A model generated the notes under the pieces. That model was not told where the DNA came from. It did not search any database and was given only the letters and a program-made list of their open reading frames with translations. The position numbers were made by a program, and so were the translations under genes. A stretch of DNA of 64,000 nt from Limnobacter litoralis (GTDB lineage: Bacteria > Pseudomonadota > Gammaproteobacteria > Burkholderiales > Burkholderiaceae_B), in the NCBI RefSeq assembly GCF_030160455.1, contig NZ_BSOJ01000032.1:62001-126000 (forward strand), read 5' to 3'. Below, in pieces: positions 1 through 64,000 of this stretch. The first letter of the stretch is position 1. Each line of letters starts with the position of its first letter.

Positions 1-150
1 GCCATGGGCTACAGCGAAGGTCAGTACCCGGTGGCTGAACGGGTCGGTGCCAGCACGGTCAGCCTGCCTCTGTTTCCCGGCATGTCGCCCGAAGACGTCG
101 ACCGTGTCTGTGAAGCCCTTGAACAAGTAATGAAGGAAGCCCTTGCATGA
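1..150 (+). CDS. arnB: ArnB C-terminus (UDP-Ara4O aminotransferase), partial
   Basis: Only the last 49 codons are in the window; the gene begins to the left of it. The fragment ends in a PLFPGMSPEDVDRV stretch followed by a short helix, which is the usual C-terminal end of DegT/DnrJ/EryC1/StrS PLP-dependent sugar aminotransferases. In the Ara4N pathway ArnB converts UDP-4-keto-arabinose to UDP-L-Ara4N. Its TGA overlaps the ATG of arnC (ATGA), so the two are translationally coupled. The family call comes from the motif and the arn neighbours together; the fragment alone would be weak. Confidence 0.8.
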   Translation, partial: AMGYSEGQYPVAERVGASTVSLPLFPGMSPEDVDRVCEALEQVMKEALA

Positions 151-1106
151 GCATGGACCCCATGATTGAAACGGCAGTTGAACTGTCGGTGGTCATTCCC
201 GTCTACAACGAAGAACTGGTGCTGAAGGCGCTGTTTGATCGACTGTACCCCGCACTGGATGCGTTGGACGTACGCTACGAGGTGGTGTTTGTCAACGACG
301 GCAGCAAAGACAAATCTGCGGCCTTGCTGGCGGAGCAGTTTCGCCATCGTCCCGACGAGACCCGCGTCATTCTGTTCAACGGCAATTACGGCCAGCACAG
401 GGCCATTCTGGCTGGCTTTGCCCACACCCGTGGTGCGCGTGTGGTTACCCTGGACGCCGACCTGCAAAACCCGCCCGAAGACATCGCCTTGTTGTTGGCC
501 GAAATGGACAAGGGGCACGATTACGTCGGTTCCATTCGCCGCCAGGCCAACCACGCCCTGTGGCGCACGGTGGCCAGCAAGGCCATGAACCGCCTGCGGG
601 AAAAGATCACCAAGATCAAGATGACTGACCAGGGCTGCATGATGCGCGCCTACAGCCGTGCCATCATTGATTCCATCAATGCCTGCAACGAGGCCAGCAC
701 CTACATTCCTGCACTGGCGTATTCGTTTTCCCAAAACCCGACCGAGGTGGTGGTCGGGCATGCGGATCGCGAAGCGGGTGAATCCAAGTATTCCCTGTAC
801 AGCCTGATCCGCCTGAACTTCGACCTGATGACCGGCTTTTCCATCTTGCCGCTGCAAGCGTTTTCAATGCTGGGCATGGCCGTGTCGTTTTTCTCGGGTT
901 TGCTGGTGGTTTATCTGGCCCTGCGCCGCCTCATTGTTGGCCCTGAAGAGGGCGGTGTGTTTACTCTGTTTGGCATTGCGTTTTTCCTGATCGGCTTGTG
1001 TCTGTTTGGCATTGGCCTGTTGGGTGAATACATTGGTCGCATCTACGTCGACGTGCGCCAGCGCCCCCGTTACATGATCGCTGAAGTGCTGGAAAAGCGC
1101 CCATGA
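147..1106 (+). CDS. arnC: Undecaprenyl-phosphate Ara4FN transferase ArnC
   Basis: Family-2 glycosyltransferase of 319 aa that moves formylated aminoarabinose from UDP onto undecaprenyl phosphate at the inner membrane face. The N-terminal catalytic domain shows VVIPVYNEE, VFVNDGSKD and a DAD metal/nucleotide site at residues 103-105. Two hydrophobic helices lie at about residues 235-260 and 270-295, followed by a basic C-terminus with GEYIGRIY, as in ArnC/DPM1-like enzymes. The length fits the family (about 320). The start overlaps the arnB stop and the stop overlaps the start of the formyltransferase gene. Polymyxin-resistance type lipid A modification is the known role of the pathway. Confidence 0.92.
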   Translation: MSMDPMIETAVELSVVIPVYNEELVLKALFDRLYPALDALDVRYEVVFVNDGSKDKSAALLAEQFRHRPDETRVILFNGNYGQHRAILAGFAHTRGARVVTLDADLQNPPEDIALLLAEMDKGHDYVGSIRRQANHALWRTVASKAMNRLREKITKIKMTDQGCMMRAYSRAIIDSINACNEASTYIPALAYSFSQNPTEVVVGHADREAGESKYSLYSLIRLNFDLMTGFSILPLQAFSMLGMAVSFFSGLLVVYLALRRLIVGPEEGGVFTLFGIAFFLIGLCLFGIGLLGEYIGRIYVDVRQRPRYMIAEVLEKRP

Positions 1107-2026
1107 GCAGCGCGATCGTTTTTGCCTATCACAACGTAGGCGTGCGGTGCCTGAAAGTGCTGATGGCCGCTGGCGTTGACATACGCCTGGTGGTGACCCA
1201 CAAAGCAGACCCGAATGAGAACATCTGGTTTCAGAGTGTTGAGCAGGTTTGCGTGGATTACGATTTGCCGCATCTCATCGCCGAGGATGTGTCACTGCCT
1301 GTTCTTCAAGAAAAGGCGGCCGCTTGCACCCCCGATTTTTTGTTCAGCTTTTACTACCGCAACATGCTGGGTGCTGATTTTCTGGCGATTCCCGCCAAAG
1401 GCGCCTACAACATGCACGGCTCCCTTCTGCCGGCTTTCCGAGGCCGCGCCCCCGTCAATTGGGCCGTCTTGAAAGGGGCCACCGAAACCGGTGCCAGTCT
1501 GCATGCCATGGAGGTCAAGCCCGACAAAGGCGCTGTGGTGGCTCAGGTGCCAGTGCCCATTCTGCCCGACGACACTGCGGCCGAGGTGTTTGACAAAGTG
1601 GCGGTGGCCGCTGAGTTGTGCTTACATGGCGTTTTACCCGCCTTGCTGGCTGGCAAGGCCCCCCACGTCGAGCAGGACCACACCAAAGCCAGTTATTACG
1701 GCCGGCGAACGCCAGCCGATGGCGCGGTCAATTGGTCTGACAACGCGCAAACCATTCACAATATGGTGCGTGCGTTAACCCATCCTTACCCCGGCGCGTT
1801 TACTGACACCGTTCACGGCAAGTTGTTTTTGTGGCGCACCCGTGTGCTTACGCAGACGATGAATATTAAGCCGGGTGTGATGCAGGTGGATGCCATGCAC
1901 CGCGTGGTTTGCAACCCCGGCGGGGGCGGTACACTGCAGGTGTTGAATGCGCAGTTGAATGGCGAAACGCTGGATGCAGCGGCCTTGATGGCACGGTTTC
2001 AGGGCAGCTTGAAGTTGCCCCTTTGA
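1103..2026 (+). CDS. arnA: UDP-Ara4N formyltransferase (ArnA N-terminal half as separate gene)
   Basis: Stand-alone 307-aa formyltransferase corresponding to the first half of enterobacterial ArnA. It formylates UDP-L-Ara4N using 10-formyl-THF. The catalytic triad of this fold is visible as Asn103 and His105 in YNMHGSLLP and Asp141, nearly the same numbers as in E. coli ArnA (102, 104, 140, from memory). The C-terminal part (about residues 200-307) fits the OB-fold formyltransferase domain. It starts in an ATGA overlap with arnC. The second ArnA activity is a separate downstream gene, so this is a split rather than a truncated ArnA. Confidence 0.88.
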   Translation: MSSAIVFAYHNVGVRCLKVLMAAGVDIRLVVTHKADPNENIWFQSVEQVCVDYDLPHLIAEDVSLPVLQEKAAACTPDFLFSFYYRNMLGADFLAIPAKGAYNMHGSLLPAFRGRAPVNWAVLKGATETGASLHAMEVKPDKGAVVAQVPVPILPDDTAAEVFDKVAVAAELCLHGVLPALLAGKAPHVEQDHTKASYYGRRTPADGAVNWSDNAQTIHNMVRALTHPYPGAFTDTVHGKLFLWRTRVLTQTMNIKPGVMQVDAMHRVVCNPGGGGTLQVLNAQLNGETLDAAALMARFQGSLKLPL

Positions 2027-2053
2027 ATTTTAATTTTTGAGAGCACCAAACAC

Positions 2054-3097
2054 ATGAAAAAGATCCTGATTCTTGGGGTGAACGGCTTCATTGGCCACCA
2101 CCTGACACGCCGCATCATCGAGTCCACCGACTGGGAAATTTACGGCATGGACATGTACAGCAACCGCGTGTCCGAATTTCTGGATCACCCGCGGTTCAAG
2201 TTTTTTGAGGGTGACATCACCATCAACAAAGAGTGGGTTGAATACCACGTCAAAAAGTGCGATGTGGTGCTGCCCTTGGTGGCCATTGCCACGCCTGCCA
2301 CGTATGTGAAAGACCCGCTTCGTGTGTTTGAGCTGGACTTCGAGGCCAACCTGCCCATCGTGAAATCGTGTGTGAAGTATGGCAAGCGTGTGGTGTTTCC
2401 ATCCACCTCCGAGGTGTATGGCATGTGCAAAGACGAAAGCTTTGATCCCTATGAATCAGAGCTGGTGTATGGCCCGATCAACAAGCCCCGCTGGATTTAC
2501 GCCTGTTCCAAGCAATTGATGGATCGCGTGATTGCCGCGTATGGTCAGCAAGGTGCTCTTGATTACACCCTGTTCAGACCGTTTAACTGGATTGGCGGTG
2601 GTCTGGACTCCATTCACACCCCGAAGGAAGGTTCAAGCCGCGTGATCACCCAGTTTTTGGGTCACATCGCCCGTGGCGAAACGATCACCCTGGTAGACGG
2701 CGGCTTGCAAAAGCGCAGCTTCACCTACATCGATGATGGCATTGCCGCCTTGATCAAAATCATCGACAACAAAGACGGCGCTGCGTCGCAGAAGATCTAC
2801 AACATCGGCAACCCGGCCAACGATTATTCCATCAAAGACTTGCTGGACATGATGTTGGCAACCGCGGCCAAGTACCCGGAGTTCGCGGCAGGTTTGGCCA
2901 AGGTGAAAGTGGAAGTGACCTCTTCCGACAACTACTACGGCAAAGGCTATCAGGACGTGAAAAGCCGGGTGCCCAGCATCACCAACACGTGCGAAGAACT
3001 GGACTGGAAACCCACCACCAACATGCAGGATTCTCTGGATGGCATTTTTGAATACTACCGCCACGAGATCAAGCAAGCTGCGGACTTGATGGACTAA
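2054..3097 (+). CDS. arnA: UDP-glucuronate 4-oxidase/decarboxylase (ArnA C-terminal half as separate gene)
   Basis: Extended short-chain dehydrogenase of 347 aa, equivalent to the dehydrogenase half of ArnA. It oxidises and decarboxylates UDP-glucuronate to UDP-4-keto-arabinose with NAD. The Rossmann motif GVNGFIG lies at residues 8-14, the active-site region contains FPSTSEVYG, and the Tyr-x3-Lys pair is in IYACSK. The very close match to the ArnA type (FNWIGGGLDS, RSFTYIDDGI) separates it from generic UDP-sugar epimerases. The 27-bp gap after the formyltransferase contains a GAGAG-like ribosome binding site. It is probably the first committed step of the pathway encoded here. Confidence 0.88.
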   Translation: MKKILILGVNGFIGHHLTRRIIESTDWEIYGMDMYSNRVSEFLDHPRFKFFEGDITINKEWVEYHVKKCDVVLPLVAIATPATYVKDPLRVFELDFEANLPIVKSCVKYGKRVVFPSTSEVYGMCKDESFDPYESELVYGPINKPRWIYACSKQLMDRVIAAYGQQGALDYTLFRPFNWIGGGLDSIHTPKEGSSRVITQFLGHIARGETITLVDGGLQKRSFTYIDDGIAALIKIIDNKDGAASQKIYNIGNPANDYSIKDLLDMMLATAAKYPEFAAGLAKVKVEVTSSDNYYGKGYQDVKSRVPSITNTCEELDWKPTTNMQDSLDGIFEYYRHEIKQAADLMD

Positions 3098-3099
3098 GC

Positions 3100-4008
3100 A
3101 TGCGCAAGCTTCTGGCCCTGAAAGTGGATGTAGACACCTGGCGCGGCACCCGTGAAGGGGTGCTGCCTTTGGTGAATCTGTTCAACAAACACGGAGCAGG
3201 GGCAACCTTCCTGTTCAGCTTGGGGCCAGACCACACCGGGCGGGCCATCAAACGGGTTTTCAGGCCTGGTTTTTTGAGCAAAGTGTCGCGCACCTCCGTG
3301 GTAGAGCACTACGGTGTTAAAACCCTGCTGTACGGCACCCTGTTGCCTGGGCCTGACATTGGCAAACGTGAGGCGGGCTTGCTGCGGCAAGTGCGCAACG
3401 GCGGGTTTGAAACCGGTATTCACACTTGGGATCACATTGCATGGCAAGACAATGTGGTGAACAAGGGCAACGAATGGACAACCCGGCAAATGCAAAAGGC
3501 ATTTGATCGCTATCAGGAGGTGTTTGGCGAACCCCCCAAAACCCATGGCGCTGCAGGCTGGCAAATGAACGAACACGCCTACGCACTGGAAAAGCAGATG
3601 GGCATGGACTACGCGTCGGACGGGCGGGGCAGCGAAGCCTTTTTACCCTGTGATGCCACCGGGCGGGTTATTGGCGTGCCTCAGATACCCACCAATCTGC
3701 CCACCTTGGATGAACTGATCGGCCTGAACGGCATTGAAGCCGGCAATGTGCATGAAACCGTGCTGGCTTGCACTGAAAAGCCGCTTCCTCACGGGCATGT
3801 GTACACGCTGCATTCCGAGCTGGAAGGCATGAAGCTGCTGGACGTGCTGGAGCGACTCATACTCGGCTGGAAGGCCCAGGGCTATGAGTTGGTCAGCACG
3901 CGCACCCTGTTTGAGCAACTCGATGTTCAAAGCCTGCCAAGGCTTCGTGTCGGCATGGGTGAAATTCCGGGCCGCAGTGGGCAGGTTGCCGTGGCGTTTG
4001 CCACTTAA
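3100..4008 (+). CDS. arnD: Ara4FN-undecaprenyl-phosphate deformylase ArnD
   Basis: Polysaccharide-deacetylase-fold (CE4) enzyme of 302 aa that removes the formyl group after transfer to undecaprenyl phosphate, trapping Ara4N on the carrier. Metal and catalytic motifs are visible: Asp in LKVDVDTWRG near the N-terminus, and the HTWDH motif near residues 108-112. The length is typical of ArnD. It follows the dehydrogenase gene after 2 bases, so it is the last gene of this arn run. arnT, arnE and arnF are not found downstream in the window. Confidence 0.9.
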   Translation: MRKLLALKVDVDTWRGTREGVLPLVNLFNKHGAGATFLFSLGPDHTGRAIKRVFRPGFLSKVSRTSVVEHYGVKTLLYGTLLPGPDIGKREAGLLRQVRNGGFETGIHTWDHIAWQDNVVNKGNEWTTRQMQKAFDRYQEVFGEPPKTHGAAGWQMNEHAYALEKQMGMDYASDGRGSEAFLPCDATGRVIGVPQIPTNLPTLDELIGLNGIEAGNVHETVLACTEKPLPHGHVYTLHSELEGMKLLDVLERLILGWKAQGYELVSTRTLFEQLDVQSLPRLRVGMGEIPGRSGQVAVAFAT

Positions 4009-4088
4009 AGCCCAAGTGAACCCCCTCAGGGGAACCAACCCCTTAAAAATTGATACACAGCGCACCTTTCCTCATCAGGAGTCGTGCC

Positions 4089-4907
4089 ATGTTCAGTTCT
4101 GATCTTGCCGCAGTTCGTCCCATTCCCGACCGTTTGCAGGCCGTAAAAATCCTGCATGAGTACACCGACGACGACGGTTTTTCCCGGGCACGTGAATATG
4201 AGGTGCCGGCCACCGAATGGGCCAACGACTGCGTGAAATCACTGTTGACCAACATCACCGCACAAGCCAATAGTCGCCACAGACGAGCCTGGCAATACAA
4301 CAATGAGCTTGTATCCAGGGTTGATCATTTGCATCGTTCCAATGTACCTGTCGAGGCCCTGCAGGTGATCCGTCAGTTGCATGCTGACTTGCACCAAAGC
4401 GATGTGAAGGAGTTCATGGACAGTTACGCCGCTTTCACTTTGGGTCAAAGGTTCAACCTGGCAGGGTATGACGGCAATGGACGAGAAACCGGTGCCGACA
4501 TGCTTCACAAAGCGCATCATCCGACTGGCCTTTTCAAGGCAAGAAAAACCCGCGAAAGGCTTGCTGAGCTGCAGCGCAGCAAGCCAATGACGCTCAGCAA
4601 CACCCGGTATGTGTTCAGACTGCCTTTTTATGAGCAGCGTCTGAACGAATTGCTGTGGCGCGCCGCGCGTCCAGTGACCGACCAGCAGCGTGAAGTGCTT
4701 GACTTCGAAATCCAGAAGATGGCCCTCATCCTAGCTGGTGCAACACCTGAGCACCTGTTGAGAGCCAATCAGGGCGAAGTGGTCAAGCGAATTGTCGGCG
4801 TACTCCAGCCTGCGGGTGCTGATCAGGGGGGCAATAGAATGCACACGGCGGCCAGCAGGCTCGGTGTGTTGAGTGACCTGTTTCAGCAGTTAAATGTGCG
4901 CGCTTAA
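4089..4907 (+). CDS. Hypothetical protein, no family recognised
   Basis: I do not recognise this 272-aa protein. The ATG at 4089 was chosen over an in-frame TTG at 4050 because an AGGAG site sits 7 bases before it. There is no signal peptide or membrane segment. The protein is soluble, rich in Arg, Gln and Leu, and looks mostly helical; it has a His-rich patch (DMLHKAHHPTGLF) near residue 143 and a run of basic residues after it. It stands alone, 80 bp after arnD and before a 210-bp AT-rich gap, so nothing in its context suggests a function. Codon use looks like its neighbours. Confidence 0.7.
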   Translation: MFSSDLAAVRPIPDRLQAVKILHEYTDDDGFSRAREYEVPATEWANDCVKSLLTNITAQANSRHRRAWQYNNELVSRVDHLHRSNVPVEALQVIRQLHADLHQSDVKEFMDSYAAFTLGQRFNLAGYDGNGRETGADMLHKAHHPTGLFKARKTRERLAELQRSKPMTLSNTRYVFRLPFYEQRLNELLWRAARPVTDQQREVLDFEIQKMALILAGATPEHLLRANQGEVVKRIVGVLQPAGADQGGNRMHTAASRLGVLSDLFQQLNVRA

Positions 4908-5119
4908 TCGTGAAATTCGACTGTGTACACTTACTTTTTTCAGGTATTTTGAACACACCATAAAAATTGATGGTAACTCAACTCATTGTTTAAATTGTAT
5001 TTTTTTCTATTAATAAAAAAATTTTAAAAATTTTCGAAGTAATAGATTGCGCCTTCTAGATTTTTTCTGGTTTAATTAGTGCACAGATGTTCACCAATTA
5101 AAAATCAAAAAGGTGCTTT
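4908..5119. other. AT-rich intergenic region with promoter-like sequence
   Basis: A 212-bp gap far richer in A and T than its surroundings. It contains long A and T runs between about 4980 and 5040 that could form bent DNA or an UP-like element, and ends in a large dyad (5071-5102) before the reductase gene. No open reading frame or RNA gene is apparent. A promoter for the reductase-desaturase operon very probably lies here, but I cannot fix one -35/-10 pair with confidence. Confidence 0.5.
5071..5102. promoter_or_regulatory. 32-bp dyad, FabR/DesT-like operator candidate
   Basis: Imperfect palindrome centred at 5086/5087. The inner part is GTGCACA-GA-TGTTCAC (5079-5094) and the outer arms are TTTAATT (5071-5077) and AATTAAA (5096-5102). 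13 of 16 position pairs match. TetR-type regulators of unsaturated fatty acid genes (FabR, DesT) bind sites of the GTGnACA...TGTnCAC type, as I recall. The site lies 18 bp before the reductase start, where a repressor could block transcription of the desaturase operon. Confidence 0.5.
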
Positions 5120-6226
5120 ATGAGAACTTTCAGCCAACTTTCCAGCCGAATTCTTCGTGGGTTGAGCTCCATTCTTGGAGACGAAGCCGTCGACTTCTGG
5201 CGTGAGCAGGCCGGTGCATTGTCCAGTCAAAACCGTTGCTTGGCAAGGGTTTGCGCTAAAACGCAGGAGACTGCGGACACATTCAGTTTCACCCTTGAGT
5301 TCAATGAACTCTTCGCGGGTTTCAAGGCGGGCCAGCATTTGAACGTTTCAGTGAACATCCATGAAATGGTGTACACCCGTTCATACAGTTTCAGCGCCCA
5401 CGCCGACCAACCTCGCACCGCACGCATCACCGTCAAACGTGTACCAAGCGGCAAGGTAAGCGGCCACCTGTGCGATCAAGTGCAAGTGGGCGATTTGCTG
5501 GAGGTGGGGCAGGCATTCGGTGAAATGACGCTTGAAGACACCCAGGCACTTACCAGTGAAGGCCTGCTTTTTCTGGCCGCTGGCAGCGGTGTAACCCCCT
5601 TCATGGGTTTGGTGGAGGAGTTGGCAACACAGGGATTTCCGGTGCCTGCCACGCTGTGCTTCTGGGCCCGCACCCCGGCTGACCTGATTTACGACGCACG
5701 TTTTGAAGAACTCGCAAATCTGAACGCCAATTTCAACTACGTCCGCATTGTTGAGGCAGACGCCAATCTGGCTCGCGGTGACCTGCTGGGTCGTCCTTCA
5801 CTGGTGCATTTGAACCAGGGTTGCCCCGATTGGCAGCAGCGCCAGGTGATGGCTTGCGGCCCCGACGGGTTCATGAAGGCGATCGACAGCCTGTGCAAGG
5901 GCAAAGTGGCGGCATTCCATGCTGAATCGTTCAGCCCCATGGTGCCAGTGCTTGACGACGCTGAAGTGCGTGAGGTCGAGGTGACCCTGACCCGCTCAAA
6001 CCGCATTGTCAAAGTGGCGTCCAACAAACCCCTGCTGAAGGCTTTGCAAGAGCATGGCATTAACCCCAAGCATGGCTGTGGCATGGGCATTTGCAACACC
6101 TGTTCATGCGAGAAAGTCAGCGGCACCACCCGCAACCTGCAAAACGGCACCGCCTGCTCGGCTGGCAACGCCGCCGTCCGAATTTGCGTCAATGCAGCCC
6201 AGTCTGCTGTGTCGCTTGACCTTTAA
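5120..6226 (+). CDS. Ferredoxin-type flavin oxidoreductase for the desaturase
   Basis: 368-aa electron-transfer protein with an FAD-binding barrel (RSYSFSA motif, about residue 93), a pyridine-nucleotide domain (GSGVTPF, about residue 156) and a C-terminal plant-type [2Fe-2S] domain with Cys320, Cys325, Cys328 and Cys356 (C-x4-C-x2-C-x27-C). It would pass electrons from NAD(P)H to a non-haem di-iron enzyme. It lies just upstream of a membrane fatty-acid desaturase, as in the DesC/DesB pair of Pseudomonas, so acyl desaturation is the likely job. Start ATG follows an AGGTG site. Confidence 0.85.
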   Translation: MRTFSQLSSRILRGLSSILGDEAVDFWREQAGALSSQNRCLARVCAKTQETADTFSFTLEFNELFAGFKAGQHLNVSVNIHEMVYTRSYSFSAHADQPRTARITVKRVPSGKVSGHLCDQVQVGDLLEVGQAFGEMTLEDTQALTSEGLLFLAAGSGVTPFMGLVEELATQGFPVPATLCFWARTPADLIYDARFEELANLNANFNYVRIVEADANLARGDLLGRPSLVHLNQGCPDWQQRQVMACGPDGFMKAIDSLCKGKVAAFHAESFSPMVPVLDDAEVREVEVTLTRSNRIVKVASNKPLLKALQEHGINPKHGCGMGICNTCSCEKVSGTTRNLQNGTACSAGNAAVRICVNAAQSAVSLDL

Positions 6227-6250
6227 AGAGAACAAAACAGGAGCTTGACC

Positions 6251-7339
6251 ATGAGACAAGACAAGGTATTGAACAAAGCACAACTCGAAGAATTTGGCGC
6301 CAAAATTGAGGCCATCCGTCAAAAGCACCTCGCCGATGTCGGTGAGAAAGACGCCCGTTACATCAAACGTGTTGAAAAAGCGGTGCGTTACACCGAAGTG
6401 GCTGGCCGTGTGATGCTGATGGCCGGGTTTTTTCCGCCCGCCTTTGTGGCAGGTACACTGTCGCTGGCCGTGTCCAAAATTCTGGACAACATGGAATTGG
6501 GCCACAATGTGATGCACGGTCAGTATGACTTCATGCAAGAGCCCCGCCTGATGGGGCAAACCTTTGAATGGGACACTTGGTGTCCGTCTGAAGCCTGGCG
6601 CTACAGCCACAACTTCCGTCACCACACTTACACCAATGTACTGGGTGAGGATCACGACGTGGGCTATGGCGTATTGCGCCTGTTCCCCGAGCAGAAATGG
6701 GAACCCCGCTTTTTGGCCAATCTGCCTATGGCGTTCATTCTGGCGGTCTTTTTTGAAAACCTGCTGGCCCTGCAAACCCTTGAAATTGAGAAGGTGTTTT
6801 CCGGTGAAAAAACCTGGAAGCAAATCTGGAAGGAATCTGTGCCCATGCGCAAGAAGGCAGGTCGACAGATTCTGAAAGACTATGTTTTCTTCCCATTGAT
6901 TGCTGGTCCATTCTTTCTGCCCGTGTTGGCGGGTAACTTCCTCGCCAATATTTTGCGCAACCTGTGGACTTTCACCATCATTTTCTGTGGTCACTTCACG
7001 GAAAATGCCGAGCTGTTCGACAAGTCTGTGCTGGACAATGAGACTCAGGCGCACTGGTATTTGCGTCAGTTGAAGGGCTCTTCAAACCTGACTGGTGGCA
7101 AGCTGTTCCACATCATGTCGGGCAACCTCAGCCACCAGATTGAGCACCACCTGTTTCCGGAAGTGCCTGCTCATCGTTACGCAGAAATGAGCGTTGAAGT
7201 GCAGGCCATTTGCAAGGAATACGGCATTCACTACAACAAGGCTTCACTACCCAAACAGTTCGGTACGGTGGTGGCCCGGCTGTTCAAGTTCTCGCTGCCT
7301 GGTCGCAATTCAAAAGCCAAGTTGGCGCACTCAGCCTAA
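6251..7339 (+). CDS. Membrane fatty-acid (acyl-CoA/acyl-lipid) desaturase
   Basis: 362-aa integral membrane di-iron desaturase. The three His boxes are present: HNVMH (about residues 85-89), HNFRHH (about 122-127) and QIEHH before LFPEVPAHRY near residue 297. The Gln in the third box is usual for the linoleoyl-CoA/front-end branch of the family, so regiospecificity cannot be read off. The ATG at 6251 has an AGGAG site 7 bases upstream; an in-frame TTG at 6245 would be too close to it. Co-transcribed with the reductase and followed by a strong terminator. Confidence 0.85.
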   Translation: MRQDKVLNKAQLEEFGAKIEAIRQKHLADVGEKDARYIKRVEKAVRYTEVAGRVMLMAGFFPPAFVAGTLSLAVSKILDNMELGHNVMHGQYDFMQEPRLMGQTFEWDTWCPSEAWRYSHNFRHHTYTNVLGEDHDVGYGVLRLFPEQKWEPRFLANLPMAFILAVFFENLLALQTLEIEKVFSGEKTWKQIWKESVPMRKKAGRQILKDYVFFPLIAGPFFLPVLAGNFLANILRNLWTFTIIFCGHFTENAELFDKSVLDNETQAHWYLRQLKGSSNLTGGKLFHIMSGNLSHQIEHHLFPEVPAHRYAEMSVEVQAICKEYGIHYNKASLPKQFGTVVARLFKFSLPGRNSKAKLAHSA

Positions 7340-7360
7340 GCTAAGTTTGTCGCGGCACAC

Positions 7361-7397
7361 TCCGGTCTGTTTTTCGTGAACAGACCGGATTTTTTTT
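7361..7397 (+). terminator. Rho-independent terminator of the desaturase operon
   Basis: Perfect 11-bp stem (7361-7371 with 7379-7389), 7-base loop, then eight T (7390-7397). It separates the desaturase operon from the two-component genes. Confidence 0.92.
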
Positions 7398-7437
7398 ATG
7401 CATACTGTTCACGTGTTGAAAATAAGGTTGCATTCAA

Positions 7438-8103
7438 ATGCGTGTGTTGCTGGTCGAAGACGACCTGATGATTGGACAGGCAGTGCAAGACGCGTTGAAA
7501 GACGCCACCCACGCCGTGGACTGGGTGCGGGACGGAAACCGCGCGCTGACCGCGCTTTCTTGCCAGTATTACGACCTTCTTCTGCTCGACTTGGGGCTGC
7601 CCGGCAAAGACGGGCTAGGGGTACTGTCGGCCTTGCGAACCCGTCAGGATGAAATTCCCGTCATCGTGCTGACAGCGCGTGACGCCTTGAGCGATCGCAT
7701 TCTCGGTTTAGACAGTGGTGCAGACGATTACCTGGTCAAACCCTTTGACATGAGCGAACTGCTGGCCCGCATGCGTGCAGTCACACGCCGCAAGGGCGGT
7801 TCTGCCACCCCGGTGCTGGGCAATGGCATTGTCAGTCTCGACCCTGCAACACGCTTGGCTCAAGTGGGGCAAGAACCCCCGGTTCTGTTGCCCAACCGTG
7901 AATTTGCGCTGCTGCAGGCATTGCTGGTTCGCCCAGGTGTCATTTTGTCGCGCAGCGAATTGGAAGACCGCATTTATGGATGGGGTGAAGAGGTCGAAAG
8001 CAACGCGGTCGAATTTCTGATTCATTCTCTTCGAAAAAAGCTGGGTAGTCAGGTCATCAAGAATGTCAGGGGGGCGGGGTGGCTGGTTTCAAGGCAGGAA
8101 TGA
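7438..8103 (+). CDS. OmpR-family response regulator (QseB/PmrA-like)
   Basis: 221-aa two-component regulator. The receiver domain has the acidic pair after LLVE, phosphoacceptor Asp51 in LLLLDLGLPG, Thr/Ala at the switch (VLTARD) and Lys101 in YLVKPF. A winged-helix OmpR/PhoB DNA-binding domain follows (about residues 127-218, ending VIKNVRGAGWLV). The sequence is closest in style to QseB/PmrA/TctD. Its stop overlaps the start of the sensor kinase gene. The nearby arn genes are typical targets of PmrA-type regulators, but a terminator and other genes lie between, so a link is only possible. Confidence 0.88.
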   Translation: MRVLLVEDDLMIGQAVQDALKDATHAVDWVRDGNRALTALSCQYYDLLLLDLGLPGKDGLGVLSALRTRQDEIPVIVLTARDALSDRILGLDSGADDYLVKPFDMSELLARMRAVTRRKGGSATPVLGNGIVSLDPATRLAQVGQEPPVLLPNREFALLQALLVRPGVILSRSELEDRIYGWGEEVESNAVEFLIHSLRKKLGSQVIKNVRGAGWLVSRQE

Positions 8104-9467
8104 CACATTCCATTCAGCGTCGGCTGATGCTGGGCATTTCGCTGGCCATTCTGGTGGTGGGTCTGGTGGGCGGTTTGGTGTCTTTTTGGGCCACCTATCA
8201 GGAGGCCTATGAATTTCAGGATGCGCAGCTGGTGCAGATTGCATCCATGTTTGATGCGGGGCATTTGCCCTTGCCGATCAAAGGCGACTTCCGAATCAAG
8301 CGGAAACGCAGTGAAGACCCCCAGATTTTTGTTCAATATCTGGAAGATCTGGATCACGACGGCGTGGTGGACCACCAGGCAGATCAGATCGGCTTTCAGG
8401 TGAACTTGCCAGATGGCTTAAGCGATCAGGTGGTCAGCAATCAGGAATTTCGGACCTACGTCAAAACGCTGGCCCCGGGCGAGCGCATCGCCATTGCGCA
8501 ATCGGCGGGCGTTCGCGACGACGTGGCTTGGGACAACGCCCTGCGCACCGTGTTGCCTTTTCTGGTGCTGATTCCCGTCTTGTTGTTTGTGGTTGCAGAC
8601 CTGATCCGCAAGTCTTTTCTGCCTGTGTCCAGGTTGTCCCGAGAGGTGGAGGGGCGGGGCGATCAAGAGCTTCACGCCATGCCGCTTGCCGGTGTGCCTT
8701 CGGAGTTGACTGCTTTTGTCCGGGCAATCAATTCCTTGTTGAAGCGCGTGGGTCAGTCCCTGGAAGTTCAGCGCCGTTTCGTGGCGGATTCTGCCCATGA
8801 ATTGAGGTCTCCGCTGACCGCCATTGCCCTGCAGGCCGAGCGTCTGGGTCAAGCCGACCTGTCGGTGGAGGCCAAAGGCCGCCTGATGACTTTGAAGAAC
8901 GGCATCAACCGCTCTCGCCAGTTGCTGGAGCAATTGCTGTCGCTGGCGCGCGAACAAAGCAACACCCAGGAGCGAACCACAGTTGCGACCAGCGCAGTCA
9001 TGCCCGTGTTCAGGCGTGTTCTGGGTGACTTGATGCCCCTTGCCGAAGCCAAGGGCATCGATTTGGGGATCAACTTGCCGGAAAACTCCCGGCTGGATGC
9101 CACGGTGCGCGCCTCTGAGCTGGACCTCACGACCATTCTTAAAAACCTGGTGGACAATGCCATCCGCTACACACCTCAGGGTGGGCGCATTGACTTGGGT
9201 TTGCAGCTTGAAGATGGATTTGCAGTGCTGACCGTCGAAGATTCAGGTAGTGGCATAGAGCCCGATTTAAGGCACCGGGTGTTCGATCCGTTTTACCGGG
9301 TGCTGGGTTCAGACCAAACGGGGTCTGGTCTGGGCTTGTCGATTGTTAAAACGGTGGTCGACCGGCTGGGTGGTCAAATCGAATTGGAGGACGCCATGGC
9401 CTATCCCACCGGTTTGTGCGCGCGCGTTCGGCTTCACACCCTTGGGCGGGGCAGTTCAAGCCTTTGA
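8100..9467 (+). CDS. QseC-like sensor histidine kinase with Ca-loop-like periplasmic motif
   Basis: 455-aa inner-membrane kinase. One membrane helix at about residues 10-33, a periplasmic domain (about 34-150), a second helix (about 151-168), then HAMP-like linker, H-box with His233 (DSAHELRSP), N-box (LVDNAIRYTP), G1 (EDSGSGIEP) and G2 (GSGLGLSIV). The periplasmic part contains an EF-hand/dockerin-like D-x-D-x-D-G-x-x-D run at residues 83-91 (coordinates 8346-8372). I chose the ATG overlapping the regulator stop; an upstream GTG at 8079 is possible. The last 34 bp overlap the convergent flavin reductase-like gene. Confidence 0.88.
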   Translation: MTHSIQRRLMLGISLAILVVGLVGGLVSFWATYQEAYEFQDAQLVQIASMFDAGHLPLPIKGDFRIKRKRSEDPQIFVQYLEDLDHDGVVDHQADQIGFQVNLPDGLSDQVVSNQEFRTYVKTLAPGERIAIAQSAGVRDDVAWDNALRTVLPFLVLIPVLLFVVADLIRKSFLPVSRLSREVEGRGDQELHAMPLAGVPSELTAFVRAINSLLKRVGQSLEVQRRFVADSAHELRSPLTAIALQAERLGQADLSVEAKGRLMTLKNGINRSRQLLEQLLSLAREQSNTQERTTVATSAVMPVFRRVLGDLMPLAEAKGIDLGINLPENSRLDATVRASELDLTTILKNLVDNAIRYTPQGGRIDLGLQLEDGFAVLTVEDSGSGIEPDLRHRVFDPFYRVLGSDQTGSGLGLSIVKTVVDRLGGQIELEDAMAYPTGLCARVRLHTLGRGSSSL

Positions 9468-10042
9468 TCTGTGGTGCTGTAAAGGTCGCCCCCCATTTTG
9501 CCGACAGCCTGCAGCACCGCAGGGTCAATCTGGCCTTCTGCGATGGCATGGTCTGCCACTTCAATGCCTGTGACGTCCAGCAGCATCAGGGTGCCGCCTG
9601 TGGGCAGCCCTGAAATGGTTTGTAACTCGCGCAGCTTGCACTCGTAACGCACCAGCGCCGCCTTCACACCAGGCGCAGCCACGGTGTGGCTTTTCGATTT
9701 TTCCAGCCCAGCCTTCTCAAATTCATCCACCTCGGGTGGAAAAGTGGCGCAGCTGATGTTCATGGCGTCCAGCAGTGGCTGGCTGACCACATTCACCACG
9801 CATTCGCTGGTGTCTTTCAGATTCGTCAGGGTGTCTTTGTTGAGTTGATTGGCGGGTGTTACCTGCACCACACACAGCACGGGCGGGTTGCAGCTGGCCA
9901 CTGTAAAAAACGAGTAAGGGGCCAGGTTGGCCACCCCGTTTTTACCCAAGGTGCTGACCCAGGCAATGGGGCGGGGCAAAACGCCACCCGTTAAAAGCTG
10001 GTAATTTTGTCGGGGGGCGATCTGGGTGGTGTCAAAAAACAT
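9434..10042 (-). CDS. Flavin reductase-like domain protein
   Basis: 202-aa protein of the FMN-binding split-barrel flavin reductase (DIM6/NTAB) family. The N-terminal LLTGGVLPRPIAWVSTLGKNGVANLAPYSFF region is the usual flavin-binding start (shown here only as a family hallmark: PRPIAWVST and NLAPYSFF). Such proteins reduce or carry FMN for partner monooxygenases, but the substrate is not readable. It begins 14 bp after the mdcY-like gene on the same strand, behind an AGGA site, so the two are probably one transcript. Its role in malonate use, if any, is unknown. Confidence 0.82.
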   Translation of the reverse strand: MFFDTTQIAPRQNYQLLTGGVLPRPIAWVSTLGKNGVANLAPYSFFTVASCNPPVLCVVQVTPANQLNKDTLTNLKDTSECVVNVVSQPLLDAMNISCATFPPEVDEFEKAGLEKSKSHTVAAPGVKAALVRYECKLRELQTISGLPTGGTLMLLDVTGIEVADHAIAEGQIDPAVLQAVGKMGGDLYSTTDQRLELPRPRV

Positions 10043-10056
10043 GGTGTTCCTGTGCT

Positions 10057-10725
10057 TCAGTGTTGGGTGCCGTTAATCAGTGGCAGGTTGGCGATCAAAT
10101 CAGCAAAACGCTGGCCTTGAATCATGACGTGGTCGCGCAGCAATTGATTGGCTTTGTCTGCGTTGCCAGAGACGATGGCCTCCACAATTTGTCCGTGTTC
10201 ACCAAACGAGCTGCTGATGCGCCCACGCACACGCAACTGCAGGCGTCGGTAGGGGCGAAGCCGCCTGCGCAGGGCCCACGCTTGCTCTTGCAGAAAGGTG
10301 TTGTGGCTGCCTGCGTAGATCACGCCGTGAAATTCATCGTTTAACTGGTAATACTGGTCTGGGTCCCCACCGTTGGCGACCGCACTTTCGCACTTGGCGT
10401 GCACTTGCTGAAGCATTTTTTGTTCTTCCAGGGTCATGCGTCGGGCTGCAAGGCGGCCACACATGCCTTCAAATTCCCCCATCACCTCGAACATCTCTAC
10501 CAATTCCTGTGCGCTGAGTGTAACCACCACGGCGCCACGTCGTGTTCTTAATTCAACCAGTCCGGCGGTTGCTAACTGGTTTAATGCTTCCCGTATGGGT
10601 GTTCTAGATACCTTAAAGCGCGCGGCCAGTTCTGTTTCGTCAAGGTGACGACCAGGCGGCAGTTCTCCAAACGCGATCAATTCTTCAATCTCATCACGCA
10701 CGTCTTCGGACAGTTTTTTCTTCAT
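10057..10725 (-). CDS. mdcY: GntR/FadR-family repressor, probable MdcY
   Basis: 222-aa regulator with an N-terminal winged helix of GntR type (ELAARFKVSRTPIREALNQL, about residues 33-52) and a C-terminal all-helical FCD ligand domain with its metal-ligand-type Asp and His residues (NDEFHGVIY; REHG-like FGEHGQIVEAI). The ATG at 10725 starts the conserved domain; the longer in-frame extension to 10857 is not credible. It is divergent from the HAD-TRAP-mdc genes, and the shared promoter holds palindromes resembling the ATTGTATACAAT site I recall for Acinetobacter MdcY. It is therefore the likely malonate-responsive repressor of the mdc unit. Confidence 0.82.
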   Translation of the reverse strand: MKKKLSEDVRDEIEELIAFGELPPGRHLDETELAARFKVSRTPIREALNQLATAGLVELRTRRGAVVVTLSAQELVEMFEVMGEFEGMCGRLAARRMTLEEQKMLQQVHAKCESAVANGGDPDQYYQLNDEFHGVIYAGSHNTFLQEQAWALRRRLRPYRRLQLRVRGRISSSFGEHGQIVEAIVSGNADKANQLLRDHVMIQGQRFADLIANLPLINGTQH

Positions 10726-10760
10726 GGCATTTGGGGACTTAGGGTTTTCTTCAATATTGA

Positions 10761-10816
10761 CAATGTATACGAGAGCGCAATATCTTGTATACAGGAAATT
10801 CGAACTTGAATACAAG
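10761..10816. promoter_or_regulatory. Three phased MdcY-type operators in the divergent promoter
   Basis: Three related palindromes: CAATGTATACGA (10761-10772), CTTGTATACAGG (10784-10795) and CTTGAATACAAG (10805-10816). Their centres are 22 and 21 bp apart, about two helical turns, so dimers would stack on one DNA face. They fill the region between the GntR gene and the HAD gene and fit the FCD-type operator core TTGTATACAA. Repression of both divergent units is the inference. Confidence 0.75.
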
Positions 10817-10836
10817 TACAAAAGGAGGGGAGGGCA

Positions 10837-11562
10837 ATGGTCCCAGAGCCACGTCAAGCTGGTCTCAATATTCTGGCTTTCGACGTATTCGGTACTGTGG
10901 TGGATTGGCGTGGCAGCGTGGCTCGTGAAACACGGGAGCTGTGCCTTGCCAGAGGGCTGAACATCAACGCAGAGAAGTTCGCTGACGCATGGCGAAACGG
11001 CTACGCACCTGCGATGGACAGGGTCAGAAAAGGGTTACTGCCCTGGATGAAAATTGATCAGCTCCATCGCTTGATTCTAGACGAAATCATTCCTGAGTTT
11101 GGGCTCGAATCACTGTTAGAACCGGATCGTCAATATTTGAACGGTTGCTGGCATCGCCTTGCACCATGGCCGGATTCAGTCGATGGCCTGACCCGATTGA
11201 AGCGAAGATTTACCATAACAACCCTGTCCAACGGCAACTTTTCGTTGTTAACCAACATGGCTAAAAACGCAGGTTTGCCTTGGGATTGCATTGTGTCCGC
11301 AGAATTATTCAAGCATTACAAACCAGACCCAGAGACTTACCTGGGCCTTGCAAATCTATTGGATGTAAATCCAGAAGAGGTGATGTTGGTGGCCTCGCAC
11401 CCCAGCGATCTTCGCGCTGCGAAGGCTCAGGGATTGAAAACCGCTTACGTCAGGCGACCGCTCGAGATGGGTGAGGGCTCCCCGTTGCCTGAGGTGTTTT
11501 CAGGTGAATTTGATTGGGCTGTGGATGATTTCAACGATCTGGCAGATCAGTTAAAAAAATAA
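10837..11562 (+). CDS. HAD-superfamily hydrolase, haloacid dehalogenase type II-like
   Basis: 241-aa HAD-fold hydrolase. Nucleophile Asp and Thr are in FDVFGTVVD (about residues 12-20), motif II Ser is in TLSNGNF, Lys in HYKPDPETY, and an acidic motif is in ASHPSDLRAA. This matches the type II haloacid dehalogenase subgroup, but the Asn that positions substrate in L-DEX enzymes (SSNAWD) is replaced (SHPSD), so true dehalogenase activity is doubtful. A strong AGGAGG site precedes the ATG. First gene of the malonate transcript, right behind the MdcY-type operators. Confidence 0.78.
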   Translation: MVPEPRQAGLNILAFDVFGTVVDWRGSVARETRELCLARGLNINAEKFADAWRNGYAPAMDRVRKGLLPWMKIDQLHRLILDEIIPEFGLESLLEPDRQYLNGCWHRLAPWPDSVDGLTRLKRRFTITTLSNGNFSLLTNMAKNAGLPWDCIVSAELFKHYKPDPETYLGLANLLDVNPEEVMLVASHPSDLRAAKAQGLKTAYVRRPLEMGEGSPLPEVFSGEFDWAVDDFNDLADQLKK

Positions 11563-11648
11563 CAAGAATAGGCCATTGACAAGGCCTTCGCCCCTGGGTC
11601 CACCTTGGATGACCGGGAAATTGAAGAAGCAAGCTAGGAGATAAAACA

Positions 11649-12668
11649 ATGAGAGTGAAATTCAAACCCATGTTGGCCGGTGTGGCTTTGGCGCTGATGT
11701 CTGTAGGCCCCTTCCAGGCCGCCAATGCTGCGCCAACAGTCATCAAGGTGTCCCATCAATTCCCCGGTGGAACCCTGGATGAGGGTGATTTCCGAGATCG
11801 TCTGGTGCGCCATTTTGCGGCTGAAGTTGAAAAACGCACCAACGGTGAAGTCAAGTTCGAAATCTATCCCGGCAGTTCATTGATGAAAACCAAGGCTCAG
11901 TTCTCTGCAATGCAGCGCGGGTCTCTGGACATGACTATTTATCCCTTGGCTTATGAAGGTGGACGCATTCCCGAGGTCAACATCACGCTGATGCCTGCGA
12001 TGATCACCAGTTATGAGCAGGGGCAGCGTTGGAAAAATGCGCCAATCGGCAAAGCTTTGAGTAAGACGCTGGAAGACAATGGTGTGAAGATCATTACTTG
12101 GGTGTGGCAAGCGGGTGGCATTGCCTCCAAGTCACCGATTGTGCAGCCCAGCGATGTTAAGGGTGTGAAAATTCGTGGTGCCGGTAAAACCATGGACCTG
12201 ATGTTGAAGGCTGCGGGAGGATCCATCACCAACATTCCTTCCAATGAGGTGTATAACGCGCTGCAAACCGGAGTTCTGGATGCAGGCGTCACTTCAAGCA
12301 CGTCCATCATCAGCTTCCGCTTGGAAGAGGTCAGCGATTATCTCACTTCGGCTCGCAAAAACACATTCTGGTACATGTTTGAGCCGCTCCTGATGGCCAA
12401 GTCAACGTTTGATCGCCTTACCCCAGCTCAGCAGAAAATCGTGATGGATGTGGGTGCAAGCCTGGAGAAGTTCGGCATTGACGAGGCCAAAAAGGACGAC
12501 ACCAAAGTGGCTGAAATTTATGAAAAGGCCGGCAAAAAGGTGCTTGATATGGATGACACCAACTTTGCCAAATTCCGCGCCCTGTCCAAGCAATCTGCCT
12601 GGAAAGAGTTTGCCGACCAGGTCAAAGATGGCCAACACTGGATCGACATGGCTGAGGCTGTGAAATAA
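11649..12668 (+). CDS. TRAP transporter periplasmic binding protein (DctP family)
   Basis: 339-aa exported binding protein with a signal peptide ending at about residue 27 (FQAANA|AP). The mature part has the DctP fold pattern: IKVSHQFP near the start, VKFEIYPGSSL, the dicarboxylate-anchoring region VKIRGAGKTMD and NIPSNEVYNALQTGVLDAG. It delivers a carboxylate to the DctQM channel using the ion gradient. Placed between mdcY and mdcA, malonate is the likely substrate, comparable to MatPQM reported in Sinorhizobium. RBS TAGGAG precedes the ATG. Confidence 0.87.
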   Translation: MRVKFKPMLAGVALALMSVGPFQAANAAPTVIKVSHQFPGGTLDEGDFRDRLVRHFAAEVEKRTNGEVKFEIYPGSSLMKTKAQFSAMQRGSLDMTIYPLAYEGGRIPEVNITLMPAMITSYEQGQRWKNAPIGKALSKTLEDNGVKIITWVWQAGGIASKSPIVQPSDVKGVKIRGAGKTMDLMLKAAGGSITNIPSNEVYNALQTGVLDAGVTSSTSIISFRLEEVSDYLTSARKNTFWYMFEPLLMAKSTFDRLTPAQQKIVMDVGASLEKFGIDEAKKDDTKVAEIYEKAGKKVLDMDDTNFAKFRALSKQSAWKEFADQVKDGQHWIDMAEAVK

Positions 12669-12771
12669 ACACTTGGCTTTGGCCGATTTTCTTGCTTAGG
12701 GCGGGGGCTTTGCCGTGTGCTCCTCTCATGGTTGTCCTCGCCCGCCTCAGTTTAATCCGGAGATCTGACTT

Positions 12772-13275
12772 ATGAACAAAGGAGTCTGGCAAGCCTTCCG
12801 GCAGGGGGTGTTTGTAATCAACAAAATGATGGCTTACCTGTCCGCCTTGCTGATTGTGGCGTGTGCGCTAGTTCTGATGTATGAGGTGATGACTCGTTAC
12901 GTCATCCACTATTCCAACGACTGGGTAATCGAGGCCAGTGTTTTCATGTTAATTGCTGCTACTTTCATGGCTTCGGGCCACACCCAAAAAGACCGTGCTC
13001 ACGTGGGCATTGAATTGCTCGATGAAATTATGGCGCCCAAATGGAAGCGCTATCGCTTGTTGTTTGGTGATGCGTTGTCCTTTCTGTTCTGCCTGCTGAT
13101 TACCGTGTTGACCTGGAAATATTTTTACCTGGCCTACTCTGAAGGCTGGGACAGTGGTTCCACCTGGGCCCCCAAGCTCTGGATCCCGTATTCGTTCATG
13201 GCCTTGGGCATGACTTCTTTGAACTTGCAGTTCGTCATCCAGATTGTGGATGGCGTGCGTGGCACTGGAGATTGA
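12772..13275 (+). CDS. TRAP transporter small permease (DctQ family)
   Basis: 167-aa inner-membrane protein with four hydrophobic helices (about residues 20-42, 55-75, 100-122, 138-158), as expected for DctQ. It bridges the binding protein and the large permease. A 103-bp gap after the binding protein gene contains a small GGCGGG/CCCGCC stem (12700-12705 with 12741-12746), a layout often seen where the binding protein needs to be made in excess. Its stop overlaps the start of the large permease gene (ATGA type). Confidence 0.85.
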   Translation: MNKGVWQAFRQGVFVINKMMAYLSALLIVACALVLMYEVMTRYVIHYSNDWVIEASVFMLIAATFMASGHTQKDRAHVGIELLDEIMAPKWKRYRLLFGDALSFLFCLLITVLTWKYFYLAYSEGWDSGSTWAPKLWIPYSFMALGMTSLNLQFVIQIVDGVRGTGD

Positions 13276-14621
13276 CCATGGGCGTCACTGAAATCGGGTT
13301 GTTGTACACAGCCCTGACCCTGCTTTTGCTGTTTTCGGGCATGCCCATTGCATTCGCCCTGGGTTCGTCCGCGGTGGTGGTGATGTATTTTTTCATGCCC
13401 CACAACAACATCGGGTTCATTCCTGAAACCGTGTTCGGCGAGCTCGACAACTTCACTTTGTTAACCATCCCCTTGTTTATTCTCATGGGGGCGGCAATTG
13501 GCAAAACCAGAGCGGCTGTGGACCTGTATGAGGCCGCTTACCGCTGGCTTTACCGCATGCCCGGAAGCCTGGGCGTGGCCAACGTGGTGGGTTGCACCAT
13601 TTTCGCGGCGCTGTGTGGTTCAAGCCCTGCCACCTGTGCCGCCATCGGTGGCATGGGCATTCCTGAAATGCGCAAGCGCGGGTACACCGGTGCGCTGGCC
13701 AGCGGCCTGATTGCGGCCGGTGGCACTTTGGGCATTTTGATTCCGCCCAGCATCACGCTGATTATTTATGGCGTTATGGCTGAGCAATCCATTGGCAAAT
13801 TGTTCATTGCCGGTGTGATACCAGGCTTGTTGCTGGCCTTGTTGTTTGCCATTTACGTGGTGTTTCAATACATTCGCGATCGCCACGCCTGGATGAAAAC
13901 CGCGACCCCAGCCGAGATTGAGGCGGTCAGCCAAAAGGAACACTTCACCTGGACCGAGAAAATGGCCACATTGCCCCGTCTATTGCCATTTATGGTGTTG
14001 ATTGGTGCCGTCATGGTGGCCATGTATGGCGGTTTTGGAACGCCGTCTGAAGTGGCCGGTGTGGGTGCATTTGGATCGATGTTGCTGGTGGCTGCACTGT
14101 ACGGCTGCTACAAGTGGAACGACGTGAAGCACATTCTGTTGGGCGCCGCACGGGAAAGCAGCATGATCATGATGATCATTGCCATGTCCTTCCTGTTTAC
14201 CTATGTGATGAGTTACCTGCGCATCAGCCAGAGCATGGCCGAGTGGTTGGTGGCCTTGCATCTGTCAAAGTGGGTGCTGCTGTTCTGGGTGAACGTACTT
14301 CTGCTGGTGCTGGGCTTTTTCCTGCCGCCCGTGGCGATCATCCTGATGATCACGCCAGTGATCTTGCCACCGATGATTGCAGCAGGCTTCGATCCAGTCT
14401 GGTTTGGAATCGTTTTGACGATCAACATGGAACTGGGCTTGATCACCCCGCCGGTGGGCCTGAACTTGTTCGTCATCAATGGCATTGCGCCCGACATCAA
14501 GTTTGGCGAAATCCTTCGGGGTGTCATGCCATTCATCGTCATCATGATTCTTTACATCGTGTTGTTGGCTGTGTTTCCCGACATCGTGATGTGGTTGCCC
14601 AACACCTTCTACACCAACTGA
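13272..14621 (+). CDS. TRAP transporter large permease (DctM family)
   Basis: 449-aa membrane protein with about 12 hydrophobic segments and the family hallmarks FALGSSAVVV, the GSSPATCAAIGGMG loop near residue 117, GTLGILIPPS and the C-terminal ELGLITPPVGLNLFV. It forms the ion-coupled channel of the TRAP system. Encoded in the same run as dctP- and dctQ-like genes and just 19 bp before mdcA, which supports malonate uptake as the function. Confidence 0.88.
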   Translation: MTMGVTEIGLLYTALTLLLLFSGMPIAFALGSSAVVVMYFFMPHNNIGFIPETVFGELDNFTLLTIPLFILMGAAIGKTRAAVDLYEAAYRWLYRMPGSLGVANVVGCTIFAALCGSSPATCAAIGGMGIPEMRKRGYTGALASGLIAAGGTLGILIPPSITLIIYGVMAEQSIGKLFIAGVIPGLLLALLFAIYVVFQYIRDRHAWMKTATPAEIEAVSQKEHFTWTEKMATLPRLLPFMVLIGAVMVAMYGGFGTPSEVAGVGAFGSMLLVAALYGCYKWNDVKHILLGAARESSMIMMIIAMSFLFTYVMSYLRISQSMAEWLVALHLSKWVLLFWVNVLLLVLGFFLPPVAIILMITPVILPPMIAAGFDPVWFGIVLTINMELGLITPPVGLNLFVINGIAPDIKFGEILRGVMPFIVIMILYIVLLAVFPDIVMWLPNTFYTN

Positions 14622-14640
14622 CACAAGGTTGTGACATTTC

Positions 14641-16296
14641 ATGAACCAAGATTCAACACATTGGCGCACGGGTCAGCAGTCCAAAGCTGACCGGCTTGAA
14701 AGGGCCAAACGAATCGCTCCTGCAAAGCTGGTGGATTCCAGCTTGGCAGTGGCCTTGCTGGAGGCGGTTTTGCAGCCTCGTGACCGGGTTTGTCTTGAGG
14801 GCAACAACCAAAAGCAGGCAGACTTTTTGGCCCAGTGCCTGGCCAAGGTCAACCCTGAAAAAATCAATCATTTGCACATGCTGCAAAGTGTGGTGGCCCT
14901 GCCCGAACACACCGCCCTGTTTGAAAAGGGCATCGCCAGTGAAATTGATTTTTCTTTTTCAGGCCCGCAGGGGGCAAGATTGGCCAACCTGGTGACGGCA
15001 GGCAAAATCAAGATCAATGCCATTCACACCTACTTGGAGCTTTTTGGGCGATATTTCGTTGATTTAACACCCAATGTGGCCTTTATCGCGGCCGAGGCAG
15101 CCGACGCACAGGGCAACCTGTACACCGGACCCAACACGGAGGACACGCCCGCCATTGTGGAGGCCACCGCGTTTAAGAACGGCATCGTGATCGTGCAGGT
15201 CAACGACCTGCGCGACAGTCTGCCGCGGGTAGATATTCCCGCCGACTGGGTGGATTTTGTGATCGTGGCACCGCGCCCCAATTACATCGAGCCGCTGTTT
15301 ACGCGTGACCCCGCCCAAATTTCCGAAATTCAGGTTTTGATGGCGATGATGGTCATCAAGGGCATTTACGCGGAATACGGCGTGAAGCGCCTGAATCACG
15401 GCATCGGCTTTGACACGGCGGCCATCGAGTTGTTGTTGCCGACCTACGCCGAGTCGCTGGGCCTGAAAGGGCAGATTTGCACCCATTGGGCACTTAATCC
15501 CCACCCCGCGCTGATTCCCGCCATTGAGGCCGGTTTTGTTCAATCGGTTCACAGTTTCGGCAGTGAACTGGGCATGGAGAAATACATCGCCGCGCGGCCA
15601 GACGTCTTTTTCACAGGGGCCGACGGCTCCATGCGGTCCAACCGTGCCTTTTCGCAAGCGGCGGGCCACTACGCCTGCGACCTGTTCATCGGCTCAACTT
15701 TGCAGATCGACACATTTGGCAACAGTTCCACGGCCACCAAGGGCCGAATCACCGGCTTTGGCGGTGCGCCCAACATGGGGGCAGATGCCCGTGGGCGTCG
15801 GCATGAAAGTGCAGCCTGGTTGAAGGCAGGCCGCCAGGCGCAGCACAAACCCAATCACATTCCGAGGGGGCGCAAGCTGGTGGTTCAAATGGTGGAAACC
15901 TTCCGCGAGCACATGGCACCGGCCTTTGTGGAGCGGCTGGATGCCTGGGATCTCGCCGATTCGATGGGGCTGAATAACCCACCCGTCATGATTTACGGAG
16001 ACGACGTGACCCACATCGTTACGGAAGAGGGCATTGCCAACCTGCTCCTGTGCCGAAACGACGAAGAACGTGAGCAGGCCATTCGCGGGGTTGCCGGGTA
16101 CACCTCTGTGGGCTTGGGTCGAGATCAGGCGATGGTGGACGCGCTGCGTGCCCGTGGCGTGATTAAGCGTGCTGAAGACCTCGGCATTTCAATTCGACAG
16201 GCCAGCCGTGACTTGCTGGCCGCCAAAACCGTCAAGGACCTGGTTCGTGCCTCCGGTGGGTTGTACAACCCGCCAAGCCGTTTCAGAAACTGGTGA
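14641..16296 (+). CDS. mdcA: Malonate decarboxylase alpha subunit (ACP transferase)
   Basis: 551-aa acetyl-S-ACP:malonate ACP transferase. It swaps acetate for malonate on the ACP subunit to form malonyl-S-ACP and free acetate. The sequence is a two-lobed CoA-transferase-like protein with motifs typical of MdcA, including NPEKINHLHMLQSVV, the glycine-rich FGGAPNMGADARGRRHES and the C-terminal GLYNPPSRFRNW. Full length for the family. First gene of the classical mdcA-C-D-E-G-B-H order found here. Confidence 0.95.
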   Translation: MNQDSTHWRTGQQSKADRLERAKRIAPAKLVDSSLAVALLEAVLQPRDRVCLEGNNQKQADFLAQCLAKVNPEKINHLHMLQSVVALPEHTALFEKGIASEIDFSFSGPQGARLANLVTAGKIKINAIHTYLELFGRYFVDLTPNVAFIAAEAADAQGNLYTGPNTEDTPAIVEATAFKNGIVIVQVNDLRDSLPRVDIPADWVDFVIVAPRPNYIEPLFTRDPAQISEIQVLMAMMVIKGIYAEYGVKRLNHGIGFDTAAIELLLPTYAESLGLKGQICTHWALNPHPALIPAIEAGFVQSVHSFGSELGMEKYIAARPDVFFTGADGSMRSNRAFSQAAGHYACDLFIGSTLQIDTFGNSSTATKGRITGFGGAPNMGADARGRRHESAAWLKAGRQAQHKPNHIPRGRKLVVQMVETFREHMAPAFVERLDAWDLADSMGLNNPPVMIYGDDVTHIVTEEGIANLLLCRNDEEREQAIRGVAGYTSVGLGRDQAMVDALRARGVIKRAEDLGISIRQASRDLLAAKTVKDLVRASGGLYNPPSRFRNW

Positions 16297-16313
16297 TCAA
16301 CAGGATTGAACAC

Positions 16314-16628
16314 ATGGAAAATTTGACATACCGGCTTGACAGTCGACCCCAGCCCCGAGGCAGCGACCCTGTGCTCGTGGGGGTGACAGCCTCCGGCAAT
16401 TGCGAGGTGTTGCTGGAAGCCAGCACCGACAAAAGTGCATGCACCGTGCAGGTACAGACGTCAGCCATGGGGTTTGCGCCCATTTGGCAAGCTGTTCTAT
16501 CTGATTTTGCCCAACGCCATGCGGCAGGTGGCCTCAGCATTGAAATTCACGATGTGGGCGCCACGCCCGCGGTGGTCAGCCTGCGTTTGGGGCAGGCCAT
16601 TGAGGCTTGGGAGACACAACATGGCTGA
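16314..16628 (+). CDS. mdcC: Malonate decarboxylase acyl carrier protein (delta subunit)
   Basis: 104-aa acyl carrier protein with a covalently bound phosphoribosyl-dephospho-CoA prosthetic group. The attachment serine is Ser27 in VTASGNCEVLLE, the hallmark of MdcC. The ATG at 16314 has an AGGA site 8 bases upstream; a GTG at 16293 overlapping the mdcA stop is in frame but gives an odd N-terminal extension. The last 8 bases overlap the start of mdcD. Confidence 0.92.
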   Translation: MENLTYRLDSRPQPRGSDPVLVGVTASGNCEVLLEASTDKSACTVQVQTSAMGFAPIWQAVLSDFAQRHAAGGLSIEIHDVGATPAVVSLRLGQAIEAWETQHG

Positions 16629-17523
16629 CAGTTTTTTCGAAATTTCCGCCCGCGAACGTTTGCAGGGCCTGGTCGATGAGGGCAGCTTCACGGAATGGCT
16701 GCCGCCTCAAGCCCGAGTCAGCAGCCCGCACATGCCTTTGCTGGATCAACCCGTTGCCTTTGACGACGGAGTGGTCATTGGCAAGGCCTTGCTCAATGGC
16801 CAACCAGTGTACCTGGCTGCGCAGGAAGGCGACTTTCTGGGCGGGGCTGTGGGGGAAGTGCACGGCGCAAAAATAACCGCCATGATTCGCAAGGCGATGA
16901 TCGACAAACCCGTCGCTGTGCTGCTGGTGTTCGAGTCGGGCGGTGTGCGTCTGCATGAAGCGAACGCAGGTCTGGTGGCCGTGTCCGAAATCATGCGCGC
17001 TTTGCTTCAGGCCCGTGCAGCGGGTATCCGCTTCATCGGTCTGGTGGGTGGCGCAGCAGGTTGTTTTGGTGGAACGGGTTTGATTTCCCGTTGCTGCGAC
17101 ACGCTCATCATGTCTGAAGAAGGGCGTTTGAGCATGTCTGGTCCCGAGGTCATCGAAACCGTGCACGGTGTCGAAGAATTCGATTCGCGCGACCGCGCTT
17201 TGGTGTGGCGTGTCACGGGTGGCAAGAACCGCTACATTCTGGGTGAAGTGGACGCGTTGGTTGCAGATCAGGTGGCGGCATTCCGCCAGGCTGCGATTGC
17301 CGCTCTTCAGCAGGGAAAGCCAGCCGGCTTGACCTTGCAGGACATCGAAGCCGAGCACGCGATGCTGACCCGACGACTGGCCACATTTGAGCAGTGCAAT
17401 GACGGGGCAGAAATTTGGCAGCAACTGGGCATGGGCGACATCAATACGCTGGCCATGATGCCCGCGGCTGAGTTTGCCGCACAGTTTGCCAAGGCCAGAG
17501 ACAAGGCCATGGGAGGTGTATGA
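16621..17523 (+). CDS. mdcD: Malonate decarboxylase beta subunit
   Basis: 300-aa crotonase-fold carboxyltransferase-type subunit which, with MdcE, decarboxylates malonyl-S-ACP to regenerate acetyl-S-ACP. Characteristic stretches include RERLQGLVDEGSFTEWLPP, the LVVFESGGVRLHEANAG-like glycine-rich oxyanion region and GGAAGCFGGTGL. The ATG at 16621 begins the conserved domain; an open frame extends to 16435 but that part overlaps mdcC out of frame and is spurious. It overlaps mdcC by 8 bp and mdcE by ATGA. Confidence 0.93.
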   Translation: MADSFFEISARERLQGLVDEGSFTEWLPPQARVSSPHMPLLDQPVAFDDGVVIGKALLNGQPVYLAAQEGDFLGGAVGEVHGAKITAMIRKAMIDKPVAVLLVFESGGVRLHEANAGLVAVSEIMRALLQARAAGIRFIGLVGGAAGCFGGTGLISRCCDTLIMSEEGRLSMSGPEVIETVHGVEEFDSRDRALVWRVTGGKNRYILGEVDALVADQVAAFRQAAIAALQQGKPAGLTLQDIEAEHAMLTRRLATFEQCNDGAEIWQQLGMGDINTLAMMPAAEFAAQFAKARDKAMGGV

Positions 17524-18260
17524 AATCTCAGCAACACATTATTGAGGCCCTGTTCGGGCAGTCTTATCAGGCGCTTGTTCAGGCAGACGATCACTTTTTT
17601 GGCAACACCCGGATCAACGACACCCCGGTGCGGGTGCTGGGCACCAGCCAGCGGGCTGAAATTGGCGCAGACCTTGCGCTGGCCATGGCCGGTCAGGTGC
17701 TGGACGTGATCAAAAACCAACCCAATACCGTCATTCTTTTTTTGCTGGACACGCAGGGCCAGCGATTGCGCCGTCACGATGAGTTGATGGGCTTGAACGG
17801 TTACATGGCCCACCTGGCCAAAACCGTTGAATTGGCCAGGCAACATGGGCACATTGTTTTAAGTGTGGTGTACGGCGAGGCAGTCAGTGGGGGGTACATC
17901 ACCACCGGCATGATGGCCGACGCCTGTTATGGGTTGGCTGACGCTGAAATCAGCGTCATGAATTTGCCCGCGATGTCACGCATCACCAAAATTCCGCTGG
18001 ATCGCCTGACCGCTTTGTCGGAGCAATCCCCCGTGTTTTCGCCCGGCGTGAACAACTATTTCAAAATGGGGCATTTGCAGGCTGTGTGGTCAGACCACTA
18101 TCCACAGGCCTTGTCGAATGCATTGGCCCAACTTCAGGCCATGACCCCAGCCGAGCGCGCACGCGATTTGCGTATTCAAACCGGGGCAGAACGCGGTGGG
18201 CGTACGGCGGCCCAGCGCGTACTTGATTTGGTGCTGGGTGAGGGCTTTGAGCGTGCGTGA
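17520..18260 (+). CDS. mdcE: Malonate decarboxylase gamma subunit
   Basis: 246-aa partner of MdcD in malonyl-S-ACP decarboxylation. The VVYGEAVSGGYITTGMMAD glycine-rich loop, seen near residues 116-133, and NLPAMSRITKIP are typical of MdcE. The start overlaps the mdcD stop (ATGA at 17520-17523), which fits the 1:1 complex of the two subunits. The gene end overlaps the mdcG start by a few bases. Confidence 0.93.
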   Translation: MKSQQHIIEALFGQSYQALVQADDHFFGNTRINDTPVRVLGTSQRAEIGADLALAMAGQVLDVIKNQPNTVILFLLDTQGQRLRRHDELMGLNGYMAHLAKTVELARQHGHIVLSVVYGEAVSGGYITTGMMADACYGLADAEISVMNLPAMSRITKIPLDRLTALSEQSPVFSPGVNNYFKMGHLQAVWSDHYPQALSNALAQLQAMTPAERARDLRIQTGAERGGRTAAQRVLDLVLGEGFERA

Positions 18261-18948
18261 CTTCAAGTTCAAGCGCCATGACCTGGTTTTTCTGACCCCT
18301 GAAGGCTGCACCGACGCGATCTCTCTCGGCCCCTATCCGATGGAGTCGCACATGGCTGAAGGCAGTTTGTTGTGCTGGTGCATGTCGGGTCATCCGCTGA
18401 TCGTGAGCCGCCAACCCGACCATTTGCCAGACACACACCTTCAGGTTGGATTGGCAGAACCCTATTCGTGGGGGAAGCGCAGGTTGGCATTTTCAGTGCC
18501 TCGCCAGGAAATTGCCCGCCACGAATGCCCGCCTGACATTGCAGAAGTGATACAAAAGCTGAAACTTGCCGACGCCGCACTGTGGCAGAGCCTGGACCGT
18601 TCCTTCACGGCGCTGGGTTTGACACTTCGCGTGTTTGGTTCGGCGGCCCTACAAAGTCTGACCGGTTTGCAGTGCATGCATGCAGACTCCGATCTGGATT
18701 TGCTGGTTCAACCCGAAACACGGGATCAAGCCGATGCAGCGCTCACGGTCATGTCTTCATTCGTGCGACAAAACCCGCAGCTCAGGCTGGACGGAGAAAT
18801 CGTCAATCCAGCGGGGCAGGGCGCTTCCATTCGGGAATGGTTGAAGCGACCAGATACGCTGTTGGTCAAGTCCATTGATCGGGTCGAGCTGATTGCCCAG
18901 GCTGAATTCAATGCCGCCTTTTCTGAAATGGGGGTTCACGCGGCATGA
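18253..18948 (+). CDS. mdcG: Phosphoribosyl-dephospho-CoA transferase MdcG
   Basis: 231-aa nucleotidyltransferase that attaches the prosthetic group to MdcC. It begins with the usual FKRHDLV stretch and contains a nucleotidyltransferase signature: FGSAALQSLTG followed by DSDLDLL with the catalytic D-x-D, around residues 120-140. I chose GTG 18253, which lies 9 bases after a GAGG site; the open frame extends further upstream inside mdcE, but only this start fits the family's N-terminus. Its end overlaps mdcB (ATGA). Confidence 0.9.
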   Translation: MRDFKFKRHDLVFLTPEGCTDAISLGPYPMESHMAEGSLLCWCMSGHPLIVSRQPDHLPDTHLQVGLAEPYSWGKRRLAFSVPRQEIARHECPPDIAEVIQKLKLADAALWQSLDRSFTALGLTLRVFGSAALQSLTGLQCMHADSDLDLLVQPETRDQADAALTVMSSFVRQNPQLRLDGEIVNPAGQGASIREWLKRPDTLLVKSIDRVELIAQAEFNAAFSEMGVHAA

Positions 18949-19817
18949 CAACACTGGCCTTTGAGCTGGACGAACGCGTGCGCCTGGCACTCACCACCGA
19001 GATGCAGCTTGAATGCAAGCCTGGATTGGTGTGCCCCAGCGACAATGGCAGCCACAAGGACATGAATCAGGCGACATTCGAGCGCAGCATCTTTGCCCTG
19101 CAGGGCTACTTCGCCGATTGCTTTTTACTGGGGCAAAATCACGCTGTGCTGGCCGAGTTGAAAGCCAGGGGTCAACAGGCCGAAGCAGCCATGTTCAAGG
19201 CCACCGATGGCGTCAACACGCACAAGGGCGCCATTTTTATGTTGGGCTTGCTCTGCGCCGCTTTGGGTTTGCAAAAGGTCACTCATGGCCGTTTTCGACC
19301 CGCTCGGCTAGGCGAAATCGTCAAACAGGCCTGGGGTATTCCGGTGTTGCTCAGTGGTGCCGCGCATGCGGCTGTGCCCAGTCACGGCCTGCGTGTGCAT
19401 CGCACCTTGGGTTTGCCCGGTGCTCGCGAGCAAGCGGCTGCGGGCTTTCCGGTTTTGTTCAATGTGTGCTGGCCAGCCTTGCAACACGCGCTGGACCGGG
19501 GTTGCTCAGAAAGTGCTGCAGCCAGCCATGCCCTCTTGAGTAGCATGGCCGTGCTGGACGACACCAATTTGGCGCACCGCGGCGGTCTGGAGGGATTGCG
19601 CTGGGCGCAGGCCAGTGCAGCGGGTTTTCTGGCGCAAGGCAGTGTGTTTGAATCCGGTTGGGAAGAGCGCTTGCGCGCCTTGTGCAAGGCGTTTCAGCAA
19701 CGCTGGCTCAGCCCGGGCGGCAGCGCCGACCTGCTTTCGGCCGCGCTTTTCCTACAAGGTTTGCACCAGGACAACCCGCTTGATTTGCTGGCCCCTCAGG
19801 CGGAGGTGCGTGTGTGA
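18945..19817 (+). CDS. mdcB: Triphosphoribosyl-dephospho-CoA synthase MdcB
   Basis: 290-aa CitG-like enzyme that makes 2'-(5''-triphosphoribosyl)-3'-dephospho-CoA from ATP and dephospho-CoA for MdcG. Family landmarks visible are ECKPGLVCPSDNGSHKDMN near residues 20-38 (normally GLVSPxDxGAHxDM) and the ATDGVNTHKGAIF region. Full-length for MdcB. Translationally coupled to mdcG before it and mdcH after it (GTGA). Confidence 0.92.
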   Translation: MTTLAFELDERVRLALTTEMQLECKPGLVCPSDNGSHKDMNQATFERSIFALQGYFADCFLLGQNHAVLAELKARGQQAEAAMFKATDGVNTHKGAIFMLGLLCAALGLQKVTHGRFRPARLGEIVKQAWGIPVLLSGAAHAAVPSHGLRVHRTLGLPGAREQAAAGFPVLFNVCWPALQHALDRGCSESAAASHALLSSMAVLDDTNLAHRGGLEGLRWAQASAAGFLAQGSVFESGWEERLRALCKAFQQRWLSPGGSADLLSAALFLQGLHQDNPLDLLAPQAEVRV

Positions 19818-20737
19818 GCCTGTGTGTACTGTGCCCGGGGCAGGGCAGCCAAAGCCTGAACATGTTTGACCGCTTGCGCAATGACCCGCTGGCTGAACCG
19901 GCCTTGCAGGCCGCGTGGGAGCACTTGCCGGGTGCGGTGCGTCTGGGCGTGTCTGAATCGACCTGTTACCAGACCAATGCGGTGGCTCAGCCCGCGCTGG
20001 TGTTGTACGCAGGGGTGGTGGGCGAACTGCTTCGCCAGCAAGGTGTGGTACCCGCCCTGGTCAGCGGTTACAGCGTGGGTGAGCTCAGTGCCCAGGTGGT
20101 GGCTGGCAAGCTGAGCACCGGGCACGGAATTGAATTGGCCGCTTTGCGAGCCCAACGCATGGACGATGCCAGCCCGGTCGACCACGGCTTGATGGCCATC
20201 AAGGGCATGCGAACGGCCGTGGTGGAAACCCTTCTACCAAAGCTGGGTGAATTCCCGGTGGCCATTTACAACGATGAACAACACTGTGTGGTGGGTGGCG
20301 GCAAGGCTGCGCTGGCCAGCCTTGGCAACACACTGCAGCAACAACACGGGGCGCATGTGGTGCACTTGTGCGTGAAGGTCCCTTCACACACCCACTGGTT
20401 GAAACAGGCCAGTGTTGATTTTGCCCGAGATCTTCAAAAGGTGACCTGGTTGACGGGTGACAGCCTGGTGCTAAGCGGACTCGCTGGTCGGGTTTGTTCG
20501 GCACCTCAGGATTCAATCGATTGCCTGGCCCGTCAATTGTCAGAAGCCCTGTATTGGGGACTGGCCCTGGACATGGCTGTTGAGCAAGGCGCCACCGTTT
20601 TTTTTGAAACCGGGCCGGGCAACACCCTCAGTCGAATGGTCCGCGAACGCTTTCCGGATCTGCCCTGTCGCTCGCTGTCAGACTTCAAGACAGTGCAAGG
20701 CGCGCTCAACTGGCTGCTCAAGCAGGGGGTGTCTTGA
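19814..20737 (+). CDS. mdcH: Malonyl-CoA:ACP transacylase MdcH
   Basis: 307-aa FabD-like acyltransferase that loads malonyl onto MdcC to start the catalytic cycle. The N-terminal CPGQGSQ, nucleophile Ser87 in the GYSVGELSA elbow, and His in VKVPSHTHW are visible. Starts at GTG overlapping the mdcB stop. It is slightly shorter and more divergent than FabD, which fits the dedicated Mdc form. Confidence 0.9.
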   Translation: MSLCVLCPGQGSQSLNMFDRLRNDPLAEPALQAAWEHLPGAVRLGVSESTCYQTNAVAQPALVLYAGVVGELLRQQGVVPALVSGYSVGELSAQVVAGKLSTGHGIELAALRAQRMDDASPVDHGLMAIKGMRTAVVETLLPKLGEFPVAIYNDEQHCVVGGGKAALASLGNTLQQQHGAHVVHLCVKVPSHTHWLKQASVDFARDLQKVTWLTGDSLVLSGLAGRVCSAPQDSIDCLARQLSEALYWGLALDMAVEQGATVFFETGPGNTLSRMVRERFPDLPCRSLSDFKTVQGALNWLLKQGVS

Positions 20738-21549
20738 TCTTTTTGACCGCAACCTTGATTTACATCGCGATCGGCGTGCTGTCGGGCTTTCTGGCGGGCT
20801 TGCTGGGTGTGGGTGGTGGCAGCGTGCTGGTGCCTGCCTTGGCTTGGGCATTTGAATTGGCGCATGAACCCTCTCAGTGGGTGTTTCGGCTCGCACTGGG
20901 CACCTCCATGGCCACCATTCTTTTTACCTCGCTGTCCAGTCTGCTCTCGCATCATCGCAAGGAAGGGGTTATCTGGCCGATCGTAGGCACGTTCACACCC
21001 GGCATTCTGGTCGGAACCCTGATTGGCACCTTTCTGGCCAGGCACGTGCCCAGCCTTGGGCTGGTCATTTTTTTCGCGTTGTTCATGGGGCTTGTGGCCT
21101 TTCAGATGATCTTTGAATTCAAACCCAAACCCGGTCGGGTTCTGCCCGGCAAAGCAGGGCAGTTGGGCGTGGCTGCCCTGATCGGTTGTGTGTCGTCGCT
21201 GGTGGCAGTGGGGGGCGCAGCCATGACCGTGCCTTTTCTGACCTGGTGCAATGTGTCGATCCGCAAAGCCATTGGCACGGCCGCGGCCTTGGGTTTTCCG
21301 ATTGCCTTGGGGGGCACGCTGGGTTTTGTGTTCAATGGCTGGGCAGCCCCCGGGCTGCCCGAGGGCAGTGTGGGCTTTGTGTATTTGCCTGCACTGGTCT
21401 GGACCGTGTTGGCCTCGATGTTGACAGCCCCACTGGGTGCTCGAGCCACTCAGGTGCTTCCCGCCCACATTCTGCGCAAGGTGTTTGCTGTGGTGCTGCT
21501 CTGTGTGTCGGTTGAAATGTTGCACGGTGCCTGGACCAAATTGAGCTAA
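20734..21549 (+). CDS. TauE/SafE (TSUP) family membrane permease
   Basis: 271-aa membrane protein with about eight hydrophobic segments arranged as two repeats. The repeat hallmarks are [19 protein letters not shown] near the N-terminus and [14 protein letters not shown] in the second half, diagnostic of TSUP anion/organic acid permeases. It starts at TTG overlapping the mdcH stop (TTGA) behind an AGCAGGGGG site, so it is the last gene of the mdc transcript. Malonate or acetate/sulfonate transport is possible; the context favours malonate. Confidence 0.82.
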
Positions 21550-21610
21550 GCGGGCCGTCGGTGGTTTAGTATTGTGTCAATTCTTACGCTGGGTCATGAA
21601 TTGGAGCCAC

Positions 21611-22060
21611 ATGCACATTTGGGTTGATGCCGACGCCTGTCCGGTGGTGATCAAGGAAATCCTGTTTCGCGCAGCCGACCGCGCCAGTGTGCACGTCACC
21701 CTGGTGGCCAATCAGTTTCTGCGCATTCCACCTTCGCCTTACATCCGTTTCGTCCAGGTTCAGGCCGGTTTTGATGTGGCCGACCACGAGATCGTCAAAA
21801 GGGCGCAGCCGGGTGATCTGGTCATCACAGCGGACATCCCCTTGGCCTCAGATGCGGTCGACAAAGGCGCCATGGCCTTGAACCCGCGCGGTGAACTTTA
21901 CAGCGCCGAAAACATCAAGGCTTTGCTGACCATGCGCGATTTCATGGACACCCTTCGATCCAGTGGCATTGAAACCGGTGGGCCAGCCGCATTCAGCCAG
22001 TCCGACCGAAAAAATTTTGCGGGTCAGCTCGACCGATTGATCAACCGCTTCAAGAGGTAA
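21611..22060 (+). CDS. YaiI/YqxD family protein (DUF188)
   Basis: 149-aa protein of the conserved UPF0178/DUF188 family with a PIN-like fold. The start [18 protein letters not shown] and the central [12 protein letters not shown] with Asp residues are typical; a nuclease-like active site has been suggested for the fold, but no activity is established. I chose the ATG at 21611, which begins the family domain; an ATG at 21596 adds five residues. Only 6 bp precede the next gene start region, so the two are likely co-transcribed. Confidence 0.85.
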
Positions 22061-22066
22061 TTGAAG

Positions 22067-22543
22067 ATGAACAACATTGAACAGCGCCCACCGTTTCCTC
22101 CCTTTTCTGTGGAAGACGCCATCAAAAAGGTCCGCATGGCCGAGGACGGCTGGAATGGCAAAAATCCGGAGAAAGTGGCCCTGGCTTACACGCCTGACAG
22201 TCAGTGGCGAAACCGCTCCGAGTTCCCGAAAGGTCGAGCAGAAATCATCGAGTTTTTGACCCGCAAATGGCAAAAGGAAAAGGATTACCGCCTGATCAAG
22301 GAATTGTGGGCCACAGCAGGTAACCGCATCGCAGTGCGCTTCGCCTACGAATGGCATGATGAAAGCGGGCAATGGTGGCGTTCTTACGGCAATGAAAATT
22401 GGGAATTTGACGAAAACGGATTGATGGCCAAACGTCACGCCAGCATCAATGACCTGAAGATCGCCGAAAGCGATCGTCTGTTTCATTGGCCCTCAGGCCC
22501 CAGACCTGCAGATCACCCGGGGCTGTCGGAGCTTGGCTTGTAA
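22067..22543 (+). CDS. NTF2-like protein (DUF1348 family)
   Basis: 158-aa small soluble protein of the DUF1348/SnoaL-like NTF2 superfamily. It shows [17 protein letters not shown], the basic [16 protein letters not shown] helix and the [12 protein letters not shown] strand, strongly conserved in this family. The cavity fold suggests small-molecule binding; no function is known to me. The ATG at 22067 has an AGAGG site 9 bases before it. The gene ends 4 bases from the convergent anti-sigma gene. Confidence 0.82.
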
Positions 22544-22547
22544 TCGC

Positions 22548-23183
22548 TTACCAGCGCAGGAATCGGCTGCCCAGCAGGGCACCCAAACCAGTGCACAGCA
22601 GGATGCCCGCGGTGTACCAGATCGAGATGAAGGTCAATGAGGTTTCAACACACGCCAGTGAATAACCCATGGCACCCAAACCGCCAGCCATCAAGCCGCA
22701 GGCGGCACCGCTCAACATCGGGCGGGTAGGGGCCAGTTGTCTGGCTGCCCACAAGGCCAGTGCAAGCGCGGGCGCAGAGACTGTCAGAATGGCCCAAGGG
22801 CAGACCAGGTAGGATCCGCCGAACAGGGCTTTGTGCACTTCATTGGCTGGGGTGTTCAGGTAATTGCCTGCGCCGATCAAGGCCACCAGCACAGCCAAAG
22901 CTGGCAATAACCGTGGGGGTAGGCCAATTTTCACCCCAGGCTTGCCAAGCCTGACCATGCAAATACCACCCAGCAGTGCCAGTGTGGTGGCATAGCTCAG
23001 CTTGGCCCACACTGCAATCTCGCTGAACATCTGTAGCGGAATCAAACCCAGAACCGAAATGGCAATGGTTGCGGCCAGCAATGGGCCAAGCAGCAATGCG
23101 GGGCTCAGGCTTTTCAGCGCAAGTGCTTTGGGGGCAGGGCCGGCGTTGTTGGCCAGCATGTTCATCAAATCATCGGTTTTCAT
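22548..23183 (-). CDS. NrsF-type anti-sigma factor (DUF1109)
   Basis: 211-aa membrane protein with six hydrophobic segments. It lies one base downstream of an ECF sigma gene, the standard arrangement for an anti-sigma factor. Cys128 and Cys178 are spaced 50 residues apart, as are the two cysteines I recall as functionally important in Caulobacter NrsF (131 and 181), which senses heavy metals/redox stress. Cys162 is extra. The protein would hold the sigma factor at the membrane until a metal or oxidant signal releases it. Confidence 0.78.
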   Translation of the reverse strand: MKTDDLMNMLANNAGPAPKALALKSLSPALLLGPLLAATIAISVLGLIPLQMFSEIAVWAKLSYATTLALLGGICMVRLGKPGVKIGLPPRLLPALAVLVALIGAGNYLNTPANEVHKALFGGSYLVCPWAILTVSAPALALALWAARQLAPTRPMLSGAACGLMAGGLGAMGYSLACVETSLTFISIWYTAGILLCTGLGALLGSRFLRW

Positions 23184-23184
23184 G

Positions 23185-23757
23185 TCAGGTACTCCTCAAG
23201 CGCGCTGCCAGTGCTTTCAAGCCCCTGTGCACCTGCACCTTCACGGCAGCCACACTGCTGCCGGTTTGTCGCGCCGCTTCTTCAATGCTCAAGCCCTCCA
23301 GCTTGGTCAACTCAATCGCCACCCGCTGTGCATCGGGCAGCTTGTTCAGCAGTTGCCCCACATCCCGTGCTGCTGACTGTTCGGCCACCTCAGAGGCCAA
23401 TTCACTTTCATCCACCGAATCAATGTGGTCGTGCAGGGCCTCGGTTCTGCCTCTTCTGCGGTGTAAATCCACCAGTTTGTGACGAGCAATGGCAAACATC
23501 CAGGCCGACACCGGGTAAGCAGGGTCGTAAGTGCCGCGCTTGTTGTGCAGCGCAATCAGTGTTTCTTGCACCAGGTCTTCGACTTCGTCAGGCAGGCCTT
23601 GCAGCTTGTTGGCAAAAAAGGCACGCAGGCGTTGGGTCATCAGGGCCAAGGCGGACCGGTAATCGGCCGAGTTTCCACCCTGTGCGGACATCCACAAAGG
23701 GCGAAGCTTCGTTTCAAATGGGTCAGCGTTCTGGTTGTGAATGAATTCGTCAGGCAT
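23185..23757 (-). CDS. ECF sigma factor (SigF-like)
   Basis: Sigma-70-family ECF factor of up to 190 aa. Region 2 is seen in DEVEDLVQETLIALHNKRGTYD with AWMFAIARHKLVDLHRR; region 4 in LPDAQRVAIELTKLEGLSIEEAA followed by the recognition helix GSSVAAVKVQVHRGLKAL. No ribosome site precedes the ATG at 23757, and a putative promoter (23746-23771) would start transcription inside this frame, so the real start may be further in (ATG 23691 or TTG 23697). Paired with an NrsF-type anti-sigma gene one base downstream. Confidence 0.85.
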   Translation of the reverse strand: MPDEFIHNQNADPFETKLRPLWMSAQGGNSADYRSALALMTQRLRAFFANKLQGLPDEVEDLVQETLIALHNKRGTYDPAYPVSAWMFAIARHKLVDLHRRRGRTEALHDHIDSVDESELASEVAEQSAARDVGQLLNKLPDAQRVAIELTKLEGLSIEEAARQTGSSVAAVKVQVHRGLKALAARLRST

Positions 23758-23771
23758 GAACAAAAGGTTAC
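23746..23771 (-). promoter_or_regulatory. SigF-like promoter, sigma gene side
   Basis: Read on the minus strand: GTAACC, 16 bp, CGAA. This is the exact arrangement I recall for Caulobacter sigma-F promoters (GTAACC-N16-CGAA). It overlaps the annotated start of the sigma gene, implying autoregulation and a later start codon. Confidence 0.5.
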
Positions 23772-23794
23772 AGGAATTTGCTGCGCGTTTTAGT

Positions 23795-23820
23795 GTAACC
23801 GAAGCTTGATGCCAGACGTA
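23795..23820 (+). promoter_or_regulatory. SigF-like promoter of the VTT/flavoprotein gene
   Basis: GTAACC (23795-23800), 16 bp, CGTA (23817-23820). It shares the -35 and spacing with the divergent site before the sigma gene. Transcription would start near 23827, 35 bases before the ATG of the fusion gene. Confidence 0.6.
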
Positions 23821-23861
23821 CTTGTGTGCACTGCAACTGAAAATTCAACGGACCCCAATTC

Positions 23862-26012
23862 ATGAAAAAATTGATCATCCTGGTGGCCATTGCGGCCATC
23901 TTTCTGGCGGCGCATTATTTCGGAATCGACAGCTACCTGACTCTGGACGGTTTGAAGCAAGGGGTGAATCAGCTACAAACCCTGAACGCCACCCAGCCCT
24001 GGCTGGTTGTTGCAATCTTCTCAGCCATTTACATCGTGCTGACGGCGGTCTCTTTTCCGGGGGCGGCCGTCATGACCCTGGGTGCAGGCGCACTCTTCGG
24101 TGTGGTGGGTGGCACCATTGTGGTGTCGTTTGCGTCCACGATTGGCGCAACACTGGCTTTTCTGGCCAGCCGCTACCTGTTGCGTGATTATGTCGAAAGC
24201 AAGTTCGGCAGCCGCCTGAAAGCATTCAACACCGGAATCGAGAAAGAAGGCGCTTTTTACCTGTTTACCTTGCGACTGGCGCCTGTGGTGCCTTTTTTTG
24301 TGATCAATCTGCTGATGGGTTTGACAGCCATCAAGACCAGAACCTATTACTGGGTCAGCCAGTTGGGCATGCTGGCAGGCACCGCCGTGTATGTGAATGC
24401 AGGCACACAGCTGGCCAAAATCAGCTCGCTAAAAGGCATTTTGTCGCCGGGGCTGTTGATTTCATTCACCTTGTTGGGCTTGTTCCCGCTGATCGCGAAA
24501 AAAGCACTGAACCTGATTGCCAAGCGCAAGGTGTATGCGCGCTGGAAAAAGCCTGCCCGGTTCGATCAGAACCTGATCGTCATTGGCGCTGGGGCCGCGG
24601 GCTTGGTGACGGCCTACATCGCCGCCGCCGTCAAGGCCAAAGTCACGCTGATCGAAGCCCACAAAATGGGCGGTGATTGCCTGAATTATGGCTGCGTGCC
24701 TTCCAAGGCGCTGATCAAATCGGCCAAACTGGCACACCAGATGCGCCATGCCGACCGTTATGGCTTGAACGCTGCCACGCCCGCACTCAGTTTCAAAGCG
24801 GTCATGCAGCGTGTTCACAAAGTGATTGCCGACATTGCGCCGCACGACAGCATTGAGCGTTACACCGGCCTGGGCGTCAATGTTGTGCAGGGTTATGCCA
24901 AATTGATCGACCCTTGGACGGTCCACATCAAACACAACGACGGCCGTGAAAGCACCATGACAGCACGCAGCGTTGTGATTGCCGCTGGTGCACAGCCTTT
25001 CGTGCCGCCATTGCCGGGTCTGCAAGACGTGGGTTATGTCACCAGCGACACCCTGTGGGACGAATTTGTCAAACGCAATGAGCCACCCAAGCGGCTGGTG
25101 GTGCTGGGCGGTGGCCCCATTGGTTGCGAGCTTGCCCAAAGTTTTGCGCGTCTGGGGTCTACTGTCACGCAGGTTGAAATGGCGGATCGAATCATGATCC
25201 GCGAAGATGTCGAGGTGTCTGATCTGGCCATGAAGTCGCTTCACGCCGATGGTGTGAATGTACTGGTGGGTCACAAAGCCCTGCGTTGCGAATTGCGGGA
25301 TGGGCGCAAGTTCCTGATAATGGAACACACGGGCCAACAGATCGAACTGGAATTTGACGACCTGCTGTGCGCCGTGGGCAGAAGCGCGCGCCTGACAGGT
25401 TATGGCCTGGAAGCGCTGGGCATCGACACCCATCGTGTGGTGCAAACCAATGATTATCTGGAGACCCTGTACCCCAATATTTTTGCGGCAGGCGACGTGG
25501 CAGGTCCTTACCAATTCACGCACGTGGCTGCGCACCAAGCCTGGTATGCGGCTGTGAACGCCTTGTTCGGCCAGTTCAAAAAATTCAAAGTGGATTATTC
25601 GGTCATCCCATGGACTACCTTCATTGATCCAGAAGTGGCGCGCGTCGGCTTGAACGAAGCCGATGCCAAATCACAGGGCGTGCCGTTCGAAGTGACCCGT
25701 TACGGCATTGACGACCTTGACCGGGCCATTACTGACAGCGACGCCCACGGTTTTGTCAAAGTTTTGACGGTGCCTGGCAAAGACAAAATCTTGGGTGCGA
25801 CCATTGTGGGTACGCATGCGGGTGATTTGTTGGCCGAGTTTGTGCTGGCCATGCGCCATGGTTTGGGCTTGAACAAGATACTGGGCACAATCCACACCTA
25901 TCCAACCCTGGCTGAGGCGAACAAATACGCGGCGGGCGAGTGGAAACGCGCCCACGCGCCCGCCAGAGTGCTGGCCTTGCTCTCCAAATATCACAATTGG
26001 CGATTGGGTTAG
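23862..26012 (+). CDS. VTT-domain membrane protein fused to mercuric reductase-like flavoprotein
   Basis: 716-aa fusion. Residues 1-225 are a TVP38/TMEM64 (VTT) membrane domain with SFPGAAVMTLGAGALFG and FLFTLRLAPVVPFFVINL-type re-entrant motifs (key part RLAPVVPFF). Residues 235-716 form a class I pyridine nucleotide-disulfide oxidoreductase: FAD motif GAGAAG (242-247), redox pair Cys273/Cys278 in GGDCLNYGCVPSK, NAD motif VLGGGPIGCELAQ and a C-terminal HTYPTLAEA with the usual His. There is no MerA-type HMA domain or vicinal Cys tail, so Hg(II) reduction is not supported. Such fusions exist in other proteobacteria. It is probably driven by the neighbouring ECF sigma factor. Confidence 0.85.
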   Translation: MKKLIILVAIAAIFLAAHYFGIDSYLTLDGLKQGVNQLQTLNATQPWLVVAIFSAIYIVLTAVSFPGAAVMTLGAGALFGVVGGTIVVSFASTIGATLAFLASRYLLRDYVESKFGSRLKAFNTGIEKEGAFYLFTLRLAPVVPFFVINLLMGLTAIKTRTYYWVSQLGMLAGTAVYVNAGTQLAKISSLKGILSPGLLISFTLLGLFPLIAKKALNLIAKRKVYARWKKPARFDQNLIVIGAGAAGLVTAYIAAAVKAKVTLIEAHKMGGDCLNYGCVPSKALIKSAKLAHQMRHADRYGLNAATPALSFKAVMQRVHKVIADIAPHDSIERYTGLGVNVVQGYAKLIDPWTVHIKHNDGRESTMTARSVVIAAGAQPFVPPLPGLQDVGYVTSDTLWDEFVKRNEPPKRLVVLGGGPIGCELAQSFARLGSTVTQVEMADRIMIREDVEVSDLAMKSLHADGVNVLVGHKALRCELRDGRKFLIMEHTGQQIELEFDDLLCAVGRSARLTGYGLEALGIDTHRVVQTNDYLETLYPNIFAAGDVAGPYQFTHVAAHQAWYAAVNALFGQFKKFKVDYSVIPWTTFIDPEVARVGLNEADAKSQGVPFEVTRYGIDDLDRAITDSDAHGFVKVLTVPGKDKILGATIVGTHAGDLLAEFVLAMRHGLGLNKILGTIHTYPTLAEANKYAAGEWKRAHAPARVLALLSKYHNWRLG

Positions 26013-26105
26013 GTGTGACTTAACAAATCTTTACGGCTTGTCGGGTCAACTCCTACGGCAACTGGTTCGTTTTATAGGGGACACATTCGAATTGGAGTAC
26101 TTAAA

Positions 26106-26621
26106 ATGAAAAAAATCAGTAAAACAATCAGTCTGTTGGGTGTTGCTGCCACCTTGGGTTTGGCCAGCGCGGCAGCCAACGCAGGAGATCTTGCCATTTC
26201 TGTGGGCGTAGGCGGTGAAGTGCTGCCCGGCGTGTACGGCACGGTGAACGTGACCAATGCACAGCCACAATTGGTGATCGCTGACCCGGTCATCATTGAG
26301 CGTCGTGCAGTGTACGGCCCTCCAGTGTACCTTTCTGTGCCCCCAGGGCACGCCCGCCACTGGGAGCGTTATTGTGGCCGTTACAACGCCTGTGCTCGCC
26401 CGGTGTATTTCGTAAGGTCACCTGAATATCGGGATTTCAGCCCGGCCTATATTGAAAGCACTTACGTGATACACGATTATCATTATGACCGAGATGATCG
26501 GCACGAGTACCGCGAATATCGCGAAGACCACGACGGTTGGCGCGGTCGCGGCGATGACGATGACGAGGGTCACGGACATGGTCACGGCCATGGCCATGGC
26601 CACGGTCATGACCGCGATTAA
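26106..26621 (+). CDS. Exported protein with His-Gly tail
   Basis: 171-aa protein with a clear signal peptide (KKISKTISLLGVAATLGLAS...ANA|GD, cleavage near residue 27). The mature part holds two Cys in ERYCGRYNACARPVYF, a charged Asp/Arg/Glu-rich region and a C-terminal tail of alternating Gly and His (about residues 157-168). The tail would bind Ni, Zn or Cu in the periplasm. No enzyme domain is recognisable. It follows the VTT-flavoprotein gene after 93 bp with its own ribosome site (TTGGAG), and converges on leuA. Confidence 0.75.
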   Translation: MKKISKTISLLGVAATLGLASAAANAGDLAISVGVGGEVLPGVYGTVNVTNAQPQLVIADPVIIERRAVYGPPVYLSVPPGHARHWERYCGRYNACARPVYFVRSPEYRDFSPAYIESTYVIHDYHYDRDDRHEYREYREDHDGWRGRGDDDDEGHGHGHGHGHGHGHDRD

Positions 26622-26624
26622 AGT

Positions 26625-28310
26625 CTAGTTTGTTTTTGCGTCAGCGGGCTCCGGCAGGCTTACCTCCAGCCGCCGGGCCAGGCTGATCAACGCCATCACC
26701 GATGCGGTGGTGGTGTTTCTGTGTATCCCCACCCCGAATCTTGAGCCTTGCACGCCGCTGGTGCTGCCTTCAACAATGGCGATTGCCAATGCATCTGCAC
26801 CGCTTCCCATTGATCGCTCCTCAAAACTAAGCACTTGCATGTCCACGCCAAGGGCCTTGCAAGCCGCTTCGACCGGGCCACTGCCTGCCGCTTTGCGGGT
26901 TTGGGCGTCTCCTTGCCAGCGCCAGCTTAAGTCGATGATCTGCTGATCGTTCGGCCCCTCTTGCAAATGGTGACTGATGTAGGTCAATTCCGTGTGCTCT
27001 GCACGCAAATACGTGTTTTTGAACAGTTTCCAGATTTCTTCCGAGCTGACTTCGGCATCGGCTGCTTCAGCATGACGCTGCACCACAGCGCTGAACTCCA
27101 CCTGCATGCGGCGCGGCAGCACCACACCATGGTCCTTTTCCAGCAAATAAGCCACGCCGCCCTTGCCACTTTGGCTGTTGACGCGGATCACGCTGTCATA
27201 GGTGCGGCCCAAATCCGCCGGGTCAATTGGCAAATACGGCACCTCCCAAATGGCGTCGGCCTTCTGTGCGGCAAAGCCTTTTTTGATGGCGTCCTGGTGT
27301 GATCCTGAAAACGCTGTGAAGACCAAGTCGCCGGCGTAGGGGTGTCGAGGATGGGTCGCAATCTGCGTGAATTCTTCCACCTCGCGGGCAACCGCGTTGA
27401 TGTCCGAAAAATCCAGCCTTGGGTGCACACCCTGGGTGTACAGGTTCAAGGCCAAAGTCACGATGTCCACATTGCCGCAACGCTCTCCATTGCCAAACAG
27501 GCAGCCTTCCACCCGCTGTGCCCCTGCCATTTGAGCCAACTCGGCGGCGGCAACACCCGTGCCCCTGTCGTTGTGCGGGTGCACCGACAGCACCACATGT
27601 TCACGCTGGTTCAGGTGCCGGTGCATCCACTCTATCTGGTCGGCGAATACATTGGGTGTGGCGTTTTCAACCGTGGTCGGCAAATTGATGATGACTGGCC
27701 TGCCTGGCCTGGCATTCCAGGCCTCGATGGCCGTGTTGCAAGCCTGCAGGGCCACGTCCAGTTCAGTGGCCGAGAAAGTTTCCGGGGAATATTGCAACAC
27801 CCACTCGGTCTCGGGTGCCGCGTCGGTCAGCTTTTTCAAGTAGGCCACCCGGTCTTGGATCAATTGCATCACCTGCGGCACTTCCATGTTGAATACCACT
27901 TTGCGCCACACGGGTGCGGTGGCGTTGTAGAGGTGGACAATGGCGCGTTTGGCGCCACGCACAGACTCTACAGTGCGCGCAATCAGATCCTCGCGCGCTT
28001 GAGTGATGACCATGGGTGTGACATCGTCGGGTATGCGTTTTTCATCGATCAAGCGTCTGACGAAGTGGAAATCGGTCTGGGAGGCTGAGGGAAAACCGAC
28101 CTCAACCTCCTTGAATCCGATGTCAACCAGACGCGTGAAAAAGCGGATTTTGGTTTCAACACTCATGGGCTCGAACAAAGCCTGATTGCCATCGCGCAAG
28201 TCAGTGCTCAGCCAAACGGGTGGTTTGGTGATCTGCTGGCTTGGCCATTGCCTGTCGTGCAAGGCAATGGGCGGAAAAGCGGTGTACTTCGTGGCGGGCT
28301 GGTTCAACAT
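26625..28310 (-). CDS. leuA: 2-isopropylmalate synthase, long form
   Basis: 561-aa enzyme of the second LeuA type (around 560 aa, usual in Actinobacteria and many Proteobacteria). It condenses acetyl-CoA and 2-oxoisovalerate in leucine synthesis. The TIM-barrel start shows STDLRDGNQALFEPM with the metal-binding Asp, VGFPSASQTDF, VLSVHPHNDRGTGVA with the metal His pair, and a C-terminal LeuA allosteric domain (about 440-550) with GSGADALAIAIVEG. Diverges from an Lrp-family regulator across a 166-bp gap, an arrangement suited to leucine-responsive control. Confidence 0.95.
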   Translation of the reverse strand: MLNQPATKYTAFPPIALHDRQWPSQQITKPPVWLSTDLRDGNQALFEPMSVETKIRFFTRLVDIGFKEVEVGFPSASQTDFHFVRRLIDEKRIPDDVTPMVITQAREDLIARTVESVRGAKRAIVHLYNATAPVWRKVVFNMEVPQVMQLIQDRVAYLKKLTDAAPETEWVLQYSPETFSATELDVALQACNTAIEAWNARPGRPVIINLPTTVENATPNVFADQIEWMHRHLNQREHVVLSVHPHNDRGTGVAAAELAQMAGAQRVEGCLFGNGERCGNVDIVTLALNLYTQGVHPRLDFSDINAVAREVEEFTQIATHPRHPYAGDLVFTAFSGSHQDAIKKGFAAQKADAIWEVPYLPIDPADLGRTYDSVIRVNSQSGKGGVAYLLEKDHGVVLPRRMQVEFSAVVQRHAEAADAEVSSEEIWKLFKNTYLRAEHTELTYISHHLQEGPNDQQIIDLSWRWQGDAQTRKAAGSGPVEAACKALGVDMQVLSFEERSMGSGADALAIAIVEGSTSGVQGSRFGVGIHRNTTTASVMALISLARRLEVSLPEPADAKTN

Positions 28311-28476
28311 GATTTTTAAAACTCAAAAAGGGCTTCAACGAGGCCTATCTTACGCAGTCCACCTTGAAATGTGCTTGCGAAATTGCCTCGATAAATGCCG
28401 TTTTTGAATTTATATATTATTTAAAAATTCTTTTAAGGCATAAAATTGCGTTGCATGTGAAATATCAGGAGCTTTC
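28311..28476. other. leuA/lrp divergent intergenic region
   Basis: 166-bp gap between leuA and the Lrp-type gene, AT-rich from about 28405 to 28445. The half next to the Lrp gene contains TATATTATTTAAAAATTC-like promoter DNA. No clear leader peptide, riboswitch or terminator is visible. Confidence 0.45.
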
Positions 28477-28941
28477 ATGAATCTCGATCGTTTTGACCTT
28501 CAAATTCTCGAAGTCTTGCAGGCTGAAGGGCGAATCAGCAATCAGGACCTGGCCGATCGAATCGGCCTGTCCCCCTCGCCTTGTCTTCGACGGGTTAAAG
28601 CCCTGGAAGAGGCGGGTTACATCGTCGGCTATCGAACCATTCTGGATGCCAAAAAGCTGGGCCTTTCGTTGATGGCCCTCATTCACATCTCAATGGATCA
28701 GCACACCCCCGAGCGTTTTGCCCACTTTGAAGCTGAAATTGCCCAGGTTCCGCAGGTGCTTGAGTGCCTTCTGATCACGGGCCAAAGCGCTGACTATCAG
28801 TTGAAAGTGGTCGTGCCCGACATGGATGGATTTCATCACCTTTTACTGAACAGAATTACCCGAATTGAAGGGGTAACAGGGGTACACTCCAGCTTTATTT
28901 TGAGGCGTGTTGTCGACAAAACCAGCCTGCCGGTTGCTTGA
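28477..28941 (+). CDS. Lrp/AsnC-family transcriptional regulator
   Basis: 154-aa regulator. Residues 5-60 form the AsnC-type helix-turn-helix (DLQILEVLQAEGRISNQDLADRIGLS, with SPSPCLRRVKALEE as recognition helix; the key part is LSPSPCLRRVK). Residues 70-145 form the RAM ligand domain (VPQVLECLLITGQSADYQLKV and the IEGVTGVHSSFILR end). An AGGAG site is 7 bases before the ATG. Divergent from leuA, so control of leuA or of an amino-acid pathway is plausible but not shown. Confidence 0.9.
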   Translation: MNLDRFDLQILEVLQAEGRISNQDLADRIGLSPSPCLRRVKALEEAGYIVGYRTILDAKKLGLSLMALIHISMDQHTPERFAHFEAEIAQVPQVLECLLITGQSADYQLKVVVPDMDGFHHLLLNRITRIEGVTGVHSSFILRRVVDKTSLPVA

Positions 28942-28996
28942 GTGCGGTGTACACTCGCAGTGCATTGCCAAACCATTTAAAAACGATGGAGACACC

Positions 28997-30034
28997 ATGA
29001 GGGTACATTCACACTTTGCAGCCGGTCTGTTGATTGCGCTGTGCAGTACGTTTGGGGTTGACGCGGCGCAGGCGGCACCCGCTGACAATCTGGCTTTCAA
29101 GCCGGTGATGTGTGTGTTTGATGTTGTGGGGCAAAACGGCCCGGCGTTTGCATTTGCCAAAGATTACGCACTGACAGCCCGAAAGTGGGGTGCAGACATC
29201 AAGTTGGAGGCCTACACCGACGAACGGCTTGCGGCAGAGGACTTCAAAACCGGCAAGTGTGACGGCATGGCAGTTACCGCGCTGCGTGCCCGTGCCTTCA
29301 ACAAATTTGTCGGCAGTATCGACGCCATTGGCGCGGTGCCCAGTTACAAACACTTGAAGGCCATTATTGATTTGTTGGCCACGCCGCAATCGGCCAAGTA
29401 CATGCATTCCGGCGAGTATGAAGTGGCCGGCATCATCCCCTTGGGTGCGGCGTATGTGTTTGTCAACGACAAGTCGATTGATTCCGTTGAAAAGGCGGCT
29501 GGTAAAAAAATTGCCGTGCTGGATTACGACAAATCGCAGGCGCGTATTGTGCAACAGCTGGGTGCTCAGCCCGTGTCCTCTGAAATCATCAACTTTGGCA
29601 CCAAGTTCAACAATGGGCAGGTGGACATCATCAATGCACCGGCTGTGGCCTATCAGCCGCTCGAACTGTACAAGGGCTTGGGCAAGAAAGGGGGAATTTA
29701 CCGGTTTCCGCTGGTTCAACTGACGGCAGACCTCGTGATTCGCACAGACAAGTTTCCGCCGGGTTTCGGGCAAAAGTGCCGTGAATTCACGGCGAGCAAG
29801 TTTGACACAGCCGTGGCCACCGTGGACAAGTCCGAAGCCAGCATTCCGGTGCGCTACTGGCTTGATATTCCGCCGCAGGACAAAGACAAATACGACGTCA
29901 TGATGCGCCAGGCACGCATTCAACTGACCCAGGAAGGTTTTTACGATCCGAAAATGATGAGCATACTCAAGAAAATTAGATGTAGACTGAACCCAAGTCT
30001 TGGTGAATGCGCCTCAACCGAGGAATCTCAATAA
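28997..30034 (+). CDS. Exported putative solute-binding protein (DUF6091-like)
   Basis: 345-aa protein with a signal peptide (about residues 1-26, ending AAQAA). The mature part resembles periplasmic binding proteins related to TRAP binding proteins: VMCVFDVVGQNGPAFAFAKDYALTARKWG near the start, KTGKCDGMAVTALRARAFNKF and a VNAPAV/IINAPAVAYQP hinge. I recall a family of such proteins under DUF6091 of unknown ligand. Mature cysteines (CVFD, KCDG, KCRE, RCRL, ECA) may form disulfides. No transporter membrane genes are adjacent, which is unusual. The ATG follows a GGAG site; a longer in-frame start would remove the signal peptide. Confidence 0.7.
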   Translation: MRVHSHFAAGLLIALCSTFGVDAAQAAPADNLAFKPVMCVFDVVGQNGPAFAFAKDYALTARKWGADIKLEAYTDERLAAEDFKTGKCDGMAVTALRARAFNKFVGSIDAIGAVPSYKHLKAIIDLLATPQSAKYMHSGEYEVAGIIPLGAAYVFVNDKSIDSVEKAAGKKIAVLDYDKSQARIVQQLGAQPVSSEIINFGTKFNNGQVDIINAPAVAYQPLELYKGLGKKGGIYRFPLVQLTADLVIRTDKFPPGFGQKCREFTASKFDTAVATVDKSEASIPVRYWLDIPPQDKDKYDVMMRQARIQLTQEGFYDPKMMSILKKIRCRLNPSLGECASTEESQ

Positions 30035-30064
30035 ATTTCAAGGCTTTAAGGAATTGGATGAAGT

Positions 30065-30505
30065 ATGACCAACAAGGATATTCTTGCGCTTGACAATCAG
30101 CTGTGTTTTTCGCTGTACGCCACCTCGCTGGCCATTACGCAGCTTTACAAGCCGATGCTTGAACCTTTGAATCTGACTTACCCGCAGTACCTGGTCATGA
30201 TGATTCTCTGGGAATCCGACGGAGTCAGCTTGAATCACATCGCCGGGCTGCTGGGTCAGCAGCCTGGTGCCATTACGCCTGTGATCAAACGGCTGGCCGA
30301 GCAGGGTTACCTCAACAAGTCCCGTTGCGAAACAGACGAGCGTCAACTGCAGATATGCCTGACTGACGAGGGGCGGGCACTGAAAGACAAGGCTTATGAC
30401 ATCAACAACTGCATCGTCAAGCAATGCGGCGTTGAGCGGGCGAATTTGATTCGCCTGAAAACCGAGCTGGACGACATTCGCCGACGAATTGTAGCGGGTG
30501 AATAA
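30065..30505 (+). CDS. ohrR: MarR-family organic peroxide sensor OhrR
   Basis: 146-aa MarR-family repressor. The redox-sensing cysteine is Cys15 or thereabouts in LDNQLCFSLYATS, the OhrR hallmark, and the winged helix spans GVSLNHIAGLLGQQPGAITPVIKRL to DERQLQICLT. A second cysteine in KQCGVERA could be the resolving residue of the two-Cys type. It lies 86 bp upstream of ohr on the same strand with a palindrome between, so it probably represses ohr until oxidised by organic hydroperoxide. Confidence 0.92.
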   Translation: MTNKDILALDNQLCFSLYATSLAITQLYKPMLEPLNLTYPQYLVMMILWESDGVSLNHIAGLLGQQPGAITPVIKRLAEQGYLNKSRCETDERQLQICLTDEGRALKDKAYDINNCIVKQCGVERANLIRLKTELDDIRRRIVAGE

Positions 30506-30553
30506 GGCCTGAGTTGAAATGGGATTTGACAGAATGCACAAATACCTGAATAA

Positions 30554-30571
30554 TAGTTATCGCAATAACTA
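30554..30571. promoter_or_regulatory. OhrR operator candidate
   Basis: Perfect inverted repeat TAGTTAT-CGCA-ATAACTA, 21 bp before the ohr start codon. Position and AT-rich dyad fit an OhrR site controlling ohr. Confidence 0.7.
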
Positions 30572-30591
30572 ATCGGAACGGGAGAATTATC

Positions 30592-31014
30592 ATGCAAGCC
30601 ATTTACACCACACAGGCCACATCCGTCGGCGGACGCGAAGGCAAATCAGAAACCTCAGACGGTCGTCTGAAAGTGCAATTGAGCACACCGAAAGAGCTGG
30701 GCGGCAATGGTGGCCCTGGCACCAACCCGGAACAACTGTTTGCTGCAGGTTACTCAGCCTGTTTCATCGGCGCCATCAAGTTTGTAGCAGGTCAGGACAA
30801 AATCGCCTTGCCAAAAGAGCCCGAGATCACCGGGCACGTGGGCATTGGCCAAAACCCCAAGGGCGTGGGTTTTGCCTTTTCAGTGGAATTGCAAATCAAG
30901 CTGGAAGGTCTGGAAAAAGCCAAGGCCCAGGCCCTCGTTGAAAAGGCCCATCAGGTGTGTCCTTACTCCAACGCAACACGTGGTAACGTCGACGTGGTGC
31001 TCACCCTGCTGTAA
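30592..31014 (+). CDS. ohr: Organic hydroperoxide resistance protein Ohr
   Basis: 140-aa thiol peroxidase of the Ohr/OsmC family that reduces fatty-acid and other organic hydroperoxides. Both catalytic cysteines are visible, in GYSACFIGA (about residue 60) and VCPYSNATRGN (about residue 124), with the active-site Arg and Glu in GGREGKSET and NPEQLFAAGY regions. Length and spacing are canonical. Controlled by ohrR just upstream; followed directly by a terminator. Confidence 0.95.
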   Translation: MQAIYTTQATSVGGREGKSETSDGRLKVQLSTPKELGGNGGPGTNPEQLFAAGYSACFIGAIKFVAGQDKIALPKEPEITGHVGIGQNPKGVGFAFSVELQIKLEGLEKAKAQALVEKAHQVCPYSNATRGNVDVVLTLL

Positions 31015-31058
31015 TGCGTTACAGTGCCAGCTCGCCATGGGCTGGCTACCAATGAAAG

Positions 31059-31080
31059 GCCACCCTCGGGTGGCTTTTTT
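31059..31080 (+). terminator. Rho-independent terminator after ohr
   Basis: Stem GCCACC/GGTGGC with a CTCG loop (31059-31074) followed by six T (31075-31080), flanked by A's on the left. It ends only about 15 bases before the next gene. Confidence 0.85.
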
Positions 31081-31094
31081 CATGGGTGTTTGTC

Positions 31095-31529
31095 ATGTGG
31101 TCATATGGGGTTTTGTTTGCGTCGTCTTTCATCGCCGCAACGCTTTTGCCGATGTATTCCGAGGCAGTGCTCTTCGAGCTTGTACGGCAAGGGCACCCGC
31201 TGGCCTGGTTGTTGTTGGTGGCCACCCTGGGCAACACCCTCGGTGCACTTCTCAATTGGGCACTGGGCCGCTATTTGCTGCGTTTTCAGGACAGGCGCTG
31301 GTTTTATTTGAAACCTGACAAAATGGCTGGGGCGCAGCGGTGGTTTAACCGGTTTGGCTATTGGTCGCTTTTGTTCGCCTGGCTGCCCATCGTAGGGGAT
31401 CCACTGACCTTTGTCGCAGGGGTCATGCGCGTGCGGCTTGTTCCGTTTCTCGTGTTGGTCACCCTTGGTAAGGCGGCGCGCTACATCGTGGTCGTCGTGT
31501 TGTCTGTTCAAAGCCTGAACTGGTTTTAA
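31095..31529 (+). CDS. yqaA: YqaA-family inner membrane protein
   Basis: 144-aa membrane protein related to E. coli YqaA and distantly to DedA/VTT proteins. It matches in pattern: FASSFIAATLLPMYSEAVLFEL, TLGNTLGALLNWALGR, LFAWLPIVGDPLTFVAGVMRV and LGKAARYIVV. Four hydrophobic segments are seen. No clear ribosome site precedes either ATG 31095 or GTG 31086, and the ohr terminator lies directly upstream, so where its promoter sits is unclear. Confidence 0.8.
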   Translation: MWSYGVLFASSFIAATLLPMYSEAVLFELVRQGHPLAWLLLVATLGNTLGALLNWALGRYLLRFQDRRWFYLKPDKMAGAQRWFNRFGYWSLLFAWLPIVGDPLTFVAGVMRVRLVPFLVLVTLGKAARYIVVVVLSVQSLNWF

Positions 31530-31631
31530 GGGTGTACGCAAAAGGAGGGGAGTCCTTTCGGGGGAAGGTGGGTGAGGTTAATCAAAGCTAACCTAAGTGC
31601 ATCGTGTTTCCATGCAGTGTGAGGTTTCATC

Positions 31632-32228
31632 ATGAAATTCCTGACTCCATTTTCCAGCAATTGGCGCGTCGTCAGTACGGTGGAAGACACCTCTCGACCC
31701 GAGACTGAGGCTTGCTTCTGGGAAACCCTCGGCGCCATGTGGTTCAATTCGGTGTGGCTGGGCACTGACTCCGATGGTTCTAATTTCCGGTATCGTGCCA
31801 CCAAACTCGCCTTGCCGCTGGCTGCACAAATGGGGTTGTATTCACTGAAGCTGGGTAACATGGTGCCCAAACTGCGTGAAGAGTTTGTGCACAGCCACGA
31901 TGGGTTTTTCCCGTCGAAGTCCGAGTTGGACATCCGTTTGGCGACCCTCCTGAGGGCTGCGGACAATTTTGAATTCGAGTTTTTCTTTGGCGGATTTGAG
32001 CAAGCTGCAAACGCCAGCAATGAAGCACTGGGTGAATGCCGTTTGGACATTGCCCTTGCCCGCTTTTGTGGATTGCGCCGAAGGGCAGATTACCTGACCC
32101 AGCCCGGCAGTGACATTCAAGCCAGCACCCGCAGCGCCGCTGTGGCTGTGCTTACCGAAGCGCACCATGCGTTGCTTGATCGCGAAGTTCAGGCTTTGCG
32201 GGCCGAGCGTGAGTTGAGCTTTGCCTGA
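31632..32228 (+). CDS. Hypothetical protein, no family recognised
   Basis: 198-aa soluble protein I do not recognise. It has no signal peptide or membrane helix. The N-terminal third is rich in Trp and Phe (SNWRVVS, CFWETLGAMWFNSVW), the middle has FEFEFFFGGFEQ, and the C-terminal part is a predicted helix with RREADYL-like basic residues and a final DREVQALRAERE. The reading frame is intact and the codon use looks native. Its 3' end overlaps the convergent PAP2 gene by 40 bp. A 100-bp gap with two small inverted repeats precedes it. Confidence 0.6.
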   Translation: MKFLTPFSSNWRVVSTVEDTSRPETEACFWETLGAMWFNSVWLGTDSDGSNFRYRATKLALPLAAQMGLYSLKLGNMVPKLREEFVHSHDGFFPSKSELDIRLATLLRAADNFEFEFFFGGFEQAANASNEALGECRLDIALARFCGLRRRADYLTQPGSDIQASTRSAAVAVLTEAHHALLDREVQALRAERELSFA

Positions 32229-32875
32229 GCCATTTCCCAGATGAATGCCATGCACTGCGCCACTGCCCAACACACCCATGCAGTGGCCAGTACATGACTC
32301 AGAAAATGTGCGCCACGCGCAATTTGCACAAAACAGGCCAGCGCGCCTATTGACACCACAAACAGCACGATCTGCCAACGCTTGACCCCGGGCAGTGCGA
32401 GTGGTGCAAACAGCCAGGCAATCCACATAAAACCGACACTGGCATGGCCGCTCGGAAAACATCGGCCAGGACCGGTCAGGTCAGTGAACGGCCCCCCAAA
32501 ATCCTGAAGATCCCAAGGGCAACTGTGCGTTGAAAGCGACTTGAACACAGACACGAGAAGTGCCGCCAATAGGGCAGTGACCAGCAGATAGAGGCGTTGA
32601 GAGTGCCCTGGCTTCTGGCGCTTGACGAGCGTAAACGCCAGCAAACCCAACCACAGACAGACCGAAAAGTATTTCAGCCCCGAATGCAATGCCACAGCAA
32701 ACAAAGGGTTGTTTTTCAGCGGGAATTGGTGGCTTGCTGCGTCATAGAAAAAATCACTGATGAACAAGTCGAGTCGAGTGGGGTGGGGTAGGCCAAAAAC
32801 TCCAATTCCCGACAGTATCAGAAGCAGCCATGCCGCCCAATGTGAAGGTGCTTTTAAAACTTGTGTGGAAGTCAA
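32189..32875 (-). CDS. PAP2-family membrane phosphatase
   Basis: 228-aa inner-membrane phosphatase with about six hydrophobic helices. The acid phosphatase signature is present: KSLSTHSCPWDL (first motif, modified), GRCFPSGHAS (second) and RGAHFLSHVL (third, with catalytic His). The family dephosphorylates lipid phosphates such as undecaprenyl pyrophosphate or lipid A phosphates; LpxE/LpxT-like roles are possible, but the substrate cannot be told. Diverges from modA and overlaps the hypothetical gene at its 3' end. Confidence 0.85.
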   Translation of the reverse strand: MTSTQVLKAPSHWAAWLLLILSGIGVFGLPHPTRLDLFISDFFYDAASHQFPLKNNPLFAVALHSGLKYFSVCLWLGLLAFTLVKRQKPGHSQRLYLLVTALLAALLVSVFKSLSTHSCPWDLQDFGGPFTDLTGPGRCFPSGHASVGFMWIAWLFAPLALPGVKRWQIVLFVVSIGALACFVQIARGAHFLSHVLATAWVCWAVAQCMAFIWEMAQAKLNSRSARKA

Positions 32876-32943
32876 AGGTGAAGTCGCCGATTCAGGGTGG
32901 GTTGCTCTTAGAATGTGGAGAGTGTATCAAAAAGGGTTTCACC

Positions 32944-33735
32944 ATGCGTTTTCCTCGCCTCGGCTGGTTGTCTGTCTTTCGATTCATCGTGAGCCTTGCC
33001 ATCATCACGGCGTCGCCTTCGAGCTTCGCGATGGACAAGGTGACGGTGGCCGCCGCCGCAACATTGAGGTTTGCACTGGCCGACATCGCCAAGCAGTATC
33101 AGGATCAAACGGGTCAGCAAATTGATCTTGTGTTTGGGTCATCCGGTAATTTTTACAATCAGATCTCACAGGGGGCACCGTTTGATTTGTTCATGTCTGC
33201 CGATGAGGATTACGTGCTTAGGCTTCAAAAGGCCGGCAAAGTGAACAATGCGGGTGTGGTGTATGCGCGTGGGCAACTGGCTTTTCTCGTGCCCAAAGGC
33301 GGAGCGGTCAAGGCCGACAGCCAGTTTGACGACCTGCGCAAAGCGCTGAAAGACGGCCGCCTGAAGCACTTCGCAATTGCCAACCCAGCCGTGGCACCTT
33401 ACGGTGAACGAGCCCAGGAAGCCCTGGAGCACGCGGGTCTATGGCAGACCATCCAGCCCAAGCTGGTGACTGGTGAAAACGTGGCCCAGGCTGCCCAGTT
33501 CGCCTTGTCTGGATCGACTCAAGGAGGCTTGGTTGCGTTGTCACTGGTGATGTTACCCGACGTTCAGGCCCGATCAAACTACGCGGTCGTGCCGGAGCAG
33601 TGGCACAAACCGCTGTTGCAGCGCATGGTTTTACTGAAGCCTGAGAACACCGCTGCAAGCCGTTTTTACACTTATCTGCAAGGCGATGCAGCGCGCAAGG
33701 TGCTGCAGCGTTACGGTTATGGAGTCGGGCAGTAA
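32944..33735 (+). CDS. modA: Molybdate ABC transporter binding protein
   Basis: 263-aa exported binding protein with a signal peptide (about residues 1-29, ending SSFA|MD). The mature protein shows ModA features: VAAAATLRFALADIAKQYQ, GSSGNFYNQISQGAPFDLFMSAD with oxyanion-binding Ser/Thr/Asn, AIANPAVAPYGERAQEAL and a GLVALS hinge. It captures molybdate or tungstate in the periplasm for ModBC. The ATG at 32944 begins the signal peptide; upstream frame to 32830 overlaps the divergent PAP2 gene and is unlikely. Confidence 0.92.
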   Translation: MRFPRLGWLSVFRFIVSLAIITASPSSFAMDKVTVAAAATLRFALADIAKQYQDQTGQQIDLVFGSSGNFYNQISQGAPFDLFMSADEDYVLRLQKAGKVNNAGVVYARGQLAFLVPKGGAVKADSQFDDLRKALKDGRLKHFAIANPAVAPYGERAQEALEHAGLWQTIQPKLVTGENVAQAAQFALSGSTQGGLVALSLVMLPDVQARSNYAVVPEQWHKPLLQRMVLLKPENTAASRFYTYLQGDAARKVLQRYGYGVGQ

Positions 33736-33738
33736 GCC

Positions 33739-34407
33739 ATGGACTGGTCGGCCTTTTCACTGTCTGTGGTATTGGCCATGTCCACCGTGGCTGTGCTGTT
33801 GCCGCTTGGCCTGCTGATTGCCCGCCTGCTTGCCTACCGACAATTCGCGGGCAAACCGCTGGTTGAGGCGCTCATTATCCTGCCGCTGGTTTTGCCACCC
33901 ACTGTACTGGGCTACTACTTGTTGCAAGCCTTTGGTCAGCATTTCTGGCTGGGTCGCCTGTTTCAGGCGGTGTTTGGTTATAGCCTGAATTTCAGTTTCA
34001 GTGGTTTGCTGCTGGCCTCCGTGATTTTCAACCTTCCCTTCATGGTTCAACCCCTGCAGCGGGCTTTTGAGTCTATCCCTGTCAGCCTTTATCAGGCGGG
34101 CCAACTCTGCGGCTTGTCGTTCTGGCGCATTTTTACGCGCATTGAGCTGCCGCTGGCCTGGCGCGGTGTGTTGTCGGCGCTGGTTCTTACTTTCGTGCAT
34201 ACCTTGGGCGAATTTGGCGTGGTGCTCATGATTGGAGGCAACATACCGGGGCAAACGCGCACGCTTTCCATTGCCATCTACGACAGTGTGCAGGGGTTTG
34301 AGCTGGAAAAGGCTCAAGCGATGTCCTTAACCCTGCTGCTGTTCTGTCTGTTGGCTGTCGCCGTTTTGTATCTCTCGCCACGTCAATCAAAAGGGGCGCG
34401 GGCGTGA
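33739..34407 (+). CDS. modB: Molybdate ABC transporter permease
   Basis: 222-aa inner-membrane permease with five to six hydrophobic helices and the EAA loop for contact with ModC (QAGQLCGLSFWRIFTRIELPLAWRG; key part LSFWRIFTRIELP). The PLVLPPTVLGYYLL and GEFGVVLMIGGNIPGQTRT stretches are characteristic of ModB. Four bases after modA, with a GTGA overlap to modC. Confidence 0.93.
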   Translation: MDWSAFSLSVVLAMSTVAVLLPLGLLIARLLAYRQFAGKPLVEALIILPLVLPPTVLGYYLLQAFGQHFWLGRLFQAVFGYSLNFSFSGLLLASVIFNLPFMVQPLQRAFESIPVSLYQAGQLCGLSFWRIFTRIELPLAWRGVLSALVLTFVHTLGEFGVVLMIGGNIPGQTRTLSIAIYDSVQGFELEKAQAMSLTLLLFCLLAVAVLYLSPRQSKGARA

Positions 34408-35516
34408 ATGAACTAACGGTCGATGTTCAGCTGAATCGCCCAGTCGCCCTGTCGGTTCGAATTGATTGCAAGCCTGGGGAGCTGCTGGCCGTCGTTGGTC
34501 CTTCGGGGGCCGGTAAAACCAGTTTGTTGAAGGTGCTTGCCGGTTTGATGAATCCGCAAATGGGCCAGATTTCCGTGGGCGAGGCGGTGTGGGTTGATTG
34601 CCAGCACAAGATTTTCAGGAAGCCCAGTGAGCGCCGAGTTGGCATGGTGTTTCAGGACTATGCGCTGATGCCTCATCTCGACGCTGCCGACAACGTGGCC
34701 TTGGCGCTGGATCATTTGCCGAAAGCCACGCGCAGAGCCGAGGCACTGGTTTGGTTGAACAAGGTGCGACTCACGGCCGGTCAGGCGCATCGCAGGCCTC
34801 AGGCCCTTTCAGGCGGGCAGCAGCAGCGTGTGGCACTGGCGCGCGCGCTGGCGCGGCAGCCTGCCTTGCTGCTGCTGGACGAGCCGTTTTCTGCGGTGGA
34901 CCAGATGAACCGTCAAAGCTTGTACGGCCTGCTGGCTGAGCTGCGTCAGCAATTGAATATTCCGATTGTGTTGGTGACGCACGACCTGAATGAAGCCCGA
35001 TTGCTGTGTGACAGGCTGGTTGTGCTGGACGAAGGGCAGGTGTTGCAATCCGGCCCGCCTCGTGAGGTGTATCGCCGCCCCCGAAACATGCGGGTTGCTG
35101 ACTTGCTGGGCATTCAAAACCGGTTTCAGGGGGTTTGGCTGGGTGAATCAGATGAACCGGGTTGGGGGCGCCTTGGCTGGATGGGGCAACACGGTGAGTC
35201 CATTGAGCTGCTGGCCTCTGACAAAGGAAAAATTCCGGCTGGTTTCGAGGTCAGTTGGGTGATCCATGGCGACGGAATCAGGCTGTACACGGGTGGAGAT
35301 TTGCCTGCACATCATCGATTGTTTGAGGCCAGTTTGAGTCGTCATCGCGATCTGGGCGAGTTGTCCATGCTTGAGTTGTCAATCCATCATGCACCCAGCC
35401 TGATTGTTCGGTTGGCACTGTCCGGTCCTGAGCGCCTGCGTTTGCAGGCGGGCCAATCTGTGCAGCTAGTGATGGACTTGTCTTACATCCACATCATGCC
35501 CAAGAAACAACACTGA
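34404..35516 (+). CDS. modC: Molybdate ABC transporter ATP-binding protein
   Basis: 370-aa ATPase. Walker A GPSGAGKTS, Q-loop VFQDYALMPH, signature LSGGQQQRVALARAL and Walker B LLLLDEPFSAVD are all present in the first 230 residues, with the H-loop VTHD. Residues 240-370 form a regulatory extension with a MOP/TOBE-like repeat (GELSMLELSIHH...LIVRLALSGPERLRLQAGQSVQL; key parts LSMLEL and AGQSVQLVMD), expected in ModC. GTG start overlaps modB. Confidence 0.93.
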   Translation: MNELTVDVQLNRPVALSVRIDCKPGELLAVVGPSGAGKTSLLKVLAGLMNPQMGQISVGEAVWVDCQHKIFRKPSERRVGMVFQDYALMPHLDAADNVALALDHLPKATRRAEALVWLNKVRLTAGQAHRRPQALSGGQQQRVALARALARQPALLLLDEPFSAVDQMNRQSLYGLLAELRQQLNIPIVLVTHDLNEARLLCDRLVVLDEGQVLQSGPPREVYRRPRNMRVADLLGIQNRFQGVWLGESDEPGWGRLGWMGQHGESIELLASDKGKIPAGFEVSWVIHGDGIRLYTGGDLPAHHRLFEASLSRHRDLGELSMLELSIHHAPSLIVRLALSGPERLRLQAGQSVQLVMDLSYIHIMPKKQH

Positions 35517-35556
35517 GACAGCAGTGTATTAAAAATTCACGCGAACAGGTATAAAG

Positions 35557-35571
35557 TGTAACTTTATTACC
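35557..35571. promoter_or_regulatory. HexR-type box before hexR
   Basis: TGTAACTTTATTACC, a one-mismatch version of the TGTAA-N5-TTACA dyad, 16 bp before the hexR ATG. It suggests autoregulation. Confidence 0.6.
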
Positions 35572-35587
35572 TGCTGTGCTGTCACTT

Positions 35588-36442
35588 ATGAACGTACTGG
35601 ATCGCATCACCGGTCAGCTTGACAGTTTGAGCCGGGCCGAACAGGCCGTGGCTCGCCTCGTGTTGCACGACCCGGATGCCTTTTTGCGGGCGCCTGTCAG
35701 CGAGGCTGCCAGTCTGGCTCGGGTCAGCGGTCCGACTGTGGTGCGGTTTTGCCGGTCGTTGGGTTACGAGGGCCTGAGTGATTTCAAGCTCAAGCTGGCC
35801 TCCAGCCTCAGTCGGGGCTCTGCTTTTGTCCACCAAAGTGCGACCCCCAAAGACAGCGACGAGGCACTGATCCACAAGGTAATCGGCCAGACCATTCACA
35901 CCCTCGAACAATTCAAGCTGCATGCACCCGTTGAGTCCATTGCCCAGGCTTCTCGGCAGTTTGTGCAAAGCATTCGCAAAAAAGGCACGCTGGTGTTTAT
36001 GGGGGTGGGCAATTCGGGGATGGTGGCGCAAGACGCACAGCACAAGTTCTTCAGACTGGGGTGTCACACGCAGGCTTTGTCGGATGGACATTTGCAGATC
36101 ATGCAGGCCCGCATGTTGAGTGACAAAGACACGCTGTGTGTCATTTCCAATTCAGGCAAAAGTCGCGTGTTGATTGACGCCTGCAAGCTTGCTCAGGCTC
36201 AGGGTGCAGGGGTGGTGGTTATTAGCCAGTCGCGTTCACCACTGGCCAGGCAGGCCGACCTGTTCATTGCTGCAGATCACCATGAAAGCTATGAGCAATT
36301 CAGCCCGATGAGCTCCCGCATTCTGCATTTGTCGATTGTGGACATTCTGGCCACAAAGGTGGCGCTGGCCCTCGGGCCTAAAATGCAGTCGCACCTGGCT
36401 GGATTAAAAGACGCCTTAATCCGAACCCGTTACGTGAAGTAA
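35588..36442 (+). CDS. hexR: RpiR-family regulator HexR
   Basis: 284-aa regulator with an N-terminal RpiR helix-turn-helix (VSEAASLARVSGPTVVRFCRSLGYEGLSDFK; key part GPTVVRFCRSLGY) and a C-terminal SIS sugar-phosphate domain (FMGVGNSGMVAQDAQHKF, VISNSGKSRVLIDAC). HexR senses KDPG and represses Entner-Doudoroff and related genes. The adjacent convergent edd-eda-pgi cluster and the HexR-type boxes here and between edd and zwf support the name. ATG 35588 chosen; GTG 35576 is in frame. Confidence 0.9.
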   Translation: MNVLDRITGQLDSLSRAEQAVARLVLHDPDAFLRAPVSEAASLARVSGPTVVRFCRSLGYEGLSDFKLKLASSLSRGSAFVHQSATPKDSDEALIHKVIGQTIHTLEQFKLHAPVESIAQASRQFVQSIRKKGTLVFMGVGNSGMVAQDAQHKFFRLGCHTQALSDGHLQIMQARMLSDKDTLCVISNSGKSRVLIDACKLAQAQGAGVVVISQSRSPLARQADLFIAADHHESYEQFSPMSSRILHLSIVDILATKVALALGPKMQSHLAGLKDALIRTRYVK

Positions 36443-36459
36443 AGCCGAGAAGCAAGCAA

Positions 36460-37347
36460 TCAGACCACCTGATTTTCTGGCAGCGCCTGTGCTGAAACAC
36501 GGGCGGCGATCAGACTGGCCTGCTCGAAACCCGGTCGGTTGGGAAAATCAAGGTCAGGCTGAGCTGAGCACACCATCATTTCGTCGCCATGGGGGCCGCC
36601 CAAGCAAGGCATGGTGGGCCGCGCCAAGGGCAATTCCACCTGTTCAACCAGTGTTCCTGCTGCATTGAATCGGTCCAGTCGATAGCCCTCAATGACTGCC
36701 ACCCAATAGCTGCCGTCCGCGCTGACCACTGCGCCATCGGGTCGCTCGGTGCCTTCCGTGTAGGTGTGCAGCAACTCCCGTTGCCCCAGTTCGCCTTTGG
36801 CAAGATCAAAGGCATAACGCCACACGGCGCGCTGACGGGTGTCAGTGAGGTACAGCCAGTGGTTGCATGGTGAAAAGGCCAGCCCATTGCCAACAATCAG
36901 TCCGTCAACCATGGCTTTGGCCTGGCCGTGTTGCATCCGGTACAGGGCCGCGGTCGCCGGTTGTCGTGCATCCACCAGGGAACTGACCCAAGCACGCCCG
37001 GCCGAATCAGCCTTGCCATCGTTGAAACGGTGCTTGGTCGAATCGAACGGTGCGTCCATTGCCCGGGTCAATTGATTGGCCTGCATGCGCCAAGCGCCTT
37101 GTCGGCCATACGCCATCCAGAGGTCGGGCTGGCTGGTTGGCAGCACGCAGGCAATTTCATCGGGCAGGGCGATAACTTCTACCCTTTGAAGTGGCGAATT
37201 CAACAGCGATTTTTGTTTCAGGCGGTACAGCTTGCGTTGTTTGATGTCGAGCCAGGTCCAGCCCCCGTGGGCGTACCTCGGACTTTCCGCCAGTTCGCAG
37301 CGTGGCACTGCAAGGGCGGTCCAGTCCATGGTGTTTATTCGCCGCAT
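36460..37347 (-). CDS. SMP-30/gluconolactonase/LRE-family lactonase
   Basis: 295-aa six-bladed beta-propeller lactonase. Family landmarks are the N-terminal Glu in ELAESPRYAHGGWTWLDI, RFNDGKADSAGRAWVSS, the metal-binding region VGNGLAFSPCNHWLYLTDT and ERPDGAVVSADGSYWVA with its Asp. Members hydrolyse aldonolactones, for example gluconolactone. Its start overlaps the pgi stop and no separate pgl gene is visible in the zwf-edd-eda cluster, so it may supply the lactonase step; action on the phosphorylated lactone is an inference. Confidence 0.83.
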   Translation of the reverse strand: MRRINTMDWTALAVPRCELAESPRYAHGGWTWLDIKQRKLYRLKQKSLLNSPLQRVEVIALPDEIACVLPTSQPDLWMAYGRQGAWRMQANQLTRAMDAPFDSTKHRFNDGKADSAGRAWVSSLVDARQPATAALYRMQHGQAKAMVDGLIVGNGLAFSPCNHWLYLTDTRQRAVWRYAFDLAKGELGQRELLHTYTEGTERPDGAVVSADGSYWVAVIEGYRLDRFNAAGTLVEQVELPLARPTMPCLGGPHGDEMMVCSAQPDLDFPNRPGFEQASLIAARVSAQALPENQVV

Positions 37348-38861
37348 TGCTGGTGCTTCATCAGCGCCAGCAAGTGCCGGGTAACCGGGTCTTTGGGGAT
37401 GGCTGACAATTGGGTCCAGCAGGGTTCAATCTGCTCGGCAATGGTTTTGCCCAGTTCAACGCCCCATTGGTCGAAGGGGTTGATGTCCTGAATGGCCGCC
37501 AGCAGTGTGGTGCGGTGTTCCCAGGTGGCCAGCAGGCAGCCCAGTGAATACGGGCTTAGCCTGTCGAGCATCAGCACATGCACAGGCCGTTTGCCGGGGC
37601 AGGTGCGGTAGTTGATTTCAGGGTTGTTGCGCTGCTCGTCGGTGTTCAGCCTGCCGTTGTAAAACGCCTCGGCCTGCGCCAGAAAGTGCGACAGCAAAAT
37701 CTGGTGGCTGGGTTGGTCGTCGTGCGCTGGGCACACCACAGCCAACAGCTCGACTGCACATTCAAGGGCTGACTGGTGCAGCATCTGGAAGAAGGCGTGT
37801 TGGCCATTGGTGCCCACATCGCCCCACAGTGCGGGGCAGCCGGGTGTGCCCAGCAGTTTGCCTTCGTTGGTGACGCCTTTGCCCAGTGATTCCATCCAGA
37901 GTTGCTGCAAATAGGGCACCAGCAGGCCCAGCCTGGAGTCGTAGGGGCTGAGCATCAATGATTCAATGCCTTGCTGTAAATTGTAGTAATCGCAAATGGC
38001 CAGCCACGCGGGCAGGCTGTCCGCAACGGGGCTGAGTGCCACGTGTTCGTCAACCAGCGCAGCACCTTCCAAAAATTGATTGAATACCGCGTTGCCGAAT
38101 TTCATGCGAATGGAGGCGGACACTGGCCCCCACAGGGAAAACCGGCCTCCTACTTTTTCACTGAATTCAAAAACCCGTTGCCGGTCGATGCCAAATTCGA
38201 TCGCCTTGTCCGGTTTGCAGGTGATGCCGACCAGTGCGGCTTCTTCGAACTCGGTACCGGCCTCACGCAGCCATCGTCGCACATGGCCTGCATTCAAGAG
38301 TGTCTCTCGAGTGGTGAATGATTTGCTGACAATGGTGACCAGCGTGCGGGTCGGGTCGAGTCGTGCAAGTCTTTCCTGCACCTCGTGATAGTCCACATTG
38401 CTCAAAAAGGCGATGCTCAGGTGAGGATGTTGCCCCTCCAGCTTCAAATGGGTGAAGACGTCATCCAGCAATTGCGGCCCAAGGTCGGAGCCGCCGATGC
38501 CAATGTGAACGATGTGTGTGTAGGTTTCACCCTGTGGTGTGCGGTATTGGCCGTTGCGCACCTCATCGGCAAAAGCCTCGAGTCGGGTTTTGACGGATGT
38601 GGCCTCATCGATGTCGATTTGGCAGGCGTGTGCAAACAGCGAATAGGCGGCCGGGGCCGCGGCGGCTCGCAAGGCCCAGTGATTGGCGGTGCGGCCCTCA
38701 GAGGGATTGACGGCTTTACCGGTGAATTGGCCAGACACCATGGCCTGCATGCGTCGGACTTGCTGGTCGCTGAGCAATTCGCCCAATGATTCGGCTGCGA
38801 AACGCTGCCGGTCCAGGTTGATGGTCAGGGGGCCAAGTCTTTGGGTCAGTGATGATTTCAT
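37335..38861 (-). CDS. pgi: Glucose-6-phosphate isomerase
   Basis: 508-aa isomerase linking fructose-6-P and glucose-6-P. Family motifs are visible: HIGIGGSDLGPQLL, VSKSFTTRETLLNA, GGRFSLWGPVSASIRMKFG (key part GGRFSLWGPVS), the catalytic Glu in the QLWMESLGKGV region and His in GQHAFFQMLHQS. ATG 38861 begins the conserved part; an upstream GTG at 38900 is in frame. Encoded after eda in the edd operon direction, which suggests recycling of fructose-6-P into the Entner-Doudoroff route. Confidence 0.93.
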   Translation of the reverse strand: MKSSLTQRLGPLTINLDRQRFAAESLGELLSDQQVRRMQAMVSGQFTGKAVNPSEGRTANHWALRAAAAPAAYSLFAHACQIDIDEATSVKTRLEAFADEVRNGQYRTPQGETYTHIVHIGIGGSDLGPQLLDDVFTHLKLEGQHPHLSIAFLSNVDYHEVQERLARLDPTRTLVTIVSKSFTTRETLLNAGHVRRWLREAGTEFEEAALVGITCKPDKAIEFGIDRQRVFEFSEKVGGRFSLWGPVSASIRMKFGNAVFNQFLEGAALVDEHVALSPVADSLPAWLAICDYYNLQQGIESLMLSPYDSRLGLLVPYLQQLWMESLGKGVTNEGKLLGTPGCPALWGDVGTNGQHAFFQMLHQSALECAVELLAVVCPAHDDQPSHQILLSHFLAQAEAFYNGRLNTDEQRNNPEINYRTCPGKRPVHVLMLDRLSPYSLGCLLATWEHRTTLLAAIQDINPFDQWGVELGKTIAEQIEPCWTQLSAIPKDPVTRHLLALMKHQQCGE

Positions 38862-38913
38862 TGAATAAAATAAATAACGTGCACGTCGTGACGGGAGCAC
38901 TGCAAATTTTCGA

Positions 38914-39537
38914 CTAGTCTAAACCAGCCCACACCTGAATGGATTGCGATGCGCGAGTCTGAACCACTTCTGTGACATTTTCTGGGGGCAGATTGCTGCT
39001 TAGCCAGGAACCGCCGACTGCAATGACGCCTTTCACTGATTTCCAGGCGGGGCAGGTGTCCATTGAAATGCCGCCTGTGGGAATAATACTCAGCCCTTGC
39101 AGTGCCGCCAGCAGACCTTGCAGTGCAGGTGGCCCACCCGCCGCCATGGCCGGGAAAAACTTCAGTGTTTTGAAGCCCAGTTCCATGGCTCGCATCACCT
39201 CGGAGGCGGTGGCCACGCCCGGTATCCAGGGCAATTGATTTTGCAGGGCGTGCTTCGCCAACGCCTCGGTCAGGCCCGGTGAAATAAACAACGTAGCGCC
39301 TGCGTTGGCGGCCTGCTCAAATTGTTGCGGGGTCAACACGCTGCCCGCCGACACAGCCATGTCTGGAAAGGCCTTTGCGACCTCGGCAAGCGCCTCAAGC
39401 GCAGCAGGTGTTCGCAGTGTAATTTCAATTTGCGTGATGCCACCCTGTTGAAGCCCTTGGGCAATTTGCAAGGCCTGATCGACCGATGCGGGGTTGACCA
39501 CGGGCAGAATGCCTTGTCGAAGCCAGCTTGAAATCAT
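38914..39537 (-). CDS. eda: KDPG aldolase
   Basis: 207-aa class I aldolase splitting 2-keto-3-deoxy-6-phosphogluconate into pyruvate and glyceraldehyde-3-P. The catalytic Glu lies in the QIEITLRTPAALE stretch and the Schiff-base Lys in FKTLKFFPA. Phosphate-binding glycines follow (AAGGPPAL, PTGGIS). ATG 39537 starts 1 base after the edd stop and is preceded by a GAGGA site inside edd, so it is coupled to edd. Confidence 0.93.
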   Translation of the reverse strand: MISSWLRQGILPVVNPASVDQALQIAQGLQQGGITQIEITLRTPAALEALAEVAKAFPDMAVSAGSVLTPQQFEQAANAGATLFISPGLTEALAKHALQNQLPWIPGVATASEVMRAMELGFKTLKFFPAMAAGGPPALQGLLAALQGLSIIPTGGISMDTCPAWKSVKGVIAVGGSWLSSNLPPENVTEVVQTRASQSIQVWAGLD

Positions 39538-39538
39538 T

Positions 39539-41317
39539 TTAAAATTCCTCAAACAAATGGGTTGCGCCCTGTTCAGCCCCGCTGACGGCCCGTCGCCAGG
39601 CGTTGAAATAGGAACGCCCCAGGTTGCCCGATCTCGCCGGCATGGTTTGCACGTTGCGATTTTTTAAATCTGCGTCGGTTTGAAGGACGCCGTGGTCCGC
39701 CTCAATTCGAATCAGGTCTCCGTCGCGCAATTTCCCAATCGGGCCGTCTTGCATCGCCTCCGGACTGACATGAATGGCGGCCAGTACTTTGCCAGACGCG
39801 CCGCTCATGCGTCCATCGGTCACCAAGGCAACGGCCAGCCCACGGTCTTGAAGCACGCCAAGCACGGGCGTCAGTTTGTGCAGTTCAGGCATGCCGTTGG
39901 CCTTGGGGCCCTGATGAATCACCACCACCACCACATCCTGTGTGAATTCGTCGCGTTCAAAGGCTTCAATGACTTCGTGCTGGTCTGAAAATACGCGGCA
40001 GGGTGCTGTAATGGACCGATTGACTTGTTTAACCGCAGACACCTTGCACACGCTTCGACCCAGGTTGCCCTGCAGAAGCCGGATTCCGCCATCGGATTGA
40101 AAGGGTTGGGTGTGAGGGCGCAAAACGTCCAGATTGCTGCTTTGTGAACTGGCTTGAAGCAGCCCATCGAGACATTCGCCCAGGCTGCAACCGAAACTGG
40201 TCATGGCACTGCCATCGACAAATCCCCCTTCAATCAGGGTGCGCAGTAAATAGGCTGTTCCGCCTGCGGCGTGAAAAGCGTTCACGTCTTCGGTGCCGTT
40301 GGGATAGACCCGGGTCAACAGCGGGGTGACGCTGGAAATTTCATCGAGATCCGTCCAGTCGATCAAATAGCCCGCTGCGCGCGCAACCGTGATCCAGTGA
40401 ATGGTGTGATTGGTTGAACCACCCGAGGCCATCAAGCCCACCAGCGCATTGAGCAGGCTGGTCGAATTGACCAGTTCAGCCAGTTTCAGGGCATTCCTGT
40501 GGTCTGAGGCAGCCGCCCGGGCTATGGCGTGGACACTGTGCTGAATCAGGCGTTCTCGTTCAGGACTGTTGGGGGCACAGAATGCCCCTCCCGGGTATTG
40601 CAGCCCCATGAAGTCCAGCATCAACTGGTTGGAGTTGGCTGTGCCATAAAAGGTGCAGGTGCCACTGGAATGGTAGGCTGCCTCTTCCGCACGAAGCAGG
40701 GTGGCGCGGTCCGCTTTGCCCTCAGATGCAAGCTGTCGTATTTTTGCCTTCTCGGGATTGGACAATCCCGATGACATCGGCCCCGCCGGAATGAATACAA
40801 AGGGCAAGTGTCCGAATGCCAGTGCACCAATCAACAGGCCCGGTGCAATTTTGTCACACACCCCCAGTAATATGCCGCCATCAAACACATCGTGTGACAG
40901 ACCCACACACGCCGACAGGGCGATGACATCGCGTGAAAACAGTGAGAGTTCCATGCCTTCACGGCCTTGCGTAATGCCGTCACACATGGCGGGTGTGCCC
41001 CCAGCCACTTGTGTGGTGACCCCCAATTCTTGGGCATACCCTGCAATTTTTGCCGGATACATTGCAAATGGTTGATGGGCAGACAGCATGTCGTTGTAGG
41101 CAGTGACAATGCCCAGATGCGGCGCCTTCTCCACCGCAATCTTGAACTTGTCGGCGGTGGGAAATACGGCCGTGGCGTGGGCCAGGTTGGCGCATCCCAT
41201 GCTGGTTCTTGGACTGGGCCCGGCGGGCAGGCTGTTGAGGTATTGCGCTCGCGAAGCGGCCGACCGCTTTTCAATCCGTTGACGCACTTTCAAGAGTGTG
41301 GGGTGCAATGGCGACAT
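39539..41317 (-). CDS. edd: 6-phosphogluconate dehydratase
   Basis: 592-aa IlvD/Edd-family iron-sulfur dehydratase making KDPG from 6-phosphogluconate. Conserved cysteine regions for the cluster are seen in GVTTQVAGGTPAMCDGIT, CVGLSHDVFDGGILLGVCDK and GTCTFYGTANSNQ. The Edd-specific length and the LVTDGRMSGASGKVLAAIHV end separate it from IlvD. ATG 41317 matches the N-terminus of known Edd; an in-frame TTG at 41356 directly abuts the HexR box and has no ribosome site. Confidence 0.94.
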   Translation of the reverse strand: MSPLHPTLLKVRQRIEKRSAASRAQYLNSLPAGPSPRTSMGCANLAHATAVFPTADKFKIAVEKAPHLGIVTAYNDMLSAHQPFAMYPAKIAGYAQELGVTTQVAGGTPAMCDGITQGREGMELSLFSRDVIALSACVGLSHDVFDGGILLGVCDKIAPGLLIGALAFGHLPFVFIPAGPMSSGLSNPEKAKIRQLASEGKADRATLLRAEEAAYHSSGTCTFYGTANSNQLMLDFMGLQYPGGAFCAPNSPERERLIQHSVHAIARAAASDHRNALKLAELVNSTSLLNALVGLMASGGSTNHTIHWITVARAAGYLIDWTDLDEISSVTPLLTRVYPNGTEDVNAFHAAGGTAYLLRTLIEGGFVDGSAMTSFGCSLGECLDGLLQASSQSSNLDVLRPHTQPFQSDGGIRLLQGNLGRSVCKVSAVKQVNRSITAPCRVFSDQHEVIEAFERDEFTQDVVVVVIHQGPKANGMPELHKLTPVLGVLQDRGLAVALVTDGRMSGASGKVLAAIHVSPEAMQDGPIGKLRDGDLIRIEADHGVLQTDADLKNRNVQTMPARSGNLGRSYFNAWRRAVSGAEQGATHLFEEF

Positions 41318-41356
41318 GGATGGGGTCCGTTCAAGTGCTTGTACTGAAGCAGTCAA

Positions 41357-41371
41357 TGTAACATAATTACA
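41357..41371. promoter_or_regulatory. HexR box between edd and zwf
   Basis: Perfect TGTAA-CATAA-TTACA dyad, matching the TGTAAT-WWW-ATTACA pattern known for HexR in gamma-proteobacteria (from memory). It sits 40 bp before the edd ATG and 49 bp before the zwf ATG, so one dimer could control both directions. Confidence 0.8.
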
Positions 41372-41419
41372 GAAAATTGATAATTGTCATGTAACCCATT
41401 TTCCTCTTCAAGGACGCTC

Positions 41420-42910
41420 ATGGTCGAACCCTCAAAAGCAGCCTGTTACGAACCCAATGCTGTACCCCTGTGTCCTTTTACCTTTGTTCTTCACGGCGCC
41501 GCCGGTGATCTGGCCAAGCGGAAAATCATTCCTGCGCTGGGTCATCTGGCTGCAACCGGCTATTTCTCAAGCGACTCGGTGCTGGTGTTTGCCCAGCGTG
41601 AGGCGCTCAGTGCCTCTGAATGCCTGGCCGAGGTGGATGCTTTTCTGGCCCGCGCGGGCGACGACAGCGCACGGCAAGCCATTGCTGCCCTGAAGCCTTA
41701 TTTCAAGACAGTGCAGCTCAGCCTGGGTGGCCCCACTGCCAAGGCTGACCTGGCAGCAGCGTTGCAGGGTTGCCCGCCCTTGGTGGTGCATTACGCCGCG
41801 CTACCCAGTTCACGCTTCACCGATTTGCTGGACTGCCTGGATGAGTGTCGTGACCCTGAGCGTTTGCGCCTCGTCCTTGAAAAGCCGCTTGGATTCAATG
41901 CCTCAGAATCTGCCGTGATTGAAAAGGCGGTGGAGGCCAAGCTGGATGAATCGCAGGTTTACCGAATCGATCATTATCTGGGTAAACAGGCGGTGCAGAA
42001 TCTGCTGGCTTTGCGCCTTGGCAATCGAATTTTTGAGCCTTTGCTGACACGCGAGCACGTTGCACACGTTCAGATCACCGTAGCAGAAGACTTGGGTGTT
42101 GAAGACCGTGCCGGCTTTTACGAACAGGCAGGTGCCCTGCGTGACATGGTTCAAAGCCACATGTTGCAGTTGCTGGCCACCGTGGCCATGGAGCCCCCGG
42201 TCTCATTGGAGGCCAATTCCCTGCGCGATGAAAAGTTAAAAGTGCTGCGTTCGTTGAGAGTACCGAAGGTCAGTTCACCCGCTGAAATTGTAGTAGGGCA
42301 GTACGCCGAGGGTTACGTTCGGGGTCAGCCGGTGCCCGCGTATCGCCACGAAAAAGGCGTGGCCGAGGACTCCAACACCGAGACCTATGTGTCGTTTTGC
42401 ACCGAGGTGCAAACCTGGCGCTGGGCGGGCGTGCCATTTTTGTTGCGCACCGGCAAGCGCATGCCCAAGCGCTTTGCTGAAATCGTGATTCAGTTTCGTG
42501 ATGTGCCCAAACCCCTGTTTGAGCCAGTGGGCGGCATGTGGAGCGGCAACAAGTTGATTATTCAGCTGCAACCCGATGACAAGCTCGAGCTGCAGTTGTT
42601 GGCCAAAACGCCGGGCGAGCGGGAACGCTTGCGCCCGGTTTCGCTGGACCTTGATTTTTTCAACACCTGGCGAATACCCGTTCGCGACGCGTATGAACGG
42701 CTGTTGACCGACATTTTACGCGGCCGCCTTGGCCTGTTTTTGAGGCGTGACGAGGTGCAGGCCCAGTGGCACTTTGTGGATCAGATCATGGGTAATTTGC
42801 ATCAGTTGGGCGTCAGCCCCGCGCCTTACACCAGCGGCACGTTTGGCCCGCCAGCAGCCACGGCGATGGCCTTGCGCGCCGGGGCCTTCTGGTCTGAAGA
42901 TGGGTTGTAA
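41420..42910 (+). CDS. zwf: Glucose-6-phosphate 1-dehydrogenase
   Basis: 496-aa NADP-dependent dehydrogenase. It opens with the nucleotide-binding FVLHGAAGDLAKRKIIPAL (key part GAAGDLAKRK), and the substrate site RIDHYLGKQAVQN with the catalytic-region His and Lys is complete. FLRTGKRMPKR and the C-terminal QVMGNL-like WHFVDQIMGNL are typical. ATG 41420 has an AAGGA site 6 bases upstream; the in-frame TTG at 41384 does not. It starts the Entner-Doudoroff route and diverges from edd. Confidence 0.95.
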   Translation: MVEPSKAACYEPNAVPLCPFTFVLHGAAGDLAKRKIIPALGHLAATGYFSSDSVLVFAQREALSASECLAEVDAFLARAGDDSARQAIAALKPYFKTVQLSLGGPTAKADLAAALQGCPPLVVHYAALPSSRFTDLLDCLDECRDPERLRLVLEKPLGFNASESAVIEKAVEAKLDESQVYRIDHYLGKQAVQNLLALRLGNRIFEPLLTREHVAHVQITVAEDLGVEDRAGFYEQAGALRDMVQSHMLQLLATVAMEPPVSLEANSLRDEKLKVLRSLRVPKVSSPAEIVVGQYAEGYVRGQPVPAYRHEKGVAEDSNTETYVSFCTEVQTWRWAGVPFLLRTGKRMPKRFAEIVIQFRDVPKPLFEPVGGMWSGNKLIIQLQPDDKLELQLLAKTPGERERLRPVSLDLDFFNTWRIPVRDAYERLLTDILRGRLGLFLRRDEVQAQWHFVDQIMGNLHQLGVSPAPYTSGTFGPPAATAMALRAGAFWSEDGL

Positions 42911-42946
42911 GGGTTATACTGCAAACTTTCAGGAGGACAACACCAC

Positions 42947-43423
42947 ATGAAAGGTTCCGCACAAGTGATTGCGCAACTGAATGCGCAATTGAAAAACGAG
43001 CTGACTGCCATCAACCAGTATTTTCTGCATTCCCGCATTTATGGCAACTGGGGGCTGGAAGGGCTGAAGAAGAAGGAATACGACGAAAGCATCGGCGAAA
43101 TGAAGCACGCCGACTTGCTGATCGAGCGCATTTTGATGTTGGAAGGTTTGCCCAATCTTCAGGACCTGGGCAAGTTGATGATTGGCGAAAATACCCAGGA
43201 AATTCTGGAAAGCGACATGCGACTGGAAATTGCCTCGCAGGCCACTGTGAAAAACGCCATCGTGGTGTGTGAGTCCGAGCGTGACTTTGTCTCTCGTGAG
43301 ATCTTCCAGACTATTCTGGACGACACGGAGGAACACATTGATTGGCTGGAAACCCAGTTGGAATTGATTCAGCGGGTTGGTCTTGAAAATTACCAGCAGT
43401 CCATGATGAAGCCTGAAAGTTGA
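42947..43423 (+). CDS. bfr: Bacterioferritin
   Basis: 158-aa four-helix iron storage subunit. The ferroxidase residues are all visible: Glu18 in KNELTAINQYF, Glu51 and His54 with the haem-ligand Met52 in GEMKHADLLIERI, Glu94, and Glu127/His130 in DDTEEHIDWLE. It therefore should both oxidise iron and bind haem between subunits. A strong AGGAGG site precedes the start, and a TATACT -10-like sequence is seen at 42915. A Fur-type box follows it, before bfd. Confidence 0.95.
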   Translation: MKGSAQVIAQLNAQLKNELTAINQYFLHSRIYGNWGLEGLKKKEYDESIGEMKHADLLIERILMLEGLPNLQDLGKLMIGENTQEILESDMRLEIASQATVKNAIVVCESERDFVSREIFQTILDDTEEHIDWLETQLELIQRVGLENYQQSMMKPES

Positions 43424-43457
43424 GCCGCGGATTCAAATTAAAATAAAGCTTGATATC

Positions 43458-43479
43458 AATAATAAGAATCGTTATTATT
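43458..43479. promoter_or_regulatory. Fur box before bfd
   Basis: AATAATAA-GAATCG-TTATTATT, a perfect 8-bp inverted repeat around a 6-bp centre, close to the Fur consensus. It lies 36 bp before the bfd start, so bfd and probably the genes after it are induced when iron is low. Confidence 0.75.
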
Positions 43480-43514
43480 TGTATTGAGATATTTGATTTG
43501 ACTCCGAGGACAGT

Positions 43515-43715
43515 ATGATCGTCTGCATTTGTGCCAACGTCAGTGACCGCGCCATTGCCCAAGCCGTCAGGGAGGGTGCAAGTACCGTGGACGACATTAC
43601 CATGACCACTGGTGCCTGTTCAGGTTGCCGTCAGTGCCACGGACATTGCCAAAGCGCAATTGACGCGCACCACGTTGTGCAGGTGGCGATGAAGGACAAA
43701 GAACTGGCACCCTAA
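43515..43715 (+). CDS. bfd: Bacterioferritin-associated ferredoxin
   Basis: 66-aa [2Fe-2S] protein that reduces the haem of bacterioferritin to release stored iron. The BFD cluster cysteines are in MIVCICANV (Cys4 and Cys6) and GACSGCRQCHGHC near residues 36-46. The start follows a GAGGACAG site. It lies downstream of bfr with a Fur-type box in the gap, fitting iron release under iron shortage while bfr itself is outside that control. Confidence 0.93.
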   Translation: MIVCICANVSDRAIAQAVREGASTVDDITMTTGACSGCRQCHGHCQSAIDAHHVVQVAMKDKELAP

Positions 43716-43729
43716 ATTCGTGTTCGAAT

Positions 43730-44887
43730 TTGCGAAGTTTCAAATTAATTGACCGTTGGGCCAGCGTTTTGCTGGCCTTTGTTTTTTCGATCAGGCCTGC
43801 TTTCGCTGACCATTCCTTCGAGATCAGCGGAGACGCGATCGGCATGTGGCAACGCTTTCAGAAGGGTGAAAGTGCACCCGGCACCTCGGCTGCGCGCTTC
43901 AATGTCCGGACCGATTTGGCCGTGCAGTCGAACTTGTCCGACACCTCGCAGATTTACCTGCAAGTGCGGGCCGGGCACGGGCTGGGCCTTCAGACCGCCG
44001 CTGACACCTTCACTGGTGCTGTCAATTCAACCGACTTTGAATTGGAGAAAAACGCCAAAGGCGCGGGCGTGTCGCCTGTGCTGCTTGCTCAGGCCTGGTA
44101 TCAATTCGACACTGGCCCGGTGCAATGGGTCATGGGCAAGATTGATCCTTTTCTTTTCTTTGACACCAACGCGTATGCAGACGACGAGTCCAGAGAATTT
44201 GTGAACAATGTGTTCGTTCACAACGCCCTTCTGGACAGTGGTTCTGATGCCGGTGTAGACGCCTACGGATTTTCACCGGGCGTGGTGGTGTCGGGCCATC
44301 TGAATGCCTCAAACGCCCGCAGCCCTGTGGTGCGGCTGGGCCTGTTCGGACACGGTCACGGCCCCAGTTTTTCAGGCAGTCTGAATCAGCCGTTCAGCAT
44401 TCTTCAAATCCAGTTTGACTCGGATGCCTTTTTGCGCCGGCATGGGCGGTGCGAATGGTATGTGTGGCGAAATCCACAACTTGAAAACCCGTTCAATGGC
44501 CAGTGGGAAGCCCAAATCGGCGCGGGTCTGTCCCTGTCGCAGTCGCTCACCGACAGTCTGGGTGGTTTTGTCCGTGCCGGGCGTCGCTTCCAGGGCACGG
44601 GTGTGTTCAACCGTTTTGTGACATTGGGCTTGCGTCAGACCGGTCTTCTTTGGGGGCGTGAACAGGATGTGGCGGGCCTTGCTTTGGGGGTGCTGAATCC
44701 TTCAGAAGGTTACCGCGCCTCAAGGCAATTGGCAGGCAATGAAAAAAACGTGGAACTGTTTTACGACTGGCGCGTCAATGAACACATGGAGATCACACCC
44801 AACGTTCAGTGGATTGGCAATCCGGCGGCAAGCAACGCTGTCGATCATTTGAACTTTGTGGGGCTACGGGCGGCTTACTTCTTTTGA
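43730..44887 (+). CDS. Outer-membrane porin-like protein
   Basis: 385-aa exported protein. The first 27 residues form a signal peptide (LLAFVFSIRPAFA|DH). The rest alternates polar and aromatic strands (FNVRTDLAVQSNLSDTSQIYLQV; VRLGLFGHGHGP) and ends in Phe after LRAAYFF, typical of a beta-barrel. It resembles OprB-type carbohydrate porins in layout; the ligand is unknown. The start is a TTG with no visible ribosome site, 14 bases after bfd, so translation may depend on bfd. Its stop abuts the imelysin-like gene region. Confidence 0.65.
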   Translation: MRSFKLIDRWASVLLAFVFSIRPAFADHSFEISGDAIGMWQRFQKGESAPGTSAARFNVRTDLAVQSNLSDTSQIYLQVRAGHGLGLQTAADTFTGAVNSTDFELEKNAKGAGVSPVLLAQAWYQFDTGPVQWVMGKIDPFLFFDTNAYADDESREFVNNVFVHNALLDSGSDAGVDAYGFSPGVVVSGHLNASNARSPVVRLGLFGHGHGPSFSGSLNQPFSILQIQFDSDAFLRRHGRCEWYVWRNPQLENPFNGQWEAQIGAGLSLSQSLTDSLGGFVRAGRRFQGTGVFNRFVTLGLRQTGLLWGREQDVAGLALGVLNPSEGYRASRQLAGNEKNVELFYDWRVNEHMEITPNVQWIGNPAASNAVDHLNFVGLRAAYFF

Positions 44888-44922
44888 TGCACTGTCCCGT
44901 TCATTGCTTTGGGGGACACATT

Positions 44923-45954
44923 TTGAATGGCATGAAGAAGATGGCTTGCATAGGCCTGATGGGCTTTGCCGGATTGGTTCAGGCCGCCGGAACAGGCATC
45001 ACTGCCGGGCAGGTGACTCAAAACGCTGTCAAATGGCAACAGGAGCCGCTCTCAAGGCAAGTGCTTTCAGATCTTGCCACTCTGCATCAGACCCTCGCTT
45101 CATATTGCAAATCCGACGAGCGATCACCCGACTTGTCGGAGGTGCGCACGGCTTTTGGCAAGGCTTCCGTGTCATGGGGGGCCATGCGTGCTGCGGTTTT
45201 TGGCCCCATGCTGGAATTTGACACCCTGCGCTTGATTGACTTTCAGCCCACTGACCCCGAAATGATTCACAACGCTGCGCTTACCAAGCCCCACGGCGAA
45301 GCGGACATGATTTTGATCGGATCTGCTGCCAAAGGCTTTCCGGCCTTGAGTTGGTTGTTGTTTCAGAAAAACATCAAACCCGGGCAAGCGGAATGCAATT
45401 ATGCAGTCGAGGTGACGCACGACATCACAGACACCATCAACAGCCTGGATTGGCGCGTTCATGACGATGGCGACGCTTCAGAAGTGAATGCGGAACAGTC
45501 GCGTGCACTTCAATCGTATTTTCGGCAATTGGTCGGTGGTGTACATGACCTGGCATGGGACGGGCTTGAAAAGCCCGAGCTGCGCATTCAGCAGGGCAGC
45601 GCGCCACAATGGCCGTCCGGCGACCCTGCGCAGGCGGACGCCTATTTGCAGCAAACCTGGAAAGCCCTTCGCGAGTTGTTGCTGATGCCCGACCCGGCCG
45701 CTGCACAAGACACAGCACACACCGTGATATCACTGGAAGCGTATTTACGCAGTCGGGGCTATTCTGTTGTGGCCAATCATTTGCATGCACAGATTGTGAA
45801 TGTTGATGCGCAGTTCAAACGGGTGCAAACCAAAGACACCGCCAGCGTGAACAAAACCGCTGATGCCTTGAAAGTCTTGCAGAATTTGATGCAGGGCGAA
45901 GTGTCCAAAACCTTGGGGTTCAAGTTGAATTTTGTGGCGCTGGGCGATTACTAG
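44923..45954 (+). CDS. Imelysin-family (peptidase M75-like) periplasmic protein
   Basis: About 343-aa exported protein with a signal peptide (KKMACIGLMGFAGLVQA|AG). The mature part matches imelysin/IrpA-type proteins: helical, with AKGFPALSWLLF near residue 140 (normally G-x-P-A-L-E-x-L-LF) and DLAWDGLEKPELR. Imelysins are linked to periplasmic iron uptake, often under Fur. I chose TTG 44923 because GGGGGA sits 6 bases before it; ATG 44932 or ATG 44887 are alternatives. It is in line with bfd and the porin-like gene behind the Fur-type box. Confidence 0.75.
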   Translation: MNGMKKMACIGLMGFAGLVQAAGTGITAGQVTQNAVKWQQEPLSRQVLSDLATLHQTLASYCKSDERSPDLSEVRTAFGKASVSWGAMRAAVFGPMLEFDTLRLIDFQPTDPEMIHNAALTKPHGEADMILIGSAAKGFPALSWLLFQKNIKPGQAECNYAVEVTHDITDTINSLDWRVHDDGDASEVNAEQSRALQSYFRQLVGGVHDLAWDGLEKPELRIQQGSAPQWPSGDPAQADAYLQQTWKALRELLLMPDPAAAQDTAHTVISLEAYLRSRGYSVVANHLHAQIVNVDAQFKRVQTKDTASVNKTADALKVLQNLMQGEVSKTLGFKLNFVALGDY

Positions 45955-45991
45955 GGACAAAGCCCACTTTCTGCACTATAATTCGCAGGCT

Positions 45992-46168
45992 CATTGGGGA
46001 GTAGCCTTCTTTCGACCCTGAAAGAGCCGTTGTCAACACACTTGGCACACACAGCCATGGCAACGGCGGTTTATCCGAACTTGGCAAGACCTTTGACATC
46101 CCGCCTTCCGGTTGGCCCGGCCAAGGCTGGTTGTCTTTTGGTTAGGTCGGGCCGGAGAATACATTCAA
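45992..46168 (+). ncRNA. yybP-ykoY manganese riboswitch and expression platform
   Basis: The leader of the next gene has the conserved parts of the yybP-ykoY aptamer: TTGGGGAGTAGCC (45994-46006), TTGTCAAC (46030-46037) and GGCAAGACCTTTG (46083-46095). The last matches the 3' end of known Mn-sensing examples almost base for base. Behind it, GGCCCG (46113-46118) can pair with CGGGCC (46148-46153) next to the GGAG ribosome site (46154-46157), which suggests translational control. Expected action: Mn2+ binding turns on the exporter. Confidence 0.8.
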
Positions 46169-46747
46169 ATGGAATCCCTGTTGGTCTCTTGTGGCGTTGT
46201 GGCCCTCGCCGAAATCGGCGACAAAACACAGTTGCTCGCCTTCCTTCTCGCTGCCCGTTTTAAAAAGCCCTTGCCGATCGTGCTGGGTATTCTTGTTGCG
46301 ACCCTTTTGAATCATGGCCTGGCCGGCGCGCTGGGCGCGTGGATTACGGCCCATGTTGAACCCTCCATTTTGCGTTGGGTGCTCGGTGCCTCATTCATCG
46401 GCATGGCGATCTGGACCCTGATTCCGGACAAAATCGAGGAAGACGACGCCAAGCTGGCCACCCGGTTTGGCGTGTTCGGCGCGACGCTGATCACCTTCTT
46501 TCTGGCGGAAATGGGCGACAAAACCCAAATTGCGACTGTGGCCATGGCGGCGCACTACGCCGATGTCTGGATGGTGGTTGCGGGCACCACGCTGGGCATG
46601 TTGATCGCAGACGTACCTGCTGTGTTTGTGGGTGATCGACTGGCCAGCACAATACCCATGAAATGGGTGCATGCCACAGCTGCGGGTATATTCGCCATTC
46701 TTGGCGTTGTCACGCTGTTGGGCGCAGGCAAGTCGCTGGGTGTGTAA
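46169..46747 (+). CDS. UPF0016/GDT1-family cation (Mn2+) exporter
   Basis: 192-aa membrane protein with six hydrophobic helices in two repeats. Each repeat carries the family signature E-x-G-D-K-T: EIGDKTQLL (residues 15-23) and EMGDKTQIA (about 115-123). Relatives export Mn2+ (MneA-type) or move Mn/Ca. ATG 46169 lies 11 bases after a GGAG site that may be masked by the leader; upstream open frame to 46112 runs through the riboswitch and is not coding. The riboswitch call and this family support each other. Confidence 0.88.
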   Translation: MESLLVSCGVVALAEIGDKTQLLAFLLAARFKKPLPIVLGILVATLLNHGLAGALGAWITAHVEPSILRWVLGASFIGMAIWTLIPDKIEEDDAKLATRFGVFGATLITFFLAEMGDKTQIATVAMAAHYADVWMVVAGTTLGMLIADVPAVFVGDRLASTIPMKWVHATAAGIFAILGVVTLLGAGKSLGV

Positions 46748-46832
46748 GTCTGCAGAGGGCTTTCCACAGTTGACCCGTTGGTCAGTTTTGAAATAATGCG
46801 GATTCACTTCAAAACGCATACCTGAATCCAGC

Positions 46833-47780
46833 ATGAGCAACCCCGATATTTTTAATCAAATCATGGCGGTCACTGCACCTGTGTTCGCCATGGTCATTTT
46901 GGGGTTTGGTCTGCGCAAGGCGCGGTTGGTGGACGATCCCTTCATTCACACGGCGTCCAATTTGGTGTTCAGGGCCACCATGCCCACGCTGTTCTTTTTG
47001 TCGATCTGACAATCAGATCTGCATGTGGCCTTTCAACCTGGCTTGGTGCTGTGTTTTGCACTGGTCACGCTGTTGGCGTTTGCCGGTTCTTGGCGGTGGG
47101 CGCACACCAATCTGCCATTCAATCAGCGCGGCGTGTTTGTTCAAGGGGCCTTTCGGGGCAATTGCGGCGTGGTCAGTTTTGCCTTGGTGTCCAATTACTT
47201 TGGCGCCTATGGTGCATCTGTGGGTGGCGTCTTGGCAGGTGTGGCCATTTTGTTGTTCAATGTGCTCTCGGTGTTTATCTTGTCTTATTACAGCCCGCTG
47301 ATGCGCTTCAGCGTGAAGTCGGCCCTGAAAGACCTGGTCAGCAACCCCCTGGTGTTGTCCGTGTTGGCGGGTCTGCTGGCTTCGTGGGTCAAGCTTTCCA
47401 TTCCACACTGGGTGCAGGTGTCGGGGCACTATTTCGCCGGAATGACCCTGCCACTGGCCCTGATCTGCGCTGGGGCCACCCTGTCTGTGGAAGGGGTTCG
47501 CCAGTCTGGCAAGGCGGCGTTTCAATCCAGCCTTGTGAAAATCATCATCCTGCCGGTTCTGGGTTGTCTGTTGGCGTTTGCGCTGGGCTTTCGGGACAAA
47601 GACCTGATCGTATTGTGGTTCTTCTTTGCCACGCCCACCGCGGCCGCCAGCTTTTCAATGGCCCTGGCTGCAGGCGGTGACGGCCGACTGGCTGCCAACA
47701 TCATTGCTGTCTCGACCGTGTTGTCTATTGCCACCGTGACGGCAGGCGTGTATGTTCTGGCAGCGTTCATTGGAAATTAA
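46833..47780 (+). pseudogene. AEC-family permease interrupted by an in-frame TGA
   Basis: Reading in one frame from ATG 46833 gives an AEC (auxin efflux carrier) family permease of normal length (about 315 codons) with one internal stop, TGA at 47007-47009. Before it are the first two helices (VTAPVFAMVILGFGLRK, MPTLFFLSI); after it, QSDLHVAFQPG and eight further helices including GAFRGNCGVVSFAL and PLALICAGATLS. No frameshift is needed. The 251-residue piece after the stop could begin at GTG 47025 but lacks the first helices. AEC carriers move malate, malonate or other organic acids. It is either a fresh nonsense mutation, a sequencing error or a readthrough site (UGA followed by C). Confidence 0.8.
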
Positions 47781-47782
47781 AC

Positions 47783-48985
47783 ATGCACCCTGAATTAAGC
47801 AGTAAACGGGAGTGGGCATTGTTGCTGGTGCTGGCAGGCATCCAGTTCTCGCATGTGCTGGACTTCATGATCATGATGCCCTTGGGGCCTCAGTTGATCG
47901 AGGCATTTCAAATCAGTGATTCCCAGTTCGGTCTTTTGGTGTCGGCCTACACCTTTGCTGCGGGCTTGTCCGGTTTGCTGGCCTCTACCTATGTCGATCG
48001 TTTTGAGCGCAAAGCCCTGCTTTCGGTGTTGTATGGTTTGTTCGCGCTGGCCACTTTCAGTTGTGCATTTGCCCCAGGTTTTGGTGTGCTCATGGTCGCA
48101 CGTGTGGCCGCGGGCCTGTTCGGCGGCGTGTTGTCGGCGATGACCCAAACCATTGTGGGCGATGTGATTCCATTTGCCCGGCGCGGCAAGGCCATGGGTG
48201 TGGTCATGACCGCGTTTTCAGTGTCCAGCGTGATGGGTGTTCCAGTCAGTTTGTGGGTGGCCGCACACACCAGTTGGCATGCGCCTTTTGTCGGGGTTGG
48301 TGTGCTCAGCGTGGCTCTGTTGCTGGTGGCACAGTATGCCTTGCCCCGCATGGGTCAGCATTTGGTGCAGGATGACCGCTTGACCACCACCGAGCTAATG
48401 ACACAAGTGCTGGGCGATGCGAACCACTGGCGTGGTTTTGCCCTGTCATTCTTCATGATCTTTGCCGGCTTTTCGATCATTCCGTACATTACCCTGTACA
48501 TGCAGACCAACGCAGGTTTGTCGACGGATCAAATCCCTCTGGTTTACCTGTGCGGTGGGGCGGCCACTTTGTTCACGGCCAATATTCTGGGTAAATTGAC
48601 AGATCGCTGGGGCAAAGTGCCCACGTTTACCGCAGTCACTCTGTTGTCCATTGTGCCGATGACGCTTGTCACCAACGTCGCCGGTGCCCCTCTGTCGGTG
48701 ATTCTTCTGGTCACCACCGGCTTTTTCATCTTCGTCAGCGGGCGTCGCATTCCAGCCATGGCCTTGTTGGCTTCGGTGACCAAACCCAATTTGCGAGGCA
48801 CATTCATCACCCTGAACACATCCATTCAGTCTGCGGGCATGGGCTTGGGTGCCCTCGTGGGTGGCATGTTGATCAGCCGCAATTCAGAGGGTTTGCTGAC
48901 CGGCTACTGGATGTGCAGCGTGATGGCTTTGGGCGCCAACCTGTTGACCATCTGGATGGCGCGCAGGCTCAAGGTTCGGGATTGA
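47783..48985 (+). CDS. Major facilitator superfamily transporter
   Basis: 400-aa membrane protein with 12 hydrophobic helices. The A-motif-like loop DRFERKALL follows helix 2 and RRGKAMG lies in the loop near residue 133. The N-terminal SHVLDFMIMMPLGPQL resembles DHA1-type drug/sugar efflux carriers such as arabinose exporter-like proteins, but no substrate can be named. Two bases after the broken AEC gene, same strand. The last 17 bp overlap the convergent cueR gene. Confidence 0.85.
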   Translation: MHPELSSKREWALLLVLAGIQFSHVLDFMIMMPLGPQLIEAFQISDSQFGLLVSAYTFAAGLSGLLASTYVDRFERKALLSVLYGLFALATFSCAFAPGFGVLMVARVAAGLFGGVLSAMTQTIVGDVIPFARRGKAMGVVMTAFSVSSVMGVPVSLWVAAHTSWHAPFVGVGVLSVALLLVAQYALPRMGQHLVQDDRLTTTELMTQVLGDANHWRGFALSFFMIFAGFSIIPYITLYMQTNAGLSTDQIPLVYLCGGAATLFTANILGKLTDRWGKVPTFTAVTLLSIVPMTLVTNVAGAPLSVILLVTTGFFIFVSGRRIPAMALLASVTKPNLRGTFITLNTSIQSAGMGLGALVGGMLISRNSEGLLTGYWMCSVMALGANLLTIWMARRLKVRD

Positions 48986-49418
48986 CCGTGCCGCCCAGGC
49001 CCTGAAGAATCGGGCAGTCGGGTCGGTGATTGCCTGCACAGGCATGAACGAGGTGCGCAATCGTGTCACGCATTTCGGTCATGTCATGAATTTTCTGTTG
49101 CAGTGCTTCAATGTGTGTCGTGGCGATCTTTTTGACCTCGCGGCTGGCGCGCTTGGGGTTTTGCCAAAGCGACACCAACTCTGAAATCTGCTCAAGTCCA
49201 AACCCGAGGGTTCGCGCCCGCTTGATGAATTTCAGGACATGCAGATCCCTTTCACTGTACAGCCGATAGCCCGATTCACTGCGTTCACCTTCCGGCATTA
49301 GCCCAACGCTTTCGTAGTAGCGAATCATCTTGGCGTGAATGCCGCTGGCTTGGGCGGCCTCTCCGATTTTCAGCGGAAAACGCAGTGCGGTATGCCCGTT
49401 TTTGCCTGTGTTCCTCAT
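48969..49418 (-). CDS. cueR: MerR-family copper regulator CueR
   Basis: 149-aa MerR-type activator. Residues 14-85 hold the winged helix (KIGEAAQASGIHAKMIRYYESVGLM). The metal loop has Cys127 and Cys135 (CAGNHRPDCPIL), the same spacing of eight as Cys112/Cys120 of E. coli CueR, which marks a Cu(I)/Ag(I) sensor. A 13-residue N-terminal extension precedes the domain. The ATG overlaps the copA stop, so copA-cueR form one unit and CueR is induced with its target. Confidence 0.9.
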   Translation of the reverse strand: MRNTGKNGHTALRFPLKIGEAAQASGIHAKMIRYYESVGLMPEGERSESGYRLYSERDLHVLKFIKRARTLGFGLEQISELVSLWQNPKRASREVKKIATTHIEALQQKIHDMTEMRDTIAHLVHACAGNHRPDCPILQGLGGTVNPEP

Positions 49419-51607
49419 GACTTTGACTCCTGGCCGGGGCGCCACCTGCGCAACAGCAAGGCATTGCTGACCACACTGACTGAGCTGAATGCCATGGCCG
49501 CACCTGCCACCACCGGGTTGAGCAGGCCGAATGCCGCCAGCGGGATGCCAATCAGGTTGTAGATCAGCGCCCAAAAAAGGTTTTGCCGGATTTTCCGATA
49601 CGTGCGTCGCGAGATGTCGATGGATTGTGGCACCAGCGCAGGGTCGCCCCGCATCAAGGTGATGCCTGCAGCCTGCATGGCCACATCCGTGCCGGTTGAC
49701 ATGGCCAGACCCACGTCGGCAGCGGCCAGGGCCGGTGCGTCGTTGATGCCGTCACCGACCATGCCCACGGTACGACCCTGCTTGCGAAGGGCCTTAACCT
49801 CGTCGGCTTTGTCTTGTGGCAGCACTTCAGCAATCACGTGGTCGATCCCCAATTCACGGGCTACGCGGTCGGCACTGCCCCGGTTGTCGCCAGTCAGCAG
49901 TGTGAGCTGAATACCCAGGCTTTTGAGAGAGGCCAGTGCCTGCTTGGCACCTGGCTTGATGTCATCGCCAAAGGCAAAGAGGGCAATGACCTCAGCCTGC
50001 TGCTTGTTTTCGCCACTTGCCTGGGCCAGCCAGGACACAGTGAAACCTGATTTTTGCAGGTCTTCTGCCTCTGCTTTCATGGCGTCCATGTTGACGTTCA
50101 TTTCATTCATGAGTCGGGTGTTGCCCAGCCAGAATGCTCGTCCTTCTACCTCGCCCTGAATGCCTTTGCCAGCCAGAGTGCGCGTGTGTTGGGCGGCCTG
50201 GGCCTCAATGTGCATGGCTTTGGCGTGTTCCAGCACTGCTTTGGCCAGGCTGTGTTCGCTGCCTTGTTGAAGTGAAGCCGCCACTTTCAGGACCGATTTT
50301 TTGTCGTGCCCGGGAGCACACACGGTTTTGTTCAGCTTGGGGTGTCCAACGGTCAAGGTGCCTGTTTTGTCGAACACCAGGCTGTTGATGTTGTGGGCCA
50401 GTTCCAGCGCTTCACTGTCTTTAATCAGGATGCCATGCCGCGCGGCCACACCGGTGCCCACCATGATGGCGGTCGGGGTGGCAAGGCCGAGTGCACAGGG
50501 GCAGGCAATCACCAACACGGCCACTGCGTTGATGATGGACTGTTCGACATTGCCGGACACGGCCAGCCAACCGACAAGGGTAATCAGCGCCACACCTACA
50601 ACCACCGGCACAAAGATTGCACTGACTTGATCAACCACTCGCTGGATGGGCGCTTTTTCAGCCTGGGCGTCCTCAACCAGTCGAATGATTCTGGACAGGG
50701 TGGTTTCAGCCCCGATTGCCTTGGTTTCGATCAGCAATACGCCGTCGCTGTTGATTGCACCCGCAGTAACCGGATTGCCCACCTGTTTGTCCACCGGTAG
50801 CCCTTCGCCGGTAATCAGCGATTCATCCACCTGACTTTGACCTTCCAGCACGATGCCGTCCACGGGAATGCGTTCTCCTGCCCGAACTTGTACGGTGTCG
50901 CCAACGGACACCTCTGAGATGGGGATGGTCTTCAGCTTGCCGTCTTTCAGCACATTGGCTGTGTCTGGGCGCAGTTTCTGCAAGGCTCGAATGGCACTGC
51001 TGGTTTGCCGTTTGGCCCGAGACTCCAGCCATTTACCCAACATGATAAGGGTGATGACCGAGGCACTGGCCTCAAAATAAAGGTGGGGTGATTGCCCAGC
51101 CTTTGCAGTGAGCAACACGTAAAGGCTGAGGCCGAATGCGGCACTTGTGCCCAAGGCCACCAGCAGGTCCATATTGCCACTGCGTGCCCGCAGGGCTGCC
51201 AATGCCCCGGTGTAAAAATGCCAGCCCAGTACAAACTGCACTGGAATGGTGAGTAGAAGTTGCACCCATGCAGGCAGCATGGCGTGGAGGCCAAATGGCG
51301 TAAGCGCCATCGGCAAAACCAGCGGGAGGGTGAGCAGGGCTGCAATTGCCACAGAGCGTCCCTGTGTGTCCTTCACGGGCGCAACCGGTGCATTTTCCCG
51401 ATATTCACTGCCTGTGTAGCCTGCCTTTTCCACGGCTTGAATCAGTGTTTCAGCGCTTAGGCTGCCTTCGCCGTGAATTTTCGCCTTTTCAGTGGCCAAA
51501 TTGACACTGACACTCTGTACCCCTTCGACTTTTTGCAATGCTTTTTCGACCCGCGCCACGCAGGAAGCGCAGGTCATGCCTGCGATGTTCAGTGTGTAGT
51601 CGTTCAT
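49415..51607 (-). CDS. copA: Copper-exporting P1B-type ATPase
   Basis: 730-aa Cu(I) export ATPase. One N-terminal HMA domain with Cys13/Cys16 (GMTCASC), the CPC metal site in ACPCALGLATPT, phosphorylation Asp in DKTGTLT, HP motif region (SEHSLAKA) and GDGINDAPALAAADVG hinge are all present. The C-terminal helices show the Asn and MxxSS-type residues (YNLIGIPLAAFG; MAFSSVSVVSNAL) of the Cu(I) class. ATG 51607 follows an AGGGA site; TTG 51631 is an unlikely alternative. A MerR-type promoter precedes it. Confidence 0.95.
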   Translation of the reverse strand: MNDYTLNIAGMTCASCVARVEKALQKVEGVQSVSVNLATEKAKIHGEGSLSAETLIQAVEKAGYTGSEYRENAPVAPVKDTQGRSVAIAALLTLPLVLPMALTPFGLHAMLPAWVQLLLTIPVQFVLGWHFYTGALAALRARSGNMDLLVALGTSAAFGLSLYVLLTAKAGQSPHLYFEASASVITLIMLGKWLESRAKRQTSSAIRALQKLRPDTANVLKDGKLKTIPISEVSVGDTVQVRAGERIPVDGIVLEGQSQVDESLITGEGLPVDKQVGNPVTAGAINSDGVLLIETKAIGAETTLSRIIRLVEDAQAEKAPIQRVVDQVSAIFVPVVVGVALITLVGWLAVSGNVEQSIINAVAVLVIACPCALGLATPTAIMVGTGVAARHGILIKDSEALELAHNINSLVFDKTGTLTVGHPKLNKTVCAPGHDKKSVLKVAASLQQGSEHSLAKAVLEHAKAMHIEAQAAQHTRTLAGKGIQGEVEGRAFWLGNTRLMNEMNVNMDAMKAEAEDLQKSGFTVSWLAQASGENKQQAEVIALFAFGDDIKPGAKQALASLKSLGIQLTLLTGDNRGSADRVARELGIDHVIAEVLPQDKADEVKALRKQGRTVGMVGDGINDAPALAAADVGLAMSTGTDVAMQAAGITLMRGDPALVPQSIDISRRTYRKIRQNLFWALIYNLIGIPLAAFGLLNPVVAGAAMAFSSVSVVSNALLLRRWRPGQESKS

Positions 51608-51638
51608 TGGTTCCCTGATCGATTGATTCAACAGTTTC

Positions 51639-51669
51639 AGTATAAACCTTACAATGATTGGAAGGTCAA
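51639..51669 (-). promoter_or_regulatory. CueR-type promoter of copA
   Basis: On the minus strand: -35 TTGACC (51669-51664), 19-bp spacer and -10 TATACT (51644-51639). The spacer carries the ACCTT...AAGGT dyad (51646-51666). A 19-bp spacer with such a dyad is the hallmark of MerR-family promoters that need DNA distortion for activation. Confidence 0.9.
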
Positions 51670-51691
51670 CCCTTTGATCTGGGTCAATAAA

Positions 51692-51716
51692 AAAGGCCGC
51701 TCAGTGAGCGGCCTTT
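51692..51716 (-). terminator. Terminator after the dctPQM operon
   Basis: 12-bp arms AAAGGCCGCTCA and TGAGCGGCCTTT around a single base; on the minus strand the hairpin is followed by a T run (TTTTTTATT). It separates dctM from the copA promoter. Confidence 0.85.
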
Positions 51717-51739
51717 ACAGAAGGTCAGGAGTGATGACT

Positions 51740-53032
51740 CTATATGCCTGTATTCATACCCAACGCGTGAGGCAGCGCCAAGGACAGTGCTGGCCAGTAA
51801 GTAACTAAGGCAAGGAATATAAGCATGGTGAGCAGCCAGGGCCAAACGGCCACAGTCAGTTCCGTGATACCCATCTTGGTGATGCCCGATGCCACGTACA
51901 GATTCAAGCCCACCGGCGGATGACACATGCCCACTTCCATGTTGACCACCATCAGGATGCCGAAGTGCACCGGGTCAATACCCAGCTTTACTGCAACCGG
52001 GAAAAGGATGGGTGCAAAGATCAGCACGATGGAAGAGGGTTCCATGAAATTGCCAGCAACCAGCAGAATGACGTTCACCGCCAACAAGAACGTGATGGTG
52101 CCCAAACCATGACTCAACATCCAGGCCGCCAGTGCCTGTGGAATGTTTTCATTGGTCATGACGAATGAGAACAACACCGCGTTTGTGATGATGTACAGCA
52201 GCATGGCAGACATGTTGGCAGAGGCCAGCAACACCCTTGGTACATCTTTCAGCCTCAGGTCTTTGTAGACAAAAACTGAAATAACAAAGGCATATACGGC
52301 GCTCATCGCAGCTGCTTCAGTGGGCGTAAAAAGACCACTGTAAATACCGCCCATGACTACAACAATCAGCAGCAAACCCCAAATCGCTTTTCGAAATGCC
52401 ACCCATCTTTCTAGCATGGTGGCTTTTGGCTGCCGTGGGTATTTGTTTTTCCAGGCGCGGTACCAGGTCGTAAAGCCAAGAAAGCTTGCGAGCATCAAGC
52501 CGGGAACAACACCAGCCATAAACATTGCACCTACTGAGGTGTTGGTAGCAACCGAGTACATCACCATCACAATGGAGGGTGGAATCAGAATGCCTAGCGC
52601 CCCTGAGGTAGTGATTACACCCGCACCAAAGCGTTTTGGAAACCCAGCTTTCACCATGGCTGGCATCAGTATCGAACCAATTGCCACCACGGTGGCAGGC
52701 GATGATCCTGATACGGCAGCGAAAAGGGCACAAGCCAGAACACCAGCAAGACCCAAGCCACCATACCAGTGGCCAACAATCGAGGTGGCAAAGTTGATCA
52801 TTCGCTTTGCCACACCACCGTGTGTCAGAAAATTGCCCGCCAGGATAAAAAACGGAATCGCCATGATTTCGAAGTTTTCAATGCCGGTGAACAATTTGAG
52901 CGCCACTGCTTCCAATGGCACATGTGTCATGGTGAACAGGAAGGTCAGTACCGTTAAGCCTAGCGAAATGGAGACAGGCATGCCCGTCAGCATCAGTACT
53001 AGCAGCACTGAGAAGATGATGAGTGCGTTCAT
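51740..53032 (-). CDS. dctM: C4-dicarboxylate TRAP transporter large permease
   Basis: 430-aa membrane protein with about 12 helices and DctM hallmarks: TGMPVSISLGLTV, IPFFILAGNFLTHGG, the SGSSPATVVAIGSI loop, GALGILIPPSIVMV and the C-terminal NMEVGMCHPPVGLNLYV (key part HPPVGLNLYV). It closely follows the classical C4-dicarboxylate DctM pattern. Third gene of the operon; its start overlaps the dctQ stop. Confidence 0.92.
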   Translation of the reverse strand: MNALIIFSVLLVLMLTGMPVSISLGLTVLTFLFTMTHVPLEAVALKLFTGIENFEIMAIPFFILAGNFLTHGGVAKRMINFATSIVGHWYGGLGLAGVLACALFAAVSGSSPATVVAIGSILMPAMVKAGFPKRFGAGVITTSGALGILIPPSIVMVMYSVATNTSVGAMFMAGVVPGLMLASFLGFTTWYRAWKNKYPRQPKATMLERWVAFRKAIWGLLLIVVVMGGIYSGLFTPTEAAAMSAVYAFVISVFVYKDLRLKDVPRVLLASANMSAMLLYIITNAVLFSFVMTNENIPQALAAWMLSHGLGTITFLLAVNVILLVAGNFMEPSSIVLIFAPILFPVAVKLGIDPVHFGILMVVNMEVGMCHPPVGLNLYVASGITKMGITELTVAVWPWLLTMLIFLALVTYWPALSLALPHALGMNTGI

Positions 53033-53649
53033 GAATGGATCTCTTCGAGGGTGGTTTCGTCTTCAAGCCCGTCAACCTGACCATGGTCGTGGTGCGGTAG
53101 CTCGCCTGTGCGGTGGAACACCCATGCGACTTGCAGAAAGCGGAAGCACATTAACGCCGAACCCAAGGGAATAGCGCTGTACACAGCCCAGGTTGGCCAT
53201 TCCAGATCGGGGGTTATGGGGCCTTCGTAAAGACCATCAAGATTGAGGCCCAGAAAATGGTAAATGGCATAGTGCGCGCCATTGTCCCATACGAAATGTC
53301 CACCCAGAACTGCAATCACAATCGTAAACAGGGCGCCAGCAAGCAAACCAAATATAACCATCATGCCCTTGTACGGGGTTTTCAACTTGTTGAGAACCAC
53401 GTCCACGCCAACGTGAATACCTGTGCGAACGCCGTAGGCTGCGCCAAATTTGCAAACCCAGACAAACATAATGATGCAGAGTTCTTGAGCCCAGCCAAAG
53501 TTCAGGCTGAGCAAATAATCTTGTAGGTAGGGTATTGAGTAACCCGATAAGTACCTGTGAACAACCGCCACAAAGATAATCAGTGTGGCGGCGCCCATCA
53601 GGAAAGTTATCAAGGCTTCTTCAAGGTGGTTAAGAACCTTGTTGAGCAT
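53029..53649 (-). CDS. dctQ: C4-dicarboxylate TRAP transporter small permease
   Basis: 206-aa membrane protein with four hydrophobic helices (about residues 15-35, 55-75, 98-120, 150-170), including the WAQELCIIMFVWVCKFGAAYGVRTGIHVGVD stretch typical of DctQ (key part GVRTGIHVGVD). A hydrophilic acidic and His-rich C-terminal tail follows. It lies 35 bp after dctP and overlaps dctM. Confidence 0.9.
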   Translation of the reverse strand: MLNKVLNHLEEALITFLMGAATLIIFVAVVHRYLSGYSIPYLQDYLLSLNFGWAQELCIIMFVWVCKFGAAYGVRTGIHVGVDVVLNKLKTPYKGMMVIFGLLAGALFTIVIAVLGGHFVWDNGAHYAIYHFLGLNLDGLYEGPITPDLEWPTWAVYSAIPLGSALMCFRFLQVAWVFHRTGELPHHDHGQVDGLEDETTLEEIHS

Positions 53650-53684
53650 GAAAATCTCCAGAACTTTGAAAAAACCTTTCGGCT

Positions 53685-54722
53685 TTACATCTTGGCAGGA
53701 TCAAACCCAGTTGCCTGGTATACGGCCTTGATTGTGGATGCACCGATGCGAGATTCCATGTCCTTGTGCACTTTCAGCAGAGTCTTTTTCCACTCTTTCT
53801 TTTCAGCTGCTGTGGGTGTGTACACGGTTGTTGTACCGGCCTTGATCACAGCTTGCAAGTCTTCATCGTTCTTGGATTTTGCGATGGAGTTGCCGTAGTC
53901 GGTGGCTTCTTTCATCGCTTGTGTCAGTTCAGTGCGAATGTCTGAAGGCAGACCGTCCCAGAACTTCTTGTTCACAATCACTGCGTAGCCCAGGTAACCG
54001 TGGTTGGTCAAGGTCAGGTACTTCTGAACCTCATTCATTTTCTGGGTGTAGAAGTTGGAAATCGGGTTTTCTGTGCCGTCTACAACGCCGGTTTGCAGAG
54101 CCTGATACACCTCAGAGAAAGCCATGGTCTGAGGAATTGCACCCAGAACACGCATTTGGTCTTCCAGCACCTTGGAAGACTGGATACGCAGCTTTTTGCC
54201 TTTCAGATCGTCAGGAACGTGGATGGGGGTGTTGGCGGACATGGATTTGAAACCGTTGTCCCAGAAGGCCAGACCTTTGATGCCGCGTGGCTCCAGCTTG
54301 GCCAACAGTTCTTGGCCGACTTTGCCTTGTGTCACTTTGTGCAGGTCGTTGTAGTCGTCGAAAATGTAAGGCAAGTCGAATACTTCAAATTCTTTCACGC
54401 CCAGTGGACCAAACTTGGCCAATGACGGGGCCAGCATTTGGACTGAACCCACCTGCAGCGCTTCCATTTCTTCTTTGTCTTTGTACAAAGTGGAGTTTGG
54501 ATACACCTCTACCTTGACGCGACCCTTGGTCAGTTCAGCTGCCTTTTTGGCAAAGAAGTCTGCAGCCAGACCCTTGGGGGTGTCTTTGGCAACCACGTGG
54601 CTGAATTTGATAACGATGGGTTGAGCGTCAGCGGCCCACACTGAGGTTGATGCAGTTGCTGCGAAAACCACAGTTGCTACTGCTTTGGTGATGCTGGAGG
54701 TTAGCCATTTGTTGGATTTCAT
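53685..54722 (-). CDS. dctP: C4-dicarboxylate TRAP transporter binding protein
   Basis: 345-aa exported binding protein. The signal peptide runs to about residue 30 (TASTSVWA|AD). The mature domain has IVIKFSHVVAKDTPKG, VEVYPNSTLYKDKEE, FDLPYIFDDYNDL and KKLRIQSSKVLED with the dicarboxylate-binding Arg, close to the DctP of Rhodobacter-type systems; succinate, fumarate and malate are the usual ligands. ATG 54722 is preceded by AAAGGAG. First gene of dctPQM, behind a 15-bp palindrome in the promoter region. Confidence 0.92.
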   Translation of the reverse strand: MKSNKWLTSSITKAVATVVFAATASTSVWAADAQPIVIKFSHVVAKDTPKGLAADFFAKKAAELTKGRVKVEVYPNSTLYKDKEEMEALQVGSVQMLAPSLAKFGPLGVKEFEVFDLPYIFDDYNDLHKVTQGKVGQELLAKLEPRGIKGLAFWDNGFKSMSANTPIHVPDDLKGKKLRIQSSKVLEDQMRVLGAIPQTMAFSEVYQALQTGVVDGTENPISNFYTQKMNEVQKYLTLTNHGYLGYAVIVNKKFWDGLPSDIRTELTQAMKEATDYGNSIAKSKNDEDLQAVIKAGTTTVYTPTAAEKKEWKKTLLKVHKDMESRIGASTIKAVYQATGFDPAKM

Positions 54723-54798
54723 TGTTGCTCCTTTGGTTGTGTTGACAAGTTCAACAAGAAGAGCATAGTGGATTGCAGCAGTTTTAAAAGTTGGGAAC

Positions 54799-54813
54799 TT
54801 CCACATTGTGGAA
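54799..54813. promoter_or_regulatory. Perfect palindrome in the dctP promoter region
   Basis: TTCCACA-T-TGTGGAA, a perfect 15-bp palindrome 77 bp before the dctP ATG. GGAA-type half-sites are reminiscent of IclR-family operators; no such regulator is in the window. I found no sigma-54 promoter for dctP, unlike DctD-controlled systems. Confidence 0.55.
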
Positions 54814-54864
54814 ACCACGCAGAGGATTTCCCGAGCATGGCGAAATCCCTGCGTTTGAAGGCAT

Positions 54865-55689
54865 TTAGCGGGATAAGTTTTCGTCAAGTGTTTCCGATTG
54901 AACACCGATGACTTGTTCATGAAACTGCCGCCAGATGTTCTGCCCGATGGTGTCGAGTTGTTCGACAGTTTTGAAATAGGTGGCGCGGCTTTGCGCGTCT
55001 ACCCACTCATCGGGCAAAAGCGGGTCATGCCTGACCAGTCTGATGTGATGGCTGCCTAGCAAATAGGATTCTTTGGCAGCCACTTCCAGCCCCAGCGTTT
55101 CATGGCGATCAAGCCATTGCTTCAGTGTGTCGGTTTCTTTCTTGTAAGACGCATTGAGTTGCGCCGGATCCCAGAGATTCTGGATGTCTTGAAGCGTGTG
55201 CGTTTGGAACTCTTTGGCCACAAACAGGTGGCAGTCTGGTGCAACACCCATGTTGACCAGTCGTGCTTTCAGGGTGTCCAGGTCCTTTTCAACGTTGTCC
55301 GGACGTATGAACAGGCCCTGTTCAAGTTCACGAAATCCACAGAGCTCGAAGGCGGTTTCTCGCTGTTTGAGTATGGTGCGGTTGGTTCGCCCCATGTGGT
55401 TGGTGTAGGCCACTGTGTAAAAACCCGTCCACGGGCGGGCGCGTTGCATCTGCAAGGTCCAGTTACTAACCCGTGCACCAATGCCTTTGGTTGCGCGGCC
55501 CAGGGTGTAAATGCCCCGTGCCGTGGATTCAATTTCCTGCTCAGCAGTTAACCGGGCCAGTGCAACACGAGTGCTGCCTTGCGCGACGCCGAACAGTTCA
55601 CAGGCAGCCACCAGGTCTTTGGCGCTGACCGACTGGCCCTTGGCCGCCAGCAGCAGCCCCAGAATGAGTTTGCGCGGTTGTATGGTCAT
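54865..55689 (-). CDS. PaaX-family transcriptional regulator
   Basis: 274-aa regulator with the three-part PaaX pattern: N-terminal winged helix (LILGLLLAAKGQSVSAKDLVAACELFGVAQGSTRVALARL; key part GSTRVALARL), a central Cas2-like domain (WTGFYTVAYTN, GFRELEQGLFIRPDN) and a C-terminal helical domain with the DPLLPDEW motif. PaaX represses phenylacetate genes by sensing phenylacetyl-CoA, but no paa genes are nearby, so another CoA thioester or target is possible. ATG 55689 chosen over TTG 55707; no strong ribosome site is seen. Confidence 0.82.
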   Translation of the reverse strand: MTIQPRKLILGLLLAAKGQSVSAKDLVAACELFGVAQGSTRVALARLTAEQEIESTARGIYTLGRATKGIGARVSNWTLQMQRARPWTGFYTVAYTNHMGRTNRTILKQRETAFELCGFRELEQGLFIRPDNVEKDLDTLKARLVNMGVAPDCHLFVAKEFQTHTLQDIQNLWDPAQLNASYKKETDTLKQWLDRHETLGLEVAAKESYLLGSHHIRLVRHDPLLPDEWVDAQSRATYFKTVEQLDTIGQNIWRQFHEQVIGVQSETLDENLSR

Positions 55690-55780
55690 GGCATGTTCAA
55701 GAAGCAAAATAATGCCTCAGTGTAAAGCGACCTGCGCAATTGATCTAAAAGTGACTCCCGTGTGCTTGAGGATTTAACGA

Positions 55781-56152
55781 TTATTCTGCGTATTCGATTG
55801 GGGGAAGTGCTGCGAATTCTTCATCGGAATACAAGCGTGAACGGGTCAGGAAGCGGAATCCGGTGGGGCGCTCCAGGCTGAACATGCCGCCGTTGCCTTT
55901 GACGATGTCGATGGTGAGGTGAGTGTGCTCCCAATAGGTAAATTGGGATTTGCTCATGTAAAAAGGAACGCCGCCGATTTCACCCAGTTTGACATCCTGG
56001 CCTCCCAAGGGAAATTCGTGACGTGGAAACAGCATGGGAGCACTGCCGTCGCAACAACCGCCACTTTGATGAAAGATGACGTCGCCATGCAGGGCCTTCA
56101 GGGTTTTAATCAGTTCGATCGCGGGTTCAGTGGCACTGACTCGGGTGTTCAT
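55781..56152 (-). CDS. DUF779 protein, aldehyde dehydrogenase companion
   Basis: 123-aa protein of the DUF779 family. The conserved GGCCDGSAPML with paired Cys near residues 32-36, LGEIGGVPFYMSKSQF and the WEHTHLTIDIVKG stretch are all present. Such genes nearly always sit next to NAD-dependent acetaldehyde/aldehyde dehydrogenases; an acetaldehyde-related or metal role has been guessed, not shown to my knowledge. It follows the aldehyde dehydrogenase by 87 bp with its own GGAG site. Confidence 0.88.
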   Translation of the reverse strand: MNTRVSATEPAIELIKTLKALHGDVIFHQSGGCCDGSAPMLFPRHEFPLGGQDVKLGEIGGVPFYMSKSQFTYWEHTHLTIDIVKGNGGMFSLERPTGFRFLTRSRLYSDEEFAALPPIEYAE

Positions 56153-56239
56153 TCGGTTTTCTCCGTGGATGTGGCACCGCCGACAAAATGCCGGCGGTGT
56201 TTTGAAGCGTCAGATCACGTTAAAACCGGAGTTCTTCGA

Positions 56240-57760
56240 TTAGAAGAAGCCCAGTGCGTTGGGGCTGTAGCTGACCAACAGGTTTTTGGTCTGTTGGTAG
56301 TGATCCAGCATCATCTTGTGGTTTTCACGTCCGATACCAGATTGCTTGTAGCCGCCAAATGCTGCGTGGGCAGGGTAGAGGTGGTAGCAGTTGCTCCACA
56401 CACGACCCGCCTTGATGCCACGGCCCATGCGGAAGAGTTTTGCTCCGTCGCGTGTCCAGACACCGGCACCCAATCCGTACAGGGTGTCGTTTGCAATCGC
56501 CAGGGCGTCCGCTTCGTCCTTGAAGGTTGTCACTGACAACACAGGGCCGAAGATTTCTTCCTGGAAAATACGCATTTTGTTGTGGCCTTTGAAGACCGTG
56601 GGCTTGACGTAGTAGCCGCCAGCCAGATCACCTGTCTGCTTGTTTTGCTCGCCACCGATCAGGCACTGGGCACCTTCCTGTTTGCCCAGGTCAATGTAGC
56701 TCAGGATTTTTTCCAGTTGCTCGGAAGAAGCCTGCGCGCCAATCATGGTGGTGGCGTCCAACGGGTTGCCCATTTTGATTTTGCCAACGCGGTCGATGGC
56801 ACGCTCAATGAAGGCGTCGTAGATGCTTTCCTGAATCAGGGCGCGAGACGGGCAGGTGCACACTTCACCCTGATTCAGGGCAAACATGGCAAAGCCTTCC
56901 AGACACTTGTCGAAGAAGGCGTCGTCGGCGTCCATGATGTCTTCAAAGAAGATGTTGGGCGATTTGCCGCCAAGTTCCAGCGTGACGGGGATCAGGTTTT
57001 GTGAAGCGTACTGCATGATCAGGCGACCGGTCGAGGTTTCACCGGTGAATGCAATTTTCGCGATGCGTGGATTGGAGGCCAGGGGTTTGCCCGCTTCCAG
57101 ACCAAAGCCGTTGACGATGTTGAGCACGCCTGGGGGCAGCAGGTCGGCGATCAGATCCATCACCACCAGCAGGGACGCTGGCGTTTGTTCGGCGGGCTTG
57201 AGCACCACGCAGTTGCCGGCGGCCAATGCGGGGGCCAGCTTCCAGGCGGCCATCAGAATCGGGAAGTTCCAGGGAATGATCTGGCCGACCACGCCGAGTG
57301 GTTCTTTGAAGTGGTAAGCGTAGGTTTCGTGATCGATTTCGCAGATGCTGCCTTCTTCGCTGCGGATGCAGGATGCGAAGTAGCGGAAGTGGTCAATGGT
57401 CAGCGGAATGTCGGCGGCCATGGTTTCACGCAGGGGTTTGCCGTTGTCGAGTGTTTCGGCCACAGCAACAAGGCGCAGGTTCTCTTCGATACGGTCTGCG
57501 ATCTTGTTCAGAATGATGGAACGCTGTGTAGGTGATGTTTTACCCCATGCGTCCTTGGCAGCGTGGGCGGCATCCAGCGCCATTTCAATGTCTTCGGCCT
57601 GCGAGCGGGCAACCTTGCAAAGCAGTTGGCCTGTCACCGGGGTCAGGTTGTCGAAGTATTGGCCACCTTTGGGGGCGACCCATTTGCCGCCAATGAAGTT
57701 GTCGTACTGTGCCTTGAATGGAAAGCTGACGCCCAGCTTTTGCTCGTCGAGCATGTTCAT
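56240..57760 (-). CDS. NAD-dependent aldehyde dehydrogenase (ExaC/AldB-like)
   Basis: 506-aa aldehyde dehydrogenase. Cofactor motif [23 protein letters not shown], general base Glu in [14 protein letters not shown] and the catalytic Cys in [11 protein letters not shown] are visible. The length and N-terminus ([13 protein letters not shown]) match ExaC-type acetaldehyde dehydrogenases acting after quinoprotein ethanol dehydrogenase. ATG 57760 follows AGGAG. A near-perfect sigma-54 promoter lies 43 bp upstream, and DUF779 follows; all point to oxidation of the aldehyde made by the PQQ enzyme of this locus. Confidence 0.92.
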
Positions 57761-57801
57761 ATCCCTTCTCCTGTTTGTGGTAATGATGGTGAAGGGACTA
57801 G

Positions 57802-57819
57802 CGCAACCTGCGTGCCAAG
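57802..57819 (-). promoter_or_regulatory. Sigma-54 promoter of the aldehyde dehydrogenase
   Basis: Minus strand TTGGCACGCAGGTTGCG: -24 TGGCACG and -12 TTGC with exactly 10 bp between the GG and GC. This is essentially the consensus. Transcription would start near 57791, about 30 bases before the ATG. Confidence 0.85.
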
Positions 57820-57919
57820 GGGCCAAGGAGCGATGTTCGGCAATCGCTTGCAGATTGCAGGGACGTTGTTAGGAACTCGATTGCCGCAAAGTGTGCATGA
57901 ATATTAAAAAGTGTTAAAT

Positions 57920-57945
57920 CAATTATGCAGGAAATTGCATAATTG
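57920..57945. promoter_or_regulatory. 26-bp dyad upstream of the aldehyde dehydrogenase promoter
   Basis: Perfect 10-bp arms CAATTATGCA and TGCATAATTG around GGAAAT. It lies about 130-155 bp upstream of the predicted aldehyde dehydrogenase start site, where enhancer-binding proteins usually bind, and just past the stop of the regulator gene. It could also form an AT-rich hairpin ending the regulator transcript. Confidence 0.5.
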
Positions 57946-57952
57946 TGTTCTG

Positions 57953-59050
57953 TCAGGACATGCCTGCCAAAAACGTTTCAAGTGGTTGCACCTGTCCAAT
58001 GTTGATCGGGGTGTAGCCCACTGTGCTTGCAATGGATTGAACCACTGCATCAGATTGAAGCCAGGGGATCAGAATCGACATGGCTGGAAAGTTGAGATCG
58101 TCTTGGTGAACCACCAGAAAATATTTTTCCTGATTCAGCGGTCTGAATTCAAGTTGGTAATGATCCGCAGAGGCCTTCAGGCCAAGGCCCAGGTCGCCAT
58201 GTCCGGCCGCGATGGCGCATGCCACGGCAAGATGCGAGTTTTCTTCGTGGTAATAACCGGGCAATTCTTCGGGCGACAGGCAAGCCCTGGCTATCAGACT
58301 GTCCAGTTGGTGATGCGTGGAGCTGGCCGGGTTTCTGTTGACCAGTTGGGCCTGGCGAAGCGCCACGTCCTGCAAGGTCGGTGGGCGGCTGCTTGGGCGA
58401 CTGATCCAGCCCATTTCCCGTTCAAACAGTTCTACCACAGCAAGGTTGGAGCCCCGAAGGTATCGCCCCATGATTTGATGCACTTGCGTGTGGCTGTTGG
58501 ATTGGAGTGGCAGATGGCAGCCTGCCACCTTGACTTCCCCTCGGTGCAGGGCGGACAGGGCCGCAATACTGCCGGCCCATCGCATGGACAGTTGAAGTTC
58601 TTTGTACAAGGCTGACTGGTTAAACAGGCGCTGCAGCACCGGGTCGTCGCTCATGGCGAGGCTGATCCAGGGCTTGTTGTGTTCGGTGTCCAGCCACTCG
58701 GCATTGATTTGTTCGACGTTCAAGGCCAGCTCAGGTGCAACTCTGATTCGGCCCTGCTCGATCATCCAAAGCACCTTTTTGCCAAACGGCGTCAGGCAGG
58801 CTCCGGCGCGCCCCTGTGTGGCAATGACAGGCTCGTCCAGCAGCTCATTGAATTTCTGAACCTGGTTCCAGAGTGTGCGATACGACACGTCCAGTTGCTT
58901 GCAGGCCAGCGACAGGGAGCCTTTGCGATGAATGGCCCAAAGGATGTCGAAGAAGGTGTCCTCCAGTGCGACAGTGTGACCTGCTTGCGTGGTCCAGGTG
59001 GCGGTGACGTTTAAATTCAGCATGCGATGTGACAGGAAATTGCAGGTCAT
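57953..59050 (-). CDS. Regulator with ModE-like HTH and PBP-like ligand domain
   Basis: 365-aa protein. Residues about 25-110 form a LysR/ModE-type winged helix: DILWAIHRKGSLSLACKQLDVSYRTLWNQV then GRAGACLTPFGKKVL (key parts LDVSYRTLWNQV and LTPFG). Residues about 135-350 match the periplasmic-binding-protein-like domain attached to such HTHs (PF12727-type), with DDPVLQRLF, GCHLPLQSNSH, NRNPASSTHHQLD and AAGHGDLGLGLK. The ligand is unknown; oxyanions or aromatic/alcohol-derived acids are possibilities. It sits between the aldehyde and PQQ alcohol dehydrogenases. ATG 59050 or ATG 59025 could be the start. Confidence 0.8.
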   Translation of the reverse strand: MTCNFLSHRMLNLNVTATWTTQAGHTVALEDTFFDILWAIHRKGSLSLACKQLDVSYRTLWNQVQKFNELLDEPVIATQGRAGACLTPFGKKVLWMIEQGRIRVAPELALNVEQINAEWLDTEHNKPWISLAMSDDPVLQRLFNQSALYKELQLSMRWAGSIAALSALHRGEVKVAGCHLPLQSNSHTQVHQIMGRYLRGSNLAVVELFEREMGWISRPSSRPPTLQDVALRQAQLVNRNPASSTHHQLDSLIARACLSPEELPGYYHEENSHLAVACAIAAGHGDLGLGLKASADHYQLEFRPLNQEKYFLVVHQDDLNFPAMSILIPWLQSDAVVQSIASTVGYTPINIGQVQPLETFLAGMS

Positions 59051-59121
59051 AGATTACCCGCAGTTGGTTTGTTGTTGCGAGTGCCGTCAGCAATATGTGT
59101 GCATGGACCTGTAGCAAGTCA

Positions 59122-59181
59122 TGAGACAGGGTGTGTCACACGGGTGTCACATTTTGAAACAGCCCTGTTTTTTCTGTCTCA
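59122..59181. promoter_or_regulatory. Nested repeats upstream of the PQQ dehydrogenase promoter
   Basis: Three elements: outer inverted repeat TGAGACAG (59122-59129) and CTGTCTCA (59174-59181); direct repeats of TGTCACA at 59134-59140 and 59145-59151, 11 bp apart; palindrome AAACAG-CC-CTGTTT (59157-59170). They end only 20 bp before the -24 element, closer than usual for an enhancer, and could bind the activator or a repressor. Confidence 0.55.
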
Positions 59182-59199
59182 AATTCGGCTTCTCAGGCC

Positions 59200-59216
59200 T
59201 TGGCATGAAGCTTGCG
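59200..59216 (+). promoter_or_regulatory. Sigma-54 promoter of the PQQ alcohol dehydrogenase
   Basis: TTGGCATGAAGCTTGCG: -24 GG at 59202-59203 and -12 GC at 59214-59215 with 10 bp between. Only one base of the TGGCACG core differs. The start site would be near 59227, about 80 bases before the ATG. Confidence 0.8.
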
Positions 59217-59306
59217 CCTACCTCATTCGGGTCGTCTGTAATCCGCTGGATGCAGGGCGAATCACCTCAATAAAGCAAACGGATGAAAGAAGAGGAGAAA
59301 TAAGAA

Positions 59307-61052
59307 ATGCGCAAGAAACTAATCGGCGCCATGGTTGCAGCTGCATTGGCCGTTCCGGCTTTTGCTGCTGACATTACGGCAGACATGATCAAGAACGATG
59401 CCAAAACGACAGACAACATTCTGACCGCAGGCTTGGGTACGAACGGTCAGCGTTACAGCCCGTTGACAGACATCAACACCAAAAACGTGGCACGCCTGGT
59501 GCCAGCCTGGTCTTTTTCGCTGGGTGGCGAAAAGCAGCGCGGTCAGGAAAGCCAGCCGCTGGTGGCCAATGGCAAGATTTTCGTGACAGGTTCTTATTCA
59601 CGCATTTACGCGCTGGACGAAAAAACTGGCCAGGAATTGTGGAAGTACGAGCAGCGTCTGCCAGACGGCATCATGCCTTGCTGTGACGTGGTTAACCGCG
59701 GTGCCGCCCTGTTCAAGAACATGGTGATCTTCGCCACGCTGGACGCACAACTGGTTGCTTTGGACCAGGACAGCGGCAAGGTGGTCTGGAAAGAAAAGAT
59801 TGACGACTACTCAGCAGGCTACTCAGCCACTGCTGCACCCTTGATCGCAGACGGCTTGTTGCTGACTGGTGTGTCAGGTGGTGAATTCGGTATCGTTGGA
59901 CGCATTGAAGCGCGCAACCCTGAAACCGGTGAACTGGTGTGGACTCGTCCAACCGTTGAAGGCCACATGGGCTACACCTATGACAAGGACGGCAACAAGC
60001 ACGAGAACGGCATTTCAGGCACAACCAATGCCACATGGAAGGGCGATCTCTGGAAAACCGGTGGTGCCTCAACCTGGATGGGCGGTACATACGACTCCAA
60101 GACTGGTTTGGCCTACTTCGGTACAGGCAACCCAGCACCCTGGAACAGCCACCTGCGCCCCGGCGACAACCTGTTCTCATGCTCAACCGTGGCTGTAGAC
60201 GTTCACACTGGCAAGATTGTGTGGCACTACCAAGGTACACCGAACGACGGATGGGACTTTGACGGTGCCAACGAGTTCGTTACTTTTGACGGACCCAAGG
60301 GCGAGCGCCTCGGCGGCAAGGCCGACCGCAACGGCTTCTTCTACGTGCTGGACGCCAAAGACGGCAAGCTGAAAAACGCCTTCCCGTTTGTACGCAACGT
60401 GAACTGGGCCAAGGGCATCGACATGAAAACCGGTCGCCCGATTTATGATCCAGAACACCGCCCAGGTGACCCCACTGCCACCGATGGCAAGAAAGGTCAA
60501 TCCGTGTTCTCTACACCTTCATTCCTGGGTGGCAAGAACCAGCAGCCTATGGCTTACAGCCCCAAGACTGGCATGTTCTACGTGCCTGCCAACGAGTGGG
60601 GCATGGAAATCTGGAATGAGCCTGTGACCTACAAGAAAGGCGCGGCTTACCTGGGTGCAGGCTTTACCATCAAGACCATTCCTGGCCTGGATTACATCGG
60701 CGCACTGCGCGCCGTGAACCCAGAGACAGGCAAGATCGTTTGGGAAATCAAGAACCAGGCTCCGCTGTGGGGTGGTGTGTTGACAACCGGTGGCGATCTG
60801 GTTTTCTGGGGTACGCCTGAAGGTTACCTGAATGCGGCTGACGCCAAGACAGGCAAAGTGCTTTGGAAGTTCCAGGTGGGTACTGGTGTGGTTGCTCCTC
60901 CCGTCACCTGGAAAGACAAAGATGGTACTCAGTACGTGGCTGTGATGGCTGGCTGGGGTGGTGCAGTTCCACTCTGGGGTGGCGAAGTGGCCAAGAAAGT
61001 GCGTCACCTTGAGCAAGGTGGTTCACTCTGGGTATTCAAGTTGATGAAGTAA
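59307..61052 (+). CDS. PQQ-dependent alcohol dehydrogenase, lanthanide type
   Basis: 581-aa periplasmic quinoprotein. The signal peptide is residues 1-20 (AVPAFA|AD). It has the eight-bladed propeller repeats with W-motifs, the vicinal disulfide Cys125-Cys126, metal ligands Glu193 (GGEFGI) and Asn275 (GTGNPAPWN), and catalytic Asp317. Asp319, two residues on (W-D-F-D-G), is the extra acid that marks lanthanide-dependent enzymes (XoxF, ExaF, PedH); calcium enzymes have a small residue there. Substrate is probably ethanol or other short alcohols, judging from the ExaC-like partner. No cytochrome c domain or adjacent exaB-like gene is present. Confidence 0.92.
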
Positions 61053-61073
61053 TTGAAGTTGTATTTCACCCCC

Positions 61074-61102
61074 GAACTCCCTGCCTGCTCCGCAGGGAGT
61101 TC
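61074..61102 (+). other. Stable hairpin after the PQQ dehydrogenase gene
   Basis: Perfect 11-bp stem GAACTCCCTGC/GCAGGGAGTTC with a 7-base loop, 21 bases after the stop codon. No T run follows, so it may protect the mRNA 3' end or act as a terminator helper before the T-tailed hairpin downstream. Confidence 0.6.
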
Positions 61103-61182
61103 ACCCGACGTGTTCGTGTGTACAAATTGCTCCTTGGGAATCTCGTGATTTGTTGAAGTCTCCTAACGAATGCGTCTTTCAG

Positions 61183-61207
61183 CCCGGCCTTGTGCCGGGT
61201 TTTTTTT
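61183..61207 (+). terminator. Rho-independent terminator
   Basis: Stem CCCGGC/GCCGGG (61183-61188 with 61194-61199), loop of five, then eight T (61200-61207). The T run overlaps the last codon of the convergent ABC permease gene. Confidence 0.88.
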
Positions 61208-62027
61208 ATTTGCGCAGGGGGATGACTGCACCTTGGCGACTGAACTGCCAGCAAGCCACCCACAGCATTACCACCGTTGCGGCGGTAAGTACGATCACGC
61301 TATAAGCGGCGTTGAATTCTGCGTGGCTTTGAAAGGCATGGCGAAGCAGATCAACGCAATAGGTAAAAGGGTTGAGCTGACTGAGAAGTCTCGCAAAGTA
61401 GGGCATTGGCGCGGTGGGGTAGAGCGCACCGCTGAAAAAAAACAGCGGAAAAATGACGAAATTCATCATGACCGCAAAGCCATCAATGCTTTTGGCGAAC
61501 GTGCCGCACAGCACACCCAGCGTGCCACAGGCAACGCTGCTGAGCGTCAGGCTGGTCAGCAGCCACAGCAGGCTTGGCCATTCGGATTTGCCCAGCCAGG
61601 GAAACAGGCTGGACAGATCGAACCCCGCTTTCAGAACGAGCCAGTGCAGGGCTTCCAATACGCCGAGAATCAAAAGTAGAAGGCCCGCCTGTACCAATGC
61701 GGCGACGGCTGCAGCAAGGCTTTTGACAATCAGGATGTGGTGTTGCCTAACAGGGCTTGTGACCAACAGACGCATGGTGCCTGCGTCGCGATCAAACGCC
61801 AGTGAGAGGCCACCGACCATGCCGCCAAACAGCACTGTCATGCCGACGATGCCCGGCAGCAGGCGGGCCGTGTAGCCAGGCCCAGCGAGGGCCTGCATGC
61901 CGCCACCAATGACCCACAACCACAAAATGGGGCGAACCATGGCCGCCGACAGGCGGTCGCGCTGACGAAGCAGTTTACGGGTTTCGCGAACAATGACGGC
62001 GCGATAGAAGCTGTAGATTTCAGTCAT
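61206..62027 (-). CDS. ABC-2 type permease of the PQQ-alcohol oxidation locus (PedC-like)
   Basis: 273-aa inner-membrane protein with six hydrophobic segments and the ABC-2 pattern: N-terminal VIVRETRKLLRQRDRLSAAMVRP (key part RLSAAMVRP), GGMVGGLSLAFDRDAGTMRLLVTSPV (key part DRDAGTMRLL), and NPFTYCVDLLRHA. It matches the permease family I recall as linked to PQQ-dependent alcohol use (PedC type). The function of the exporter is unknown; it may export a toxic intermediate or handle a cofactor. It overlaps the ATPase gene by 8 bp. Confidence 0.85.
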   Translation of the reverse strand: MTEIYSFYRAVIVRETRKLLRQRDRLSAAMVRPILWLWVIGGGMQALAGPGYTARLLPGIVGMTVLFGGMVGGLSLAFDRDAGTMRLLVTSPVRQHHILIVKSLAAAVAALVQAGLLLLILGVLEALHWLVLKAGFDLSSLFPWLGKSEWPSLLWLLTSLTLSSVACGTLGVLCGTFAKSIDGFAVMMNFVIFPLFFFSGALYPTAPMPYFARLLSQLNPFTYCVDLLRHAFQSHAEFNAAYSVIVLTAATVVMLWVACWQFSRQGAVIPLRK

Positions 62028-62790
62028 GGTGGTGTGTTTGTGACATTTTCCAGATGAACCAGTCGGCCAGTGTGGCGCGGCGGGTTTGAGTCACGCTTTG
62101 ATCAGGAAGTTGGTCCAGTGCCTGGACCGGGGTGCCTGTCCATTCAATTCGACCTGCGCGTAAAAAGGTGACACGATCGCAGTCCTGCGCTTCGTCCATG
62201 AGGTGGGTGGCGACCAGAATGCTGAGGTGATTGCGTTCTTGGAGTGACTTCAGGGTCGACCAAAGCAGGCCTTTGGCGCTTGGGTCAAGGGCGGTGGTGG
62301 GCTCGTCGAGAATCAATACCTTGGGGTTGTGCACCAACGCCCTGGCGATGTCGACCAGGCGTTTTTGACCGCCAGACAGTGCCCCCACCGGCTTGTGCAA
62401 GTAGGCCTTGATGGGCAGGCTGTCGCACAGTTCGGCAATGCGTGGTGAGATCTGCCTTTCTGACATGCCTTGCAGACCGGCTGCAAATTCGAGGTTTTGC
62501 AGAACCGACATGAATGGGTCCAGCGACACCGACTGAAATACGAAGCCCAATGATTTTCGGGCAGTCAGTGCCTGTTGGCGAACGTCAACCCCATTGACCT
62601 GTATGTGGCCTTCTGCAGGGTTGACAAGCCCGGCAATCAGGCTGATCAGTGTGGTTTTGCCGCCCCCGTTGGGGCCGAGCAGGCCCAACATTTCCCCCGG
62701 GTTCAGCGTCAGGCTGACCCGGTGAAGCGTGGGAGTGTCCAGCCAGGAAAAAGAGATGTTTTCAGCGAGTATGGTGGGGATCTGCTGCAC
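62020..62790 (-). CDS. ABC transporter ATPase of the PQQ-alcohol oxidation locus
   Basis: 256-aa ATPase. Walker A GPNGGGKTT, Q-loop FVFQSVSLDP, signature LSGGQKRLVDIARAL and Walker B KVLILDEPTTALD are complete, with the H-loop VATHLMDEA. It is of the subfamily found beside PQQ alcohol dehydrogenase systems. The GTG start at 62790 lies inside the end of pqqE (29-bp overlap), so pqqE, ATPase and permease are probably one operon running right to left. No ribosome site stands out. Confidence 0.87.
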   Translation of the reverse strand: MQQIPTILAENISFSWLDTPTLHRVSLTLNPGEMLGLLGPNGGGKTTLISLIAGLVNPAEGHIQVNGVDVRQQALTARKSLGFVFQSVSLDPFMSVLQNLEFAAGLQGMSERQISPRIAELCDSLPIKAYLHKPVGALSGGQKRLVDIARALVHNPKVLILDEPTTALDPSAKGLLWSTLKSLQERNHLSILVATHLMDEAQDCDRVTFLRAGRIEWTGTPVQALDQLPDQSVTQTRRATLADWFIWKMSQTHHHD

Positions 62791-63961
62791 TTAGATGCAC
62801 CGAGTTCTGGTCGTTTCGATACCATACCACGGGTTGTTCCAGCCCTTTGGCCAAGCCAATGTGTTGCGGCTTTTGCACCTTTAAAATAGGCGTATCAGGC
62901 GAGTCGGATTGGGCTTGGTTGACGAAATTGACCACCTGCTGGTGGTGCGGGCTTTTGTGACAGACGGGGTCTGCGTGGGTGGCGTCTCCGGTGATCAGGT
63001 AGGCCTGACATCGACATCCGCCAAAGTCTTTTTCTTTGTCAGGGCAGGTTTTGCAGGGGTCTTTCATCCAGCTGTCGCCGCGGTATTTGCCGAAGGCCTC
63101 CGAGTGTTGCCAAATGTCCTTGATTGGTGTGGTGGTGACGTTGGGAAATACGAAGCCCGGTAACATGCGGGCGGCCTGGCAGGGCAGGGCCGTGCCGTCG
63201 GGGGCTATCGACAAAAACACATTGCCCCAGCCGCTCATGCAGGCTTTTGGCGTTTTCTCGAAATAGTCGGGCACCACATACAGCAATTTCATGCTGTTGC
63301 CCAGTTTCTTGCGCCACGCCTGTACGCGTTCTTCGGCAAACTTCAGCTGGGCGTGTGTGGGTATCAGCGCGGCCTTGTTTTGATAGGCCCAGCCATAGTA
63401 CTGCGTGTTGGCCAGTTCGAGATATTCCACACCCAACTTGTGCGCCAGTTCGATGATGGCGTCAATGTGATCCAGATTCAGTCTGTGAAGCACCACGTTG
63501 AGCACCATGGGCCAGCCATACGCCTTCACGGCGGTGGCAATTTCCAGTTTTTTCTCAAAGGTTTTGGTGTCTGACAGCGCGTCGTTGGCCGCCTGTGTGG
63601 CGTCCTGAAAGCTGACTTGAATGTGGTCCAGGCCAGCCGCCTTCAAGCAGTTCAGACGATCGGGTTTAAGCCCGATACCTGAGGTGATGAGATTGGTGTA
63701 ATAGCCCAGGTCATGGCCATATTGCACCAGCTCTTCCAGATCGTCGCGCAGCAGGGGTTCACCCCCGGAAAAGCCAAGCTGAACCGCACCCAAAGCGCGG
63801 GCCTGCTTCATGGTGTCTTTCCACTGCTCAGTGCTGAGTTCGGCCGTTTGGCGTTTGTAATCGATCGGGTTGTAGCAGAACACGCAATGCAGCGGGCAGC
63901 GGTAGGTGAGTTCAGCCAACAACCACAGCGGGCCCTGGGGCGTTGGCTTTGAAGTGCTCAA
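62762..63961 (-). CDS. pqqE: PQQ biosynthesis radical SAM enzyme PqqE
   Basis: 399-aa radical SAM/SPASM protein that crosslinks Glu and Tyr in the PqqA peptide. The SAM cluster cysteines are Cys22, Cys26 and Cys29 (RCPLHCVFCYNP), followed by FSGGEPLLR. The C-terminal SPASM cysteines appear in KACMSGWG, ALPCQAAR, DPCKTCPDKEKDFGGCRCQAY (key part GGCRCQAY) and DPVCHKS. The TTG start overlaps the stop of the preceding gene (TTGA). The C-terminal about 30 residues extend beyond the usual PqqE end. It supplies the cofactor for the dehydrogenase of this locus. Confidence 0.93.
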   Translation of the reverse strand: MSTSKPTPQGPLWLLAELTYRCPLHCVFCYNPIDYKRQTAELSTEQWKDTMKQARALGAVQLGFSGGEPLLRDDLEELVQYGHDLGYYTNLITSGIGLKPDRLNCLKAAGLDHIQVSFQDATQAANDALSDTKTFEKKLEIATAVKAYGWPMVLNVVLHRLNLDHIDAIIELAHKLGVEYLELANTQYYGWAYQNKAALIPTHAQLKFAEERVQAWRKKLGNSMKLLYVVPDYFEKTPKACMSGWGNVFLSIAPDGTALPCQAARMLPGFVFPNVTTTPIKDIWQHSEAFGKYRGDSWMKDPCKTCPDKEKDFGGCRCQAYLITGDATHADPVCHKSPHHQQVVNFVNQAQSDSPDTPILKVQKPQHIGLAKGLEQPVVWYRNDQNSVHLSAADPHHTR

Positions 63962-64000
63962 GCCGCCTCCAGCCAGTTGCGTCGGCAGGCCTCTTCAAGC
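63958..64000 (-). CDS. End of the gene upstream of pqqE, probably pqqD (partial)
   Basis: Only 13 codons and the stop are in the window; they read LEEACRRNWLEAA. The TGA overlaps the pqqE TTG start. In most PQQ operons pqqD precedes pqqE, so PqqD is likely from position alone; the fragment is too short to prove it. The rest lies to the right of the window. Confidence 0.4.
   Translation of the reverse strand, partial: LEEACRRNWLEAA

Follow-up and report, generated by a model that had tools for sequence, protein, structure and literature searches.

The ped/exa clusters of Pseudomonas contain genes for an aldehyde dehydrogenase (ALDH), PQQ genes and an SBP, all shared with the cluster described here, and the likeness extends to a PedH-like alcohol dehydrogenase (ADH) and the cytochrome c PedF. 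Their control runs through a hierarchy of LuxR-type and two-component regulators (PedR1/AgmR and PedS2/PedR2), unlike the enhancer-binding protein (EBP) found in our case. The accessible parts of the literature on the ped system yielded no Sigma-54 control of pedE or pedH, and whether pedE uses a specific sigma factor is called unknown there (PMC6115532). Sigma-54 dependence has been reported for exaA of Azospirillum brasilense, which needs both Sigma-54 and the LuxR-type EraR (Singh 2017, as cited in the available portions of PMC6115532 and PMC12826043). An earlier note on the DNA analyzed here had stated that known exa/ped systems use LuxR-type or two-component regulators and that control of a lanthanide-type enzyme by a Sigma-54 EBP would be a different wiring. 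The first statement is, given exaA (PMC6115532), not supported as it stands, and the second has to be narrowed, as Sigma-54 on a quinoprotein ADH was already on record. What the two organisms share is a quinoprotein alcohol dehydrogenase gene under (here predicted) Sigma-54 control, whereas the activator of exaA is of the LuxR-type and the one found here an AAA+ EBP of the GAF-type with palindromic sites, the enzyme moreover being of the lanthanide-type by sequence. What still sets the present case apart is that a GAF-type EBP of the one-component kind, with sites of its own, apparently serves a lanthanide-type ADH and the accessory genes.

Other described regulators resemble the system in part. 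BmoR of Thauera butanivorans is an alcohol-responsive Sigma-54 EBP that, like the protein described below, has an upstream site and lacks a phosphorylation residue; it drives an alkane monooxygenase from a site 193 bp upstream, and the likeness is one of description (PMC8899819, accessible part). EtgR of Paracoccus denitrificans is a Fis-family activator encoded beside alcohol and aldehyde dehydrogenase genes and required for expression; its targets are NAD-dependent enzymes, unlike the PQQ enzyme here, a sigma factor is not mentioned in the accessible portion of the text, and its kinship to the EBPs derives from annotation (PMC12214560). In Clostridiales, the predicted AorR and AdhR regulons place aldehyde oxidoreductase and ADH genes under EBP control, but these predictions are computational and concern alcohol synthesis in anaerobes, and no PQQ enzymes were found described in the available part of the source (PMC6615313). 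Finally, a region in a Burkholderia bug symbiont is similar in gene content (PQQ-ADH, pqq genes and a regulator annotated as 'sigma-54-dependent Fis family'), but the accessible part of that paper was not found to describe promoters, sites or a regulon (PMC9088363). Among the papers listed in our searches of the open-access literature, none came up that describes a lanthanide-type PQQ-ADH under the control of an AAA+ EBP, and none linking Limnobacter, alcohol dehydrogenase and PQQ.

We analyzed a stretch of 64,000 nucleotides of Limnobacter litoralis (the window) together with the DNA that follows it. Sequence comparison indicates that the ALDH and ADH genes very probably both have Sigma-54 promoters, and we consider it likely, with good confidence, that the two elements are part of a wider regulon, run by a one-component EBP, that serves alcohol oxidation in the periplasm. 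The features concerned are the following (window positions, unless a contig or locus is named):

55781-56152, minus strand: DUF779 protein (domain match), probably in the ALDH operon
56240-57760, minus strand: aldehyde dehydrogenase of the ExaC family (Aldedh; NCBIfam AcaldDHExaC, 940.1 bits, cut-off 900)
57801-57818, minus strand: Sigma-54 -24/-12 element of the predicted ALDH promoter, reads TTGGCACGCAGGTTGCGC on 57818-57801
57953-59050, minus strand: regulator of 365 aa with HTH_1 and PBP_like domains, between the ALDH and ADH intergenic regions
59145-59161, no strand: putative EBP-binding palindrome (UAS) TGTCACATTTTGAAACA, 38 bp 5' of the ADH element
59200-59217, plus strand: Sigma-54 -24/-12 element of the predicted PQQ-ADH promoter, reads TTGGCATGAAGCTTGCGC
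59307-61052, plus strand: PQQ-dependent alcohol dehydrogenase, lanthanide-type by sequence (TIGR03075, 743.6 bits; WDFDG)
62762-63961, minus strand: PqqE (TIGR02109, 518.7 bits), with pqqC, pqqB and pqqA next, beyond the window end
L009:8949-9023: pqqA-like ORF, named by eye, with a Sigma-54-like site and UAS 5' of it
C32:129851-132352 (L009:10851-13352, window-equivalent 67851-70352), minus strand: EBP gene, 3.9 kb past the window end

Lanthanide-type enzymes of this family carry an Asp two residues past the catalytic Asp. The ADH of the window has the motif WDFDG, as has 6zcw (with 6zcv the closest solved chains), whereas 1flg has WDFSG, and its residues D317 and D319 are invariant in 6 sequences. 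The enzyme is thus of the lanthanide-type (PedH/ExaF) by sequence, in agreement with what had been proposed. Its closest paralogues in Limnobacter, those of genomes G004 and G009, are of the calcium-type (WDFSG). In both, the 600 bp preceding the alignment start lack a Sigma-54 site, and around 20 kb contain no exact palindrome of the kind discussed below. In a further scan of the paralogues, which began at the first in-frame ATG and thus possibly inside the gene, one on C27 showed an element with 2 mismatches and, near it, a palindrome with 1 mismatch. The ALDH-DUF779 pair is annotated in Variovorax too, where acs, ALDH, DUF779, SBP, pedF, EBP and pqqBCDE form one run.

Both -24/-12 elements can be read directly from the sequence: each contains TTGG-N10-GC within a sequence of the TGGCAC-N5-TTGC kind, which puts 10 bp between the GG and the GC and confirms the spacing reported before. 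The ALDH element itself is real, although the interval given for it earlier (57802-57819) is off by one base and reads CTTGGCACGCAGGTTGCG. It starts 58 bp 5' of the ALDH ATG at 57760 (55 bp when counted to the preceding codon), and the ADH element starts 107 bp 5' of the ADH start. Compared to the textbook Sigma-54 consensus TGGCACGNNNNTTGCW, the window holds 22 sites with at most 2 mismatches on both strands. Only the ALDH element comes within a single mismatch, which makes it the best of the 64 kb; the ADH element is one of the 21 sites with 2 mismatches. Dinucleotide shuffles of the intergenic stretches (189 bp for ALDH, 256 bp for ADH) equalled or beat the ALDH element in 42 of 20,000 cases and the ADH element in 553 of 20,000. 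The claim that the matches are unlikely by chance holds for the pair; taken singly, the ADH element would not stand out. A looser scan of the window (at most 3 mismatches) gave 462 matches versus 479.5 +/- 21.5 in shuffles, i.e. no signal, and such scans were dropped as evidence because their matches did not exceed the shuffles. The pattern TTGGCAYGNNNNTTGC, which was tuned after both elements were known and whose counts carry that bias, has 7 exact matches across the 3.01 Mb of the genome, and the alcohol cluster accounts for 3 of them (ALDH, ADH and cytochrome c); with at most 1 mismatch it occurs at 80 places versus 21 for the reversed pattern. These shuffle and genome-scan figures suggest function without proving it. 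A Sigma-70 scan of 57700-59400 returned one weak promoter-like site versus a shuffle mean of 0.9, and as this is about the shuffle level no alternative promoter can be named in that region. The genome contains a single Sigma54_DBD match, rpoN.

Conservation provides a stronger argument for the elements than the shuffle odds. Across 12 Limnobacter loci, one of them that of the window, the cluster is largely syntenic; elements were counted there only where the gene start was present. The 16-bp ADH element shows a mean identity of 98% to the 11 other loci, while windows clear of it reach 15-44% (ungapped, and thus a low estimate for the flanks). For the ALDH element the mean identity over 7 other Limnobacter is 71% and two windows just 3' of it also reach 60-64%; as its column identity is weaker, the ALDH case rests more on the presence of the site. 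With at most 1 mismatch, the ADH element was present in all 12 loci and the ALDH element in 8 of 8, ALDH not being found in the other 4 within the stretch covered. Elements with at most 2 mismatches were recovered 5' of the porin gene (12/12), the EBP gene (11/11), the cytochrome c gene (11/11, assuming a start 3' of the longest-ORF start in the window's genome), the FeS-AOR pair (7/7; AOR, aldehyde ferredoxin oxidoreductase) and the pqq genes (8/12).

The wider set comprised the best 80 of at least 514 ADH relatives from named genomes, the first nine being Limnobacter. We found the ADH element (at most 2 mismatches, within 350 bp) in 65 of these 80 best-matching loci, versus 1 for the reversed pattern and 10 for the opposite strand; 11 of the 15 loci in which it is absent have an EBP match nearby. 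The 71 lower-ranked loci, none of which is titled Limnobacter, were scanned with a wider window of 490 bp. Here, the element was present 5' of ALDH in 20 of 21 cases (reversed pattern 1/21), cytochrome c in 28 of 29 (0/29), pqqB in 12 of 12 (0/12) and ADH in 56 of 71 (1/71). None was recovered in the same loci for FeS-AOR (0/11) and SBP (0/23), and the EBP gene had its own element in 8 of 26, without a palindrome.

A gene of the AcoR/NtrC family, for which the earlier note had proposed to search the flanks, was indeed encountered beyond the window end. This EBP gene adjoins a porin gene and pqqAB and is divergent from the gene of the cytochrome c-550 PedF. The protein contains a GAF domain (93-221), a Sigma54_activat domain (378-541) with the GAFTGA sequence at 449, and an HTH_8 domain (790-829); a receiver domain is not among the 11 families matched. 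It passes no NCBIfam cut-off among the matches listed (25 of 28) and, with DhaR at 287.6 bits versus a cut-off of 551, is called DhaR-like and not filed as DhaR. In terms of its predicted domains it is a one-component regulator of AcoR/DhaR-like architecture. Its matches among solved structures are AAA+ relatives only. There are 8 Sigma54_activat matches in the genome, five at full strength, and the other four full EBPs, as read from their sequences, look like non-GAF proteins, namely two response-regulator types (DctD- and NtrC-like), a PrpR-like one and a fourth type. An EBP match covering the GAF domain was present in 31 of the 80 ADH loci, and in 18 of the 49 with more than 9 kb on both sides. 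A plasmid search with the EBP returned 65 records; the Variovorax and Burkholderia ones examined have it beside pqq genes, with the annotation of a sigma-54-dependent Fis-family regulator.

Alignment of the Limnobacter upstream regions yielded a recurring palindrome, TGTNNCANNNTGNNACA, the form of which fits the TGT-N10-12-ACA kind of site given for several EBP groups of Clostridiales, AorR and AdhR among them (PMC6615313, accessible part). It was found at 9 places in the window's genome of around 3 Mb versus 1 for the reversed pattern, and at 4-11 places versus 0-3 in ten other Limnobacter. Exact copies are located at the ADH, pqqA, cytochrome c, FeS-AOR and EBP promoters, whereas the porin has palindromes with 2 mismatches only. 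In the window's genome the distance to the element is 57 bp for pqqA and 78 bp for FeS-AOR. The palindrome between the EBP and cytochrome c genes lies 12 bp from the EBP element and 111 bp from that of cytochrome c, and may serve the divergent cytochrome c promoter instead of that of the EBP. As the motif was derived in Limnobacter, it was evaluated in the 55 loci outside the defining set that have the ADH element and enough upstream DNA: 44 carry the palindrome when up to 2 mismatches are allowed, versus 6 for the reversed pattern, and with no more than 1 mismatch the counts are 22 versus 2. In the two Limnobacter examined on this point, G007 and G011, a palindrome and a 2-mismatch Sigma-54-like site also lie 5' of an acs-like gene, and one of the two proteins, that of G007, was confirmed to be an acetate-CoA ligase; in the window's genome a palindrome near a contig end lies beside a fumarase gene like the acs neighbour in G007 and G011. 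Another precedes the PQQ-linked SoxYZ-like carrier/metallohydrolase pair (L176:4732-6612), which lies outside the ADH cluster here and inside it in L074.

Within the reading that we prefer, the GAF-AAA+-Fis EBP of the cluster would bind the TGTNNCANNNTGNNACA palindromes some tens of bp 5' of the -24 element, sense the alcohol or the aldehyde derived from it, and hydrolyze ATP to open RNA polymerase-Sigma-54 at the target promoters. The predicted targets are ADH, pqqA, cytochrome c (PedF) and the aldehyde oxidoreductase (tungsten-type by family). The sites speak less strongly for the remaining candidates, which are the porin, the EBP's own gene, ALDH and the acetate-CoA ligase; for ALDH in particular EBP control is presumed.

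This last point leaves some room for the EBP to serve the ADH side only, with the ALDH Sigma-54 promoter under another EBP, a scheme that overlaps with the preferred one. In the window, 400 bp of the ALDH promoter region contain no palindrome even when 2 mismatches are allowed, and such a palindrome was recovered within 300 bp of ALDH in just 3 of 8 Limnobacter. Nevertheless, in the 71 other loci every ALDH promoter that has a Sigma-54 site (20 of 20) is accompanied by a palindrome (at most 2 mismatches), versus 1 of 20 for the reversed pattern, and the other EBPs of the genome look, from sequence, to be of the DctD, NtrC, PrpR and non-GAF types mentioned, so that we regard a division of labour as unlikely.

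It is clearly improbable that the Sigma-54 promoters answer to a LuxR/NarL-type response regulator instead. Such an arrangement has a precedent in exaA of Azospirillum (PMC6115532, available part), and a two-component pair, consisting of a NarL-family response regulator and a HisKA_3 kinase, is encoded at L175:3612-5370, around 2 kb beyond the oxidoreductase gene that comes after AOR. Against it stand the presence within the cluster of an AAA+ EBP with GAFTGA and the palindromes flanking the promoters, which are of the kind listed for several EBPs. The region around this pair (L175:3612-7797, 3' of the AOR genes) also encodes a TonB-dependent receptor, and together these genes could conceivably function in lanthanide sensing and uptake.

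The regulator at 57953-59050, which is absent from the earlier note and lies between the two promoter regions, could be the main controller, with the Sigma-54 elements in a minor or accessory role. It is found in the cluster in 11 of the 12 Limnobacter loci, and its ModE-like N-terminal domain (NCBIfam, below cut-off) and molybdopterin-linked domains would fit a metal or cofactor signal for an aldehyde oxidoreductase. Yet the regulator was matched in only 7 of the 71 other loci, at 31-32% identity, while the elements persist there, and proteins of the HTH_1/PBP_like type are not known to act as Sigma-54 activators. We therefore consider this very improbable. As a separate observation, the regulator has molybdopterin-linked relatives, and its cluster also encodes an aldehyde ferredoxin oxidoreductase. 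Chance similarity, for which the shuffle-level loose scans and the two textbook mismatches of the ADH site might plead, can practically be discarded given the recovery of the ADH element in 65 of 80 loci (reversed pattern 1/80) and its preservation amid diverged flanks.

If the regulon under the GAF-type EBP exists as proposed, many Burkholderiales run their lanthanide-type alcohol oxidation through a Sigma-54 switch that costs energy, is tightly off and takes its signal from a ligand sensor in the cytoplasm. This would contrast with the Pseudomonas model, where control lies mainly with two-component and LuxR-type regulators. In Limnobacter, a tungsten-family aldehyde oxidoreductase would be tied to the same switch as alcohol oxidation. 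Regulator, site and target list are defined and hence directly testable, and the EBP could yield new alcohol-responsive sensors like BmoR. A further-reaching and improbable extension is that in many Burkholderiales one cytoplasmic GAF-type EBP runs a complete lanthanide-linked programme from alcohol to acetyl-CoA, comprising PQQ-ADH, PQQ synthesis, cytochrome, porin, ALDH, aldehyde oxidoreductase and acetate-CoA ligase, and that the GAF domain, or an interplay with the ModE/PBP-like regulator, makes the Sigma-54 output metal-dependent, i.e. a lanthanide or tungsten switch based on Sigma-54 in place of a two-component system.

Some minor observations relate to the surroundings of the cluster and to the remaining palindromes. 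Two matches, C9:176105 and C28:39213, were taken as chance as both lie inside ORFs. In the window's genome, the copy at C32:145862, situated between a TonB-receptor gene and the next operon, is not accompanied by a convincing Sigma-54 site; in four relatives (L182-L185) a 2-mismatch site lies 5' of the corresponding palindrome, toward the next operon, which would put the palindrome downstream of the promoter. The cluster is followed by the gene of the tungsten-family aldehyde ferredoxin oxidoreductase, together with those of an FeS protein and of an oxidoreductase of the pyridine-nucleotide type (L009:16778-18998 and L175:124-1473). The AOR genes have their own conserved Sigma-54-like element in Limnobacter, none having been seen in the other loci, and in L082 (G001) two tandem 1-mismatch Sigma-54-like elements precede FeS-AOR, at 18607 and 18713 in the ADH-plus orientation. 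On the other side, the ALDH-DUF779 pair is adjoined by TRAP transporter genes (DctP and apparent membrane subunits) and a PaaX-like regulator (51740-55707, minus strand).
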